Of a DNA stretch of 64,000 nt, positions 1-64,000 are shown piece after piece. Origin of the DNA: Methylococcaceae bacterium. GTDB taxonomy: Bacteria > Pseudomonadota > Gammaproteobacteria > Methylococcales > Methylomonadaceae. The translations under genes and the position numbers were made by a program. How positions within the stretch are numbered: the stretch's first letter is position 1; every line of letters begins with the position of its first letter. The notes under the pieces are model-generated. The model saw only the letters and a list, made by a program, of their open reading frames with translations, ran no database searches and was not told where the DNA came from. The DNA lies in contig JAUYBL010000007.1 of the NCBI GenBank assembly GCA_030693065.1, forward strand, positions 142,710 through 206,709, in the 5' to 3' direction.

Positions 1-429
1 GCCGCTTTTGGCGACAAAATCGGTGATGGTTTTAACCAGTTTGGGCTTGGCCGGATCGGTATGCACGTCAAAAATAAACAGCTTGTTGGTGTCCAACGCA
101 CCCGCCCATAAATATTTGCGATCATCGGTAAAGCCGGAGTGATGGGCTTCATTACGGCCGCCCACAGACACGCTGTTGATGACTTTGCCGTACTTGGGTG
201 ACTTGGGATTAACATCGACGGTAACCATTTTGTCTTGTTCGTCGCCAAGCCCTTCCACTCCCAGAGTCCAGATATAAACAAAGTCCTCCTGACCGACAAT
301 TTTGGCCATATACGGCGACATGCAGGTTTCATCGGCTTGTGCCGGGGCTATCGCAAGCCCTGCCAATGCCACCATGGATGCCGCCACGGCAGCACTGATA
401 AGCTTAGTTTTGTTGAGTTTAGTCTTCAT
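1..429 (-). CDS. mtoX: Methanethiol oxidase / selenium-binding protein 56 family, N-terminal part (truncated by window edge)
   Basis: Only the first 143 residues lie in the window; the frame is open at the left edge. Residues 1-32 form a signal peptide (basic start, Ala/Val-rich core, APAQA before DET), so the enzyme is exported. After it come segments typical of the SBP56/MtoX family: MSPYMAKIVGQ, a YIWTLGVEGLGDEQDKM stretch, VGGRNEAHHSGFTDDR and LWAGALDTNKLFIFDV. In this family MtoX oxidises methanethiol to formaldehyde, sulfide and hydrogen peroxide in the periplasm, using copper. The start is fixed by an AGAGGAAG ribosome site at about 431-438. A foldable leader and an operator-like palindrome lie upstream. 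The neighbour upstream is metY, which also uses thiols or sulfide. Family call is secure; catalytic activity is inferred. Confidence 0.87.
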   Translation of the reverse strand, partial: MKTKLNKTKLISAAVAASMVALAGLAIAPAQADETCMSPYMAKIVGQEDFVYIWTLGVEGLGDEQDKMVTVDVNPKSPKYGKVINSVSVGGRNEAHHSGFTDDRKYLWAGALDTNKLFIFDVHTDPAKPKLVKTITDFVAKSG

Positions 430-449
430 ATTTCTTCCTCTGTAGTTAT

Positions 450-504
450 GTCTCTTTTACGCTGGGTGTTGCCCAAACTGCTCAGCAACACGTCATCCAG
501 AGAC
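450..504 (-). promoter_or_regulatory. Foldable leader RNA just upstream of mtoX
   Basis: On the minus strand this stretch forms a nested structure ending about 20 nt before the mtoX start codon. The inner hairpin pairs GTGTTGC with GCAACAC (466-472 with 485-491, 7 bp perfect). It is enclosed by CTGG/CCAG (462-465 with 497-500) and an outer GTCTCT/AGAGAC stem (450-455 with 499-504, sharing two bases with the previous stem). The ribosome site follows directly. It matches no riboswitch class that I recognise; it could be a thermosensor, a protein site, or just an mRNA-stability element. Confidence 0.4.
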
Positions 505-664
505 TTATTGTTATTATCACTTGCCCTGCCAGTGCCGTTCCCTAACGCCGCAAAGCGTTACAACGCAAAACCGTCTTGCGTTTGCCATCACATCGCACAC
601 TTGCTGTGTTTGATGCAGTCGTTATCGTACTGATAACGAAAAGTCGATTTATCATAACATCAAA

Positions 665-684
665 ATATGACCGGTCGTCTTTAA
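665..684. promoter_or_regulatory. TetR operator-like palindrome upstream of mtoX
   Basis: The site has a GACCGGTC core at 669-676 followed by GTCTTTAA. The same pattern (AATAY-GACCGGTY-GTCTT) occurs just before the tetR gene (3096-3115), and a version one base shorter occurs before the DUF4242 gene (2457-2472). All three copies lie upstream of minus-strand genes. Here the only gene downstream on that strand is mtoX, 240 bp away. Binding by the local TetR protein is inferred from shared sequence only. Confidence 0.5.
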
Positions 685-694
685 ATAAGCTGCT

Positions 695-724
695 AAAAAA
701 CCCGAGCTGCCACTCGAGTTTTTT
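695..724 (-). terminator. Rho-independent terminator after metY
   Basis: A hairpin pairs AAAAAACCCGAG with CTCGAGTTTTTT around a 6-nt loop, with one C-A mismatch. The A-run on the plus strand gives a U-tract for minus-strand transcripts leaving metY 37 bp upstream. It can work in both directions. Confidence 0.65.
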
Positions 725-760
725 AAATGCTGCCTTTATTTGCTCGGTAAAGCTCCGCCC

Positions 761-2032
761 TTAAGATGCTGCCAGCGCTTGCTCCAGATCTTCCAGAATA
801 TCGTCGATATGCTCAATGCCCATCGACAAGCGCACCATTTCTTGCGTGACGCCAGCCTTGACCAACTCTGCCGGTGTCAATTGGCGGTGAGTGGTTGATG
901 CTGGATGGCAAGCCAGCGACTTGGCATCGCCGATATTAACCAACCTGGTGAACAGTTTTAACGCATCCTGAAAATGTTCGCCCGCCTTGCGGCCGCCTTT
1001 TAAACCAAAGGTGAGAATGCCGGACGCACGTCCATCCATGTATTTATCGACCAAGGGTTTATCTTCATGTTCATCAAGTCCTGCGTAATTAACCCAGGCC
1101 ACTTTGTCATGGCTTTGCAGATATTGCGCAACTTTAACAGTGTTGTCGCAGATTCTATCCATGCGCAACGCGAGGGTTTCAATGCCTTGCAAAATCAAAA
1201 ATGAATTAAACGGCGAGATACAAGCACCGGTATTGCGCAACGGTACCACGCGCGCCCGGCCAATGTAGGCGGCAGGCCCCAGCGCTTCGGTATACACCAC
1301 GCCGTGGTAAGAGACATCGGGCTCATTAAGACGACGAAAGCGTTCTTTATGTTCAGCCCAGGGGAATTTACCGCTATCGACAATGATGCCGCCAATACTG
1401 TTGCCATGACCGCCGAGGTATTTGGTGAGTGCATGCACCACAATATCGGCGCCGTGTTCAATCGGACGGCATAAATACGGCGAAGGCACGGTGTTATCAA
1501 CAATCAACGGCACGCCGTGACGATGGGCGATCTCTGCCAACAGTTCAAAATCGGTAATGTTGCCGAGCGGGTTGCCGACCGATTCGCAGAATATGGCTTT
1601 GGTTTTGTCGTCGATCAATGCCTCAAACGCATCCGGGTCACGATAATCGGCAAAACGCACGTTGATACCGTATTGCGGCAAGGTGTGGGCAAATAAATTA
1701 TAAGTACCGCCATACAGAGTCGAGGCGGAAACGATGTTGTCGCCCGCTTCGGCAATGGTCATGATCGCGTAAGTAATCGCCGCCATCCCGGATGCCAATG
1801 CCAGGCCTGCCAGTCCACCTTCCAACTCAGCGACGCGCTTTTCCAGCACGTCGGTGGTCGGGTTCATGATGCGGGTGTAGATATTGCCTGCGACCTTCAG
1901 GTCGAATAAATCAGCACCATGTTGGGTGTCGTCAAACGCGTAAGAGGTGGTTTGATAGATAGGGACAGCAACTGCTTTGGTGGTTGGATCGGGGCTGTAG
2001 CCACCGTGTACGGCTATGGTTTCTAGTTTCAT
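761..2032 (-). CDS. metY: O-acetylhomoserine aminocarboxypropyltransferase (sulfhydrylase)
   Basis: This is a 423-residue Cys/Met-metabolism PLP enzyme of fold type I, the usual length for MetY. It joins O-acetylhomoserine with sulfide to give homocysteine, or with methanethiol to give methionine directly. Visible landmarks are the N-terminal TIAVHGGYSPDP, the YTRIMNPTTDVLEKR motif near residue 55, ASGMAAI near 81, and the PLP-binding lysine in HALTKYLGGHGN (K204). The start codon has only a weak ribosome site. It shares its strand with mtoX, whose product releases sulfide from methanethiol, so the two may act on the same sulfur pool; that link is inference. A REP pair lies upstream at 2071-2143. 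Confidence 0.93.
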   Translation of the reverse strand: MKLETIAVHGGYSPDPTTKAVAVPIYQTTSYAFDDTQHGADLFDLKVAGNIYTRIMNPTTDVLEKRVAELEGGLAGLALASGMAAITYAIMTIAEAGDNIVSASTLYGGTYNLFAHTLPQYGINVRFADYRDPDAFEALIDDKTKAIFCESVGNPLGNITDFELLAEIAHRHGVPLIVDNTVPSPYLCRPIEHGADIVVHALTKYLGGHGNSIGGIIVDSGKFPWAEHKERFRRLNEPDVSYHGVVYTEALGPAAYIGRARVVPLRNTGACISPFNSFLILQGIETLALRMDRICDNTVKVAQYLQSHDKVAWVNYAGLDEHEDKPLVDKYMDGRASGILTFGLKGGRKAGEHFQDALKLFTRLVNIGDAKSLACHPASTTHRQLTPAELVKAGVTQEMVRLSMGIEHIDDILEDLEQALAAS

Positions 2033-2070
2033 AGGATCTACTTAGTCTGGATGACGTTGGCCATGCTTTG

Positions 2071-2143
2071 GTAGGATGTGCCGAGGAACGAGGCGCATCA
2101 TTTGCGATAATTGATGCGCTTCACTGTGTTCAGCGCATCCTAC
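2071..2143. repeat. Paired REP hairpins (BIME-like), GTAGGATGYGC family
   Basis: Two palindromic units sit head to head. The left begins GTAGGATGTGCC and closes with GGCGCATCA; the right opens TGATGCGC and ends GCGCATCCTAC, which reads GTAG on the other strand. Each unit thus carries the GTAG head typical of REP sequences mobilised by RAYT proteins. The region lies between metY and the DUF4242 gene. Confidence 0.7.
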
Positions 2144-2155
2144 GCAAAATGGCGA

Positions 2156-2431
2156 CTAACCTTCAGCGGTAGTTGGATCAATGATGGTTTTAATTTGAGA
2201 AATACGATTAGCTGGAAATCCGCCTTGTTCAGCATGGGCTTTAACAGTGGCTTCATCCGGTGCGATGTATACGCAATAGACTTTATCGTCAGTGACATAG
2301 CTTTCCAGCCATTGGATCTTTGGCCCCAAGTCACTTAACACGCCGCAAGATTTTTGCGAGATGCCTTGTAAGTCTTGCGCAGTTAATGCACCAGCACCGG
2401 GGATGTCACGTTCAATAATGTATTTAGGCAT
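2156..2431 (-). CDS. DUF4242 (SCO4226-like nickel-binding) small protein
   Basis: This 91-residue protein has the DUF4242 layout: MPKYIIERDIPGAG at the start, a middle SYVTDDKVYCVYIAPDEATVKAHAEQGGFP, and a short C-terminus ending in IIDPTTAEG. Members are single ferredoxin-like domains; one, SCO4226, binds nickel, but most have no known function. A ribosome site (GGAGTAAAGC) precedes the ATG. An operator-like GGTCGTCTTT lies 28-41 bp upstream and resembles sites at tetR and mtoX, so the gene is probably controlled by the TetR protein encoded next to it. No signal peptide or membrane segment is visible. Confidence 0.75.
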   Translation of the reverse strand: MPKYIIERDIPGAGALTAQDLQGISQKSCGVLSDLGPKIQWLESYVTDDKVYCVYIAPDEATVKAHAEQGGFPANRISQIKTIIDPTTAEG

Positions 2432-2456
2432 TGCTTTACTCCTGTTGATTAAAATA

Positions 2457-2472
2457 AATGACGGTCGTCTTT
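2457..2472. promoter_or_regulatory. TetR operator-like site before DUF4242 gene
   Basis: The sequence AATGACGGTCGTCTTT matches the mtoX-upstream site except that one C of the CCGG core is missing. It sits where a promoter for the DUF4242 gene is expected. Confidence 0.4.
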
Positions 2473-2490
2473 GTAAAGCACAATAAAAAA

Positions 2491-3087
2491 TTATGCTTTA
2501 AAAAAATCCCCCAATAAATCATCCCGGCATTGCTTAAGCGGCACTGATGATTTATCGATCTTCATCCGTAATAATGCACCCTGCCACGTATTGGCCAATA
2601 AGTCGGCCATGGCTTGCGCTGATTTGTCTATTCTGACTGTACCTTGTTGTTGGGCTATTTCCAGACCCTGTTGCAGCAAATCCCGATAGCGAACAACTGC
2701 CGTTTGCAGGGATTTTTGGCAAATTTCGCTGGTATCGCCGATTTCACCCATCAAATTACCCAGCAGACAGCCACCTTTGAAATCGGCTTTTTCCAATTCG
2801 CCGATTAACTCATTAAAATAATTTTGCAGCGCGCCCAGCGCGTCGTCTTCGGACTTTTGCAAATGCCCCGCCAACAACACAATAAACGGCTCGATATAAT
2901 GCTGAATGACTTCAGCTCCAAAATTTTCTTTACTGCCAAAGTAATTGTAAAAAGAACCCTTGGGGATTTTTACCGCATCCAGAATTTCTTTAAGTCCGGT
3001 ACCGTGATAGCCTTGTTCGGTAAGTAGCGCCACGCCTTGGCTTAATAGCTTCTCGCGGTTAATCAGTTTATTTGCTTCTCTAGTCAT
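2491..3087 (-). CDS. TetR/AcrR family transcriptional regulator
   Basis: This is a 198-residue TetR-type repressor. The N-terminal helix-turn-helix covers about residues 14-56 (LLSQGVALLTEQGYHGTGL, then KIPKGSFYNYFGSKENF). The C-terminal ligand domain resembles the group that includes NemR and AcuR-like regulators, with KGGCLLGNLMGEIGD near residue 104 carrying a cysteine (C106 region) that could sense electrophiles; that role is only a suggestion. A GACCGGTT palindrome lies 14-28 bp before its own start, which fits autoregulation. It is followed in the same direction by the DUF4242 gene 59 bp away. Confidence 0.9.
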   Translation of the reverse strand: MTREANKLINREKLLSQGVALLTEQGYHGTGLKEILDAVKIPKGSFYNYFGSKENFGAEVIQHYIEPFIVLLAGHLQKSEDDALGALQNYFNELIGELEKADFKGGCLLGNLMGEIGDTSEICQKSLQTAVVRYRDLLQQGLEIAQQQGTVRIDKSAQAMADLLANTWQGALLRMKIDKSSVPLKQCRDDLLGDFFKA

Positions 3088-3095
3088 GGTTAGAT

Positions 3096-3115
3096 AATAC
3101 GACCGGTTGTCTTAA
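3096..3115. promoter_or_regulatory. TetR operator-like site at the tetR promoter
   Basis: The site reads AATACGACCGGTTGTCTTAA and overlaps the region just ahead of the tetR start codon. It matches the mtoX-upstream copy at 16 of 20 positions (my count by eye). This placement is typical for autorepression. Confidence 0.55.
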
Positions 3116-3274
3116 CATGTCAATGCGGTACTTTGTCGCAGCACTGTCTAACATCTCTCGAGCTGGTCAATGCCTTTGCTGGCTAACAAAATGCTTAAAC
3201 TAATAATACCAATCCCAATATATTTTTAATTAATCCGTCAAATATTCTATGTCGCCAAGTTAAGCCGTTCGTGG

Positions 3275-3348
3275 TCGACTGCAAGGAGAGCCTGCCCCGT
3301 TTCATCGGGCATGCAGGAGGTAGAGCAACGCAAGGAGCAGTTGCCGAG
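3275..3348. repeat. 74-bp interspersed repeat, copy 1
   Basis: This stretch (beginning TCGACTGCAAGGAGAGCC and ending GCAGTTGCCGAG) is repeated at 10412-10484 with about six differences and one indel. It contains the internal palindrome GCCTGCCCCG/CGGGCATGC-like arms. The second copy interrupts another repeat, which suggests that the unit is mobile. Confidence 0.65.
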
Positions 3349-3584
3349 AGCTTGTCGAACCATGAACGGATTAACCATTCAGCCTTCGACAGGCTTCACC
3401 ACAAGGGTGATCTATGGACAGACGAACGGTTAATCCTTAAATTGTCATCGTTGATCCAGCCCCCCATCATTTAAATGACAATAAAATATGAATTTATTGG
3501 AATTGGTATAAGAAGGATTATTGCCGATTCAGGCCAGCTTGGTTTGGTATCATAACCGGCAACAGCCAACCTTCAGGAAACTCC

Positions 3585-4067
3585 ATGCGCCAACAATCCG
3601 AGACCAAATCACCCGCTAGCGACTTAACCATGCATTGGCTTGTGGTCGGCTTCATGGCCGCATTGCTTCTAGGTTACATTGTGTTTTGCCATACCCCTCA
3701 AGGGGCCGCATTACAACAACCGCTCGCCGAGCACGAGCGGATTTTGTTGCGCACAATTTTATATGTCGCGGCCATCGTCACCATGCCGATAACTAATTTA
3801 ATCCGCCATATTCAATTGCGCTTAAATCAAACCATGCCCGGCAATAAATCGGCAAAAAGTCGCTATTTACTGACAGTTATCGTTTCCATGACGCTTATTG
3901 AAAGCATTGGTGCATACGGTTTGATTATGTATTTGCTCGGCGATGGCTATAACACGCTGCACATATTTATCATAGTCTCGGCGCTGGGCATGTACTTATA
4001 TAGGCCCAAGGTCAGCGAATACGAAAGCATTGTTGAGGCGTTGGCTGAGCAATCTGAAACTGTTTGA
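3585..4067 (+). CDS. Small integral membrane protein of unknown function
   Basis: I do not recognise this 160-residue protein. It has four likely membrane segments: about residues 18-37 (LVVGFMAALLLGYIVF), 55-70 (LLRTILYVAAIVTMPI), 94-117 (LLTVIVSMTLIESIGAYGLI) and 125-137 (IFIIVSALGMYLY), with a short charged C-terminal tail. An AGGAAACTCC ribosome site precedes the ATG. It stands alone, upstream of a convergent haloperoxidase-like gene, and a shared hairpin at 4166-4192 separates them. The codon use is like that of neighbouring genes. Confidence 0.7.
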   Translation: MRQQSETKSPASDLTMHWLVVGFMAALLLGYIVFCHTPQGAALQQPLAEHERILLRTILYVAAIVTMPITNLIRHIQLRLNQTMPGNKSAKSRYLLTVIVSMTLIESIGAYGLIMYLLGDGYNTLHIFIIVSALGMYLYRPKVSEYESIVEALAEQSETV

Positions 4068-4165
4068 TTACGAGAGTTTTTTGGGTAGCGGTATCAACAA
4101 AGCTCAAGATCTACATATTGTTATTGCCGCTTTCAAAGGAATGATTTTAAAGTCACGAAACCCTA

Positions 4166-4192
4166 TCGGGTTGCCGTTTTCCGGCAACCCGA
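4166..4192. terminator. Hairpin between convergent genes
   Basis: A perfect 11-bp stem (TCGGGTTGCCG with CGGCAACCCGA) with a TTTTC loop lies between the plus-strand membrane protein and the minus-strand haloperoxidase-like gene. There is no long T-tract on either side, so it may be a weak terminator or a transcript-end stabiliser. Confidence 0.5.
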
Positions 4193-4205
4193 CCTGATAA
4201 TTAAC

Positions 4206-5618
4206 TCAAGCCCCAGACCACAAATCTTGAGCTCGGGCATACGCAGCAGCTCCCACTTTTTCACCAATGTCGAGCCCAACAACATTACCTTCGTAGAAAT
4301 GGATCCCCCCGTACAAACGAGATTCGCCAGCTTCGCGCGCCGCGCCGGTAAATGTTGACCACGATAAAATGACATCAGTTACCGGCTCGGTGGGATCGGC
4401 CCTGAGCGGAACGTCTTGAGAATAAAAGAAACCAAATCGGTCGCTTCCGGTAAATTTTTTGAGCACCGTTGCGGCTGCCATCGAGAAGCCACTATGCCCA
4501 GAGGTAAACTCAGAAAAAGGCGGTGTTGGAAATGTAGGTACTTGGAATGGCCGCCAACTCTCGCCAAGTATGGCCTGTGTGCCTTTGCCGGGACCGCCCC
4601 AGGCATTGATGAGTTTTCCGCGAAACAGATGCCGAATTGCGGTGATTGGTCGAACATAATCAAAAAATCGTTTAGCATCCCAAGTCGCAATACTAGCATC
4701 GAAGATGGCATTGGCCAGGGCAAAGTAAAGCTTAACCGAGGCAGCTAAATCAAGTTTGTCGCGCTCCGCGACAAATGCCGCAAATTCAGTCCAGTGGCCT
4801 GGAGGTAATTCCGATTTCGGGCCATCGGCCCAATATTCTGCAATCACCTTATGTTCCGGGGTGAGTCGGGCCTGAACGTCGATAACGTGTTTAGCCTGAT
4901 CCAGATAACCTTGACTGAGCGGATTTTGCGGCAGAGTAGTCGGTCTAAATTGACTGCCACTCGTTAAGGCAAAAGGCTTTACCGCACCCCAGTGAGGCGC
5001 TATAAATTTTGGTGTTTTGGCTTCATGATCGGCATTCAAGTAAGTTAAAGCCTGCCAACGACCAGGAAAATCAGTAGCATCGGGTGCGGCCGACAGCAGA
5101 ACCGCCTGGGGTTTATTGACCGGTGCATATCCGGAGGTGTCTGCATATAAACCAGCTTGATTGGCATTATCCGCATGGCGAAAAGCCAGCACGGCATTTG
5201 CAGCAAGATTGGCAACGCCGACTGGATTATTGGTATTAGTGTTGGCATCGCCAACCGTAATGCCTTCAGAGATTAGTTTATTGTTGAGCGCGGACTCGTA
5301 TTCGGATCGAAACGGTTCAGCGTAAATGGTCGGAGGAAATTGGTCGACTATGGCTCGGTAGGCGGCTTGACTGACAGCTTTACGACGATTTGCATCAGTA
5401 CGTTGGGCGGCGGGTCGACGTGGTGTTGGACTGTGTGTGGTTTTAGCAATATCGTCATAAGCGGCCCAGGCATCATAAACGGTCGTATAAATGATACCGA
5501 TGGATCGGGCGACTTGCGGTGGCCCGCCGCGCTCCCTGTCTGGACTGCTAAAAGGCAGTTTCCCGACCGCACGGATTGCATCCAGGGCGATATTATTCCA
5601 GTCAATAATCAGATTCAT
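4206..5618 (-). CDS. Vanadium-dependent haloperoxidase-like (PAP2 superfamily) protein
   Basis: This 470-residue protein carries the three-part vanadate/phosphate signature near its C-terminus: K-x6-RP (K316, R323, P324), TSGH (372-375) and SR-x5-H (S433, R434, H440). Those residues bind vanadate in haloperoxidases and phosphate in PAP2 acid phosphatases. The EFTSGHSGFSMAAATVL form is that of chloroperoxidase-like bacterial proteins. The N-terminal 300 residues are the mostly helical half of the family. I chose the ATG at 5618 because GGAGAG lies just upstream; a TTG six codons earlier is possible. No signal peptide is visible, which suggests a cytoplasmic protein. Halide oxidation is not proven by sequence. 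Confidence 0.85.
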   Translation of the reverse strand: MNLIIDWNNIALDAIRAVGKLPFSSPDRERGGPPQVARSIGIIYTTVYDAWAAYDDIAKTTHSPTPRRPAAQRTDANRRKAVSQAAYRAIVDQFPPTIYAEPFRSEYESALNNKLISEGITVGDANTNTNNPVGVANLAANAVLAFRHADNANQAGLYADTSGYAPVNKPQAVLLSAAPDATDFPGRWQALTYLNADHEAKTPKFIAPHWGAVKPFALTSGSQFRPTTLPQNPLSQGYLDQAKHVIDVQARLTPEHKVIAEYWADGPKSELPPGHWTEFAAFVAERDKLDLAASVKLYFALANAIFDASIATWDAKRFFDYVRPITAIRHLFRGKLINAWGGPGKGTQAILGESWRPFQVPTFPTPPFSEFTSGHSGFSMAAATVLKKFTGSDRFGFFYSQDVPLRADPTEPVTDVILSWSTFTGAAREAGESRLYGGIHFYEGNVVGLDIGEKVGAAAYARAQDLWSGA

Positions 5619-5776
5619 TGCTCTCTCCAGCTTCAAGTTAAGCAGCTAAACGCTGCGGAAAGTTGAACTTAATGGAAGTTCAACCGAAACATTAAGACTG
5701 AAAATATAATAAAGTGAATTTCAAATAAATTGCAAAATTAAACTTTTATCTACTTATAAAAAGATATTGAATAATC

Positions 5777-6622
5777 TTAACACTCCACCATCTGCGCATA
5801 TTGCTTAGGCTTTCTAGCCCCCGGGCAATCGATACTGAAGCGTTCGACTGGCTCGCCCAACTTTAACGCAGTCAGTTGTCCGCCCCACAAGCAACCTGTG
5901 TCAATGCCGTAACAATTGGGGCCTTCGTAATATCCCAACGCCGACCAATGGCCAAAAACAATACGCATGTCAGCGCTTTTGCGGCCGGGTACATCAAACC
6001 AAGGCAAAAGTTTTTTCGGTTGCGAACCTAACGGACCGCTATTCACATAATCCAGCCGTCCTTCGGCATCGCAAAAACGCATACGGGTAAAACAATTGAT
6101 GATAAATCTTAACCTGCCAATACCTTTTAAACTGGACGACCACTGGTTGGGTTTATTGCCGTACATTTGTTGTAAAAAGTTTTGGTAATTTGGACCTTGC
6201 AATGCTTCTTCAGCCAATGCGGCCATTTTTTGAGTTTTTTTAAAATCCCATTGCGGTGGTAAACCAGCATGTAACAAGCAAAATTGGTCGTTGTAATGAA
6301 ACAGCGGCCGGTGTCTTAGCCAATAGATCAATTCATCTCGATCAGGAGCTTCAAGCACCGGCAGTAAGGCGTCTTTTTTATTGGAAATTTTGCTGGCACA
6401 GGAAGCCGCCAGTAAATGCATGTCATGGTTGCCCAACACCGTCACCGCCGCATCCCCCAATGATTTTACAAATCTTAAGGTTTCTAATGACTTGGGACCA
6501 CGGTTGACTAAATCACCGGCAAACCACAGTTGATCAGTCTTTTCATCAAATGCAATCGCTTCCAGCAAGCGCAATAAATCATCAAAGCAACCTTGAATGT
6601 CGCCTATCGCATAAATGGACAT
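5777..6622 (-). CDS. apaH: Symmetrical bis(5'-nucleosyl)-tetraphosphatase
   Basis: This 281-residue protein hydrolyses Ap4A to two ADP and also removes Np4 caps from RNA. It is a metallophosphatase with the metal-binding motifs GDIQGC (7-12), GDLVNRGP (36-43) and GNHD (64-67), then HAGLPPQWD and GHWSALGY later. Length matches E. coli ApaH. It starts 2 bp after the apaG stop codon, giving the apaG-apaH order conserved in gammaproteobacteria. Confidence 0.96.
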   Translation of the reverse strand: MSIYAIGDIQGCFDDLLRLLEAIAFDEKTDQLWFAGDLVNRGPKSLETLRFVKSLGDAAVTVLGNHDMHLLAASCASKISNKKDALLPVLEAPDRDELIYWLRHRPLFHYNDQFCLLHAGLPPQWDFKKTQKMAALAEEALQGPNYQNFLQQMYGNKPNQWSSSLKGIGRLRFIINCFTRMRFCDAEGRLDYVNSGPLGSQPKKLLPWFDVPGRKSADMRIVFGHWSALGYYEGPNCYGIDTGCLWGGQLTALKLGEPVERFSIDCPGARKPKQYAQMVEC

Positions 6623-6624
6623 TA

Positions 6625-7002
6625 TTAATGAAGAGTTCTGGGGATGGACAGCGTGAATCTAGGAATGCTGGTATCAAAATCATCACCATCATCAGAGCGC
6701 ATGGTGTAACTGCCCTGCATGGTGCCGACCGGAGTTTGTATGACCGCGCCACTGGTGTAACGGAAGCTTTCGCCGGGTTTAAGGTAGGGATGTTCGCCAA
6801 CCACGCCATCACCTCGCACTTCCTGGGTTTTACCGTTGGCATCGGTAATCAACCAGTGCCGGGCCAACAATTTAGCGGGCAGTTCACCGGTATTGGTAAT
6901 AGTAATGGTGTATGCAAACACATAGCGATCTTCATCAGGAGCGGATTGCTCCGGGATAAATTGCGGTGTTGCTTCAACTAAAATTTTATTTTTCTCGTTC
7001 AT
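6625..7002 (-). CDS. apaG: ApaG domain protein
   Basis: This 125-residue protein is a single fibronectin-like ApaG domain. It shows the family core YTITITNTGELPAKLLARHWLITDANGKTQEVRGDGVVGEHPYLKPGE (residues about 30-77, quoted here only in part as RHWLITDANG and GDGVVGEHPYLKPGE) and PVGTMQGSY. ApaG is linked to cobalt/magnesium resistance in Salmonella, but its biochemical role is unsettled. It is the first gene of the apaGH pair and diverges from the ankyrin gene across a 70-bp promoter gap. Confidence 0.95.
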   Translation of the reverse strand: MNEKNKILVEATPQFIPEQSAPDEDRYVFAYTITITNTGELPAKLLARHWLITDANGKTQEVRGDGVVGEHPYLKPGESFRYTSGAVIQTPVGTMQGSYTMRSDDGDDFDTSIPRFTLSIPRTLH

Positions 7003-7072
7003 TATCGGATGATATGGCTTGTTTATGGTTATTTCAGCCTAACTCACCCCCAAACGCAAGCAGCTATTCGGT

Positions 7073-7618
7073 ATGAAGCACTTAAACTGGTTTTTGATTT
7101 TATTAGCACTGTCGCAACCGGCGCATTCGGAAGACGGTAAAGACTTATTTGCCGCGGCCATCGGCGGCAAACTGGACAGAACCGAAGCCTTGTTGGCGCA
7201 AGGTATTGATGTCAACAGCAAAACCGGCAGCGGGCGCACTGCGTTAATGGCCGCCAGTTTTAACGGTAACAGTCGCATCGTTAAAGCCTTATTGGCGTAT
7301 GGTGCCGACGTTAACCTTGCCGATAGTGTCGGCACCACTGCGCTGATGGATGCGTTGGTTTTCGGTAATGAAGAGATCGTCAACCTGTTGATTGCAGCAG
7401 GTGCAGATGTAAATGCCGCCGATAACCAAAAAGCCACCGTACTGGCCCGAGCTAAAAAATCACCGCACGAAAATATCGTTAAGTTACTGGAAAAGGCTGG
7501 GGCAAAAGCGGAAGAACAAGTACCGATTGAAGAAGCGCCACCTAAAGAAGGCGCCGATGCTAAGCCGGGCGATAAACCGGCGGATCCAGCTGCAGCCAAA
7601 CCGGCTGAGAAAAAATAA
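7073..7618 (+). CDS. Exported ankyrin-repeat protein
   Basis: This 181-residue protein has a signal peptide (residues 1-19, ending PAHS before EDG) and three to four ankyrin repeats over about residues 24-140. Repeat landmarks are ALLAQGIDVNSKTGSGRTAL, ALLAYGADVNLADSVGTTAL and LLIAAGADVNAADNQKATVL. The last 35 residues are rich in Glu, Pro, Lys and Ala and look disordered. It probably acts in the periplasm in protein contacts; no partner is evident. It lies between apaG (divergent) and mpl, from which a REP-like palindrome separates it. Confidence 0.85.
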   Translation: MKHLNWFLILLALSQPAHSEDGKDLFAAAIGGKLDRTEALLAQGIDVNSKTGSGRTALMAASFNGNSRIVKALLAYGADVNLADSVGTTALMDALVFGNEEIVNLLIAAGADVNAADNQKATVLARAKKSPHENIVKLLEKAGAKAEEQVPIEEAPPKEGADAKPGDKPADPAAAKPAEKK

Positions 7619-7639
7619 GCGTAATTATTCAGCTCATTG

Positions 7640-7680
7640 GTAGGAGCGACGCCAACGTCGCGACGAAGGCGTCACTCCCA
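7640..7680. repeat. REP-like hairpin, GTAGGAGCGACGCC family, copy 1
   Basis: The sequence starts GTAGGAGCGACGCC and closes with GGCGTCACTCCCAC, with ACGTCGCGACG between. It pairs over about 11 bp and carries the GTAG head. A related double copy occurs at 35925-35984. Confidence 0.65.
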
Positions 7681-7713
7681 CAACAACATCTCCCAAACTA
7701 TTAGGAAACCACC

Positions 7714-9069
7714 TTGCACATTCACATCTTAGGCATTTGCGGCACTTTTATGGGCGGTCTTGCCGTCATCGCCAGACAACTCGGCTACGAAGTCAGCGGC
7801 TCCGACCAAAACGTCTACCCGCCGATGAGCACCCAGTTGCAGGAACAAGGCATCCAGTTAATGGAAGGCTATCGCGCTGAAAACCTCGACTGTAATCCCG
7901 ATCTGGTCGTCATCGGCAATGCGCTGTCGCGCGGCAATCCGGAAGTCGAAGCTGTGCTTAACAGAGGCCTTAACTATGTCTCCGGCCCGCAATGGCTGGC
8001 TGAGCATGTGCTGCAAAATAAATGGGTATTAGGCGTTGCCGGTACCCACGGCAAAACCACCACCACCAGCATGTTGAGCTGGATACTGGAACATCAAGGC
8101 TTTAAGCCCGGCTTTTTAATCGGCGGTATTCCATTAAATTTTGGTATTTCTGCGCGGCTGGGCGAATCGGACTTTTTTGTGATTGAAGCCGATGAATACG
8201 ATTCCGCGTTTTTCGATAAACGCTCCAAATTCGTCCATTACCGGCCACGTACCGCAATATTGAACAACCTGGAATTCGACCACGCCGACATTTTTCCCGA
8301 CCTGGACGCCATCAAAAAGCAATTCCATCATCTGGTCAGAACCGTGCCCGGCCAAGGCCTAATTATCGCTCCCGAAAGCGATGCCAATATTAATGATGTG
8401 CTGGCGATGGGCTGTTGGACGCCGGTACAACTTACCTCAATCAATGGCCAGGCTGAGTGGAACGCCGAACTGATCAGCGCCGATGGCAGTCAGTTTAAAG
8501 TGCTGTTTAACAATGAGCCCCAAGGCATCGTCGACTGGTCATTAACCGGCGATCACAATGTTTATAACGCGCTGTCTGCGATTGTTGCCGCCAAGCATGT
8601 CGGCATACTGCCGTCTGATGCCATCAAGGCCTTGGCCGCATTCAGAAATGTCAAACGGCGTATGGAAGTCATCGCCAACATTGGCGGTGTCACCATCTAC
8701 GACGATTTCGCCCACCACCCGACCGCCATCGCCACCACCTTGGACGGCCTGCGCAAACAAGTTGGCACCGAACGCATCATCGCCATCGTCGAACCGCGCT
8801 CAAACACCATGCGCATGGGCGTCCACACCGAAACCCTGGCGCACTCACTAGCCGCCGCCGACCTAGCCATCATCTACCAGCCGGAACATCTGGATTGGGA
8901 TTTATCCGCGCTGACCGGTTACGCCGACAACATCAAAATCAGCCAGACATTGGATGACATTATCGCCATACTCAAACTTGAAGCGCCAGCGGGCGGGCAT
9001 TTTGTGCTGATGAGCAATGGCAGTTTTGGGGGGATTTATCAGAGGTTGTTGGGGGCTTTGGGAGGATGA
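7714..9069 (+). CDS. mpl: UDP-N-acetylmuramate:L-alanyl-gamma-D-glutamyl-meso-diaminopimelate ligase
   Basis: This 451-residue Mur-ligase homologue reattaches recycled murein tripeptide to UDP-MurNAc in the cytoplasm. It opens with MHIHILGICGTFMGGLA, has the ATP-binding GTHGKT (110-115), the EADEYDSAFFDKRSKF block and the VKRRMEVI and DDFAHHPTAI motifs, all typical of Mpl rather than MurC. The start is a TTG codon at 7714 with TAGGAAACC upstream; there is no in-frame ATG near the conserved N-terminus. Length equals the family norm. Confidence 0.95.
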   Translation: MHIHILGICGTFMGGLAVIARQLGYEVSGSDQNVYPPMSTQLQEQGIQLMEGYRAENLDCNPDLVVIGNALSRGNPEVEAVLNRGLNYVSGPQWLAEHVLQNKWVLGVAGTHGKTTTTSMLSWILEHQGFKPGFLIGGIPLNFGISARLGESDFFVIEADEYDSAFFDKRSKFVHYRPRTAILNNLEFDHADIFPDLDAIKKQFHHLVRTVPGQGLIIAPESDANINDVLAMGCWTPVQLTSINGQAEWNAELISADGSQFKVLFNNEPQGIVDWSLTGDHNVYNALSAIVAAKHVGILPSDAIKALAAFRNVKRRMEVIANIGGVTIYDDFAHHPTAIATTLDGLRKQVGTERIIAIVEPRSNTMRMGVHTETLAHSLAAADLAIIYQPEHLDWDLSALTGYADNIKISQTLDDIIAILKLEAPAGGHFVLMSNGSFGGIYQRLLGALGG

Positions 9070-9083
9070 ATTGCCACTTAGTT

Positions 9084-9160
9084 GTAGGGTAAGCATCGCG
9101 TACCATTTTAAAAGTTTGTTACTAACCAAAAGTTTTAGAAAGTACGCGGTGCGTACCTAC
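9084..9160. repeat. Paired REP hairpins, GTAGGGTAMGC family
   Basis: The left unit is GTAGGGTAAGCATCGCGTAC at 9084-9103; the right unit ends GCGTACCTAC at 9160 and begins GTACGCGG at 9142, so both carry GTAG at their outer ends on opposite strands. The units are separated by about 37 bp of AT-rich sequence. Confidence 0.7.
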
Positions 9161-9184
9161 AGGGCTACAGGGCTGCTTTAATGG

Positions 9185-9440
9185 GGAGTCGCTAACGCGA
9201 CGGTTTTTGAATCGGGTTCTCGCACCCGAGGGCGAGGTACTTTCTTTTGCTTCGCCAAAAGAAAGCACCCAAAGAAAAGGCGACCCGGATGCCGCTTGAA
9301 CCCTGCGCTCCTCGTTTTTGACGGGGGGGTGCCAGAAGGGCCATCCCTGGCCCCCTGTCAACGCGATGCATCCCTGCATCGCCCCTACGGGCTAATCCCG
9401 CCAAAAACTCCGGTGCTCGGCGCGGCATACGGGAGATGTA
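9185..9440. repeat. Left long inverted arm flanking the RAYT gene
   Basis: This segment matches the reverse complement of 10235-10565. Shared blocks include GCTAACGCGA, GGCGAGGTACTTTCTTTTGC, AGGCGACCC(A/G)GATGCCGCTTG, GCCAGAAGGGCCATC, CTGTCAACGCGATGC and GCTCCGGTGCTCGG. The arm is one of a dispersed family, with a degenerate piece at 60396-60445. Confidence 0.75.
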
Positions 9441-9453
9441 AATCGTCAAGCCC

Positions 9454-9485
9454 GGTAGGGTGGGCCGCGCTTTTCTGCCCACGCG
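9454..9485 (+). repeat. REP hairpin, GTAGGGTGGGC family, copy 1
   Basis: GTAGGGTGGGCCGCGC and CTGCCCACGCG form a hairpin with a GTAG head on the plus strand. It is the same family as the two copies next to the transposase gene. Confidence 0.75.
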
Positions 9486-9552
9486 ATTAAACACAAACCA
9501 TCCAATTCTTCATCGGGTTGGGTGGTTTTTTGTTACCTATCATTGGCTGTTA

Positions 9553-9584
9553 TTGGTGGGCAAAACAGCGTTGCCCACCCTACA
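9553..9584 (-). repeat. REP hairpin, GTAGGGTGGGC family, copy 2
   Basis: GGTGGGCAAAACAGCG followed by TTGCCCACCCTAC pairs over about 8 bp. GTAG is read on the minus strand, so this copy is inverted relative to copy 1 and they make a BIME-like pair just left of the RAYT gene. Confidence 0.8.
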
Positions 9585-9636
9585 TTTGATGGTCTTTGCT
9601 ACACTGATCGCATCCTCTGGCTGAACCATTTTCACT

Positions 9637-10176
9637 ATGTCTCGTTACCGCCGCGCCGATACTCCGGGCGCAACTTACTTTTTCACTGTGGTGACTTATC
9701 GCCGCCGACCGATTCTTTGTGATGCGGCGGTTCGTGAGGCATTGCGCGATGCCGTCAAAACGGTGCAATCTCGATATCCTTTTATTATTGATGCCTGGGT
9801 TTTATTGCCGGATCATTTGCATACTGTCTGGACACTGCCGCCGGGTGATGCAAATTATGCGCTGCGCTGGAGTTTGATAAAACGCATGGTTTCTTTGGCA
9901 TGTGGTCAACATTATCATCGGACTGCTTGGATGTCGGCGTCTAAAACCAAACATCGGGAAGTAACGTTTTGGCAACGCCGTTATTGGGAGCACCAAATCC
10001 GCGACGAAACCGATTTCATCCGGCACATTGATTACCTTCACTACAACCCGGTCAAGCATCAACATTGCACACGGGTGGCGGAATGGCGGTATTCAACGTT
10101 TCACCGATATGTTGCACAAGGCGCTTACCCTAATGATTGGGGCGGCAACCTAATCGATTTAAATTGTGGTGAATGA
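9637..10176 (+). CDS. REP-associated tyrosine transposase (RAYT)
   Basis: This 179-residue protein belongs to the Y1 HUH transposase family linked with REP sequences. It shows RRADTPGATYFFTVVTYRRR at the start, the metal-binding HUH motif DHLH (59-62, H60 and H62), and FWQRRYWEHQI followed by IDYLHYNPVKH, where Y133 (or Y136) is the likely catalytic tyrosine. RAYTs nick and join single-stranded REP DNA. REP hairpins of the matching GTAG type lie on both sides (9454-9485, 9553-9584, 10184-10213). The frame is complete, with no stop, so it may still be active. Confidence 0.93.
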   Translation: MSRYRRADTPGATYFFTVVTYRRRPILCDAAVREALRDAVKTVQSRYPFIIDAWVLLPDHLHTVWTLPPGDANYALRWSLIKRMVSLACGQHYHRTAWMSASKTKHREVTFWQRRYWEHQIRDETDFIRHIDYLHYNPVKHQHCTRVAEWRYSTFHRYVAQGAYPNDWGGNLIDLNCGE

Positions 10177-10183
10177 TTTATCC

Positions 10184-10213
10184 GCGTGGGCAAAAACGCG
10201 TTGCCCACATTAC
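10184..10213 (-). repeat. REP hairpin, GTAGGGTGGGC family, copy 3
   Basis: CGCGTGGGCAAAAACGCG followed by TTGCCCACATTAC lies 8 bp after the RAYT stop codon. The head reads GTAA on the minus strand, so it is slightly degenerate, but the stem GTGGGCAA/TTGCCCAC is perfect. Confidence 0.75.
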
Positions 10214-10234
10214 TACTGGAATTGGCATTTCCCG

Positions 10235-10565
10235 TTATGCCGCACCGAGCACCGGAGCTTTTGATGGGAATAGCCCGCAGGGCGATGCAGGGAGGCATCG
10301 CGTTGACAGAGGGCCAGTGATGGCCCTTCTGGCAACTCTTGTCAAATACCCACAGGGCACAAAAGCGAGGAGCACAGGACACAAGCGGCATCTGGGTCGC
10401 CTTTTTTCTTTTCGACTACATGGAGAGCCTGCCCCGCTTTATCGGGCATGCAGGAGTTAGAGCAATGCAGGAGCAATTGCCGAGGCGAGGCAAAAGAAAG
10501 TACCTCGCCTGTCAGTGAGAGAACCGACATTAAATCAACTATCGCGTTAGCGATTCTGGATCAGC
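10235..10565. repeat. Right long inverted arm flanking the RAYT gene, carrying a nested insertion
   Basis: This is the inverted partner of 9185-9440 and fills most of the gap between the RAYT gene and the next locus; no other gene is visible in it. Compared with the left arm it carries an extra block of about 73 bp (10412-10484), which is itself a repeat also found at 3275-3348. The insertion point lies between the GCGAGG-CAAAAGAAAG part and the TTTTCTTTT part. Confidence 0.72.
10412..10484. repeat. 74-bp interspersed repeat, copy 2 (nested)
   Basis: Starts TCGACTACATGGAGAGCC and ends GCAATTGCCGAG. It matches 3275-3348 closely and interrupts the right inverted arm of the RAYT locus, whereas the left arm has the uninterrupted form. 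Confidence 0.68.
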
Positions 10566-10896
10566 GATAAATTTCGATACAAGCTTTACCCTCTCCAAGC
10601 AACGCCAACTCAATATTTTGTTGATTAACAACTAATGCGTTGATGGTTGCAGCTTTAGACTGGTTGCCAATTTTTAACCAAATTATTTTCGGTGGCTGTC
10701 CGTAAACACTCGATATGTCATAAAAGTCAGCGTCTTTGGTAACAATCACAAAATCGTTATCTTTGGCATAGTGCCAAATTGCAAGGTCATGGGCATTTTC
10801 CATGCCTAGCAAAGCAATCTGAGTACTTTCTGGAAAAGCTTCCGGCAGGAAAGGAATTGTACGACGCGACAGATTTTAGTCTAGCAATAGTTTCAT
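10561..10896 (-). pseudogene. DUF5615 PIN-like toxin, broken by a stop codon at position 7
   Basis: Read from the ATG at 10896 the frame gives MKLLLD, then a TAA at 10878-10876, then NLSRRTIPFLPEAFPEST and on to a normal C-terminus at 10561, 111 codons in all. DUF5615 toxins of the DUF433-DUF5615 type start MKLLLDENL, so the stop replaces the conserved acidic Glu; a single change GAA to TAA explains it. VTKDADFYDISSVYGQPP later is intact. The ATG overlaps the DUF433 stop (TGATG), so the pair was translationally coupled. Restart at a downstream ATG (10812) would lack the N-terminal active-site residues. A sequencing error cannot be ruled out. Confidence 0.85.
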
Positions 10897-11123
10897 CAAG
10901 AAATCACAGACAAGCTATGCTCACGATCAGCCGCAAACGCCAAGCAAGCCCGAATATCATCAGCCTCAAGCTCTGGATAATCATCCAGAATCTCCGCTTC
11001 GGTCATACCATCAGCCAGCCACGTCAACACGTCATACACGGTAATTCTTAAACCACGAATGCATGGTTTGCCGCCGCGTTTGCCGGATTCCAGTGTGATG
11101 ATGTTGCGGTAGTTTATGGTCAT
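10896..11123 (-). CDS. DUF433 antitoxin
   Basis: This 75-residue protein has the DUF433 layout: MTINYRNIITLESGKRGGKP, then CIRGLRITVYDVLTWLADGM and EILDDYPELEADDIRACLAF. DUF433 proteins are DNA-binding antitoxins (winged-helix-like) paired with DUF5615 PIN-like toxins. I chose the ATG at 11123 because GGAGA lies 9 nt upstream; a start ten codons earlier would add a non-conserved tail. It overlaps the toxin frame by one base. The antitoxin is intact while the toxin is not. Confidence 0.85.
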   Translation of the reverse strand: MTINYRNIITLESGKRGGKPCIRGLRITVYDVLTWLADGMTEAEILDDYPELEADDIRACLAFAADREHSLSVIS

Positions 11124-11174
11124 GGTTGTGTTCTCCGCAGAGCGATTGGGCACAAAAAATATGTGCCCTAGATA

Positions 11175-12614
11175 TTACCCCTTCAACTTCTCAATCAACA
11201 TCTTATTCACTTCCCCCGGATTGGCCTTGCCTTGGGTTTCTTTCATGATTTGGCCGACCAAGGCCATGAGCGCCTTGTCTTTACCAGACAGGTATTGTTC
11301 GACGGGACCAGGGTTAGCGGCAATCACTTTGTCGACGATGGCTTCGATGGCGCCGGTGTCGGTGATCTGCTTTAAGCCTTCTTGCTCGATGATTTCATCG
11401 GCGGTGGCGGTGCCGTTCCAGAGTTTGTCGAAGACTTGTTTGGCGGTTCTGCCGGAGATGGTGTTGTCGGCGATGCGTTTTAACAGACCTGCTAAGCGTT
11501 CGGGACTAACCGGGCTTTGGCTGATTTCAAGGCCCGCTTTGTTTAGTGCGCCAAGTACGTCGCCGGTCATCCAATTGCTTGCCAATTTGGCTTCAACGCC
11601 GGAGTCTTTAACAACCGCTTCGTAAAAATCGGCGAGTTCTCGTGATGAAGTCAAAGTGGTGGCACTTTCCTCGTCTTGGCCGTATTGCTCGATAAAACGC
11701 TGTTTTTTGGCGTGCGGCAATTCCGGCAAGGTGGCTTTGACTATTTCTTTGAATTCGTCGCTGATGACCACTGGCAATAAGTCAGGATCAGGAAAATAGC
11801 GGTAATCGTTGGCTTCTTCCTTGCTGCGCATGGAGCGGGTTTCGTCTTTGTTGGCATCGTAAAGACGAGTTTCCTGAACGACTTTACCGCCGCTTTCGAT
11901 GACTTCAATCTGCCGTTCAATTTCGTGATTGATGGCTTTTTCGACGAACTTGAACGAGTTGATGTTTTTGATTTCCGCGCGGGTGCCAAATTCGGCTTGG
12001 CCTATGGGGCGCACCGAGACGTTGGCGTCACAGCGGAACGAGCCTTCCTGCATGTTGCCGTCGCAGATTTCCAGGTAACGCACCAGTTCATGCAGTTTGC
12101 GCATGTAGGCGACAGCTTCTTTGGCAGAACGCATGTCCGGTTCGGAAACGATTTCCAGCAGTGGTGTACCTGCGCGGTTGAGATCGATGCCGGTCATGCC
12201 ATGGAAGTTTTCGTGCAGCGATTTACCGGCGTCTTCTTCCAAATGCGCACGAGTGATGCCGATGCGTTTGATTTCGCCGTCGACTTCTATATCTAAATGA
12301 CCGTTGCCGACGATTGGCAAGTCCATCTGGCTGATTTGATAGCCTTTGGGTAAATCCGGGTAAAAGTAATTTTTCCGGGCAAACACTGAATGCGGCGCGA
12401 TGTGCGCATCGATGGCCAGTCCAAAGGTGACGGCCATGCGCACGGCTTGTTCATTCAATACCGGCAACACGCCAGGCAAACCTAAATCAACTGCACAGGC
12501 TTGGGTGTTGGGTTCCGCGCCATAGGCAGTGGAAGCGCCGGAGAATATTTTCGATTTGGTGGCAAGCTGGGTATGAATTTCCAGGCCGATTACGGTTTCC
12601 CATTGGGTGGTCAT
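11175..12614 (-). CDS. gatB: Aspartyl/glutamyl-tRNA amidotransferase subunit B
   Basis: This 479-residue protein is the subunit that binds tRNA and activates mischarged Glu-tRNA(Gln) or Asp-tRNA(Asn) with ATP in the GatCAB complex. It begins [20 protein letters not shown], contains [27 protein letters not shown] and [10 protein letters not shown], and ends with the YqeY-like tail domain (about 325-475, KADEI... [18 protein letters not shown]). Length is normal. It is last in gatC-gatA-uma2-gatB on the minus strand. Confidence 0.97.
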
Positions 12615-12632
12615 TTTGCGGTTCCTTGTTAG

Positions 12633-13238
12633 CTATTCGGCAAAAACGTCGGCTAAATCAATGTGTAGTTCGGGGAAAAGAAAAGGTATTGCCAGTTCGT
12701 CACCGGCAGCCATCGCAAACAGCTGATATTTTTCGGTGGTTTGATCCAGTACGAACTGGTAAACGGCTTGTTCGTAGGGGTACACCAGCCAGTATTCGGT
12801 AACGCCGTTTTCTTGGTAAAGATCGTATTTCAGGCGCATTTCTTTTTTGCTGTTGCCGGGCGAGAGGATTTCGATAATCCAGTCCGGCGCGCCGTTACAG
12901 CCTTGTTCGGTAAGCTTGTCTTTATCACAAATCACGCATAAGTCGGGCTGCACAACACTGAAAACATCCTGGTCGGATAACTTTGATTTTTGGCTGTTGT
13001 AGAATTTGACGTCAAAGGGGGCGACAAAAACTTGGCAAGGTCGGCGTTTAAAATGGTTGCCGACCGCGAGTAACAGGTTGCGAGAAATGCCTTGATGCTT
13101 GACATTCGGCGCAGGCGACATCGCCATAATCTTGCCCTTGATCAGCTCAACCGTTTCTGCCAATTGCCAAGTCAAATAATCGGCGTAACTGTAGGTGCCA
13201 TCCAAATCCAATTGCGACAGTTCGGTGATTTTTGCCAT
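12633..13238 (-). CDS. Uma2-family (DUF820) restriction endonuclease-like protein inside the gat operon
   Basis: This 201-residue protein has the Uma2 PD-(D/E)xK-like nuclease fold. Landmarks are TYSYADYLTWQLAETVELIKG near the start, VVQPDLCVI (Asp of the active site) about residue 97, and PDWIIEILSPGNSKKEMRLK with Glu and Lys, then YLVYPYEQ-like TEYWLVYPYEQ. Uma2 proteins are very common in cyanobacteria and some gammaproteobacteria, and their role is unknown. It lies 18 bp from gatB and 12 bp from gatA, all on one strand, so it is cotranscribed with the gat genes. It looks like a later insertion in the operon. Confidence 0.88.
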   Translation of the reverse strand: MAKITELSQLDLDGTYSYADYLTWQLAETVELIKGKIMAMSPAPNVKHQGISRNLLLAVGNHFKRRPCQVFVAPFDVKFYNSQKSKLSDQDVFSVVQPDLCVICDKDKLTEQGCNGAPDWIIEILSPGNSKKEMRLKYDLYQENGVTEYWLVYPYEQAVYQFVLDQTTEKYQLFAMAAGDELAIPFLFPELHIDLADVFAE

Positions 13239-13250
13239 GACCGTTACCTC

Positions 13251-14702
13251 TTATTCAAAACCTTTTGGCGTTTGTTGATGCCAATCGGTGACTTGTTGGT
13301 ATTGATGGGCGACGTTTAACAGTCTGGCTTCATCAAAGTAATTGCCGATGATTTGTAAGCCTACAGGTAAGTCATTGATGAAGCCCGCCGGAATCGACAT
13401 CGCCGGTAAACCGGCAAGGTTGATGGCAATGGTGTAAATATCCGACAAATACATTTCGATCGGGTTAGCCAGTTTTTCGCCGATGCCGAAGGCAGGCATA
13501 GGTGTGACCGGGCCCATGATGACATCAACTTCGGCTAACGCATTTTTGAAATCATCGCTGATCAGGCGGCGAACTTTTTGGGCTTTGATGTAGTAAGCGT
13601 CGTAATAGCCGGCAGACAGTGCGTAAGTGCCCATCAAAATGCGGCGTTTAACTTCTTTGCCGAAGGCTTCACCTCGCGAGCGGGTATAGAGGTCGGCCAA
13701 ATCAGCAGGATTTTCACAACGATAACCAAAACGCACGCCATCAAAGCGCGATAGATTGGCCGAGCATTCTGCTGGAGCAATAACGTAGTAAGCGGGAATC
13801 GCCATCTTCAGAGTGGGCATGCTGATTTCTTTTACTTCGGCGCCCATCTGACGATAGTGATTAATTGCCGTTTCAAGCGTTGCCGCCATATCGCCGTTTA
13901 AGTCGGCAGTAAAAAACTCTTTCGGTAGGCCGATTTTTAAACCAGTCAATGGTTTGTTAAGGTCAGCCAAATAATCAGGAACGGGTTGGTCAACGCTGGT
14001 GGAATCTTTGTCGTCAAACCCGGCCATGGCTTGCAACAAGATGGCCGCATCTTCTGCATTGCGCGTCATCGGGCCGCCTTGATCCAAACTTGATGCATAG
14101 GCAATCATGCCGTAGCGCGACACACGGCCATAGGTCGGCTTTAAGCCGGTAATGCCGCACAGTGCAGCCGGTTGGCGAATCGAGCCGCCGGTGTCGGTGC
14201 CGGTAGCGCAAACGGCTAAACGTGCAGCCACTGCCGTGGCCGAGCCGCCGGATGAGCCACCGGGCACGGTGCCCGTGTTCCAGGGATTTTTGGTCGGGCC
14301 GTAATAACTGGTTTCATTCGATGAGCCCATCGCAAATTCATCCATGTTGACCTTGCCCAACATGACCGCACCGGCCTGATTGAGTTTGTCGACGACGGTG
14401 GCGTTGTAAGGCGCTATGAAGTTGTCCAGCATCTTCGAGCCGCAGGTTGTTTTAACGCCCAAGGTGCAGAAAATGTCTTTTTGCGCGATGGGGATGCCGG
14501 TCAACAAGCTTGTGTCGCCGCCGGCTATTTTTGCGTCGGCAGCTTGGGCTTGTTGTAAGGCCAGTTCGTCAGTGACGGTGACATAGGCGTTAAGCGCGCT
14601 ATGTTGATGGATTCTATTTAAATAGGTTTGCGTCAGTTCAACGCTGGAAAATTCGCCGGCACGCAGGCCCTTGGCCAACTCGGCAATGGTAAGGTTGTAC
14701 AT
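13251..14702 (-). CDS. gatA: Aspartyl/glutamyl-tRNA amidotransferase subunit A
   Basis: This 483-residue amidase-signature protein releases ammonia from glutamine and feeds it to GatB. The catalytic Ser-cisSer-Lys triad is visible as K75 (PIAQKDIF), S150 in PGGSSGGSA, and S174 in [20 protein letters not shown]. Spacing matches known GatA. It begins 14 bp after gatC. Together with gatC and gatB it makes the standard transamidation complex. Confidence 0.97.
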
Positions 14703-14716
14703 GGGAGGGGTTTCCT

Positions 14717-15004
14717 TTACTCAATGACTTTTGGCACCAGATACAGTCCGTCTTCGACTTGTGGTGCAATGGCTTGAAAATGCTCGCGTTGATTATGTTC
14801 GGTGACGACGTCGGGTCTTAGCCGTTGTATCTGGTCCAGCGGGTGGGCCATTGGGCTGACGTTGTCGGTATTGAGCTCGCTCATCTGGGTCATCAAATCC
14901 AGCATGCCGGATAAATCGTTTGCGTAGGATTCGACATCTTGTTCGTCGATGCCTAGCCGCGCCAGATGCGCAATTTTCTTCACATCATTTGCCGTTAACG
15001 ACAC
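14717..15004 (-). CDS. gatC: Aspartyl/glutamyl-tRNA amidotransferase subunit C
   Basis: This 95-residue small subunit wraps GatA and GatB. It shows the family pattern [40 protein letters not shown] and a final [25 protein letters not shown] gives the ribosome site. It opens the gat operon and diverges from mreB across 128 bp. Confidence 0.96.
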
Positions 15005-15093
15005 ACAAAGCTCCTTGGTTTTAAGGTTAAGATAATCTTAGGGTGGCAATAATGATACTTTATATCTTGCTCAAATACCCGCTTGATTGATAG

Positions 15094-16176
<1,083 letters not shown>

Positions 16177-16308
16177 CGCCGAACAAGTTTTTTAAGGTTG
16201 TAATGCAGGCGCGTTCAAGCCCTGGATTTAAGATTATGGCCGGATAAATTGCTTCTGAATCAGCAAACCAGAATACCGACGTAAGCAGTTTATCTAAATG
16301 GCTTACAT

Positions 16309-16335
16309 CTTGGGCCGGGGTATGCCCGGCCCAAG
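16309..16335. terminator. Strong hairpin between mreB and mreC
   Basis: A perfect 11-bp GC-rich stem (CTTGGGCCGGG with CCCGGCCCAAG, 5-nt loop) is followed by AATTTT. It probably ends or attenuates most mreB transcripts, letting MreB be made in excess over MreC and MreD. Confidence 0.65.
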
Positions 16336-16394
16336 AATTTTAACCGATCTAACCGCTGCAGGGAGGCAGTAGTGCTGGCAATATTTGGAGTTAC

Positions 16395-17300
16395 TTGCCG
16401 AGGGATACCGTCATAAAACTGTTATTTGCCACTGGTCCATCAATCAACACTCGTTTGCTAGTGGCCGTTATTGCTTCAGTTGCACTATTGGCAATGGACC
16501 ATGGCAGTCCGAGGATTGATGCTGTTCGTGCGACGCTGTCCGTTTTTACCGATTCTCTAAAATATCTAGTTGATATGCCATCCGGGCTGATCAATCAAGC
16601 ATCCGAGGCAACAAGCACTTATTCCACGTTAAAAAAAGACAACGAAATCTTACGTGAAGAGCAATTTATCAATAAAACCCGATTGTTGAAGTTCGACGCC
16701 CTGGAAAAAGAAAATATCCGTTTACGGGCATTGCTGGAAAATTCGTTCAAGCTCGGTGAGCAAGTGTTAATTGCCGAGTTAATCTCTATTAACATGGCAC
16801 CCTTTGAGCATATTGTTGTCGTCAATAAAGGCACTCGCTTTGGGGTTCACCCGCAACAGCCGGTGTTGGATGCTAATGGCGTTGTCGGGCAGGTTTTTCG
16901 TGCCTTGCCGTTTACCGCCGAAATTATGCTGATTACTGACCCTAGCCACGCAATTCCCGTGCAGGTTAATCGCAATGGCTTGTTAACAATTGCGTTGGGA
17001 AGCGGCCAGCTCAATCGGCTTAACTTGCCTTATTTGCCTGCTAACGCAGATATACAACCGGGAGATTTATTAATTACCTCAGGGTTGGGGGGGACTTTTC
17101 CGGCCGGCTATCCAGTGGCGGTAGTAGATAATTTTAATCCGGCCGACAGTAAATCGTTTATCAATGTCACGGCGACACCTAAAGCTTTGCTTGATCGCAA
17201 TAGGGAGTTATTGATCGTCTGGGGTAACAAGGCGCCGGTTCAGCTCCTTAAAGATCAAACTACTGACCTCAAAGCACCGGAAGTTAATAAGCATGAATAA
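16395..17300 (+). CDS. mreC: Rod shape-determining protein MreC
   Basis: This 301-residue inner-membrane protein links MreB to the periplasmic wall enzymes. One membrane segment spans about residues 20-36 (RLLVAVIASVALLAM), a coiled coil follows at about 68-105 (KDNEILREEQF, LEKENIRLRALLEN), then two beta-barrel domains from 110 to 275 (VNKGTRFGVHPQQPV, LLITSGLGGTFPAGYPV). The start is a TTG with GGAG 5 nt upstream. It overlaps mreD by 8 bp. Confidence 0.95.
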   Translation: MPRDTVIKLLFATGPSINTRLLVAVIASVALLAMDHGSPRIDAVRATLSVFTDSLKYLVDMPSGLINQASEATSTYSTLKKDNEILREEQFINKTRLLKFDALEKENIRLRALLENSFKLGEQVLIAELISINMAPFEHIVVVNKGTRFGVHPQQPVLDANGVVGQVFRALPFTAEIMLITDPSHAIPVQVNRNGLLTIALGSGQLNRLNLPYLPANADIQPGDLLITSGLGGTFPAGYPVAVVDNFNPADSKSFINVTATPKALLDRNRELLIVWGNKAPVQLLKDQTTDLKAPEVNKHE

Positions 17301-17775
17301 TTACACCGGTTTTGGCCGTATCTTTTTTACGCTTGTATTGGCGATGTGTTTGAGAATTGTGCCATGGCCGAGTGCTGTCGCTACGATTAATCCTGATTGG
17401 GTGTTACTGGCGCTCATATACTGGACGCTGGCTATACCGGAACGCGTCGGAATTTTTTATGCCTGGACTTTCGGGCTGCTGGTCGACGTTTTAACGGGTC
17501 GGCTACTTGGCCAATATGCGCTGGCTTATTCATTAGTGATTTATCTTTGCTTGATGTTACATAAGCGTTTGCGTCAATTTCCTCTACCTCAGCAAGGCAT
17601 GTTTATTTTTTTCTGCCTACTGTTGTCGCAATTTTTATTATTTTTGATCAAAAACCTTCAACAACCTGGTGAGTTCCCTGCGACTTTCTGGTTGCCGGTG
17701 TTTACCGGTACGCTTTGTTGGCCGCTAATATTTACCCTGCTGCGTTTTGTTCGCCGGTCACGCATTTTTAAATAG
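17293..17775 (+). CDS. mreD: Rod shape-determining protein MreD
   Basis: This 160-residue hydrophobic protein has five to six membrane segments and the MreD motifs RIVPWPSAVATINPDWVLLAL, FGLLVDVLTGRLLGQYAL and a basic C-terminus. It works with MreC in the elongasome. It overlaps mreC and is followed 14 bp later by mrdA. Confidence 0.93.
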   Translation: MNNYTGFGRIFFTLVLAMCLRIVPWPSAVATINPDWVLLALIYWTLAIPERVGIFYAWTFGLLVDVLTGRLLGQYALAYSLVIYLCLMLHKRLRQFPLPQQGMFIFFCLLLSQFLLFLIKNLQQPGEFPATFWLPVFTGTLCWPLIFTLLRFVRRSRIFK

Positions 17776-17789
17776 GCGATTGCTCGCAG

Positions 17790-19634
17790 ATGTCCCGTTT
17801 TCATACCATCAAGGACAATAGGGTAGAAAATCGCCTATTTCTTAACCGCATTATTGCGGCATTTATGCTTATTTTGCTTTTGACTTCCGGCTTAATCGTT
17901 CGATTGGTTTATCTGCAAATTGTCGGCCATGAGCATTACTCCACGCTAGCAAAAGACAATAGCATCAAGATAGAGCCGTTAGTACCAACCCGAGGCATTA
18001 TTTACGATCGACACGGCAAAGTCTTGGCCGAGAATACACAGTCTTTCAGCTTAGAGCTTATCCCGGAGCAAATACCCGACCTTAATGAAACGCTGGCTCG
18101 TCTGCAGAAGTTATTAGATATTCCTGATGACAAAATCGAGCAATATCAGCGGCAGCGTAAACGCCAAAAAACATTCACCAGCACCGCATTATTGCTCGGT
18201 ATGAATGACGAAGAAATCGCCAAATTTTCAGTAATGAGGCCCTATTTTCCTGGGGTTGATATTAAAATCGGACTGGTCAGGAATTATCCCTATAAAGAAC
18301 TGTCATCGCATGTGCTTGGTTACGTTAGTCGTATTAACGAAGCGGAAATAAAAACTCTCCCAGCTGCTGAATACCGAGGCTCAACATATATCGGCAAGCT
18401 GGGTATTGAAGCCGCTTATGAAACCCTGTTACACGGCAAAACCGGTTATGCCGAGATAGAAACCAATGTACGCGGTCGTGCTATCAATAACGTCAACTCG
18501 GTTGCCCCTGAGTCAGGCGCCAATCTTTATCTGACCTTAGACATCGATTTGCAAAAAACCGCTTACGATGCTCTGGAAGAATTTAATGGTGCGGTAGTCG
18601 CGATAGAAATAAAAACCGGCGGCGTGTTGGTACTTGCCAGCCGCCCTGGGTTTGACCCGAACCCGTTTGTGGTTGGAATCGGCAATGATGAATATCAGGC
18701 CCTGCAGGCATCGGATAGTCAGCCGCTTTATAATCGAGCTCTACGCGGCCTATATCCGCCAGGCTCCACGATGAAACCCTTTATTGCCTTGGCAGGCCTT
18801 GAATACAATGCGATTGGCTATGAACAGAAGCATTTTTGCCCTGGCTACTATCAACTGCCCGGTGTTAGCCATAAATACCGTGACTGGAGAAAGAGCGGTC
18901 ACGGATCGGTGAGTATGAATGAAGCTATAACCGAATCTTGTGACGTGTATTTTTACAACCTAGCGTCGGTACTAGGGATTGATAGGATGCATAAATTCTT
19001 ACAGCGTTTTGGCTTTGGAGAACGAACAGGCATTGATCTGATTGGCGAAAAAACCGGCTTATTGCCTTCACAGGAATGGAAGCGTCAGCAGAAAAAACAG
19101 GCATGGTACCCTGGTGAAACCATTATTACGGGTATTGGTCAAGGCTACTTGCAAGTCTCGCCGTTACAGTTGGCGCGTGCTACCGCTACCTTGGGCAATC
19201 ATGGCGACATCGTGACGCCCTTTTTGGTTGATAAGATTGTCAGTGCCCATTCCACCACAGTAGGTCCGGAAACTCACCAGGGATCAATGCATATAAATGA
19301 GGATAATGTAAATAAAATCATTGCCGGGATGATCAATGTGGTGCATGGCGAACATGGCACAGCCAAACTTATAAGCAAGGGTATACCCTATCAAATTGCC
19401 GGTAAAACTGGTACGGCACAGGTTTACAGCATCAAGCAGGAAGAGACCTATAACGAAAACAACATCCCCTTTAAATTACGTGATCATGCCTTGTTTATTG
19501 CCCTGGCACCGGCGGATGACCCAAAAATCGCAGTGGCCGTGGTGGCAGAACATGGCAGCCATGGTGGCTCAATGGCCGCACCTATTGCCGCCAAGGTGAT
19601 TAAGCAATTCTTAGAGGAACCTCATGCAGACTGA
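17790..19634 (+). CDS. mrdA: Penicillin-binding protein 2, elongation transpeptidase
   Basis: This 614-residue class B PBP crosslinks peptidoglycan during rod elongation. One membrane helix lies at about residues 19-43. The transpeptidase motifs are SxxK at S326-K329 (PPGSTMKPF), SxD at S383-D385 (TESCDVYFYN) and KTG at 539-541 (AGKTGTAQVYS). The pedestal domain shows PTRGIIYDRHGKVLAEN. Its stop overlaps rodA by 11 bp, fitting the MrdA-RodA complex. Confidence 0.97.
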   Translation: MSRFHTIKDNRVENRLFLNRIIAAFMLILLLTSGLIVRLVYLQIVGHEHYSTLAKDNSIKIEPLVPTRGIIYDRHGKVLAENTQSFSLELIPEQIPDLNETLARLQKLLDIPDDKIEQYQRQRKRQKTFTSTALLLGMNDEEIAKFSVMRPYFPGVDIKIGLVRNYPYKELSSHVLGYVSRINEAEIKTLPAAEYRGSTYIGKLGIEAAYETLLHGKTGYAEIETNVRGRAINNVNSVAPESGANLYLTLDIDLQKTAYDALEEFNGAVVAIEIKTGGVLVLASRPGFDPNPFVVGIGNDEYQALQASDSQPLYNRALRGLYPPGSTMKPFIALAGLEYNAIGYEQKHFCPGYYQLPGVSHKYRDWRKSGHGSVSMNEAITESCDVYFYNLASVLGIDRMHKFLQRFGFGERTGIDLIGEKTGLLPSQEWKRQQKKQAWYPGETIITGIGQGYLQVSPLQLARATATLGNHGDIVTPFLVDKIVSAHSTTVGPETHQGSMHINEDNVNKIIAGMINVVHGEHGTAKLISKGIPYQIAGKTGTAQVYSIKQEETYNENNIPFKLRDHALFIALAPADDPKIAVAVVAEHGSHGGSMAAPIAAKVIKQFLEEPHAD

Positions 19635-20757
19635 AACCCGTAGCGAACAATTTCAACCGCCATCATTGATAGGCACGTTACTTAGAAAACTGCATATTGA
19701 TATTCCGTTAATGATTGGCTTGTTACTGATTGCCTTATTAAGTTTTGTGATTCTTTATAGCGCCAGCGGGCAGGACTTGGATGTATTGATGCGTCAGGCG
19801 GCACGCGTGGGGCTGGCATTTTTATTAATGACAGCGTTGGCGCATGTTGATCCTTATCAATTTAAACGTTACTCCGCACTATTGTTCGGCATCGGCATCG
19901 TTTTATTGTTAGCGGTATTGATTCTCGGACAAATCGGCAAAGGTGCACAACGTTGGCTGGATTTGGGGTTTTTTCGTTTTCAGCCATCGGAAATGATCAA
20001 AATCACCACGCCAATGATGATCGCCTGGTATTTGTCTGAACATCCATTGCCGCCAAGAGCCAAGCATCTTTTTATTGCGACGCTGCTGATTCTGTTGCCT
20101 ACGCTACTGATCGCCAAACAACCTGACTTGGGTACTGCGCTGTTGGTGGCCAGCTCCGGCGCGGCCGTGCTGTTTTTTTCAGGCTTGTCGTGGTGGTTGA
20201 TTAGTGCCATTGCGGTGACGTTAGCCGGGTTAACGCCGGTGCTTTGGCATTTTATGCGCGATTATCAGCGCGACCGTGTCCATACTTTTTTAAACCCGGA
20301 GGCCGATCCGTTAGGGCGTGGCTATCATATAATTCAATCGAAAATTGCTATCGGATCTGGCGGTATTCACGGTAAGGGCTGGTTAGGCAGCAGCCAGTCA
20401 AAATTAGATTTTTTACCGGAAAGTTCAACCGATTTCATTTTTGCCGTATTTGCCGAAGAATTCGGTTTGTTTGGCTGCGTGGGCTTGTTATCGCTTTATT
20501 TGCTGATTATCGCCCGCTGTTTATATATTGCATCGCAAACTAAAGACACCTACAGTCGTCTGCTTGCAAGCAGTTTGGCTTTTACCTTTTTTGTCTATGT
20601 GTTCGTCAATATCGGCATGGTGATCGGCGTCTTGCCTGTGGTTGGCGTACCGCTGCCGCTGATCAGTTACGGCGGAACTTCTGTTGTTACGCTGTTAGCC
20701 GGTTTCGGCATCTTGATGTCGATACACACCCATAAAAAATATTTGATACAACCATGA
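19624..20757 (+). CDS. rodA: Peptidoglycan glycosyltransferase RodA (SEDS family)
   Basis: This 377-residue protein has about ten membrane segments and polymerises glycan strands for elongation. SEDS features are GAQRWLDLGFFRFQPSEMIK, KQPDLGTALLVASSG, SGGIHGKGWLGSSQSKLDFL with PESSTDFIFAVFAEEFGL, and PLPLISYGGTSVVTLLAGFG. GAGGAA precedes the ATG. It is followed by mltB with an ATGA overlap. Confidence 0.97.
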   Translation: MQTETRSEQFQPPSLIGTLLRKLHIDIPLMIGLLLIALLSFVILYSASGQDLDVLMRQAARVGLAFLLMTALAHVDPYQFKRYSALLFGIGIVLLLAVLILGQIGKGAQRWLDLGFFRFQPSEMIKITTPMMIAWYLSEHPLPPRAKHLFIATLLILLPTLLIAKQPDLGTALLVASSGAAVLFFSGLSWWLISAIAVTLAGLTPVLWHFMRDYQRDRVHTFLNPEADPLGRGYHIIQSKIAIGSGGIHGKGWLGSSQSKLDFLPESSTDFIFAVFAEEFGLFGCVGLLSLYLLIIARCLYIASQTKDTYSRLLASSLAFTFFVYVFVNIGMVIGVLPVVGVPLPLISYGGTSVVTLLAGFGILMSIHTHKKYLIQP

Positions 20758-21794
20758 AAATCACCTCTACCTTAGCGCGTATTTTGAGTGGCAGCGTCTC
20801 TTTAGTATTGGTTGCCTGTTCTAGTAACAGCATTAAAAATAATGAAATTGAGCGGTCGTTTATTGAGCAAATGGTCAGTAGGCATCAATTTGACGAGTCC
20901 GAACTTGAGAATTTGTTTGCGACTGTAGCAATCAAGGAAGATATTCTCTCCCGTATTGCTAAGCCTTCCGAAGGCATGCCTTGGTATAAGTACCGGCGCA
21001 TTTTTATTACCGAAGAACGGATTAATGCCGGCGTTAAATTTTGGCAAGATAACGCGCAAATATTGGCTGAGGTTGAAAAAATCTATGGCGTACCGCCATC
21101 AATTATCGTCGCCATTATTGGCGTAGAAACCTCTTACGGTAAAAACACCGGTAAACACCGCGTGATTGATGCCCTGTCTACACTGGCATTTGCCTACCCG
21201 CCTCGCGCTAAGTTTTTTCAAAGTGAGCTTGAGCAGTATTTGCTGTTTTGTCGTGATCAACATTTCAATCCGCTGGAGCCCTTAGGTTCTTATGCGGGCG
21301 CAATGGGCATGCCGCAATTTATGCCGAGTAGTTTTAGAAGCTTTGCCGTCGATTATGATCAGGATGGGCAAAGTGACATATGGCATAACCACGCTGATGT
21401 AATCGCCAGCGTGGCGAATTACTTTGCCAAGCATGAATGGCACACCGGTCAAGCTATTGCGTTTCCAGTGACCACCGTGGGAGAAGCTTCCGCTCCTGCT
21501 AACGCCCCTCGCCTACGTCCTGTAAGCGAAAAATACAAAACTGTTCTTAATGGTGATCTTAAGCCCGACTTAAGACTTGTCGAGCTAGAATCACTCAACT
21601 TAAAAACAGAGAGGTCTGTACCTTTAGACACTAAAGTAAAACTGCTTAGCTTTGAACAAGCATCTGGCGAGGAACTTTGGGCGGCATTAGACAATTTTTA
21701 TGTCATTACCCGCTACAACCACAGCCCCTTATATGCCATGGCCGTTTATCAGTTAAGTGAAGCTATCTTAAAGACCAAAGGAACGTTTCCATGA
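20754..21794 (+). CDS. mltB: Membrane-bound lytic transglycosylase B
   Basis: This 346-residue lipoprotein cuts glycan strands to make 1,6-anhydro ends. The lipobox is VLVAC with C22. The catalytic glutamate is E125 in IIGVETSYGKNTG, followed by DALSTLAFAYPPRAKFF and GSYAGAMGMPQFMPSSFR, all typical of MltB (GH103). ATGA overlaps tie it to rodA and rlpA. The C-terminus is slightly shorter than that of E. coli MltB. Confidence 0.95.
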   Translation: MKITSTLARILSGSVSLVLVACSSNSIKNNEIERSFIEQMVSRHQFDESELENLFATVAIKEDILSRIAKPSEGMPWYKYRRIFITEERINAGVKFWQDNAQILAEVEKIYGVPPSIIVAIIGVETSYGKNTGKHRVIDALSTLAFAYPPRAKFFQSELEQYLLFCRDQHFNPLEPLGSYAGAMGMPQFMPSSFRSFAVDYDQDGQSDIWHNHADVIASVANYFAKHEWHTGQAIAFPVTTVGEASAPANAPRLRPVSEKYKTVLNGDLKPDLRLVELESLNLKTERSVPLDTKVKLLSFEQASGEELWAALDNFYVITRYNHSPLYAMAVYQLSEAILKTKGTFP

Positions 21795-22570
21795 AAAAAT
21801 TACTATTAACGACGACAATCGTTCTGTTGAGCGCCTGCTCCACGGAACCATTAAAAACCAGCAACACATCAAGCTACACAGATCTATCGGCATCAGCCGA
21901 ACACAAGCTCAGACACCATTCGATATTACATTTCGGTAAAGCTGACGAAAATACCGAGTCAAACGATCTAAGTTCCGAATTCTCCAGTCACATCTCACAA
22001 GGCACTGCTTCCTGGTATGGCCCTCAGTTCCACGGAAAAAAGACTGCTTCCGGCGAAATTTACGATATGTACGCTATGACTGCTGCGCACAACACCTTGC
22101 CCATCTCTTCTTACGCTAAAGTTACCAACTTAAAAAATAAACGCAGCGTCATTGTCCGCATTAATGATCGCGGCCCGTTCCATGGCGACCGGGTAATGGA
22201 TTTGTCTTACTCAGCGGCAAAAAAATTGGGTATTGATCAAGCAGGTACTGGTGCTGTAGAAATTAAAGCGATAGCTCCTAAGCAAGCTTTGGCTCAAATG
22301 CAAGAAGCGGCAGCGAAACAAGATCAACAGGTATATCTGCAAGTCGGTTCGTTTGGTAACAAGACCAAGGCTCTAAAACTACAACATAAAATTGTTGCCA
22401 GTCACTTGCCGGAAACCAAGATTCTTTCAGCCAAACGTAAAGGTTCTACTGTTTATAAAGTACAAATGGGGCCAATTAATTCACCAGAAAATATCGCTTC
22501 ATTAAATCAGCAACTCGCTAAAATCGGCGTTACCGGCACTCAATTCGTCACCGAAACCAGTCAAAACTAA
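21791..22570 (+). CDS. rlpA: Septal/rod lipoprotein RlpA, double-psi barrel plus SPOR domain
   Basis: This 259-residue lipoprotein has a lipobox LLSAC (C16). A double-psi beta-barrel spans about residues 72-160 with GTASWYGPQFHGKKTASGE, VIVRINDRGPFHGDRVMDLS and AAKKLGI, and a SPOR domain at about 180-255 (VYLQVGSFGNKTKALKL, VYKVQMGPINSPENI) binds denuded glycan. In Pseudomonas RlpA is a lytic transglycosylase for such strands. Its ATG overlaps the mltB stop. Confidence 0.95.
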   Translation: MKKLLLTTTIVLLSACSTEPLKTSNTSSYTDLSASAEHKLRHHSILHFGKADENTESNDLSSEFSSHISQGTASWYGPQFHGKKTASGEIYDMYAMTAAHNTLPISSYAKVTNLKNKRSVIVRINDRGPFHGDRVMDLSYSAAKKLGIDQAGTGAVEIKAIAPKQALAQMQEAAAKQDQQVYLQVGSFGNKTKALKLQHKIVASHLPETKILSAKRKGSTVYKVQMGPINSPENIASLNQQLAKIGVTGTQFVTETSQN

Positions 22571-22582
22571 AAAACCGCGTGG

Positions 22583-22588
22583 TACAAT
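22583..22588 (+). promoter_or_regulatory. Possible -10 box before dacA
   Basis: TACAAT with a preceding GTGG lies 32 bp before the dacA ATG in the only gap of this run. A clear -35 is not seen, so this is a weak call for an internal promoter. Confidence 0.3.
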
Positions 22589-22619
22589 GGAAGCCTGTAT
22601 TATCTAGGCTCTCAATGTA

Positions 22620-23798
22620 ATGACATCCCCATCGCGCACTTTTAAATTTTCTATTTTCCTGCTGTTCAGTTTAATTTTTACCAGCCTTCAGCTTCACGCT
22701 GAAGAGGCTGATATTCTGACGCCCACCCCTCCCACTGTCTCAGCCGGCAGTTATATTTTGCAAGACTTCCGTAGTGGTAAAGTCTTGGCAGAGAATAACG
22801 CTGATGTAAAACTTGCTCCCGCCAGCCTTACCAAAATCATGACCGTGTTTGTGGTGTTTACTGAAATCCGCAACGGCCATTTACATCTCGATGACACTGC
22901 GACGATCAGCCGAAAAGCCTGGGCAACAGGCGGCTCCAAGATGTTTATCAAGGTGGATGACAAGGTCAAAATTGAAGACCTGCTTAAAGGTGTAATTATC
23001 CAATCCGGCAATGATGCCAGTGTCGCGTTAGCCGAGCATGTGGCAGGCGATGAAAGCACCTTTGCCGAAATGATGAATCAATATGCACAGCGCTTAGGAA
23101 TGCTGAACACCCATTTTGTTGATAGTAACGGCCTGCCTGCGGAGAATCATTACACCACCGCACGTGACTTGGCGACGCTTACTTCTGCACTTATCAAAGA
23201 ATTTCCAGAATACTATCGTTGGTTTTCCCAACAAGAATTCACCTACAACAACATTACTCAGCATAATCGTAATACCCTGCTTTCCCGGGATGGTTCGGTA
23301 GACGGTGTTAAAACCGGCTTTACTGACGATGCTGGGTATTGCTTAGTCGCCTCTGCATTACGCGACGATATGCGTTTAATTTCAGTGGTTATGAATACCA
23401 AAAGTGCCGCCGCCAGAGCTGCTGAAAACCAGAACTTGCTCAATTATGGCTTTCGTTTTTTTGAAGCGCATAAGATTTTTCAAGGTAAAACTGCCTTAGC
23501 AGAACCCAGAGTTTGGAAAGGTGACGAAAAAAATGCGCCGCTGGGATTGGCAGAAGCTCTTTATGTGACTATTCCTCGTCGTCAGTTTGATGACGTGAAG
23601 TCTGAAATTGTTGTCGATCCTAAAATCATGGCGCCTATTCAGGAAGGTGCAAAATTAGGTTCGGTTAAAGTGACTTTGAAAGGTGAAGTACTTGCTAATA
23701 AAGACCTCATTGCCTTAACTGCAGTTCAGCAAGGCGGCATATTCAGACGTGCTTACGACAGCGTTGCGATGCTGTTAGGGAAATCAGATGCAAAATAA
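22620..23798 (+). CDS. dacA: D-alanyl-D-alanine carboxypeptidase (PBP5/6 type)
   Basis: This 392-residue enzyme trims the last D-Ala from pentapeptides in the periplasm. Signal peptide residues 1-27 end at LHA before EEA. The active-site motifs are SxxK at S69-K72 (PASLTKIMTV), SGN in IQSGNDASVALAEH, and KTG in VDGVKTGFTDDAGYCLV. The C-terminal beta domain (about 290-375) and an amphipathic tail (FRRAYDSVAMLLG) anchor it to the membrane. Its stop overlaps the dat start by 11 bp. Confidence 0.96.
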   Translation: MTSPSRTFKFSIFLLFSLIFTSLQLHAEEADILTPTPPTVSAGSYILQDFRSGKVLAENNADVKLAPASLTKIMTVFVVFTEIRNGHLHLDDTATISRKAWATGGSKMFIKVDDKVKIEDLLKGVIIQSGNDASVALAEHVAGDESTFAEMMNQYAQRLGMLNTHFVDSNGLPAENHYTTARDLATLTSALIKEFPEYYRWFSQQEFTYNNITQHNRNTLLSRDGSVDGVKTGFTDDAGYCLVASALRDDMRLISVVMNTKSAAARAAENQNLLNYGFRFFEAHKIFQGKTALAEPRVWKGDEKNAPLGLAEALYVTIPRRQFDDVKSEIVVDPKIMAPIQEGAKLGSVKVTLKGEVLANKDLIALTAVQQGGIFRRAYDSVAMLLGKSDAK

Positions 23799-24630
23799 AT
23801 TGGTCTATCTGAATGGTCAAACGCTGCCATTAGCCGAAGCAAAAATATCGGTAATGGATCGCGGGTTCTTGTTTGCCGATGGTATTTACGAAGTGATACC
23901 TGCGTATAACGGTAAATTGTTTCGCTTTGACGAACACATGACTCGTCTGCAAAACAGTCTAACTGCCATTCATTTACCCAATCCACATTCAGCTCAGCAG
24001 TGGTTAGATATTTTGACTGCATTGCTGGAGCCTGGTTTTGATCAAGCGATATACCTGCAAATCACTCGGGGTGTTGCCGAAAAACGCGATCATGCCTTCC
24101 CCAAGCAAGTCTTACCAACAGTATTTGCTATGTCGGCGCCCATTGAGCCTTTTACCGAGTTGAGCTCAGGCGTAAAAGCCATTAGTGTCGATGATATTCG
24201 GTGGCAGTTTTGCTATATCAAATCCACAAATTTATTAGCCAATATTCTGCTTAGACAACAAGCGGTTGAAAAAGGCAGTGCTGAAGCCATTATGATTAAA
24301 GATGGCTATCTCACCGAAGGCGCTGCCAGTAATGTATTTGCTGTCATTGATGGCGTCTTGCTTACACCACCGAAATGCGATGGCATCTTGGCGGGGGTGA
24401 CGCGCGATGTTATTTTGGAATTAGCGCAAAGTAATAATATTCCTTACGGAGAAGATATTATTTCCTTGGATGCACTGCTCACCGCCAGCGAAATTTGGCT
24501 GGCTAGCTCTACGCGGGAAATAGTGCCGGTGATTGAATTTGATGGACGAGAAATTTCCGAAGGCCAGCCTGGGCCGCTTTGGCACACTATGAATCAATTA
24601 TTTCAAGCTTACAAAAAGTCTTACTCATGA
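23788..24630 (+). CDS. dat: D-amino acid aminotransferase (fold type IV PLP enzyme)
   Basis: This 280-residue enzyme is of the branched-chain/D-amino-acid transaminase family, and here probably makes D-alanine or D-glutamate from keto acids. Landmarks are VMDRGFLFADGIYEVIPAY, the PLP lysine K145 in CYIKSTNLLANILLRQQA, and EGAASNVFAVIDG. The RxH-like motif near 98 (AEKRDHAFP) and the lack of a branched-chain signature favour a D-amino acid role. It lies between dacA and the ybeD-lipB-lipA group, as in many gammaproteobacteria. Confidence 0.9.
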   Translation: MQNKLVYLNGQTLPLAEAKISVMDRGFLFADGIYEVIPAYNGKLFRFDEHMTRLQNSLTAIHLPNPHSAQQWLDILTALLEPGFDQAIYLQITRGVAEKRDHAFPKQVLPTVFAMSAPIEPFTELSSGVKAISVDDIRWQFCYIKSTNLLANILLRQQAVEKGSAEAIMIKDGYLTEGAASNVFAVIDGVLLTPPKCDGILAGVTRDVILELAQSNNIPYGEDIISLDALLTASEIWLASSTREIVPVIEFDGREISEGQPGPLWHTMNQLFQAYKKSYS

Positions 24631-24890
24631 GCGAAGAAACCTTACTAGAGTTTCCCTGCCAGTTTCCTATTAAGGCAATGGGCAAAAATGATGTTGAACT
24701 TGATTTACTGGTTGTGGAAATTATCCTCCGCCATGTACCCGAGATTAAGGAAGGTGCAGTCACTACGCGCCCAAGTAAAGGCGGCAATTACACGGCCGTG
24801 ACCGTGACCATTGAAGCAACCAGTAAGAAACAACTTGATGCCATATACCAAGACCTCACCGACCACCCGCTAGTGCTGATGGCTTTGTAG
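24627..24890 (+). CDS. ybeD: DUF493 family protein YbeD
   Basis: This 87-residue protein has the YbeD ferredoxin-like ACT-like fold: EFPCQFPIKAMGKNDVEL, HVPEIKEGAVTTRPSKGG and NYTAVTVTIEATSKKQLDAIY. Its role is unknown, but it usually sits between dacA and lipB. I chose the ATG at 24627 (MSEETLLEF), which overlaps the dat stop (ATGA); the longer open frame is a read-through of dat. Confidence 0.92.
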   Translation: MSEETLLEFPCQFPIKAMGKNDVELDLLVVEIILRHVPEIKEGAVTTRPSKGGNYTAVTVTIEATSKKQLDAIYQDLTDHPLVLMAL

Positions 24891-24899
24891 CCGTTGCCT

Positions 24900-25508
24900 A
24901 TGTCGCCGATCATCCGTCAACTGGATAGGCAAGATTACCAAACCACTTGGCAAGCCATGCAACAGTTTACCCAGAACCGTGATGGTGATACTGCTGATGA
25001 AATTTGGGTTACCGAGCATCCGCCGGTTTATACCTTAGGGCTCAACGGCAAGCCGGAGCATCTCTTCAATACCGGTGCCATTCCGGTGATAAATTCTGAT
25101 CGTGGCGGACAAGTCACTTACCACGGCCCCGGCCAAATCATTGTTTACACCTTGCTGGACATCAAACGCCTGAATTTGAACATTCGCCAACTGGTGACGG
25201 TCTTGGAACAAGCTATGATCGGTACCCTCGCTGAATTTGGTATCACCGCCAATGCCAGAGCTGATGCCCCCGGCGTTTACGTGGATGAAAAAAAAATCGG
25301 CTCGATCGGTTTACGAATCAAAAAAAACTGTAGTTATCATGGCTTAAGTCTTAATAATCAGATGGATTTACAGCCATTTAACAACATTAACCCCTGCGGC
25401 TACCCTGGCTTACAAGTGACTCAAGTGGCTGATCTTGGGGTGAATTTAAGCAATGCGGAACTCGCTAAATACCTTGTTCACGCAATTTCTACGGCACTAT
25501 CAAAATGA
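24900..25508 (+). CDS. lipB: Octanoyl-ACP:protein N-octanoyltransferase
   Basis: This enzyme, about 202 residues, moves octanoyl groups from ACP to lipoyl domains. Key blocks are [32 protein letters not shown], the catalytic Lys in [10 protein letters not shown] and catalytic Cys in [12 protein letters not shown]. The start may be ATG 24900 or TTG 24894; neither has a strong ribosome site. The end overlaps lipA by 4 bp, so both lipoate genes are coupled. Confidence 0.95.
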
Positions 25509-26461
25509 CACTTAAAGCGCCTTCACGCTCTACGCCCGACTCGCATCAACGCAACGCTGAAAAATTGGCGCGCATTCCCATTAAAGTGGAAACGCCAGAA
25601 ACTGTGCTACGCAAGCCGGATTGGATACGCATAAAAATAACGGCCAGTGACGAAGTCACCCGTATTAAACACATGTTGCGCGAGAAGAAACTGCATACCG
25701 TTTGCGAAGAAGCCGCCTGCCCAAACCTTAGCGAATGTTTCCAGCATGGCACGGCAACCTTCATGATCATGGGCGATTTATGCACCCGGCGCTGTCCGTT
25801 TTGCGATGTCGCACATGGCAAACCGTTACCGCTGGATAAAAACGAACCCAAACACCTGGCCGATGCCATTCAGGCACTGGCATTAAAATACGTGGTAATT
25901 ACTTCGGTCGATCGGGATGATTTACGTGATGGCGGAGCAGGGCATTTTGCCGATTGCATTAACGCTATTCGGCAACAATCGCCTAATACCAAAATTGAGA
26001 TTCTAGTGCCTGATTTTCGTGGGCGCATTGAAAAAGCTGTTGCGATACTGGCCGCCGAACCTTGCGATGTGCTCAACCATAATCTGGAAACTGTGCCCAG
26101 ATTGTATAAACAAGTTCGCCCCGGCGCTGATTACCAAGGTTCTTTGGATTTATTGCGGCAATACCACCAAGCCCATCCCGACACCCCTACCAAATCTGGC
26201 CTAATGCTTGGGGTCGGCGAAGAGCATGACGAAGTGTTGCAAGTTATGCAGGATTTATTGGATCACGGCTGCTCAATGCTAACGGTGGGACAATATTTGC
26301 AGCCGAGCAAAGATCATCTCCCCGTAAAAAGCTACATCACCCCTGAGCAATTTGATGAGTATGGGCGCATTGCGAAAGCGATGGGATTTAAGCAAGTCGC
26401 CAGCGGCCCGATGGTCAGATCGTCATACCACGCAGATCTTCAGGCAAAGTCGGTCATTTAA
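25505..26461 (+). CDS. lipA: Lipoyl synthase
   Basis: This 318-residue radical-SAM enzyme inserts two sulfur atoms into octanoyl chains. The auxiliary cluster motif is [12 protein letters not shown] and the radical-SAM motif is CTRRCPFC, followed by DVAHGKP. Other features are [16 protein letters not shown] and the C-terminal [14 protein letters not shown]. Length is usual. Its tail overlaps the convergent hydrolase gene by 4 bp. Confidence 0.97.
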
Positions 26462-27228
26462 AGCTTAGATTCAACCCACGCCTGCAATTGCTTCACTACC
26501 CACTCGCCATCATCTAGCGGTAAATCATGTCCTGCCCACGGATGGCGACGGATTGGCAGCTGCCACTTTTGCTGGATCGCTTCCGAGCATGCAGCGGCGA
26601 CTAATCGATCTTTTTGGCTATTTAATAATAAAACTGGGGCTTGTGGCTTTATATCGCCAGGCCGGTAGCGGGCGGCGGCAATGATTTGGCGTAGCCGGTT
26701 ACCGGCACTGATCGGCCGCAACTCATCCAGCACAGCCCACGCTTGGGCGATGGCTTGGTCATGATCTCGGCGATTGCTGATTAATTGCACAATCGCCAAC
26801 TCGCGTTGAACATTATTGCTTAGCCTGGCTATATTGGCTATCTGGCCAAGGCTTTGCCAACGCATGCGTTGATACGCCGGGCTTAAATCAGCAAAACTGG
26901 TGTTAATCAAACAGGCCGCAGCAATGTCTTGCGGGTACCGCTGCATCCATTCCCACGCCACCATGCCGCCTAGCGATAATGCCAATAGTGTAATCGGCTG
27001 TTCGAGTACACCTTGCTTTAACGCTTGCTGACGCACAATTTCGACAATCTCGCGGATGGTCGCGGGGCTGGTTTCTTGATACCAATAGCCGGTGCCCGGC
27101 AAATCCAGCATAGTGATAGTGGCTGTAGGGAAAGCAGTTTGTAGCAACGAGATAAAATCGCCCCAATGCGCCGATTCCCGCGCTAAGCCTCTGAGTAACA
27201 GCCAATGCTGGCCACAGACTTTACTCAT
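26458..27228 (-). CDS. Alpha/beta hydrolase
   Basis: This 256-residue hydrolase has the nucleophile elbow LSLGG ([12 protein letters not shown]), an acid in SQKDRLV and the histidine in [13 protein letters not shown]. The start [19 protein letters not shown] shows the oxyanion region. It resembles BioH-like carboxylesterases in size, but the elbow is LSLGG and the gene is not next to bio genes, so I leave the substrate open. It overlaps the next gene by 8 bp. Confidence 0.82.
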
Positions 27229-28243
27229 ACCAAAGTTCCTTCGCTTGTTGTGTGTAGATTGCCTTTTCCGCTGCGGGTAAATGTACCCACGGTTGCGGAT
27301 ACAACAAACTGCGATGCAAAAAATCGAACAACATAAAATGCCGTCGATAAATCCGTTGCTGCCGATGCGGCAATAATGGATGAAACAAGCCGTGCCTCGA
27401 AAATAAATGCGTGGGATTTTTACGTAACCACAGCCAGGACCCCATTTCCAGCGTTAACGGCATAAATAGTTGTTCGCCGGTACTTCGGGGAATAAACGCA
27501 TCAAACAAATAATCCCACAAGTCGCCGTTGATGACGTATTCCTCACTCATGGGTTCAATTTTATAAATATGATTGGGATAGCAACGATCGAACAAGGCTT
27601 TTAATGCGTAAGCTTCCGCGATAAAGGCAAAGGGCGTTTTACGTGATGCATACGGAAACCACAGTCGGTCTTTAATGCCAAAACCGGAATGTAAATCCAG
27701 CGCCATCGACAGCGGCGCAGTAAACAGCCGCTGCTCAACCACTTGGCACAAGGCCTGCGCCTCCAGTTCCATTGTTTGCGCATCGCCACGATACCATGGC
27801 AACTTGGGGCTAATACGATGCCCACTATAAAGCCGCGTGGCACCGATGCCTTCCACGGGCGAATTACGCATCAAATCGACACCATTACCATTGCAACGTG
27901 TGCCTAAAAATACACCGACCGGATTCACCAAGGGCATAAATACCAAGCGTGATTTTTCCAATCGAGCTAACAGTTCTTCATCCCAGTCCAGTAACTGACT
28001 AAGCGTCTCCATATAAGACAAAATCACTTCCGAACCGATCTTTTCCAGCCCATGGACACCGCCAAAAAAGGCCAGCACCGGCGCTAGCGGATCAGTTGAT
28101 CCTATGCTGATGCAATGAATGGGAAATTCCACGTCTTGATACGGAACCCGCGCGACAACTTCAGTTGTTGCGCGATCACCCAGCGACTCAATGATGCGTT
28201 CAAGTTGCTCGAGTTCCTGGATGTTGTTATTTACTAACGGCAT
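27221..28243 (-). CDS. M14-family zinc carboxypeptidase
   Basis: This 340-residue protein shows the M14 metal ligands: HGLEKIGSE (His and Glu), and LDLHSGFG (second His), with NGNGVDLMRN between and the catalytic glutamate in LTLEMGSW. M14 enzymes of this type often act on murein or small peptides. I chose the ATG at 28243, which has AAGGAG 5 nt upstream; the longer frame starts 7 codons earlier. No signal peptide is visible, so the protein is likely cytoplasmic. It overlaps the hydrolase gene, and both are probably cotranscribed. Confidence 0.85.
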   Translation of the reverse strand: MPLVNNNIQELEQLERIIESLGDRATTEVVARVPYQDVEFPIHCISIGSTDPLAPVLAFFGGVHGLEKIGSEVILSYMETLSQLLDWDEELLARLEKSRLVFMPLVNPVGVFLGTRCNGNGVDLMRNSPVEGIGATRLYSGHRISPKLPWYRGDAQTMELEAQALCQVVEQRLFTAPLSMALDLHSGFGIKDRLWFPYASRKTPFAFIAEAYALKALFDRCYPNHIYKIEPMSEEYVINGDLWDYLFDAFIPRSTGEQLFMPLTLEMGSWLWLRKNPTHLFSRHGLFHPLLPHRQQRIYRRHFMLFDFLHRSLLYPQPWVHLPAAEKAIYTQQAKELWYE

Positions 28244-28349
28244 GTAACTCCTTGTTAATGTCACAAAAATATCACAATACTGACATCAAACCTTAACCTG
28301 AACGGGTGAAGATTTGCCTCACATTATGATCAAAAGAGGAATTCTCCCG

Positions 28350-28487
28350 ATGAAACAACGTACCCTTAGTCTGCACTCACTCCGATACCCTAATCTGGTA
28401 AAAATCACCATTAGCATGACCATGCTCAGTTTAATGATTAGTTGGAGCATTGAGTATTTAGCCAGCGAGATATACCGTTTGGGCTAA
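28350..28487 (+). CDS. Small single-span membrane protein, 45 residues
   Basis: This short frame starts at an ATG with AGAGGAATTCTCCCG upstream, a good ribosome site. The product begins MKQRTLSLHSLRYPNLV, then has one hydrophobic span ITISMTMLSLMISWSIEYL and a short polar tail ending IYRLG. The basic N-terminus and single span fit a small membrane protein. It sits alone between the divergent M14 gene and the minus-strand acyltransferase gene. I know no family for it. Confidence 0.55.
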   Translation: MKQRTLSLHSLRYPNLVKITISMTMLSLMISWSIEYLASEIYRLG

Positions 28488-28515
28488 GGCTTAAGCGGTT
28501 TTAGGAGCTGAAAAT

Positions 28516-28544
28516 TTTCACGACCATTAGTATTGGTCGTGAAA
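28516..28544. terminator. Bidirectional hairpin near the end of the plsC/olsA-like gene
   Basis: TTTCACGACCA pairs with TGGTCGTGAAA over 11 bp with a 7-nt loop. On the minus strand the stem is followed by ATTTT, so it terminates the olsB-plsC transcript. It also follows the 45-codon plus-strand gene. Confidence 0.65.
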
Positions 28545-28553
28545 GCAGGGTAA

Positions 28554-29351
28554 TTAAACCCTGCGCATCGACTGGCCAGTCTGCTCTTCAAAATCAGACA
28601 TACCAGCAACAATTTCAGCCCGTATCATTGTTCTGGCTTCATCACTGATCGCCACTCGCGTTTTGCCTGCCGAGTTAAGCGTTGGTAGAAAATTTACCGC
28701 CACTTCAATAGTCTCAAGATTCAGCATCTTCAGCAAATGCGGCACAAACTCATCATCGCCGACAAAAGGAGCGTGCCGCTGGGCTTGGCCTTGATAGCTT
28801 AGTGCGACTGGCTGAATGACAGCGTGGGTTAACATTGCCGGTTGAAACAACGAGGCATGAAAGTGCAATACATCCTCACCCGTAGTTGTTGTTCCTTCTG
28901 GAAACACCACGATATTGCTGTGTTGTTTCAACAGCCAGACCATTTGTTCGGTGGTGGCGTGAATATGCTTTTTATCACCGCGACGAATAAAAATTGTCCC
29001 CGCCTGCTTGGCCAGAAAACCAATCACCGGCCAGCTTAAAATATCGCTTTTAGCGACAAAGTAGCCCGGCAGATAACGCCCGACGACGATAATATCCAGC
29101 CAGGAAATATGATTGCAGACCAACAGCGCACCCGGCTCCGGCAATTCGCCCTGCCGAGTGATACGCAAATTAAGCAGTGTGCTAAACCACTGCAGCCAAT
29201 ACATTTTTATGGCGTCTCTAAGGTGTTTGGCGTATTGCTTAGAGCATGTAAAAGTAATGATTGGGAATAGTCCGGTCGCAATCACCACACCCACAATAAA
29301 TAATACAACAATCGAACCCAGTCTAAACAGCAAGCGCAGTTGTGCTTTCAT
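28554..29351 (-). CDS. plsC: 1-acyl-sn-glycerol-3-phosphate / lyso-ornithine-lipid acyltransferase
   Basis: This 265-residue PlsC-domain protein has an N-terminal membrane span (residues 10-34) and the acyltransferase motifs NHISWLD (HX4D) near residue 82, and VVFPEGTTTTGEDVLHFH. It overlaps olsB by 29 bp. In that setting it most likely acts as OlsA, adding the second acyl chain to lyso-ornithine lipid. A role in normal phosphatidic acid synthesis is possible. Confidence 0.87.
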   Translation of the reverse strand: MKAQLRLLFRLGSIVVLFIVGVVIATGLFPIITFTCSKQYAKHLRDAIKMYWLQWFSTLLNLRITRQGELPEPGALLVCNHISWLDIIVVGRYLPGYFVAKSDILSWPVIGFLAKQAGTIFIRRGDKKHIHATTEQMVWLLKQHSNIVVFPEGTTTTGEDVLHFHASLFQPAMLTHAVIQPVALSYQGQAQRHAPFVGDDEFVPHLLKMLNLETIEVAVNFLPTLNSAGKTRVAISDEARTMIRAEIVAGMSDFEEQTGQSMRRV

Positions 29352-30114
29352 TAGTTGTCTTATGACCTCTCATGTAATGTTTACTGTAGCGCTCTTGCAA
29401 TTGATCCAGCGGCAACAGCACGAACAAATCGATGCAGTTAAAATCTTCATCCCAGCAGGGTTCACCGCACACCATCGCGCCAAAGCGAAAATATGCTTTC
29501 AACAACGGCGGAATGCCCGACTCATCGCGCTGGCATCTTAAATGGCTTGGCACAGGGATAGCCGGAGACACTTGTAAAGAAGCTGGCGCGATATTTTTGC
29601 TGTCGATATTTCGATACACCGCATCCACAGCAAAACCGCTGGGGCCGGGCGTGATACTGGCGCAGCCGAGCAGATAGTTAAACTTGCCTGCCAGTGCATA
29701 TTCAACCAGCGCTGACCACAAGGTAGTCAACACCACGCTGCCGCGATAATCAGGGTCTACACAAGTTCTGCCTATTTCCAGAAAGCGGCCTGGCAACGCC
29801 AACACCTGATCCAAATTGAATTCACTTTGCGAATAAAAATGTCCCAAGCGCTCCGCTTGATGTTGGTTAAGCAAGCGCGAATAGCCGACGACTTTTTCAT
29901 TAAGATTATCGTAAACCACCAAATGATCGCAGTAAGCATCAACTTCATCGTAATCCAAGCCTTCGGCTTCTGACTTGAGCTTAGCGCCCATTTCCTTGGC
30001 AAAGACCCGATAACGTAAGGCTTGTGCTTCTTTAATCAACTCATCTGACTTGGCTACAAAGCAATCCAGTCGTTTAGAAGACTTGATATGGTTTGATGTG
30101 TGTAGTGTTTTCAT
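29323..30114 (-). CDS. olsB: L-ornithine N-alpha-acyltransferase (OlsB-like, GNAT fold)
   Basis: This 263-residue protein resembles the OlsB family: ALRYRVFAKEMGAK, DEVDAYCDHLVVYD, VVGYSRLL, EIGRTCVDPDYRGSVVLTTLW, LLGCASITPG and LKAYFRFGAMVCGEPCWDEDFNCIDLFVL. OlsB adds a 3-hydroxyacyl group to ornithine, the first step of phosphorus-free ornithine lipids. The partner plsC/olsA gene overlaps its end. Such lipids replace phospholipids under phosphate limitation in many bacteria. Confidence 0.88.
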   Translation of the reverse strand: MKTLHTSNHIKSSKRLDCFVAKSDELIKEAQALRYRVFAKEMGAKLKSEAEGLDYDEVDAYCDHLVVYDNLNEKVVGYSRLLNQHQAERLGHFYSQSEFNLDQVLALPGRFLEIGRTCVDPDYRGSVVLTTLWSALVEYALAGKFNYLLGCASITPGPSGFAVDAVYRNIDSKNIAPASLQVSPAIPVPSHLRCQRDESGIPPLLKAYFRFGAMVCGEPCWDEDFNCIDLFVLLPLDQLQERYSKHYMRGHKTTNESTTALAV

Positions 30115-32876
<2,762 letters not shown>

Positions 32877-32894
32877 AAGTTAAAAAGTTCCTAG

Positions 32895-32932
32895 AAAAAG
32901 CCTTGTAACTGTAAAGGTTACAGGGCTTTTTT
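32895..32932 (+). terminator. Rho-independent terminator of katG
   Basis: AAAAAGCCTTGTAAC pairs with GTTACAGGGCTTTTTT (one T-G wobble) around a 7-nt loop, and a T6 tract follows directly. It lies 18 bp after the katG stop. Confidence 0.88.
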
Positions 32933-32961
32933 GTTAGGTTCTGGGTACAACGAAGTGAATA

Positions 32962-33123
32962 GGGAACCTCGAAAAACCCATTCCGTTCATGCCCTTCGAC
33001 TGCGCTCAGGAGAGCGTTCGACAAGCTCTCCACGAACGGAAACCATTGATTTATATAATGCCGTTCGCATTTATGCCCTGTGGGTACTGAGTTTATCGAA
33101 GTGCAGGGTTTTTCGAGGTACCC
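32962..33123. repeat. 162-bp MITE-like element with 18-bp terminal inverted repeats
   Basis: The ends are GGGAACCTCGAAAAACCC (32962-32979) and GGGTTTTTCGAGGTACCC (33106-33123), which match at 17 of 18 positions. Inside are GCGCTCAGGAGAGCG and the palindromic GTTCGACAAGCTC with CACGAACGG. There is no coding capacity. It resembles a non-autonomous inverted-repeat element. Confidence 0.75.
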
Positions 33124-33239
33124 AACTGCTGCTGCTGATTTGTTTAACTTATTATTATTTATAACTTTTTCTAAATCAGAATAATTTAGGTCATAAAAAG
33201 ATTGTTTCAAAAAAGTTCCCCTCGGAATATTAATATCTT

Positions 33240-33297
33240 GGGAACCTTGAAAAACCTATTACGCTCAGGAGAGCGTAATAGGTTTTTCAAGGTTCCC
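33240..33297. repeat. 58-bp perfect hairpin related to the adjacent MITE-like element
   Basis: A perfect 27-bp stem beginning GGGAACCTTGAAAAACC closes around an AGGA loop (33267-33270). Its termini and its centre GCTCAGGAGAGCG match the 162-bp element at 32962-33123, so it looks like an internally deleted copy of it. It could also act as a transcription or mRNA stop. Confidence 0.8.
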
Positions 33298-33441
33298 TCT
33301 TGTCAATAACAGTTAGCTTTCAATATTGTTTTTTAGTAACTATTCAGCAAGTTTCTTTGGGCAGAATCGATGCGGTATTACCGGTTAGCGCCGACGCCTT
33401 CGTTGCGATTTGGAACCGGCTCGCTTGAAAACTTAGCTCTG

Positions 33442-33747
33442 TTACTTCTTAATACCCTTATAGGTTTCTTCGCTTTCGCGCATGATTCTGTTGCCTTCAT
33501 CAATCAAGCGATTGCCTTCGGTGATTTTGGCTTGGCCTTCGCGAACCAGTACATTGCCACGTTCGGTCAATTGTTTACCCTTTTTCCAGTTATCGCCTAA
33601 GCTGGCAATGCCTTGGCTTTCGCGTAGCATCAGCTCGCCGGAGATAATGGGTTCAGGTTCTGGAGGTGCGGGTTGATCGGACGCACAAGCGGTTAGTAGT
33701 AAAGTCAGTGTTGCAGGTAGCAGGTATTTGCTTAGCGATGTTTGCAT
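33442..33747 (-). CDS. Small lipoprotein with glycine-led heptad repeats
   Basis: This 101-residue protein has a lipobox LLTAC (cysteine at about residue 21) and so is a lipoprotein. The body has five consecutive 7-residue units, GKQLTER, GNVLVRE, GQAKITE, GNRLIDE and GNRIMRE, all with Gly first and a hydrophobic residue at the fourth position. These could form an amphipathic helix or a coiled coil. I chose the ATG at 33747 because CGGAGA lies just upstream; an earlier ATG would give a non-signal start. I do not recognise a family. Confidence 0.75.
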   Translation of the reverse strand: MQTSLSKYLLPATLTLLLTACASDQPAPPEPEPIISGELMLRESQGIASLGDNWKKGKQLTERGNVLVREGQAKITEGNRLIDEGNRIMRESEETYKGIKK

Positions 33748-33909
33748 GGTGAATCTCCGAGTTGTTAGCAATGAATCCCGACAATGTTACAAAACCCTGC
33801 CAGAGATGCAACTGTTTAGCGTGTAAGCGCTAGCAGTAAAGCGGCTTTCATGACACGATTCATGCAATATCAAAACGTTAGAAACAAATAATTCAGGTAA
33901 CAAAGACAC

Positions 33910-34575
33910 ATGCGACTGTTAATCGTTGAAGACGATCTCAATCTATCAAATTCCTTGAAAGTTGATTTAGGGGCCGCGGGATTTGCTGTGGATACGGCAT
34001 TGGATGGTGAACAAGGTGAATTTTTAGGGTCGACCGAAAATTATGATTTGGTCATCCTCGATTTAGGTTTACCGAAAATGCCCGGCCTGGAAGTCTTAAA
34101 ACATTGGCGTGACGCTGGCAATCATATGCCGGTGATCATACTGACGTCTCGCGATGCCTGGCATGAAAAAGTCGATGGTTTTAAAGCCGGTGCTGATGAC
34201 TATTTGGGTAAGCCGTTTCATACCCAGGAGTTGTTGGCACGGATTCAGGCCTTGTTAAAACGCAGTTATCGACAAAACCAAGGCGCATTAACTGTGGCCG
34301 GTGTGGAGCTTAATGAAGAGTTGCAAACCGTTACTATTAACGGCGCTCAAGCCATCAATCTAACGGCTATCGAGTTCAAATTGCTGCGTTGTTTTATGCT
34401 GCAGCCCGGAAAAATCCTCAGCAAAGCGCATTTAGGCGAACACGTTTACGAATGCGACAGCGACCCGGATAGTAATGTCATTGAAGTCTATATCAATCGC
34501 TTACGGCGGATTGTCGGTAACGAGTTAATTCAAACCCGCCGCGGTCAAGGCTACGTGTTTGGGCCGCAATCATGA
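33910..34575 (+). CDS. OmpR/PhoP-family response regulator
   Basis: This 221-residue protein has a receiver domain with the acidic pocket EDD (7-9), phospho-acceptor D51 (LVILDLGLPKMPG) and K101 in YLGKPF, followed by a winged-helix output domain (about 125-220, LTAIEFKLLRCFMLQPGKIL, VIEVYINRLRR, RRGQGYVF). Its neighbour is a sensor kinase that overlaps it by 4 bp, so they are one two-component system. The closest relatives by eye are PhoP and PmrA. Confidence 0.93.
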   Translation: MRLLIVEDDLNLSNSLKVDLGAAGFAVDTALDGEQGEFLGSTENYDLVILDLGLPKMPGLEVLKHWRDAGNHMPVIILTSRDAWHEKVDGFKAGADDYLGKPFHTQELLARIQALLKRSYRQNQGALTVAGVELNEELQTVTINGAQAINLTAIEFKLLRCFMLQPGKILSKAHLGEHVYECDSDPDSNVIEVYINRLRRIVGNELIQTRRGQGYVFGPQS

Positions 34576-35897
34576 TCTCTTTGCGGCAACGTTTAAATCG
34601 CGGATTGGCCGTTATCTTGTGCCTGATTTTTGTGACGCAATGGCTGGCGGCGGATTGGGTGATTCGCGCCGTTGCCGAAAAGCAAATGACGACACGCTTA
34701 ATGGAAGATGCGACGACGTTAATGGATACGATTGCTCTGGATGCGGATGGGCAGTTGTCTCCGGAGAGTATTCACATGGGCTCCGAGTATAAGCTGGCCT
34801 TTTCCGGGCATTATTATGTGGTGCAGGTTGGTGATCAGTTATACCTTTCGCCGTCTTTACAAAATCAACCTTTGGCACTGCCGCCGTTGCTGCCCGGCCA
34901 GACCAAAATCTATCATCTTGCCAACGGGCCCCAACAGCAACCACTGCTGACACTGGCGCAGGGCTTTGAAAAAGCTGGCTATAGAATCGGCATTAGTATT
35001 TCAGAGGATTTGTCTTCCGTTGATCATGACATTACCTCCATTCGCTTAGCCTATTTTGGTCTGACGATGCTGTTGTTATGCTGTGCAATTGCTTTGCAAA
35101 GTAGCGATATTAAGCGCTCGCTTCAGCCGCTAGCCAATGTCGGTCGCGAGCTTGACAACATTACCACCGGCAAGCAACAGCAGATTACGGTCGATGTGCC
35201 TGCCGAAATTAAACTGTTAGTTAAAGAAGTTAACCGCCTATTAACGCTGGTGGTAAGACGTTTGCAGCAGTCGCGCACCGCGATCGGTAATCTGGCGCAT
35301 GCCTTAAAACCGTCGCTGGCCCTGTTATTCAGAGCGGCGGAACATCCGGCGTTTAATGACTATCCTGAATTGCGGCAACAGCTGCAAACCCAGACCGACT
35401 CGATACATCGCGCTATTGAACGCGAACTCAAACGTGCCCGGATTGCCGGCAATCAGCAAGCCAGCATGGCTTTTAATCCTCATGCAGAATTAACGGCTTT
35501 GGCACAATTGCTCCAAACCATTTACGCTGACAAACAGCTGGAAATTAACGTTAGCGCACCTGATGTGTTGGTGCATTTTGACCGGGAAGACATGCTGGGC
35601 ATGATCGGCAATCTGCTCGATAACGCCTGCAAATGGGCAACGCATACAATCAACGTCGACATAACCTTCGCACAAACACTGACCATTGCGGTCGCAGATG
35701 ATGGCCCCGGCTGCGACGGGCTGGATGCACAACTCGTTACCCAACGCGGCTTGCGCTTGGATGAATCTATTCCGGGTCACGGTCTTGGCTTGGCCATTGT
35801 GCAAGACATCGCAGAGTTTTACGAAGGCGAGTTGCAGATTAGTCGCAGCCCAACGTTAGGCGGCTTTCTTGCCACGATACGCTTGCCGTTAAATTAA
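34572..35897 (+). CDS. Sensor histidine kinase (PhoQ-like)
   Basis: This 441-residue kinase has two membrane spans (about residues 12-30 and 158-176) with a periplasmic sensor domain between. The dimerisation box has H243 in IGNLAHALKPSLALL. The ATP-binding domain shows GNLLDNACKWA (N box), ADDGPGC (G1) and GHGLGLAIVQDIAEFYEG (G2). Spacing and HAMP-like linker match PhoQ. The signal it detects is not clear from sequence. The gene is fused in a 4-bp overlap with its regulator. Confidence 0.92.
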   Translation: MISLRQRLNRGLAVILCLIFVTQWLAADWVIRAVAEKQMTTRLMEDATTLMDTIALDADGQLSPESIHMGSEYKLAFSGHYYVVQVGDQLYLSPSLQNQPLALPPLLPGQTKIYHLANGPQQQPLLTLAQGFEKAGYRIGISISEDLSSVDHDITSIRLAYFGLTMLLLCCAIALQSSDIKRSLQPLANVGRELDNITTGKQQQITVDVPAEIKLLVKEVNRLLTLVVRRLQQSRTAIGNLAHALKPSLALLFRAAEHPAFNDYPELRQQLQTQTDSIHRAIERELKRARIAGNQQASMAFNPHAELTALAQLLQTIYADKQLEINVSAPDVLVHFDREDMLGMIGNLLDNACKWATHTINVDITFAQTLTIAVADDGPGCDGLDAQLVTQRGLRLDESIPGHGLGLAIVQDIAEFYEGELQISRSPTLGGFLATIRLPLN

Positions 35898-35924
35898 GAC
35901 TGTTCAGCTTGATTTGAGAAATGC

Positions 35925-35984
35925 GGGAGTGACGCCTACGTCGCGACCGAAGGCTACAAATCGCGACGTGGGCGTCGCTCCTAC
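35925..35984. repeat. REP-like hairpin pair, GTAGGAGCGACGCC family, copy 2
   Basis: GGGAGTGACGCCTACGTCGC at the left pairs with GCGACGTGGGCGTCGCTCC at the right, and the end reads GTAG on the minus strand. It is related to the copy at 7640-7680. It separates the kinase gene from the TonB receptor gene. Confidence 0.65.
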
Positions 35985-36138
35985 CGCTTAGCTTAATCGG
36001 TTTTAAGCTTAAATTTATGTGCGTACCGTTATACTCATTTTGCATATCGACAATGCCCGGAAAATACCAGGCAACTAATTGATATATAAAGAGAGTTAGT
36101 AAATGGCTGGCTCCATATAATAATAAACGGTACCCACT

Positions 36139-38385
36139 ATGAGATATAAAAAGACTGCGCTATTGAGCTTGATTGTGTTGCCTATGACCGCATCAGCAGC
36201 TCAAGAAAATTCATCTATTGAGTTGCCGCCCATGGAAGTAACCAGCAGCAGCGAAAACAATATACTGAACATGTCCAGTTCCAGCACAATTCTTGATGAA
36301 AAGGAATTGTTTCAAAGCCACGTATTTAATGTAAATGAAGCGCTACGGAAAGTGCCTGGCGTGTATGTACGTGATGAAGACGGCTTTGGCATACGGCCCA
36401 ACATCGGCTTTCGCGGTATGAATCCGTTTAGATCCACTAAAGTGTTATTTTTGGAAGATGGCTTACTGCTCAATTATGCGCCGTATGGCGATAACGACAT
36501 TTATTACCACCCGCCGGTAGAACGCTACGAAGGTATTGAGGTAATGAAAGGGGCTGAATTAAACATGTACGGCCCGCAAACTATCAGCGGTGCAGTCAAT
36601 TACCTCACGCCTAATCCCCCCCCAAAACCCGGCGGATCTATCAGCTTTACCGGTGGAAATAGGGATTACCTAAGTGGTCATGTCCGTTACGGCGGCACGG
36701 TGGAAGATACTACCGGTACGGTCGATCGTGTCGGCGGCGTAATGGATTATGTCCATAAAGAAGGTGAAGGTTCTCGAGATAACACTTTTGTAAAGCTTGA
36801 TGACGTTAACCTGAAAACCGTGATCGATATAAATGCGAGAAACTCCTTAACCTTGCGCGGTGATTACTACCAGGAAAACTCCCAATCAACGTTTGGCATT
36901 ACTGAAGCGGAATTGCGCAACTTCGGCTATCGCTACAATCCGTTTAAAAATGATGAATTTTATACCGAGCGCTTTAGTACTTCCGCCACGCATGAATTCC
37001 GTTTTAATGATGATGTGAAATTGTCTGCCAATTTTTACTGGTCGAAATTCGATAGAGATTTTTGGCGGCAAGAAAACCAGCAACCTACCGATAATCAGTG
37101 TGGAAACGCATTTCGTGAGGCTCGCCTAGCGGGTCAGGCGGTTGATGTAGACAGCTGTAATTTTACCCGCGGACGTTTGCGTCATTACAATGCCTGGGGC
37201 GTAGAACCTCGCTTACATGCTAACCATAACTGGTTTGGCGTAGCCAGTGAATTGGATGCCGGCGTACGGATGCACTACGAAAATTCAGCCAGGACTACCG
37301 TCGATGGTAATACGTCAACGGCGCGTGACGGTGTGACGATTGAAAACAATGACCGCTTTGCCGATGCCTATTCCGGATTTATGCAAAACCGCTTTATCTT
37401 GGGAGATTGGACGGTGACTCCCGGAATACGCGTAGAATCGGTCAGCTATCAACGCAAAAATAACCCCTACCAAGGCAACCCGGCCTTGGGCGTAGCCGGA
37501 AATACCAAAAGTTCGGTAGGAGAAAGTGATTTAATCGAAGCTTTGCCGTCTTTTGCGATGACTTACCAACCCATTAAACAAGCCACTTTGTTTTTTAATA
37601 TGCATCGCGGCTTTGCTCCTCCGCGTGTCGAGGACAGTGTTTATGCCGATGGTAGCAGTGTCGAAATCGCCGCTGAAAAAAGCTGGAATTACGAAGTTGG
37701 TGTTCGAAGCCAACCAGTAAAAGGCGTAAAAACCGACCTCACGCTATTTCATAATGATTTCGACAGCCTGACTGCTGTGGGCACGGTGGGCGGTAATGAT
37801 ACCGGGGTTGCACAAGGTCAAGCGCTGTTTCAGGGTATAGAGTTGTTAACTCGGGTTGATACTGCCGACTTGTTCAACTGGACGCATAATCCTTATCTGC
37901 AGATTGCTTACACCTGGGTCCCTACCGCAGAAACAACTTCGCCATTTCATTGTTTGCCGCTTTCCAACGGTAGTTTTCCTGCAAGCTGTCCTGGGGGAAA
38001 TGTGTTGGGGTCAAAAGCTGGCAACCGTTCGCCTTATGCCCCGGAACATTTGGTTACTGCGACAGTTGGATATTCCCACCCTAGCGGCTTTGATGCACAT
38101 CTGGAAACTGTGTTTGTAGCTGAACAATATGGCGACTTCAGGAATTTGGAATCAGCGACTGATTTTTATGCACCCACCAGCAATGAGGCGCGTTCTGGCC
38201 AATTCGGCATGATCAACAGCTATACTGTCGTCAATTTCGCCAGCACTTACAAAGTTTATAAAGGCTTAGATCTTTATGTATCGGTAAAAAACATCTTTGA
38301 TGATCGCTATATCGTCGATCGAGTGCGCGGCATATTGCCAGGCTCGCCTAGGCTGGTGCAGGCAGGATTCAAATACGATTTTTAG
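36139..38385 (+). CDS. TonB-dependent outer-membrane receptor (FecA-like, iron carrier uptake)
   Basis: This 748-residue protein has a signal peptide (1-20, ending ASA), a TonB-box-like SIELPPMEVTSS, a plug (about 40-160; VNEALRKVPGVYVRDEDGFG, IRPNIGFRGMNPFRSTKVLF, GIEVMKGAELNMYGPQTISG) and a beta-barrel to the end (GFKYDF). It lacks the N-terminal signalling domain of FecA proper. It probably imports an iron chelate, but the substrate is unknown. A run of eight C bases (36616-36623) lies in the plug codons. A terminator at 38402-38438 follows. Confidence 0.92.
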   Translation: MRYKKTALLSLIVLPMTASAAQENSSIELPPMEVTSSSENNILNMSSSSTILDEKELFQSHVFNVNEALRKVPGVYVRDEDGFGIRPNIGFRGMNPFRSTKVLFLEDGLLLNYAPYGDNDIYYHPPVERYEGIEVMKGAELNMYGPQTISGAVNYLTPNPPPKPGGSISFTGGNRDYLSGHVRYGGTVEDTTGTVDRVGGVMDYVHKEGEGSRDNTFVKLDDVNLKTVIDINARNSLTLRGDYYQENSQSTFGITEAELRNFGYRYNPFKNDEFYTERFSTSATHEFRFNDDVKLSANFYWSKFDRDFWRQENQQPTDNQCGNAFREARLAGQAVDVDSCNFTRGRLRHYNAWGVEPRLHANHNWFGVASELDAGVRMHYENSARTTVDGNTSTARDGVTIENNDRFADAYSGFMQNRFILGDWTVTPGIRVESVSYQRKNNPYQGNPALGVAGNTKSSVGESDLIEALPSFAMTYQPIKQATLFFNMHRGFAPPRVEDSVYADGSSVEIAAEKSWNYEVGVRSQPVKGVKTDLTLFHNDFDSLTAVGTVGGNDTGVAQGQALFQGIELLTRVDTADLFNWTHNPYLQIAYTWVPTAETTSPFHCLPLSNGSFPASCPGGNVLGSKAGNRSPYAPEHLVTATVGYSHPSGFDAHLETVFVAEQYGDFRNLESATDFYAPTSNEARSGQFGMINSYTVVNFASTYKVYKGLDLYVSVKNIFDDRYIVDRVRGILPGSPRLVQAGFKYDF

Positions 38386-38401
38386 TGGTTTAGTAAAAAA
38401 C

Positions 38402-38438
38402 AAAGGGCAAGGAGACTAGTTTCTCCTTGCCCTTTTTT
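38402..38438. terminator. Terminator after the TonB receptor gene
   Basis: A perfect 14-bp stem, AAAGGGCAAGGAGA with TCTCCTTGCCCTTT, and a 6-nt loop, followed by a T-tract (38433-38438). It lies between convergent genes and can stop transcription from both sides. Confidence 0.88.
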
Positions 38439-38458
38439 ATTGCCGTAATTTCAGATAA

Positions 38459-38944
38459 CTATCGAGGTAACGTGAACGCCTGATTGGCAAATGGATTAAA
38501 CATGGGCCGTGTCACCAGATTAAATTCAAACTCGCTGGTGCGGTGACAGCTATTGCAGCCATCGGTGAGTTCGTCATAGTGTTTAGTGAAAGCGACAATA
38601 TCCTGCTTTTTGATGGCCTCATCCAGTTTCTCCAGCGGTTTGTTCATGGTGGATGCGATCAGCTGTGGAATAGGCACGGGCACATGTTTGTGAGTCGGAT
38701 GATATTTTTCAGCATCTTCAAAGCCTTCATGCAGTTCGTCTAATTCGTAGGCGGCCAGCGCCCAGTTCTGTGCCTGACCTGCAAACCACAGTTTAGAATG
38801 ACGAGTTGCAGTAGCCCCCATGATGTCACCCAAACCAGGCGCATAATGGGCTTCTGCTGATTCTGGATTATTTAAAGAACAGCCGCTTAGTATCAGGCTG
38901 GTCGCTAGTGCAAGTAAGGCGGGCGCTAAAAACGGTTTTTTCAT
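38459..38944 (-). CDS. Haem-binding lipoprotein with one CxxCH motif
   Basis: This 161-residue protein has a lipobox ILSGC (C22) and a single haem-binding motif C130-N-S-C133-H134 (DGCNSCHRTSEFEF). The middle is helical (SKLWFAGQAQNWALAAYELDELHEGF), suggesting a four-helix cytochrome-like fold. It is probably an outer-membrane or periplasmic electron carrier or sensor. GAGGA precedes the ATG. It is 26 bp downstream of the SUMF1-type gene, on the same strand, so they are likely cotranscribed. Confidence 0.78.
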   Translation of the reverse strand: MKKPFLAPALLALATSLILSGCSLNNPESAEAHYAPGLGDIMGATATRHSKLWFAGQAQNWALAAYELDELHEGFEDAEKYHPTHKHVPVPIPQLIASTMNKPLEKLDEAIKKQDIVAFTKHYDELTDGCNSCHRTSEFEFNLVTRPMFNPFANQAFTLPR

Positions 38945-38970
38945 AAAAAATCCTCGGGTGATGTGAAGTG

Positions 38971-39756
38971 TTACTGATAATCTCTTGCCAAGCGAAAGCC
39001 CAAATCATTGGTACGACTGCTGGGCAAACCACTGTAACGCGCTGCCGAACGGCTGGTAACCGCTTTGGATACCCAGCTACCACCACGATAAACACGATAT
39101 TGGCCGGACTCAGGGCCGACCGGGTCTTCAGCAGGGCTGGCGCTGTAATACGTGGGGCCGTACCAATCTTGCACCCATTCCCAGACATTGCCGTGCATGT
39201 CATACAGTCCCCAGGCGTTGGCTGGTTTTTGCGCAACTTCATGCGAGGTGCCGCCGTAGCCTTCGTTGCCAAACCAGGCATATTTAGCTAATTCTTTGGG
39301 GTCATCACCAAAGGAGTAAAGCGTCGAGCTACCGGCTCTGGCGGCATATTCCCATTCTGCCTCTGTAGGCAGGCGAAAATGGTTGCCGCCTTCTTTGGTG
39401 TTTAAGCGTTTAATAAATTCCTGAACATCGTTCCAATTAACTTTTTCCACCGGTTTGGAGAGGCCTTTGGATTTACTGGGATTATTATCCATCAGGCTTT
39501 CCCATTGCTTTTGCGTCACTTCTGTTTCGCCTAAATAATAAGGCTTTTTGATGCAAACTTTATGTTTTGGCAACTCTGACTCGCTACTTTCTTTAAGGTC
39601 TTTGTCGCGGCCCATGTCAAAACAGCCGGGTTCAATTTTGACAAAGGTAATGCCCGCAAAGCTTTTATGATCGACAGCTTGGGCGGCTGAGTTTATTAGC
39701 ATTCCACTCAAGGCAACCAGCAGCCAGGCTGGGGTGTTAGCAATCTTAATTTTCAT
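38971..39756 (-). CDS. Exported formylglycine-generating-enzyme (SUMF1) domain protein
   Basis: This 261-residue protein has a signal peptide (about residues 1-27, ending AAQA before VDHKS) and a full SUMF1 domain: GCFDMGRDKDLKESSESELP, YYLGETEVTQKQWESLM, HFRLPTEAEWEYAARAG, YDMHGNVWEWVQDWYGP, VYRGGSWVSKAVTSRSAARY and TNDLGFRLAR. Sulfatase-activating enzymes use two key cysteines; in this sequence I see no cysteine pair near the C-terminal RGGSW site, so it may only carry the fold, like many SUMF1-like secreted proteins. The gene starts the pair with the haem lipoprotein. Confidence 0.85.
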   Translation of the reverse strand: MKIKIANTPAWLLVALSGMLINSAAQAVDHKSFAGITFVKIEPGCFDMGRDKDLKESSESELPKHKVCIKKPYYLGETEVTQKQWESLMDNNPSKSKGLSKPVEKVNWNDVQEFIKRLNTKEGGNHFRLPTEAEWEYAARAGSSTLYSFGDDPKELAKYAWFGNEGYGGTSHEVAQKPANAWGLYDMHGNVWEWVQDWYGPTYYSASPAEDPVGPESGQYRVYRGGSWVSKAVTSRSAARYSGLPSSRTNDLGFRLARDYQ

Positions 39757-39913
39757 TTTCTTTCCTTTGGTCCACAGGTTCGGCGTCGCTATATTACGCC
39801 TTAATTGTATAAATTAGTCGAGTTAGCCTGGACCTCTGCAATGGCTTGATAAGCTTGCAGTTTTGATGTGATAAAATCCCCAACAATCCAATATACCCGG
39901 TTAGCGAGGAATC

Positions 39914-40819
39914 ATGAGTACACCCCAAGCCCTTTATCAATCATCTCTTAAGTCACTAAAACTACGTGCTCATGGCAAAGTGCGCGACATTTACGATATT
40001 GATGATCAGCACATGCTGATTGTGACAACTGACAGGCTCTCCGCATTCGATGTGATTTTGCCTGATCCCATTCCTGGTAAAGGCCGCGTGTTAACCAATG
40101 TGTCTAATTTTTGGTTTAACAAAATGAGCCATATCTTACCTAATCATTTGGCCAATATTCCTTTAGAGCAAGTGTTGCCTGATGCAGATGAACGCGCCCA
40201 GGTTGAAGGCCGCGCGATTGTCGTCAAATTGTTAAAACCGCTGCCGGTTGAAGCCATTGTGCGCGGCTATCTTATCGGCTCCGGTTGGAAAGATTATCAA
40301 AAGTCCGGCGCTATTTGCGGCATTGAACTTCCGCAAGGTTTACAGCAAGCCCAGCAATTACCCGAACCGATTTATACGCCGTCAACTAAAGCGGCGATGG
40401 ATCAACATGACGAAAATGTTACTTTCGCTAAAACGGTTGAGTTAATGGGGCAGTCGTTGGCGGAACAAGTGCGTGATGCCAGCTTGAAGCTCTACAAAGA
40501 AGCAGCTGCTTATGCTAAAGAGCGCGGCATTATTATCGCCGATACCAAATTTGAATTTGGCGTTGATGACAATGGCGTCCTGCATTTGATCGACGAAGCG
40601 CTTACCCCCGATTCCTCTCGCTTCTGGCCTGCTGATCAATATCAGGTTGGTATCAGTCCACCTAGTTTTGATAAACAGTATGTGCGTGATTACCTGGAAA
40701 CACTGGACTGGAATAAAACCGCTCCAGGCCCGCATTTACCCGTAGAAGTCGCTGAACATTGCGCGGCTAAATATAGGGAAGCGGAAATCAGATTGACTCA
40801 AGATAGAGCATTCAACTAA
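39914..40819 (+). CDS. purC: Phosphoribosylaminoimidazole-succinocarboxamide synthase
   Basis: This 301-residue purine-pathway enzyme joins CAIR and aspartate to give SAICAR. It is the longer, yeast Ade1-like version, seen in [70 protein letters not shown] and [28 protein letters not shown] precedes the ATG. Gene stands alone between the SUMF1 gene (divergent) and the lectin-pga region. Confidence 0.96.
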
Positions 40820-40834
40820 TTTTGCTCATGTAGG

Positions 40835-40909
40835 TGACATAATCCTGACATATTTGAGCGTTAGGCTAGTTTTACTGACACAAGTGACAGGTTTGTGACA
40901 TTTGCGTCA
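40835..40909 (+). promoter_or_regulatory. Phased TGACA repeats upstream of the lectin sigma-54 promoter
   Basis: TGACA occurs at 40835, 40846, 40876, 40885 and 40896, with start spacings of 11, 30, 9 and 11 bp, close to multiples of a helical turn. A GTCAG at 40905 gives an inverted half. This is the layout expected for an activator (enhancer-binding protein) 65 to 130 bp before a sigma-54 promoter. The protein that binds is not in this window. Confidence 0.5.
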
Positions 40910-40964
40910 GCTTTATGGCGCCACGATAGTTCTAATAAGTCTATATTTAATGGACTTGTTTAGT

Positions 40965-40980
40965 TGGCATTCAGATTGCT
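40965..40980 (+). promoter_or_regulatory. Sigma-54 promoter of the CTERM lectin gene
   Basis: TGGCATTCAGATTGCT fits the sigma-54 pattern TGGCA-N6-TTGCW with exact spacing between GG and GC. It lies 49 bp before the ATG. In this protein-sorting system genes with PEP-CTERM tails are often under sigma-54 and the PrsK/PrsR regulators, which agrees with this call. Confidence 0.65.
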
Positions 40981-41028
40981 TATTTATAATGGTCAACTTT
41001 AATAACTCTAATTTTTAGGAATTCTTTT

Positions 41029-41700
41029 ATGCGTAAAATAAATCGCTTTTTAACGGTGCTGGCAGTGTCGGCCGCGTCTTTTTCAACCCAAGCCGCGATC
41101 TTAAATTCAGATAATGGTCATTATTATGACTTGGTTACATTTGCCGATATAGGCGAGAGACTGGATTGGTTCGGTGCTAAAGCGTTTGCTGAAAATTCAA
41201 GCTTCAACGGCAACGTTGGTCATTTAGCGACCTTAACTTCCGCTGCTGAAGATGATTTTGTTTGGAACAACTTGGGCGCGGAAGGTTATTTTTTAGGTGC
41301 CTTTGATACCAGTACTCTCGGTCAAAATGGCACTTGGAGCCATAACTCATGGCAATGGGTCACCGGAGAAACTTTTTCTTACAGCAATTGGCTTGCTGGT
41401 GAGCCTAACCATTGGCAAGATGGCTCAGATTTGACGCCTAATAATGAAGATTATCTAGTATATGGTTGGAAAGACCGCGGTGCAGGTGTGCTGCGTTGGA
41501 ACGATACCAACGAAGATTCTTCATACATAGATGGCGGCATTAAGAAATACACGGCTAAAGGATTTGTAATCGAGTATGAAGCAGCGACAGGCAATGTTCC
41601 GCCTAAAACTGTGCCGGTGCCAGGTGCTTTTTGGTTATTTAGTTCTGTTTTGGTTGGTTTTGGTTTGCATAAGAAAAAGGAATTATTCGCTAACTCTTGA
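41029..41700 (+). CDS. Secreted C-type-lectin-like protein with a VPxxP-CTERM sorting tail
   Basis: This 223-residue protein has a signal peptide (1-22, ending STQA), a C-type-lectin-like domain (about 25-185; YDLVTFADIGERLDWFGAKA, WSHNSWQWVTGETFSYSNWL, AGEPNHWQDG, KGFVIEYE) and a C-terminal sorting signal: VPVPGAFWLFSSVLVGFGL followed by a basic HKKK end. The VPxP form is the VPEID/VPLPA-type exosortase or archaeosortase-like tail. It should be cut and anchored or released at the cell surface. A sigma-54 promoter precedes it and the pga operon follows 230 bp later. Confidence 0.85.
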   Translation: MRKINRFLTVLAVSAASFSTQAAILNSDNGHYYDLVTFADIGERLDWFGAKAFAENSSFNGNVGHLATLTSAAEDDFVWNNLGAEGYFLGAFDTSTLGQNGTWSHNSWQWVTGETFSYSNWLAGEPNHWQDGSDLTPNNEDYLVYGWKDRGAGVLRWNDTNEDSSYIDGGIKKYTAKGFVIEYEAATGNVPPKTVPVPGAFWLFSSVLVGFGLHKKKELFANS

Positions 41701-41709
41701 TAGCGTTAT

Positions 41710-41742
41710 TGCCCAAACCCATTAGGGCTTGGGCAGTTTTTT
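41710..41742 (+). terminator. Terminator after the lectin gene
   Basis: TGCCCAAACCC pairs with GGGCTTGGGCA (one mismatch) around ATTA, then a T6 tract at 41737-41742. It separates lectin and pga transcripts, so pgaA has its own promoter. Confidence 0.85.
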
Positions 41743-41930
41743 CCACTGTATAAGAAATCGTTAAAAATCCTCTGATAATAACCGAGCATCTCAATAAGGT
41801 CTTCTGAAGATATTCACTGTTTTTTTCTAGGATCTTAACTGCACGTATAGTTTTTCAACTACACTACCGTGCAAATGCTTAAGGTGGCCTTGCCACCAAA
41901 TTAAATAAATCTGCTGTAGTTAATTCCCCG

Positions 41931-44459
41931 ATGAAAAATAAATCCATTCTTGCAGCCCTGTGTCTGCAAACCTCGCTTGCGCTTGGGCAAACTAGCGATG
42001 ATCAGAACTATAACGCTGCATTGGCATCTGCTCATGCAGGGAACACAGATCAAGCCATTCAGCAACTACAGCAATTGGTACAAAGTCACCCTGAGGTGCA
42101 ACGCTATTTATTTGATTACCTACAAATATTGTCTTGGGCAGATAGGGACGAAGAGGTCATTCAACAGGGTGCCAAAATTGATGTGCAACATGCACCTGTT
42201 TATGTGCTTGAGGCAATAGCAAAAGCAGCTAGACACTTAGGCGACTTTAAAAAATCCGAAATACTGTATCGCAAAGCGATAGAAAAAGAGCCTAAACGCT
42301 TGGCTCCCAGGCTTGGCTTAGGGTTGTTATTGATTGATCAAGGCCAAGCGGATTCTGCTATTACTTATTTGCAAACGTTAGCCGGCACTTATCCAAATGA
42401 AGTCGAAATTGTCATGGCGCAAGCTTATGCCCATGAGCTTGCAGGCCAGTACCCAATAGCCATTCAGTATTACCAGAAAGCCTTAAGCTTACAACCTGAC
42501 CGGCAAGATGCTCTGCGCGGATTGATACTTGCCTTTGCGAGATCAGGCGAAGTGCAAAAAGCGTTAGATTTGGCAACAGCCAACAGAGCGCTATTTTCAG
42601 ATGACCAATGGGCAAGTCTACAGTGGGATTATGCGGCCTGGTTGATCAGGCAAGGCGAACAGGCATTGCAAACCAATCCACGCGATTATCGGGGCATTGA
42701 TAAGGCTATTACCGCATTAAATAGCAATATCAGCGCAGTCGAAAAACTGAAACTTAAAGATCCTCAAGCCCTGTTGGCGCGGGCCAAGTTCGATTTGCTG
42801 GTCGCGTTACGCGATCGTAAACGCATGACTGATGTAGTCGAGCTGTACCAACAGCTGCAACAACAAGGACTAGCCATACCGGTTTATGCCCGCATGGCGG
42901 CGGCCGATGCTTATTTGAATAACCGGGAACCTGAAACTGCCCGCGATCTTTATCTTTCGGTCATCGCCGAACAACCCGATTACTTTAATGCTCGCGCATC
43001 GTTGGTATATGCCTACCTGGAAGCTGAGCAGATTGATAAGGCGCTAGCCTTGGCTGAACAACTGGCTCAAGAACAACCGGCAAAACTTGAATTCAAACAG
43101 CCCAACGGTTCGGTAATCACTCGCGACAATCCTAAAAAAATATCTGCCGACCTGACTGCCGCCATTTTGCGCGCCTATGCTGACGATTTGGATGGGGCTC
43201 AGCAAAAGTTGGAGCAATTACACAGTCAATATCCAGATAACACCGATATTCATAGCAAATTGGCCGAGGTTTACTATTTTCGCGGCTGGCCACGAAAAGC
43301 GCGGCAGCAGATAAATTCAGCGCAGATTAAAGCGCCGGAGCATCTGGGCTTAAAACTGAGCCAAGCCAAAGTGCAGCGTGAATTAAAAGACTATCGCGCG
43401 GAGGAGCGAACTACCTATGCGCTCAACGAAAACAGTCCTGAGGACAGCGGCGTACAAAAACAAATGCGCGCCTGGCAAATTCATAACGACCGCGAGTTAA
43501 AGGTGTTGGCGAATGGTAGCTTGAGCGACAACGCCAAGAACGGTGCGAGTCCTGTGCTAGGAACTGACGAAATCACTGTGGATGGCTTTCTTTATTCAAG
43601 TCCAATAGCGGAAAACTACCGCGTATTTACGCATGATGGTTGGAAAACTGGGTCGTTTAAAGAGGGGCGTCGCTACTTGAGGCATTATGGCGCAGGTCTT
43701 GAGTATTCCGGGCACAGTACGACAGCCACTGCGGAAGTACATTATGATAATTTCAGCGATGAAGCTGTTGGTTTGGACTTAGGTCTTGAATATCAATTAA
43801 ATGATAACTGGCAGGTGTTCTCGCGTTTGAGCAGCCGTGATAATGAGATTTCCTTGCGGGCTTTAAATGGCGTAGTCGATAAAAGAGACAAAAACGACAA
43901 TGCGAAAATTTACGAAAGATATAACGCCATTACTGCAAAATCGGCAATGCTGGGTACAACTTATAAGGTCAACGAATCGCGTTTTTTTACTGTAGCCAGC
44001 AGATATTACAACTTCAGTGACGGCAATAACCGTTACGGCATTGATGGAACGTATTTTGAACGCTGGATCAGTGGGCCGGTCTATAAAATGGCGACTTATG
44101 TTAATACCGGATTTTCCGCGAATACTCGCAATAAGTTTTTATTTCCTGATGGTGAGTATGGCTCTAGCGCTTACTACAGCCCTGACAAAGATGCTTCCGT
44201 ATCACTTACTCTCGACAATGACTTTCTCACCTATCGCCATTACGAAACCGCATTTCACCAAAAACTGGCGCTATCGGTTGGGAATTATTGGCAGCAAAAC
44301 TATGGATCCAACATCGTCGGCAATGTTCAATACGAACATCGCTGGCAAGTAGCCAATCGCTTTGAACTGTCCTACGGCGGCGTCAGGGGCTATCACTATT
44401 ATGATGATGGCCTGACCAAAAACTGGTTCATGTATCTGACGGCTGATTTACGCTTTTGA
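41931..44459 (+). CDS. pgaA: PgaA, outer-membrane exporter of poly-beta-1,6-N-acetylglucosamine
   Basis: This 842-residue protein has a signal peptide (1-19, ending ALG), a TPR-rich helical domain (about 25-500; repeated A-L-x-x-A patterns such as AYAHELAGQYPIAIQYYQKA and KLAEVYYFRGWPRKA) that binds the polymer, and a C-terminal beta-barrel ending YLTADLRF. It exports deacetylated PGA. The gene starts the pgaABCD set and overlaps pgaB by 4 bp. Confidence 0.93.
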   Translation: MKNKSILAALCLQTSLALGQTSDDQNYNAALASAHAGNTDQAIQQLQQLVQSHPEVQRYLFDYLQILSWADRDEEVIQQGAKIDVQHAPVYVLEAIAKAARHLGDFKKSEILYRKAIEKEPKRLAPRLGLGLLLIDQGQADSAITYLQTLAGTYPNEVEIVMAQAYAHELAGQYPIAIQYYQKALSLQPDRQDALRGLILAFARSGEVQKALDLATANRALFSDDQWASLQWDYAAWLIRQGEQALQTNPRDYRGIDKAITALNSNISAVEKLKLKDPQALLARAKFDLLVALRDRKRMTDVVELYQQLQQQGLAIPVYARMAAADAYLNNREPETARDLYLSVIAEQPDYFNARASLVYAYLEAEQIDKALALAEQLAQEQPAKLEFKQPNGSVITRDNPKKISADLTAAILRAYADDLDGAQQKLEQLHSQYPDNTDIHSKLAEVYYFRGWPRKARQQINSAQIKAPEHLGLKLSQAKVQRELKDYRAEERTTYALNENSPEDSGVQKQMRAWQIHNDRELKVLANGSLSDNAKNGASPVLGTDEITVDGFLYSSPIAENYRVFTHDGWKTGSFKEGRRYLRHYGAGLEYSGHSTTATAEVHYDNFSDEAVGLDLGLEYQLNDNWQVFSRLSSRDNEISLRALNGVVDKRDKNDNAKIYERYNAITAKSAMLGTTYKVNESRFFTVASRYYNFSDGNNRYGIDGTYFERWISGPVYKMATYVNTGFSANTRNKFLFPDGEYGSSAYYSPDKDASVSLTLDNDFLTYRHYETAFHQKLALSVGNYWQQNYGSNIVGNVQYEHRWQVANRFELSYGGVRGYHYYDDGLTKNWFMYLTADLRF

Positions 44460-46351
44460 TCATGCGCAATTTGTTTTTTATCTTGGTGCTTGCGTTGTTA
44501 CCAGGTGGAGTGAGTGCGCAGAGCCAAGGCTTGATTGCATTGTGTTATCACAACATCGCCGCCGAGTGGGATGGCGATCCGATGACCACGACCCGCGATC
44601 AATTTCAGGCGCAAATGGCGTGGCTGAAAGCGCAGGGCTATCAGCCAATTAGCGTGCAACAGCTCATCAGCGCCCGTAAGCAACATCAATCCTTGCCTGA
44701 AAAGCCGGTGTTGCTGACCTTTGATGACGGTCATGCCGGGTTTTACGAACATGCCTTTCCGCTGCTTAAACAATTCAATTTTCCGGCAGTATTAGCGCTT
44801 GTTACCGATTGGCTGGAAACGCCGACGAATCAACAAGTGCATTACGATACCGGCTTAAAACCACGCAGTGATTTTTTAACCTGGTCGCAGGTTGATCAGA
44901 TGAGCGCGTCTGGTTTGTTAGAAGTCGCTTCGCATAGCCATGATCTTCATCACGGTATTAGCGGCAATCCTTTTGGTGATCTACAGCCTGCCGCAACTAC
45001 CAGGCGTTACGATACTATCGAGCAAAGTTATGAATCCGACGAACAGTTCCACCAGCGCATAAAATCCGATTTGCAACAAAGCTCGGATATTGTCTTCAAA
45101 CATCTGAAACTTAGGCCTAGAGTCATGGTCTGGCCATTTGGAGAATTTAATCGTGAAACGCTGGACATAGCGCAGAGCCTTGGCTTTAGCTTGTCGATGA
45201 GCTTGCAGGAAGGCAGTAATAACCAGATTGATTCCCCGGTTATCAAACGTTACCTGGTTAGAAATAATCCCAACTTGGCTGAATTTATCCGCGACATACG
45301 CAATATCGATGTTGTGCCGCCTATTCGTGTGGTCCAGGTTGATATGGATTACATTTATGACGCAGACCCTGAGCAAACCCGTCGAAATCTTGGGGAACTG
45401 TTGGATAGAATCAAAGCGATGCATATTAATACGGTGTATTTGCAGGCTTTTTCTGACCAAAATGGCGACGGCAATGCCGATGCGATGTACTTCGCCAATC
45501 GACATTTACCGATGCGGGCGGACTTGTTTAGTCATGTGGCCTGGCAATTGATTACCCGTGCGCGGGTCAAGGTCTATGCTTGGATGCCGGTGTTATCGTT
45601 TCCGCTTGATACGCCTGATGATTGGTGGGTGCATGAGTTTGACCACGACCACAATGCCCAGCCAATATTAAGCAAGCATAACTATCGACGTTTATCGCCG
45701 TTTCACCATGGAGCGCGCAAGATTGTTAGCGAGATTTACCAGGATTTGGCTAAAACCAGTCACTTTGCCGGTTTGCTGTTTCATGATGATGCTTTGCTGA
45801 CCGATTTTGAGGATGCCAATCCAGCGGCGTTACTGCATCTCAAGGGCTTAACGCCAGAACAGCAAAGCGGACTCAAAATAGCCGCATTAGCCGGGTGGAC
45901 TAAAACGATGGCGGATCAGGTTCGCTATTATCGACCTGATATTAAAACCGCCAGAAATCTGTACGCTAATGTGGTGATGAATCCAAATAGCAGCACATGG
46001 TTTGCGCAATCGTTGCCCAGTTTTTTACAAAATTACGATTACACCGCTGTGATGGCGATGCCTTTTTTAGAAAATGCCTCAGAACCTATGTCTTGGCTGG
46101 AAACGTTGGTTAAGAAAATAACGGCTTATCCGCAAGGCTTGCAAAAGACCGTCTTCGAGCTGCAAGCTGTTGATTGGCGGAGTAAACAAAAAGTCCCCGA
46201 CGCCACACTGGCTGAGCAAATGTCCTTATTGCGGCGGCTTGATGCTTTTAATTACGGCTATTACCCGGATGATTTTCATCTCGATAAGCCTTCGCTAGAT
46301 ATGCTCAAAATCCAGCTATCTCTTCCTCAAAACGTAACTGACCACCCATGA
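44456..46351 (+). CDS. pgaB: PgaB, poly-beta-1,6-N-acetylglucosamine N-deacetylase
   Basis: This 631-residue periplasmic protein has a signal peptide (1-20), a NodB-type deacetylase domain (about 25-290; LIALCYHNI, VLLTFDDGHAGFYEH with the metal Asp pair, EVASHSHDLHHG with the metal His pair, WPFGEFN) and a C-terminal GHL13 hydrolase-like domain (VVQVDMDYIYDADPEQT, NTVYLQAFSDQNGDG). Partial deacetylation is needed for export. Overlaps pgaC by 4 bp. Confidence 0.95.
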   Translation: MIMRNLFFILVLALLPGGVSAQSQGLIALCYHNIAAEWDGDPMTTTRDQFQAQMAWLKAQGYQPISVQQLISARKQHQSLPEKPVLLTFDDGHAGFYEHAFPLLKQFNFPAVLALVTDWLETPTNQQVHYDTGLKPRSDFLTWSQVDQMSASGLLEVASHSHDLHHGISGNPFGDLQPAATTRRYDTIEQSYESDEQFHQRIKSDLQQSSDIVFKHLKLRPRVMVWPFGEFNRETLDIAQSLGFSLSMSLQEGSNNQIDSPVIKRYLVRNNPNLAEFIRDIRNIDVVPPIRVVQVDMDYIYDADPEQTRRNLGELLDRIKAMHINTVYLQAFSDQNGDGNADAMYFANRHLPMRADLFSHVAWQLITRARVKVYAWMPVLSFPLDTPDDWWVHEFDHDHNAQPILSKHNYRRLSPFHHGARKIVSEIYQDLAKTSHFAGLLFHDDALLTDFEDANPAALLHLKGLTPEQQSGLKIAALAGWTKTMADQVRYYRPDIKTARNLYANVVMNPNSSTWFAQSLPSFLQNYDYTAVMAMPFLENASEPMSWLETLVKKITAYPQGLQKTVFELQAVDWRSKQKVPDATLAEQMSLLRRLDAFNYGYYPDDFHLDKPSLDMLKIQLSLPQNVTDHP

Positions 46352-47709
46352 ATTCGCTTAACGCATTTTTTGACGGCGCAATCTTGCCGAGTATTAATCA
46401 AGTCATCATTTTTCTTGGTGGTGTATGGCACTCTTTTATTGCCAATGGCAGCTTTATCCTGAAAGCATGGATCGATGCTCTGCTTGATTTTGCATTTTAT
46501 TACCCGCTATTCATGGCCTATCTGTGGATGATTGGTGCTTTGATTTATTACTTTCATTGGGAAAAAAACGCCGCTTACGATCCCGAGCAAGTACCTGAAT
46601 TATCTGCCTACCCAGGGGTATCGATTATCGTGCCCTGTCATAACGAAGGTCGCGATTTACACGACACCATCGAATACTTACTGCTGCAAAAATATCCAAA
46701 TTTCGAAATTATTGCCGTAAACGATGGCAGTACTGACGACACCCTGGAAATTTTGCTAACGCTTGCCGAACAACATAAACAAGTCCGTGTTATCAACCTG
46801 GAACTTAATCAAGGCAAAGCTATTGCGATGAAGACCGGCGCCTTGTTTTCTAAAAACGAATATCTGGTGTGTATTGATGGAGATGCATTGCTGGCGCCGG
46901 AAGCAACGCATTGGATAATGCAGCACTTTTTGTCCGGTCATCGAGTGGCCGCTGTGACTGGCAATCCACGTATTCGCACGCGTTCGACGCTATTGGGTAA
47001 AATTCAGGTCGGTGAATTTTCGGCCATCATCGGTTTAATCAAGAGGGCGCAACGGGTTTATGGACGTATTTTTACTGTCTCAGGCGTTGTTACTGGCTTT
47101 AGAAAATCGGCGCTGCATCGGGTTGGCTATTGGAGTAACGACATGGTTACCGACGATATTGACATCAGTTGGAAGCTACAGTTGGATCATTGGGATATTC
47201 GTTTCGAACCGAATGCTTTGTGTTGGATACTCATGCCGGAAACATTGGGCGGCTTATGGCGGCAAAGATTGCGCTGGGCGCAGGGTGGTGCAGAGGCACT
47301 CATTCGTTATTACAAAAAACTGGGATTATGGAAGTCGAGACGAATGTGGGGTGTTTATTTAGAGTATCTCACCAGCGTTTTTTGGTCTTACACCATGATG
47401 GCGGTGTTTATCTTGTGGTCGTTAGATTGGTTTATCGATTTGCCTGAAGCGTTGGTCATTCCCACACTAATTCCTAGTTGGGGCGGTGTGCTTCTGGGTA
47501 TTACTTGTTTAGTGCAATTTGCGGTCAGTTTGATTATCGATTCACGCTATGAAAAGAACTTAGGCAAAACTTACTACTGGATGATTTGGTACCCGTTGGT
47601 CTATTGGATAATCAATGTCTTAACTGCTGTGTTTGGTTTAATTAAAGCAATTATCAAAAAACGTAACACCCGTGCTGTTTGGGTCAGCCCTGATCGAGGT
47701 ATCCGATGA
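46348..47709 (+). CDS. pgaC: PgaC, poly-beta-1,6-N-acetylglucosamine synthase
   Basis: This 453-residue GT2 glycosyltransferase sits in the inner membrane with spans at about residues 13-30, 41-70 and three to four near the C-terminus. The catalytic series is NDGSTDD, DGDALLAPEA, TDDIDISWKLQ and QRLRWAQGG. It polymerises UDP-GlcNAc and translocates the chain. Overlaps pgaD by 4 bp. Confidence 0.96.
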   Translation: MNSLNAFFDGAILPSINQVIIFLGGVWHSFIANGSFILKAWIDALLDFAFYYPLFMAYLWMIGALIYYFHWEKNAAYDPEQVPELSAYPGVSIIVPCHNEGRDLHDTIEYLLLQKYPNFEIIAVNDGSTDDTLEILLTLAEQHKQVRVINLELNQGKAIAMKTGALFSKNEYLVCIDGDALLAPEATHWIMQHFLSGHRVAAVTGNPRIRTRSTLLGKIQVGEFSAIIGLIKRAQRVYGRIFTVSGVVTGFRKSALHRVGYWSNDMVTDDIDISWKLQLDHWDIRFEPNALCWILMPETLGGLWRQRLRWAQGGAEALIRYYKKLGLWKSRRMWGVYLEYLTSVFWSYTMMAVFILWSLDWFIDLPEALVIPTLIPSWGGVLLGITCLVQFAVSLIIDSRYEKNLGKTYYWMIWYPLVYWIINVLTAVFGLIKAIIKKRNTRAVWVSPDRGIR

Positions 47710-48161
47710 AAGACCTCATCATAAATACGCCTTCGCTACAAAGCATCAAGCAAAAATACGTATCAGCGTTGCTTACCTTCGTTTTTTGGGTGGTGTGGAT
47801 ATTTTTATGGACGCCGCTGGTGACCTTGATCGGGTGGATATTAGGGGTTGATTTGGTAATTTTCCAAATGATCGAATTAGGCGGCTATCAAGGCGTTGTC
47901 GCAGACTTTATAGTATTTTTACTGTGTGTAGCGTTGATGGGCGGGGCTTTGGCAATATGGGCAGGGTACAATTTTGTTCGCTTCAGAAATGTTGATCGCA
48001 GAACGCCGTTGCCACCTGTAACTAACAGCCAATTGGCTGAATTTTTTAAGGTTAACGAAGTACTTTTATCTACACAGCAACAGACCCAGTGCCTGTCAGT
48101 CAGCTTTGATGATGAGGGCAATATTATTTCCAGTACAAAAATAGTGGGTAAAACCTCGTAG
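47706..48161 (+). CDS. pgaD: PgaD, small subunit of the PGA synthase
   Basis: This 151-residue protein has two membrane spans (about 20-45, FVFWVVWIFLWTPLVTLIGW, and 65-90) and a soluble tail. Sequence conservation of PgaD is low, so the call rests on size, topology and position after pgaC. In E. coli it binds c-di-GMP jointly with PgaC. An imperfect TAGGTC/GACCTA inverted repeat straddles its stop. Confidence 0.85.
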   Translation: MKDLIINTPSLQSIKQKYVSALLTFVFWVVWIFLWTPLVTLIGWILGVDLVIFQMIELGGYQGVVADFIVFLLCVALMGGALAIWAGYNFVRFRNVDRRTPLPPVTNSQLAEFFKVNEVLLSTQQQTQCLSVSFDDEGNIISSTKIVGKTS

Positions 48162-48223
48162 GTCTAATTGTTTGCTTGACCTAGAATGTCCGCTATTTCC
48201 TTTCTTTTACGAGACCTTCAGTT

Positions 48224-49042
48224 GTGGAAACTTTTACCAATATTCGTGCGCTTATTATTGATATGGACGGCGTGCTTTGGCATGGTGCTGAGCCTATGCC
48301 GGGCTTGTGCGAGTTTTTTCAAACGCTGCGGGAGCTACGTATTCCGTTTATTCTTGCCACCAATAATGCGCGTTCGACTGCTGCGGAATACATTATTAAG
48401 CTTGCCAAAATGGGCGTGACTGTTGTCATAGACGAAGTGTTGACGTCATCAATGGCGACAGCTCAATACTTATCCGAGCATTTTGAGCCGCAAGCAACCA
48501 AGGTTTATGTGGTAGGTGAGGCTGGTGCGACCGAACCGTTGCTGGCGCATGGCTTCACCTTAACTTGTTTGTATGAGCCGGGTGCTGATTTGGTTGTGTG
48601 CGGCATGGATCAAACGATTACCTGGGATAAGCTGGCAACGGCGACACTCAATATTCGTGCTGGGGCAATGTTTGTCGGCACCAATGGTGATGTGACTCTA
48701 CCTACAGAGCGAGGGCAAACGCATGGTAATGGCGCGATTTTGGCGGCGTTACAGGCAGCTACCGATGTTAAACCGTTGGTTATTGGCAAGCCTGAGCCGA
48801 TTATGTATCAGCAAGCTTTAAGCATTCTGGGGGCTGATCCGGCAACAACCGTGGCAATCGGTGACCGTCTTGATACTGATATTTTGGGGGCTGTTCGTAC
48901 CGGTATTCGCAGTTTAATGGTGTTATCCGGGGTATCGACTGAGCAAGACTTGGCGGTGTCAGATTTTCAGCCAACCTGGGTGTTACCCGATATTATCGAA
49001 GTCACCAAGGCTTTGCGCGGCGAGTCAGTTAACTGGCGTTAA
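48224..49042 (+). CDS. HAD-superfamily IIA (NagD-like) phosphatase
   Basis: This 272-residue hydrolase has motif I IIDMDGVLWHG, motif II ATNNAR, motif III GKPEPIMYQQAL and the acidic pair GDRLDTDILGA, the set of NagD/PGP-type HAD phosphatases. It probably removes phosphate from a sugar, glycolate or nucleotide. The start is a GTG codon; no strong ribosome site is visible. It stands alone after pgaD. Confidence 0.92.
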   Translation: METFTNIRALIIDMDGVLWHGAEPMPGLCEFFQTLRELRIPFILATNNARSTAAEYIIKLAKMGVTVVIDEVLTSSMATAQYLSEHFEPQATKVYVVGEAGATEPLLAHGFTLTCLYEPGADLVVCGMDQTITWDKLATATLNIRAGAMFVGTNGDVTLPTERGQTHGNGAILAALQAATDVKPLVIGKPEPIMYQQALSILGADPATTVAIGDRLDTDILGAVRTGIRSLMVLSGVSTEQDLAVSDFQPTWVLPDIIEVTKALRGESVNWR

Positions 49043-49047
49043 TTAAC

Positions 49048-49635
49048 TCAATTAAGCCGGGCACGATAAGCGCGCATCAGCGCTAAAAATGCCAAAAAAT
49101 CATAAAAGCCATGAATAATCACTGGTGTCAGTAGATTTCTGTCGCCGGTAATATCCATCGATAGCCCCAGATAAATGCCCACTATCATTGCCAGCAGTCC
49201 GTACATTGGCGTTAGTGCATGTGCCAAACCAAAAATAAGATTACTGCCGATTAAGCCTGCGTTTACGCCCCAGGCGGATTCTATCCAGGGCTGAATGACG
49301 CCGCGAAATAATAACTCTTCTGACAGTCCGGCAATGCCAGCCAACACCAGTAAGTCCGTCCAGTGATAGCGGTGTAAGCTTGGTCCTAATGTGTCCAGCA
49401 GTAATGTGCGAATTTTTGTTAATGAATTTACCTGAATTTGTTCCATGGCTAAAAACAGCAAATACAGCGGTACCGTACCGATTAAGCCGATCGCGATGGC
49501 GCTTTCGGAAAAGTGCAGATCCGTAAACGGATTGATGTCAGCTACCCAGCCTAAGGCCATGGCAACGAGGATCAATGCGCCTTCAAAAACACAGGCTTTT
49601 TTATAAAATTGCTCAGGGTCGAATGATTGATTCAT
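49048..49635 (-). CDS. CPBP-family intramembrane metalloprotease
   Basis: This 195-residue membrane protein has four to five spans and the CPBP (CAAX protease, PF02517) motifs: EExxxR at E106-E107-R111 (SEELLFRG), FxxxH around H139 (IFGLAHAL), and HxxxD-like HGFYDF near the C-terminus. Many members process or protect against bacteriocins, or process prenylated proteins. It is convergent with the HAD gene, 5 bp apart. Confidence 0.87.
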   Translation of the reverse strand: MNQSFDPEQFYKKACVFEGALILVAMALGWVADINPFTDLHFSESAIAIGLIGTVPLYLLFLAMEQIQVNSLTKIRTLLLDTLGPSLHRYHWTDLLVLAGIAGLSEELLFRGVIQPWIESAWGVNAGLIGSNLIFGLAHALTPMYGLLAMIVGIYLGLSMDITGDRNLLTPVIIHGFYDFLAFLALMRAYRARLN

Positions 49636-49714
49636 TAGCGTGATTTCAGTGAGTTACAGTCAGGTTGCGCAAGTTTGCTAAAATGCCCACCCTATCTCTA
49701 ATTTGGTGTTTGGT

Positions 49715-49972
49715 ATGTTTTGTTATATCTACAAAAGTCTTAAAAAAGAACAGCTGTATTTGTATATTGACAGTAAAGATGATTTTTCCAAAGTGCCGGA
49801 AGCGCTTTTTAACAGCTTCGGTAAGCTGGAGTTTGTGATGGAGCTGGAATTACATCCAGACCGTAAGCTGGCCAAAGAAGACGTGCTGAAAGTCATCAGC
49901 AGTCTGGATGAGAAAGGATTTTTTGTGCAATTGCCGCCAACAAATTTACCTACTCCGGCAACACTGCAATAA
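49715..49972 (+). CDS. ycgL: YcgL domain protein
   Basis: This 85-residue protein has the YcgL pattern MFCYIYKSLKKEQLYLYID, then FGKLEFVMELELHPDRKLAKE and FFVQLPP. YcgL is a small conserved gammaproteobacterial domain of unknown function. I chose the ATG at 49715, as the family begins MFC; the longer frame uses a TTG. Confidence 0.9.
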   Translation: MFCYIYKSLKKEQLYLYIDSKDDFSKVPEALFNSFGKLEFVMELELHPDRKLAKEDVLKVISSLDEKGFFVQLPPTNLPTPATLQ

Positions 49973-49998
49973 CAAGGCTTTCTAAAATCAACTAATTT

Positions 49999-50036
49999 AA
50001 GCCGTTCAGGTTCGACAGGCTCGCCACGAACGGCTT
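49999..50036. repeat. Palindrome with AAGCCGTTC arms
   Basis: AAGCCGTTC pairs with GAACGGCTT around a 20-nt loop containing GTTCGACAGGCTCG. The same CGTTC...GTTCGACA...GAACG theme recurs at 3270-3440, 32985-33045 and 50735-50765. It lies between convergent ycgL and dcd and could stop both transcripts. Confidence 0.6.
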
Positions 50037-50046
50037 CTAAGCAGCC

Positions 50047-50613
50047 TTAGGCTTTAGGCAAGGTCACGCCGGTTTGCCCCTGATATTTTCCGCCTCTATC
50101 TTTGTAAGAGGTTTCACAAACTTCATCGCCGCCGAAAAACAGCATTTGCGCCACGCCTTCGTTAGCGTAAATCTTTGCCGGTAAGGTGGTGGTGTTGGAA
50201 AATTCTAAAGTTACATGGCCTTCCCATTCCGGCTCTAATGGCGTCACGTTAACAATAATACCGCAACGGGCATAAGTGGATTTGCCCAGACAGATTGTCA
50301 GCACATCACGAGGAATACGAAAGTATTCAACCGTTCTGGCCAACGCAAACGAGTTGGGTGGGATGATGCAAATATCGGATTTAACATCGACAAAGCTGTT
50401 GGAATCGAAGTCTTTGGGATCAACAATTGCCGAATTGATGTTGGTGAAAATCTTGAACTCATCCGAGCAACGCACATCATAGCCATAACTGGAGGTGCCG
50501 TAAGAGATCACTCGGCCGCGTTCCGAATCTCTGACCTGGCCGCTTTCAAACGGTTCAATCATGCCATGTTGCTCTGCCATACGGCGTATCCACTTGTCCG
50601 ACTTAATGCTCAT
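50047..50613 (-). CDS. dcd: dCTP deaminase
   Basis: This 188-residue enzyme deaminates dCTP to dUTP for thymidylate synthesis. Features are [54 protein letters not shown] and the active-site block [29 protein letters not shown], quoted as GKSTYARCG and [10 protein letters not shown]. Length is exactly that of the family. Confidence 0.97.
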
Positions 50614-50704
50614 GAGGTGCTGCTACCTGGTTGGATGAAAGTGCAGAATTTTATCATAGACGGCTAGTGCTGACTGCTTTGGAAACAAGGGTAAGAGGGA
50701 ATTG

Positions 50705-50837
50705 CTAGGGAAGCGCTGATTAAATCGATTTCGTTCATGGTTCGACAAGCTCACCACGAACGAAATCAATAAGTTACCGTTTATCCTGAGCTGTGAGCTT
50801 GTCGAACAGTCGAAGGATTTATTCAGCACATCCCTAG
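50705..50837. repeat. 133-bp MITE-like element with 22-bp terminal inverted repeats
   Basis: The ends CTAGGGAAGCGCTGATTAAA-TC (50705-50726) and GATTTATTCAGCACATCCCT-AG (50816-50837) match at 19 of 22 positions. Inside, GTTCGACAAGCTCACC and GTGAGCTTGTCGAAC form a second inverted pair. There is no open frame. It fills the dcd-amtB gap. Confidence 0.7.
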
Positions 50838-50857
50838 TGGACGACGAGGTGTGGCTT

Positions 50858-52141
50858 TTATAAATCGAGGTAGCCGGTTTCTTCGTGTAGCACGTTATCA
50901 AGACCTTCGACTTCTTCATCACTGGAAACGCGCAGTCCCAGCCATTTATCCAGTACTTTCAAAATCAAATAACTGAATATGCCGCTCCAAACCGCAGTCA
51001 CGACAATCGCCAATGCCTGAATACCGACTTGATGGGGAATGGACACGCCTTCTGCCAGCCCTAGTCCGCCCATGTTACTGGCAGCAAAGACACCGGTTAA
51101 TAAAGATCCGGTCACACCACCGACGCCATGCACTGGAAATACGTCCAAAGAATCGTCAATTTTAAGTGTGCGTTTAAAATATTGCGTGGCATAAAAACAG
51201 ACTACGCCAGCCGTCACACCAATAACCAATGCACCGGCCGGACCGACAAAACCTGACGCCGGTGTGATAGTGCCAAGACCCGCAACCATACCGGTGACAA
51301 TACCTAATACGCTGGGTTTGCCAAAACGCAGCCATTCGATGGTCATCCAGGTTAATGCACCTGAAGCTGCACCAATATGAGTGACCAGCATCGCCATACC
51401 TGCATGACCGTCAGCTGTGAGCGCGCTACCGGCATTAAACCCAAACCAGCCGACCCAAAGCATGCCCGCGCCGGTGACTACCATGGTCATATTATGAGGA
51501 GGCATTGCTGTGTTAGGAAAGCCTTTGCGCTTGCCTATAACCAACGCTGATACCAACGCGGCCACACCGGCGCTGACATGAATGACAATGCCACCGGCAA
51601 AATCCATCGCACCTAGCTGCGCCAGCCAGCCGCCACCCCACATCCAATGGCACACAGGTAAATAAACCAAACACAGCCACAAGCCACTAAACCACAGCAT
51701 CGCGGAAAACCTCATGCGCTCAGCAAAGGCACCGACGATGAGCGCCGGAGTAATGATGGCAAAGGTCATTTGAAACATGAAATAGACGGTTTCAGGGATG
51801 TCGCCGACTAATGCGGAAGTGGTTAGATCAGGTAAAAACGCTTTGCTGAAGCCGCCGATGATTTGTTGCAAATCACCGCCATCGCTGTAGATGAGGCTGT
51901 AAACGCCGACCAGCCAAAGTATGGACACCAGGCAGGTGATCGCAAAACATTGCATCAATACGGATAAAACGTTTTTACTTCTGACTAAGCCAGCATAAAA
52001 CAAAGACAGCCCTGGAATGGTCATAAACAAGACCAGTGCTGTGGAGGTCAATACCCAAGCGGTATTAGCCTGATTTAATGTGTTCGCCAGAGCTAACCCT
52101 GGGGAAAATAGCAGGGTAAAAAAAAATACTTTGTTAAACAC
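50858..52141 (-). CDS. amtB: Ammonium transporter AmtB, second copy
   Basis: This 427-residue ammonium channel has about eleven spans after a signal peptide (VFFFTLLFSPGLALA). Family signatures include AGLVRSKNVLSVLMQC, CHWMWGGGWLAQLGAMDFAGG, GGIVIHVSAGVAALVSAL and FPVHGVGGVTGSLLTGVFA (pore His). The start is a GTG at 52141, 1 bp after the glnK2 stop with GAGGAAG upstream; a long upstream extension of the open frame is only the antiphase of glnK2. It forms a glnK-amtB pair, and lies last in the nitrogen operon. Confidence 0.94.
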   Translation of the reverse strand: MFNKVFFFTLLFSPGLALANTLNQANTAWVLTSTALVLFMTIPGLSLFYAGLVRSKNVLSVLMQCFAITCLVSILWLVGVYSLIYSDGGDLQQIIGGFSKAFLPDLTTSALVGDIPETVYFMFQMTFAIITPALIVGAFAERMRFSAMLWFSGLWLCLVYLPVCHWMWGGGWLAQLGAMDFAGGIVIHVSAGVAALVSALVIGKRKGFPNTAMPPHNMTMVVTGAGMLWVGWFGFNAGSALTADGHAGMAMLVTHIGAASGALTWMTIEWLRFGKPSVLGIVTGMVAGLGTITPASGFVGPAGALVIGVTAGVVCFYATQYFKRTLKIDDSLDVFPVHGVGGVTGSLLTGVFAASNMGGLGLAEGVSIPHQVGIQALAIVVTAVWSGIFSYLILKVLDKWLGLRVSSDEEVEGLDNVLHEETGYLDL

Positions 52142-52142
52142 G

Positions 52143-52502
<360 letters not shown>

Positions 52503-52582
52503 CTAAATGTTTGCAATATGGGCGCTCGGCTTTAGTATTCTTAAAGATAGAGACTAAATGCTTGCGCCCACGTTGGCATAGA

Positions 52583-54001
52583 TTACAAATGGTACGCGGT
52601 TTCGCCGTGGCTGGAAACATCCAAACCAACACGCTCAATTTCTTCGCTAACTCTAAGTCCTATTAAGACATCAACCAACTTGTAGGCGATATATGCGACC
52701 ACGCCGGACCACACCAAAGTAATAACAACACCTTCTGCTTGGATCAATAACTGACTACCGATTGAAAAATCTTCCTTGCCGGTACCTCCCAAGCTAGGTG
52801 CGGTAAATACACCAGTTAACAATGCACCGACTATACCACCGACGCCATGTACACCAAATACGTCAAGTGAATCATCCGCACCGAGGATTCTTTTAAGACC
52901 ATTGACACCCCATAGACACAAGAACCCGCCTACCAAACCGATAATAATGGCACCCATAGGCCCTACTGAACCACAGGCCGGAGTGATGGCAACCAAGCCA
53001 GAGACTGCACCTGATGCAGCGCCCAGCATCGATGCTTTGCCCTTGCTCAGCGCTTCACCAGTTGACCAAGCAAGTACTGCTGCAGATGTCGCTACCAGGG
53101 TATTAATAAAAGCTAATGTGGCTCCACCATTGGACTCAAGATTGGAGCCGGCATTAAACCCGAACCAACCCACCCAAAGCAGCGAGGCACCTACCATTGT
53201 CAAAGTGAGGCTATGCGGTGTCATTGCTTCTTTGCCATATCCAATACGCTTACCAACCACATAAGCACCCACTAAGCCGGCTACGGCAGCATTAATATGC
53301 ACTACTGTGCCGCCAGCGAAATCAAGCGCTCCTTTGCCAAGCAGATAGCCACCAGCGCCCCAGACCATGTGGGCAATTGGCAAGTAACTAAAGGTGAACC
53401 AGATAACCGTAAACAACAACACCGCGCTGAATTTGATTCGCTCAGCAAATGAACCAACAATTAGAGCGCAAGTGATACCTGCAAAAGTTGATTGAAACGC
53501 CACAAAGATAAACTCAGGAATTTTGACATTTTCTGTGAAGGTATCAGCGAGTGAGTCAACATTTATGCCTAGTAGAAACAACTTATCAAAATTGCCAATG
53601 ATCAAGCCCTCGCCACCAAAAGCTAGGCTATAACCATATATAACCCAGAGTACAGCAACTAGTGAAAATACCACCATCACTTGGATCAATACCGATAGCA
53701 TGTTCTTACTACGAACTAAACCGCCGTAAAATAAACCTAACCCCGGTATCACCATCATTATCACTAACAAGGTGCTAACCATCATCCAGGCAGTATCGCC
53801 TTTGTCTACTGTCGGTGTAGCGACAGTATCTGTGGTAACGATTGTTACAGTTTCAACTGCTGGTGCAATTGTCTCGGCGACCGGGTTAGCAGGATTTGCC
53901 AATGTTTTAATTTCTACTGCTGATGCCGCTGGTTCCGCCGCTGTAATGCCGGCAAAACTCAGTATTGATAAAAGCATAAATGTACTGATAAGAGATTTCA
54001 T
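52583..54001 (-). CDS. amtB: Ammonium transporter AmtB, first copy, with an extra N-terminal linker
   Basis: This 472-residue Amt-family channel has a signal peptide (1-22) and then a 40-residue Ala/Val/Thr-rich stretch (ASAVEIKTLANPANPVAETI, TVTIVTTDTVATPTV) before the first span DTAWMMVSTLLVIMMVIPGL. Pore motifs are HMVWGAGGYLLGKGALDFAGG, GGTVVHINAAVAGLVGAYVV and FGVHGVGGIVGALLTGVF. It follows glnK1 by 16 bp. The linker makes it longer than amtB2. Confidence 0.94.
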   Translation of the reverse strand: MKSLISTFMLLSILSFAGITAAEPAASAVEIKTLANPANPVAETIAPAVETVTIVTTDTVATPTVDKGDTAWMMVSTLLVIMMVIPGLGLFYGGLVRSKNMLSVLIQVMVVFSLVAVLWVIYGYSLAFGGEGLIIGNFDKLFLLGINVDSLADTFTENVKIPEFIFVAFQSTFAGITCALIVGSFAERIKFSAVLLFTVIWFTFSYLPIAHMVWGAGGYLLGKGALDFAGGTVVHINAAVAGLVGAYVVGKRIGYGKEAMTPHSLTLTMVGASLLWVGWFGFNAGSNLESNGGATLAFINTLVATSAAVLAWSTGEALSKGKASMLGAASGAVSGLVAITPACGSVGPMGAIIIGLVGGFLCLWGVNGLKRILGADDSLDVFGVHGVGGIVGALLTGVFTAPSLGGTGKEDFSIGSQLLIQAEGVVITLVWSGVVAYIAYKLVDVLIGLRVSEEIERVGLDVSSHGETAYHL

Positions 54002-54017
54002 TTTTCCCCCTGGTCGA

Positions 54018-55711
<1,694 letters not shown>

Positions 55712-55800
55712 TTTGAGTTCCTTAAGTGGGTTAAGGTTTTAGTTTCTACTGTCCAAAGACAGTGCAAGTAGGTTTCGGCATAGAAACACTGAAAACAGTA

Positions 55801-55818
55801 ATGCAGCCTTTGTGCCAA
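55801..55818 (-). promoter_or_regulatory. Sigma-54 promoter of the porin-glnK-amtB operon
   Basis: On the minus strand the sequence is TTGGCACAAAGGCTGCAT. TGGCAC and TGCA are in the right register (GG and GC 12 bp apart), one base off the TTGCA consensus. Transcription would start near 55790, about 80 bp before the porin ATG. The gene set (glnK, amtB, porin) is of the type that NtrC controls. Confidence 0.7.
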
Positions 55819-55880
55819 ATCATTAAAAGCATTAAATTCAATTGGTTAGTTGGTAAAGCTATGCCCTATATTATGATTGC

Positions 55881-55927
55881 GCACCAAAATAGAGCATTTA
55901 AAACCAAAAGCAGCCTTAAATTGGTGC
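55881..55927. promoter_or_regulatory. Two NtrC-type enhancer sites
   Basis: The first, GCACCAAAATAGAGC (55881-55895), keeps the GCACCA half-site; the second, GCCTTAAATTGGTGC (55913-55927), keeps the TGGTGC half-site. They are 32 bp apart, equal to the spacing of the classic E. coli glnA enhancer pair, and lie at about -91 to -137 from the predicted start on the minus strand. Confidence 0.6.
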
Positions 55928-56016
55928 GCTACTTGGCAAGTGCAGCAAACCCTCAAAGCTACGTCACACAAGGATGTTCGGTTTTTTAGTGGCTAATCGA
56001 TTAAAAAATGATATGT

Positions 56017-56030
56017 TATGCCTAGGCATA
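56017..56030. promoter_or_regulatory. Palindrome TATGCCTAGGCATA upstream of glnA
   Basis: A perfect 14-bp palindrome lies 45 bp before the glnA ATG, in the promoter or leader. It could be an operator or part of a hairpin. I know no regulator with this exact site. Confidence 0.4.
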
Positions 56031-56074
56031 GAAAAACACTGAATTCATAAACCATATTCCTGGAGGCAAGATAA

Positions 56075-57484
56075 ATGTCCGTAGAAAACGTACTCAAATT
56101 GATACAAGATAATGACGTTAAATTCGTCGATTTTCGTTTTTGTGATACCCGCGGTAAAGAGCAGCACGTCACCTTCCCAGCTCATACTATTGATGAAGAC
56201 ACTTTCGAAGAAGGCAATATGTTTGACGGTTCGTCAATTGCCGGCTGGAAACACATTAACGAATCAGACATGATCCTGATGCCTGATCCAGAAAGTGCTG
56301 TTATGGATCCTTTCTTTGACGATAACACGCTGATTTTACGTTGCGACATCATTGAACCTAAAAACATGCAAGGCTACGAGCGCGATCCACGCTCCATCGC
56401 CAAACGTGCTGAAAAATACCTACAATCAACCGGCATTGCCGACACTGCTTTCTTCGGCCCAGAAAATGAATTCTTCGTATTCGATGATATTCGTTGGGGC
56501 AACGACATGAGCGGTTCTTTCTTCAAAATTGATTCTCAAGAAGCCGGATGGAACTCAGAAAAAGTCTATCCTGACGGCAACATCGGTCACCGCCCAGGCG
56601 TTAAAGGCGGTTATTTCCCCGTACCACCGGTTGATTCATTCCAAGACATGCGTTCTGCCATGTGCTTAACCTTGGAAGATATGGGCCAAGTGGTTGAAGT
56701 ACATCACCACGAAGTTGCGACCGCAGGTCAATGCGAAATCGGCGTTAGATTTAACACTTTAGTTAAAAAAGCCGATGAAGTATTAGAACTTAAATATGTT
56801 GTTGCTAACGTCGCCCATGCCTACGGCAAAACAGCTACCTTTATGCCAAAACCGATGGTTGGCGACAACGGCAGCGGTATGCACGTTCACCAATCTTTAG
56901 CTAAAAACGGCGTGAATCTGTTTTCTGGTGACTTGTACGGCGGCTTGTCTGAAACAGCCTTGTATTACATCGGCGGCATCATCAAACACGCTAAAGCTTT
57001 GAATGCATTCACCAACGCATCAACCAACAGCTACAAACGTCTGGTTCCAGGCTTTGAAGCGCCTGTTATGTTGGCTTATTCTGCACGTAACCGCTCTGCG
57101 TCTATTCGTATTCCTTATGTTGTTAATCCTAGAGGACGTCGTATCGAAGTGCGCTTCCCAGACTCAACAGCAAACCCATATTTAGCGTTTGCAGCAATGT
57201 TGATGGCTGGCTTGGACGGCATCCAAAACAAAATTCATCCAGGCGAAGCGATGGATAAAGATTTGTATGACCTGCCACCAGAAGAAGAAAAAGCAATTCC
57301 ACAAGTGTGTCATGCCCTTGACCAAGCTCTTGAAGCATTGGATCAAGACCGCGACTTTTTAACACGCGGCGGTGTTTTCACTAATGACTCAATTGATGGT
57401 TACATTAAATTGAAAATGGAAGAAGTGACTCGTCTGCGTATGAGCACTCACCCAGTTGAATACGACATGTATTACAGCCTATAA
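56075..57484 (+). CDS. glnA: Glutamine synthetase, type I
   Basis: This 469-residue enzyme joins ammonia to glutamate using ATP. Landmarks are [46 protein letters not shown], the [11 protein letters not shown] metal site, [27 protein letters not shown] and the adenylylation tyrosine in [11 protein letters not shown], which is typical of the GSI-beta form controlled by GlnE. CTGGAGGCAAG precedes the ATG. It diverges from the glnK-amtB set. Confidence 0.98.
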
Positions 57485-57522
57485 AGTTTAAGCCTACTTC
57501 AATGTAGGCTGATTCTGATAAG

Positions 57523-57558
57523 AAAAACCCCGCAAGCCGTCTGGCTGCGGGGTTTTTT
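57523..57558 (+). terminator. Terminator of glnA
   Basis: AAAAACCCCGCA pairs with TGCGGGGTTTTTT, with GCC/GGC closing the loop, then a T6 tract. A smaller hairpin AGCCTAC/GTAGGCT lies just before it at 57491-57510. Confidence 0.93.
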
Positions 57559-57660
57559 GTGTTTTGGAGTAATTAAAAGTTTCGATTACGCATTCATTCA
57601 TCGTTAAGGTTAACGTTGGCATTCTGTAGTCTCTGATCACTACTTACCAAGGAACCACCT

Positions 57661-58098
57661 ATGAAAAACAAAATTATTTTAATTTCATTATTAATGGCCT
57701 CTAGCTCAGTGTGGGCCGATACCAGTCTGTTGGAAAGTGCTGGTAAACAAACAATAAAAAATGCAGCAACAGCGGCTGCCCCCAAAGAAGCAATTGAAGG
57801 TGTTGACGCTGCTGGTCAAACATTAGAAAAAGCAAAAGACATAAAAGGTGTGGTGGAAACTGCTCCAGCGGCGGTTCAAGAACAAGCCGTCGACACTGTT
57901 AAGGGAACCGTTACCGACAAAGTTGAAGCAGCAACTCCTTCAGAAGTGAAACAAGGCACTGAAACTGTAAAAAAAGCCAAAAAAAGCGCTAAAAAACTGA
58001 AAACAAAGGTACCGACATCTACCACCGAAGCGACCAAAGCAGTTGAAGGTGAAGCTAAAGAAAAAGCAGCTGAAAAGGCACTGGATTTAGTTAAATAA
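57661..58098 (+). CDS. Exported Ala/Lys-rich small protein of unknown function
   Basis: This 145-residue protein has a signal peptide (1-19, ending SVWA before DTSL). The rest is helical, with many Lys, Glu, Ala and Val (GVVETAPAAVQEQAVDTVKG, KKAKKSAKKLKTKVPTS) and pseudo-repeats of a VKxxVEAA/KxKAxEKA type. I recognise no domain. It could be a periplasmic chaperone-like or nucleic-acid-binding protein. AAGGAACC precedes the ATG; a terminator follows at 58162-58186. Confidence 0.7.
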   Translation: MKNKIILISLLMASSSVWADTSLLESAGKQTIKNAATAAAPKEAIEGVDAAGQTLEKAKDIKGVVETAPAAVQEQAVDTVKGTVTDKVEAATPSEVKQGTETVKKAKKSAKKLKTKVPTSTTEATKAVEGEAKEKAAEKALDLVK

Positions 58099-58161
58099 TC
58101 TTCAATTACTACCCAGTCAATTCTTGCAGTATATGTGAAGTTGACTTGGTATTTGATTAAT

Positions 58162-58186
58162 AAAACGGCCCGGAAGGGCCGTTTTT
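58162..58186 (+). terminator. Terminator after the Ala/Lys-rich protein
   Basis: AAAACGGCCC pairs with GGGCCGTTTT around GGAA, followed by T-rich sequence. It also faces the minus-strand SLATT-like gene. Confidence 0.88.
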
Positions 58187-58344
58187 GTTGGGTGGGTTGG
58201 TCAAGGAGTTTTCGTTAACGCTTACCGTAAGCCTGATTAGCCTGGAAACCAGTGCCTGATATGTCGGCTTACTTGGGATAAATGGTGTCGGCTTGATTAG
58301 ATATGACCATTTGTTGACCCACTTGATCGTTCTAAAAATTACCA

Positions 58345-58974
58345 CTACTTGCCTTGCGCGCTGCCACGAGCATCTATTGAGCTCTGATACTTGGCCAGTT
58401 CGGCCAGTAACGTTTCACCCCATCGGCCGGTCTCGGATATTGTTGCCGTGTGTAAGCTGTCGGCATAAGCGAGTATCAACGAAAAGCCCTCAGCAATCTC
58501 GGCATCGGTTTCATGGGTGCCAGCCAAGTATTTACACCAATTAACTCTGGAGGCGGTGATAAGCTTTTCGAGCTGCAGTTGCATAGACACAAACCTTATA
58601 TGACCGTCGGTGCCGCCAAATAAGGAGTTCGCAGCCAGGCAGCTTGCCGCGCCGGCAAGAAAAACGTAGCCGTATTGTTCCCAATCTTTAAACATATGCA
58701 CATCTGGTAACAAAGGCAGCAGCAAACCAATCGAGCCGAGCAACCAAGCGGTAAAACGTGATAGTCCGGATATTAATGCCCGCGTACCTCGGCGGCGATA
58801 GTAATAATTGACCTCGGCTTCGGCAAGATTATCGACAGCAGCGAATAAGCCGGATAAAGACTCAAGCACGTTTTGCTTATCCCATTTGAGAGCTTCGAGT
58901 TTGTCTCTGAAGGCATTAATTCGCCTTGGATCTTCCGGGCGCAGGCGCTGTAAGAATTTTTTTATACTTATCAT
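58345..58974 (-). CDS. SLATT-like two-span membrane protein
   Basis: This 209-residue protein has two membrane spans (about 68-90, FTAWLLGSIGLLLPLLP, and 103-118, GYVFLAGAASCLAANSL) next to a charged helix VNYYYRRRGTRALISGLSRF and a long helical C-terminal part. This matches the SLATT (SMODS/SLOG-associating 2TM effector) pattern. SLATT proteins are often found with nucleotide-sensing defence enzymes; here none is adjacent, so its role is open. It stands alone on the minus strand. Confidence 0.7.
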   Translation of the reverse strand: MISIKKFLQRLRPEDPRRINAFRDKLEALKWDKQNVLESLSGLFAAVDNLAEAEVNYYYRRRGTRALISGLSRFTAWLLGSIGLLLPLLPDVHMFKDWEQYGYVFLAGAASCLAANSLFGGTDGHIRFVSMQLQLEKLITASRVNWCKYLAGTHETDAEIAEGFSLILAYADSLHTATISETGRWGETLLAELAKYQSSIDARGSAQGK

Positions 58975-59163
58975 GAGCGTTTCTCCAAAGCATTGTCACT
59001 TCTCGGATAAGAAGTAACAAACATGCTGTCTAAGTGGTAATCGTATCATTCATAACTTAGCATCGTACTAACAACCTGACGTTGATACAGCGCCACACAA
59101 ATCTCGCCCGTAGGCAGTTAGTATGCGAGGATAATCCAAGCTCAATTATTTCTTGGAAAAAAC

Positions 59164-60012
59164 ATGAAACAAGATTATTTTTTGACTTCCGCCTATGGCG
59201 TGCGCATGCCCCGGATAATTTACGGCACAGCCTGGAAGCAGGAACGCACCGCAGCGTTGGTAGAACAGGCGATCGAAACAGGTTTTCGCGGTATCGACAC
59301 GGCTTGCCAGCCCAAACACTATAACGAAATCGGTGTCGGCGAGGGCGTTGCCGCTTGTTTAGCGCGAGGATTAGAGCGCGCCGAGATTTATCTGCAAACC
59401 AAGTTCACGCCATTGAATGGCCACGATCCGCTTCGTGTCCCTTATGACGTCAAAGCCAGCCTGAGCGACCAAGTCGCACAATCGTTTCAGATGTCGCTAA
59501 AAAACCTGCAAACCACTTATCTGGATAGTCTGGTGCTGCATTCGCCGCTGGCAAACGCGCGAGACATGCTGAAAGTTTGGCAGGCACTGGAATCGATTTT
59601 TCACGATGGTGGCACCAAGCAACTGGGTATCAGCAACTGCTACGATTTAAAACAGCTTGAAGAGTTGTATCGAACCATAGATGTCAAACCAGCTGTGCTG
59701 CAAAACCGTTTTTATGCCGATACCCAATACGATCTCGACATCCGCGACTTTTGCCGACACCAGCAAATAATCTATCAAAGCTTCTGGACGCTAACCGCCA
59801 ATCCCAACATATTGGCGCATGCCACACTGCAAAACCTGGCGACGAAATACCGGCGCAGCGCCGCCCAGGTGTTTTATCGCTATTTAACCCAGATCGGAAT
59901 TATTCCATTAACCGGCACCAGTTCGGTTGAACATATGCGGCAAGATTTGGCGATATTTGAATTTGCATTGACTGCCGAGGAATGTGCTGGGGTGAAAATG
60001 TTGTTGTATTAA
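59164..60012 (+). CDS. Aldo/keto reductase
   Basis: This 282-residue NADPH-dependent reductase has the catalytic tetrad: Asp and Tyr in GIDTACQPKHYNE, Lys in YLQTKFTPL and His in LVLHSPLANA. The cofactor site near GTSSVEHMRQDL is present. Compared with the usual family it is shorter at the C-terminus (about 30 residues). The substrate cannot be told from sequence. No neighbours suggest a pathway. Confidence 0.9.
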   Translation: MKQDYFLTSAYGVRMPRIIYGTAWKQERTAALVEQAIETGFRGIDTACQPKHYNEIGVGEGVAACLARGLERAEIYLQTKFTPLNGHDPLRVPYDVKASLSDQVAQSFQMSLKNLQTTYLDSLVLHSPLANARDMLKVWQALESIFHDGGTKQLGISNCYDLKQLEELYRTIDVKPAVLQNRFYADTQYDLDIRDFCRHQQIIYQSFWTLTANPNILAHATLQNLATKYRRSAAQVFYRYLTQIGIIPLTGTSSVEHMRQDLAIFEFALTAEECAGVKMLLY

Positions 60013-60060
60013 TTTTGTAGATACTCTACTCAAAGCCAAAGATATTTCGTTGGTTATTCT

Positions 60061-60342
60061 TTATCCGAGCTCTGTGGGAATAGCATATATCCGAGTGTCT
60101 GGACCGGAATCGAGAGCTTTAGGCTCAAGCCTCGCAAACTTAAACCATTCTCTATGCGACAGGCCGGGTGGCAATAACAGCACACCCATGAGCGCAATGA
60201 CGCTGGTTTCAGCGATGCCTTTGATTCCTGCCAGTAAAGTGAGGGTTTGCTTCAGTTCGGGATAATAATCAACCAAAAGCAGTATCACAGCCGTTAAGCG
60301 ATCAATACGTTTTTTCCAGCGGTGTAAAAGCCGGGTTGACAT
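60061..60342 (-). pseudogene. Remnant of an IS110-type transposase (C-terminal part)
   Basis: This 93-residue frame matches the IS110/IS116/IS902 C-terminal region: PELKQTLTLLAGIKGIAETS, VIALMGVLL and GLSHREWFKFARLEP. The N-terminal catalytic DEDD domain is absent, and no continuation was found upstream on this strand. It is a decayed insertion sequence. Confidence 0.72.
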
Positions 60343-60395
60343 CGCGCAGCACTGTTTTTTTGGGTTTCATGCGTGGCGCCAGACTTTGGGAGCGC

Positions 60396-60445
60396 AAAGA
60401 AAAATTCCTCGCCCCCCTGGTGCGAGAACCCAATTCTAAATCCCC
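60396..60445. repeat. Degenerate copy of the RAYT-arm repeat
   Basis: GCAAAGAAAAATTCCTCGCC and GGTGCGAGAACCCAATTC match the reverse complement of 9205-9254 at about 80 percent by eye. It lies next to the IS110 remnant. Confidence 0.55.
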
Positions 60446-60581
60446 CGCACTAGCAACACTTCAACTACAAAACGGCTCAACGCCTACCATCCATAACACC
60501 AGTGCCCCTTCCCTACGGCTATGACGTTGATCTGAGTCAAAAACTTTTCATCATCACCAGTCGGAATTGGTCCCTATAAAC

Positions 60582-60947
60582 TCACTTTATCCCGTTATTT
60601 ATTGGCTTATTATCATTCAATGCATACCAGCCGATAGTAATTCTGTAGACCATCCACACCACGGTAATAAGCAGCGTAAACAGCCCGATGCCCAATTCAA
60701 AAGTAACTCCGGAAATTGCAAAGCCTGCCAGGGTGACCCAGGTGGTTTTGATTTGCCAGTTGAAGTGGGATTCCAGCCAAGTGCCCTGGACTTCATTGCG
60801 TTTCCAGAAGTTAACCGCCACGCCTAACAATAATGGCAAGCCTGCCAGCATGAAAGTGAGTGCCTGACTCAGGTAAACCCCCGCGGTTAGAAGTTTTAAT
60901 GTCTGTAATTTCTCAGGCGTTTTTTGTTCAGTTGATACATCATTCAT
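60582..60947 (-). CDS. DUF4870-like membrane protein
   Basis: This 121-residue protein has three likely spans (about 25-47, LSQALTFMLAGLPLLLGVAV; 68-82; 85-107, FELGIGLFTLLITVVWMVYR) and the DUF4870 mark EVQGTWLESHFNWQIKTTW between the first and second. Function is unknown. TTAAGATG-type context; AAGGTTT precedes the ATG. Confidence 0.75.
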   Translation of the reverse strand: MNDVSTEQKTPEKLQTLKLLTAGVYLSQALTFMLAGLPLLLGVAVNFWKRNEVQGTWLESHFNWQIKTTWVTLAGFAISGVTFELGIGLFTLLITVVWMVYRITIGWYALNDNKPINNGIK

Positions 60948-61120
60948 CTTAAACCTTCCTATTCGATTTTTTTGTTGATTGAACTGGCCGCAAACTTATG
61001 AGTTGAATCTAAGCAGGATTTCATATAGCTCCAGCCTCGCATATGACAAATAGACTGTACAAGCAAGATAGGATTAAGTCTGTACGCTAAGGAACATAGG
61101 TAATTTTTCTGGAAAATTGT

Positions 61121-61150
61121 CAAAAAAAATCCCGCTTATTAGCGGGATTT
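61121..61150 (-). terminator. Terminator after the TIGR04073 gene
   Basis: AAATCCCGCT pairs with AGCGGGATTT around TATT, and the plus-strand A8 run (61122-61129) gives a U-tract for minus-strand transcripts. Confidence 0.9.
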
Positions 61151-61177
61151 AATGTAACGCCTTGATGAGTAAATCGA

Positions 61178-61747
61178 TTATTTTTTCATCTTATGTGTAA
61201 ATACAGCGTCCAATTTCTTGTTGGTATCTTGGCCATATTGATATTGATCATACCCCGGTGCCCGCGGCGGCACGGCTACAGGTGCAGATACGGTTGGCGC
61301 GACAACTTGTGCGGGCGGCGGTTCAACAGCGGCTACTGGTTGCGGCTCTGCTTGGCTTTTATCCAAACGAAAAACGTTGCCATAAGTGGTATCTACATCA
61401 AAGTCGTCCCAGATGTATGAAGGGTGAACAATGGGCGTAGTGGGGAGCGGAAAGGTTATCAAATCAGCAATGCCCGAACCCATTCGTCCGGTCATATGAA
61501 TGATGCCTTTGAGAAAGCCACCAAACACACCGTAAAAGAAGTTAGTCTGATTAACGTTGTTGACGATATTTTTGGGAAATTCCAACGGTGCGCTCACTAT
61601 ATTGGTAAAACCGTTTAAGGCTTTATTGCCAATCTTGCTGCCATAGCTGGCCTGCTCGTTTGCCTCTTCTGCCTGGGCTAATGGAACGGTAACCGCCAGC
61701 AAGCCAGTAACTAATAAAATGTTAACAATGCGATGTGAGGTGGCCAT
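61178..61747 (-). CDS. Exosortase-system-associated protein, TIGR04073 family
   Basis: This 189-residue exported protein has a signal peptide (1-26, ending AQA) and the TIGR04073 pattern: KIGNKALNGFTNIVSAPLEF, PKNIVNNVNQTN, FGGFLKGIIHMTGRMGSG and ADLITFPLPTTPIVHP. Such proteins occur in genomes with exosortase/PEP-CTERM sorting. The rest is Pro/Ala/Val-rich (AAVEPPPAQVVAPTVSAPVA) and ends in HKMKK. A TATACT -10 box lies at 61785-61790. It supports the sorting system suggested by the lectin gene. Confidence 0.8.
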   Translation of the reverse strand: MATSHRIVNILLVTGLLAVTVPLAQAEEANEQASYGSKIGNKALNGFTNIVSAPLEFPKNIVNNVNQTNFFYGVFGGFLKGIIHMTGRMGSGIADLITFPLPTTPIVHPSYIWDDFDVDTTYGNVFRLDKSQAEPQPVAAVEPPPAQVVAPTVSAPVAVPPRAPGYDQYQYGQDTNKKLDAVFTHKMKK

Positions 61748-61804
61748 TTTGTAAATCCTTGGGTCAAGTTTAACGATGGGCTTGAGTATAGCAGAGCTTT
61801 TTAG

Positions 61805-64000
61805 TTACTTTTTAAAGGCCTTGGCAAAAGCATTCGCCATGCTGCTTGGTGCTGGCGGCTGTTGGTTGACCTTATTAACAGCTTTTTGCTGGTTGTGATT
61901 AGGTTTACGTTCAGGCTTGCTCGCGGGGCTAATTTCCGGCTGCGATTTCATCGAAAGCGAGATTCTTTTACGCTCTACATCAACCTCCAACACTTTCACT
62001 TTTACCATGTCGCCGGTTTTAACCGCTTCTCTTGGATCTTTGATAAACGTGTCTGACAAATGCGAGATATGCACCAGGCCATCTTGATGCACGCCAATAT
62101 CAACAAAAGCACCGAAGTTAGCAACGTTGGTAACGACACCTTCCAGGCTCATGCCGGGTTGTAGGTCGGTAATTTTTTCGATACCGGCTTTAAATTCGAC
62201 GCTTTTAAATTCCGGTCTGGGATCGCGACCCGGCTTTTCAAGTTCTTGCAGAATGTCGGTGACGGTCGGCAAACCAAAATGTTCATCAGTGAAATTGGCG
62301 GGATTTAGGCCGCGTAAAAACTGGCTTTGACCCAGCAGATCACGGATGGATTTGCCGGTGCTGCCGATGATAGCTTCTACGACCGGATAAGCCTCCGGGT
62401 GAACGGCTGAGGCATCCAGCGGATTGTCACCATTCATCACACGTAAAAATCCGGCCGCCTGTTCATAAGCTTTATCACCCAAACGCGGCACTTTTTTCAG
62501 TTGCTTACGGTTAGTAAATGGGCCGTTTTCATCACGGAAGGCAACAATGTTTTCACTGACGCTGGTCGATAAGCCGGACACTTGTTTCAACAATGCCACG
62601 GATGCGGTATTTACATCAACACCCACGGCATTTACGCAGTCTTCAACCACAGCATCCAGGCTCTTGGCCAGTTGCACCTGATTAACATCATGCTGATACT
62701 GGCCCACGCCAATAGATTTTGGATCGATTTTAACCAACTCTGCGAGCGGATCTTGTAAACGCCGGGCAATAGACACCGCGCCGCGTAACGACACATCAAG
62801 ATTAGGGAATTCTTTCGCGGCCAGCTCGGAAGCGGAATACACCGAAGCACCGGCTTCAGAGACGGTAATTTTGGTGAATTTAAGCGCAGCGTGGCGTTTC
62901 ATCAAGTCAGCCACCAGTTGATCGGTTTCGCGCGAGCCAGTGCCGTTGCCGATACTGACAAGATCAACATGATGCAGACCAATCAGTTTTGCCAAGGTTT
63001 CGATGGATTCATCCCATTGCTGTTTGGGAGGGTGCGGGTAAATGGTGTTGGTGGCCAATAATTTACCGGTGGCATCGACTATAGCGACTTTAACGCCGGT
63101 ACGTATGCCGGGATCAAGCCCCATTGTCGCTTTAGGCCCGGCCGGGGCTGCCAGTAATAAATCTTTTAAATTGCTGGCAAATACCCGAATCGCTTCCAAC
63201 TCTGCCGCTTCACGTAGCCGCAGCTTTAAATCCAGGTCAATACGGGTAAATAGTTTTATTTTCCAGGCAAACCGCGCAGTTTCAGCCAGCCAGGCATCGG
63301 CCGGTTTAGAGGTATCGGTGACGTTAAGATGCTTGCTGACAAACTGGGCGTAAAGATCGTGTTCGTCTTTCTCTTCCGCGCCGGGTTTTAGATTGATGCT
63401 TAATAAATCTTCATTGCGACCACGAAATAAGGCCAAAGCACGATGTGAAGGAATTTTATTGATGGCTTCTTGATAATCGAAATAATCCTGAAATTTCGCT
63501 GCGGCCTGTTCTTTACCGGCAACCACGGTGGCGTGCAGCATGCCTTTTAGCCAGATGCGTTCGCGCAATTCGGCCAATAATCCGGCATCTTCAGAAATGC
63601 GCTCCATGATGATTTGTCGAGCGCCATCCAGCGCAGCAGCCACATCGGGCACGGCTTTTTCTGCATCAACATAACTTAGTGCAGTTTGTTCGGGGATTAC
63701 GCTGCGATCGTCCAATATCGCATCTGCCAACGGTTCAAGCCCGGCTTCACGAGCAGTTTGCGCCTTGGTGCGGCGTTTGGGTTTATAGGGCAAATATAAA
63801 TCTTCCAACAGCGTTTTGGTATCGGCGTCTTTAATGGCATGTTCCAATTCGGGCGTGAGCTTGCCTTGGCTGCCGATGCTTTCCAAGATGGTTTTTCGTC
63901 GATCGTTAAGTTCTCTTAAATAGCTTAAACGCTCATCCAACATTCTTAATTGCGTGTCATCCAGGCCACCGGTGGCTTCTTTTCTATATCTGGAAATGAA
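61805..64000 (-). CDS. tex: RNA-binding transcription accessory protein Tex (5' part cut by window edge)
   Basis: The frame is open to the right edge, where residues [15 protein letters not shown] precede [12 protein letters not shown]; the true start lies outside. The visible 731 residues include the YqgF/RNase H-like core ([58 protein letters not shown]), the helix-hairpin-helix region ([41 protein letters not shown]) and a C-terminal S1 RNA-binding domain ([37 protein letters not shown]). Tex affects transcription and stress tolerance. It is followed by a short lysine-rich tail. Confidence 0.97.

Follow-up and report, generated by a model that had tools for sequence, protein, structure and literature searches.

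In a methane-eating bacterium, the gene for a surface lectin that lies beside the genes for a biofilm sugar appears, from its DNA sequence, to be driven by a promoter that needs an activator. We consider it likely that positions 40845-40980 of the window (the whole 64-kb stretch analysed here, G000:C25:142710-206709 of a 3.96-Mb draft genome) form an enhancer-dependent sigma-54 promoter, the upstream boxes of which are predicted to bind a receiver-less PAS-AAA+-Fis activator (EBP). We regard the operator and the regulator as new, and the kind of control to which they belong as known.

The original prediction had placed a correctly spaced sigma-54 promoter, TGGCA-N6-TTGCT, ahead of a CTERM lectin gene, and it was borne out on both counts. 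On the + strand, TTGGCATTCAGATTGCT (40964-40980) contains, at 40965-40980, an exact TGGCA-N6-TTGCT, with the GG of the -24 and the GC of the -12 element 10 bp apart (GG-N10-GC), and transcription would be expected to start near 40990. This is the single exact match to TGGCA-N6-TTGCW in the 64-kb window. The site is unchanged in the same-genus genome G003, where the lectin is 90% identical and the whole segment aligns, and seven lectin orthologs from two further genera have GG-N10-GC 59-91 bp ahead of their start codons. In the lectin lineages L074 and L075/L076 a clear box or sigma-54 site is absent at the expected place, and the EBP is encoded in their genomes. The sigma-54 motif alone proves little, because 27 of the 30 exact TGGCAN6TTGCW sites inspected genome-wide fall within open frames. 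The upstream neighbour, purC (39914-40819, + strand), is unrelated in function.

The gene downstream of the promoter (41029-41700, + strand) encodes a CTERM protein of 223 aa with a signal peptide, a C-type lectin-like domain carrying EPN and WND motifs, and a PVPGAFWLF...KKK tail. The parts of an exosortase substrate (signal peptide, PxP, hydrophobic stretch and basic tail) are visible and conserved; the PEP-CTERM model PF07589 scores 13.2 against a cut-off of 20.7, TIGR03370 gives no report, and two exosortase genes are present in the genome. With the single lectin sequence, Pfam Lectin_C remained below its cut-off (16.9 versus 22.6); a profile built from nine orthologs matched solved C-type lectins (E 6e-6), a GlcNAc-specific one among them at lower rank, and the sugar-site motifs EPN and WND are conserved in nearly all family members. 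The AlphaFold model of the lectin is poor (pLDDT 55).

An intrinsic terminator (41708-41742, + strand; a hairpin of -18.4 kcal/mol followed by a T run) separates the lectin gene from the pga operon (41931-48161, + strand), apparently transcribed from a promoter of its own. The operon comprises pgaA (41931-44459), pgaB (44456-46351), pgaC (46348-47709) and pgaD (47706-48161) for PNAG synthesis and export, and, as expected of a pgaABCD locus, PgaA, PgaB, PgaC and PgaD each exceed their NCBIfam cut-off. What distinguishes it from such loci is the linked CTERM lectin with a sigma-54 promoter of its own, an arrangement found in several methanotroph genera. Lectin orthologs (about 50-58% identity) occur in Methylomonas, in Methylomicrobium wino1 and in other Methylococcaceae, and where the flanks can be checked nearly all of them sit at pga. 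Because their position there varies (ahead of pgaA, between pgaB and pgaA, or after pgaD), the promoter follows the lectin rather than any single gene order. The pga linkage and the EPN motif suggest that the lectin may bind PNAG. Separately, PgaA in two Methylomonas genomes (L106 and L108) is enlarged by repeated TPR regions, the frames being 1196 and 1634 residues long versus about 840 elsewhere.

Upstream of the promoter, TGACA starts at 40835, 40846, 40876, 40885 and 40896 (spacings of 11, 30, 9 and 11 bp). Five same-strand copies within 66 bp were reached in none of 300 dinucleotide shuffles of the window, the maxima of which were 1-3 copies, and in the real window AAAAA, TTTTT and TGACA are the only 5-mers to reach five copies per 66 bp. 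As a word TGACA is not enriched (110 in the window versus 116 expected), so that the clustering is the unusual feature. Gibbs sampling of the regions upstream of ten lectin orthologs yielded a 16-bp inverted repeat, CTGNCA-N4-TGNCAG, with a log-likelihood of 182 versus 145-155 in 20 shuffled sets; the box was thus recovered de novo before the lectin gene in several methanotroph genera. TGACA was therefore rejected as the unit, since the word alone is not enriched and the 16-bp box alone is common to the orthologs. The proposed activator array of five TGACA repeats near helical turns accordingly stands as regards its presence, number and clustering, with conserved box copies upstream of the sigma-54 site, whereas its spacing is better described in terms of 16-bp boxes.

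Box A (40875-40890, CTGACA-CAAG-TGACAG), the predicted activator site, is the sole exact box of the array. The two other boxes are degenerate: box B (40895-40910, GTGACA-TTTG-CGTCAG), with two mismatches, starts 20 bp from box A, and the weak box C (40845-40860, CTGACA-TATT-TGAGCG) has two mismatches here and one in G003. Start-to-start distances are thus 20 and 30 bp, or roughly two and three turns of the helix, and the boxes lie 54-119 bp upstream of the -24 element. In the same-genus genome four of the five TGACA copies are unchanged, the outermost half-site (40835-40839) included, the third has become TGTCA, and box A differs by four substitutions, every one of them at a degenerate position. 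The distance between half-sites is 9 bp in eight lectin lineages and in the EBP promoters. These repeats are very probably the docking sites of a dedicated activator, as predicted. Between array and promoter, the palindrome TGGCGCCA (40916-40923) reads TGACGTCA in G003, and because both sides changed together in the sister genome it suggests a further putative protein-binding site.

Scans of the own genome rested on pattern searches, and the strict single-box search was weak: box A is one of 7 exact sites in the 3.96-Mb draft, against 3 for the reversed control, and several of the 7 lie inside genes. A two-box search across the family succeeded where this one did not, with matches in 69 of 237 genomes, far above the reversed control, the few matches of which were concentrated in a handful of genomes. 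The 53 stretches that were fetched contained 56 two-box sites, all but one (55/56) intergenic, and 38 of the 56 were intergenic and had a sigma-54 site (score 20 or more) no further than 300 bp away, in repeated cases 51-55 bp downstream of the paired boxes. Across the family the distance between box starts peaks at 20-22 bp, and lesser peaks lie near 31 and 42; the search pattern itself confined the first spacing to the range 18-32, not to the peak inside it. The same array was indeed found before other CTERM genes, as the original prediction had proposed to check: a loose regular expression classed 13 of the 31 complete downstream genes as CTERM, and about four more were recognized by eye. 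In the background of the script, 27/182, the targets are counted too; it is no clean control.

A second target in the own genome is an array near C37:18346-18372 (L069/L190), which stands with a sigma-54 site before a PAS-GGDEF gene; response-regulator, TolC-like and periplasmic-binding-like genes (named from reading their sequences) follow. This array is conserved in G003, where the -12 element is GT. A dense array of about three boxes at G000:C17:9993-10026 (L152/L155) lies between convergent genes near the end of a CTERM gene, and a sigma-54 site and an obvious target are absent there; it possibly marks a small RNA or a remnant.

The best candidate for the activator of the lectin promoter, judging from gene neighbourhood and co-occurrence, is a receiver-less PAS-AAA+-Fis protein, the gene of which adjoins several of the arrays in several genera. 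The own-genome copy (G000:C20, 435 aa, about G000:C20:71542-72849) lies divergent from two CTERM genes, the similar secreted products of which end in VPVP and VPAP tails, and boxes lie between; at the CTERM gene divergent from it the -12 element reads GA instead of GC. This EBP is present in 58 of the 237 family genomes, in 11 genera. Paired palindromic boxes occur in 22 of the 58 genomes that encode it versus 2 of the 179 that do not (p 2e-13), the reversed control being unassociated, and the EBP is encoded in all 12 genomes with a pga-linked lectin (p 2e-8); both p-values treat genomes as independent and ignore kinship. With at most one mismatch, the box stands upstream of the EBP gene itself in 20 of 30 genomes versus 0.35 expected. 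At the lectin promoter, boxes upstream of the sigma-54 site and an EBP encoded in the same genome are found together. With PrsR as the probe, no EBP gene was seen beside pga in Methylomonas and its relatives, over loci of up to 16.6 kb each.

Across 25 EBPs the recognition helix (GNRKLIAAEMNISERTLYRKLNRL) is near-invariant, and the PAS domain carries an almost invariant CC-x5-CRH motif. In having an N-terminal sensory domain, an AAA+ domain with a GAFTGA loop and a Fis-type HTH, the protein resembles one-component EBPs of the NifA/NorR/PrdR type, which likewise are often divergent from their target with inverted-repeat sites. It lacks a receiver domain and exceeds the cut-off of no NCBIfam equivalog; because even its highest NCBIfam scores fall well short of all curated cut-offs (NifA, for example, 324 versus 529), it falls, unlike NifA, NorR and PrdR, in no named family, and its PAS domain has the invariant CC-x5-CRH.

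The box upstream of the EBP gene could mark that gene as a target rather than as the regulator, and with about sixteen EBP-type genes in the own genome a different EBP might bind the boxes and count the PAS-EBP merely among its targets. We consider this improbable, as the occurrence of box pairs goes with that of the EBP gene across 11 genera, and it is usual for an autoregulated EBP gene to lie divergent from its target.

Activation of the lectin by PilR, reading TGTC-type half-sites here too, is likewise unlikely. PilS/PilR-like genes are present in the own genome, and the Pseudomonas PilR consensus, repeated (C/G)TGTC, resembles the half-sites; PilS/PilR control of pilA shares with the lectin promoter TGTC/GACA half-sites upstream of a sigma-54 promoter. 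The spacers differ, however: the CTGACA-N5-TGTCAC of family pilA promoters places half-sites 10 bp apart (19 pairs in 23 pilA promoters), whereas the N4 of the lectin box places them 9 bp apart in lectin and PAS-EBP promoters alike, and on this difference PilR was rejected. The arrays, moreover, follow the PAS-EBP across genomes. As an observation in its own right, CTGACA-N5-TGTCAC upstream of sigma-54 sites in most family pilA promoters (L189, L192-L220) would represent the PilR box of this family.

The original prediction had named PrsR, with its partner PrsK, as the protein that might read the array. PrsR has been proposed to regulate many PEP-CTERM genes (PMC1569441), and pepA of Aquincola is RpoN-dependent (PMC9850573). 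The own genome encodes both partners, PrsR at 702 bits against a cut-off of 503 and a PrsK-like histidine kinase directly upstream; a sigma-54 promoter in a long upstream region, a CTERM unit of a single gene and an activator site tens of base pairs upstream are common to PrsK/PrsR systems and the lectin locus, and a TGTC element is common to the PrsR-type motif and the box. Against the view that PrsR-type sites have no described consensus, a 17-nt activator motif ending in TTTACA has been reported at a mean of about 63 bp (32-92) before the sigma-54 motif (Haft et al. 2006, PMC1569441). In the own genome, three other CTERM genes (L049, L060 and L064) are preceded by a TGTCRGNTTTYTTTACA-like 17-nt motif, respectively 62, 81 and 70 bp from a sigma-54-like site; the motif is absent at the lectin promoter, which places the lectin, by the defining site, outside the PrsR regulon. 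Its predicted operator is instead the phased CTGNCA-N4-TGNCAG, and the candidate activator, in contrast to PrsR, bears a PAS domain and has neither a receiver nor a partner kinase. Many PEP-CTERM genes lack a PrsR site, so that other regulators are needed (Haft et al. 2006, PMC1569441). With the box tracking a different EBP across genomes, activation of the lectin by PrsK/PrsR through the TGACA array is very unlikely; the original prediction was probably wrong in choosing PrsR as the array binder and right in its sigma-54/CTERM reading. Because the PrsR-type motif stands before three own-genome CTERM genes, this genome probably has two distinct sigma-54 systems that serve CTERM genes.

That the repeats are Pho boxes for PhoB, 11-bp direct TGTCA repeats, is highly improbable and was ruled against, since the two minus-strand TGTCA pairs spaced 11 bp that invite this reading point away from the lectin gene, the sister genome reads TGTCA at one of the half-sites, the motif common to ortholog promoters is an inverted repeat of 9-bp spacing and PhoB promoters use sigma-70; in favour of PhoB stand a like array before pstS in the own genome and phoB-phoR-like genes near some pga-lectin loci. 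The pstS array (G000:C5:135679-135714, L065), a Pho-box-like series of TGTCA with a sigma-70-like -10, explains one genomic TGACA cluster. The phoB-phoR-like genes lie close to the pga-lectin locus in L104 (9481-11484) and L103 (2590-4593).

If the PAS-EBP is the activator, its PAS domain would sense a signal, possibly through CC-x5-CRH, and the protein would assemble on the phased boxes and loop to the sigma-54 RNA polymerase, so that the promoter opens. The lectin would then be made, exported and anchored through its CTERM, and PNAG from the adjacent pga operon may be held by the C-type lectin domain with its EPN and WND motifs. In other bacteria c-di-GMP is an established activator of PNAG synthases, which makes joint control of polymer and lectin plausible, although unproven. 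We tentatively raise the possibility, which we hold to be somewhat less probable than its converse, of a methanotroph matrix switch separate from PrsK/PrsR, in which the PAS-EBP (with CC-x5-CRH as a possible redox or metal sensor) would read the boxes and jointly induce exosortase substrates, the PNAG-linked lectin and the C37 diguanylate cyclase operon; one signal would both raise c-di-GMP, activating PNAG synthesis, and supply the lectin that holds the polymer.

The literature we found describes no regulator of exosortase substrates other than PrsK/PrsR. The present finding offers a defined operator, a candidate activator whose sensor motif is conserved and a set of target genes in cultivable Methylomonas, and the same predicted sites recur in related species ahead of many other secreted CTERM-class proteins. 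With a CTERM protein linked to PNAG, a chemically known polymer, the surface role of exosortase substrates would become directly testable.
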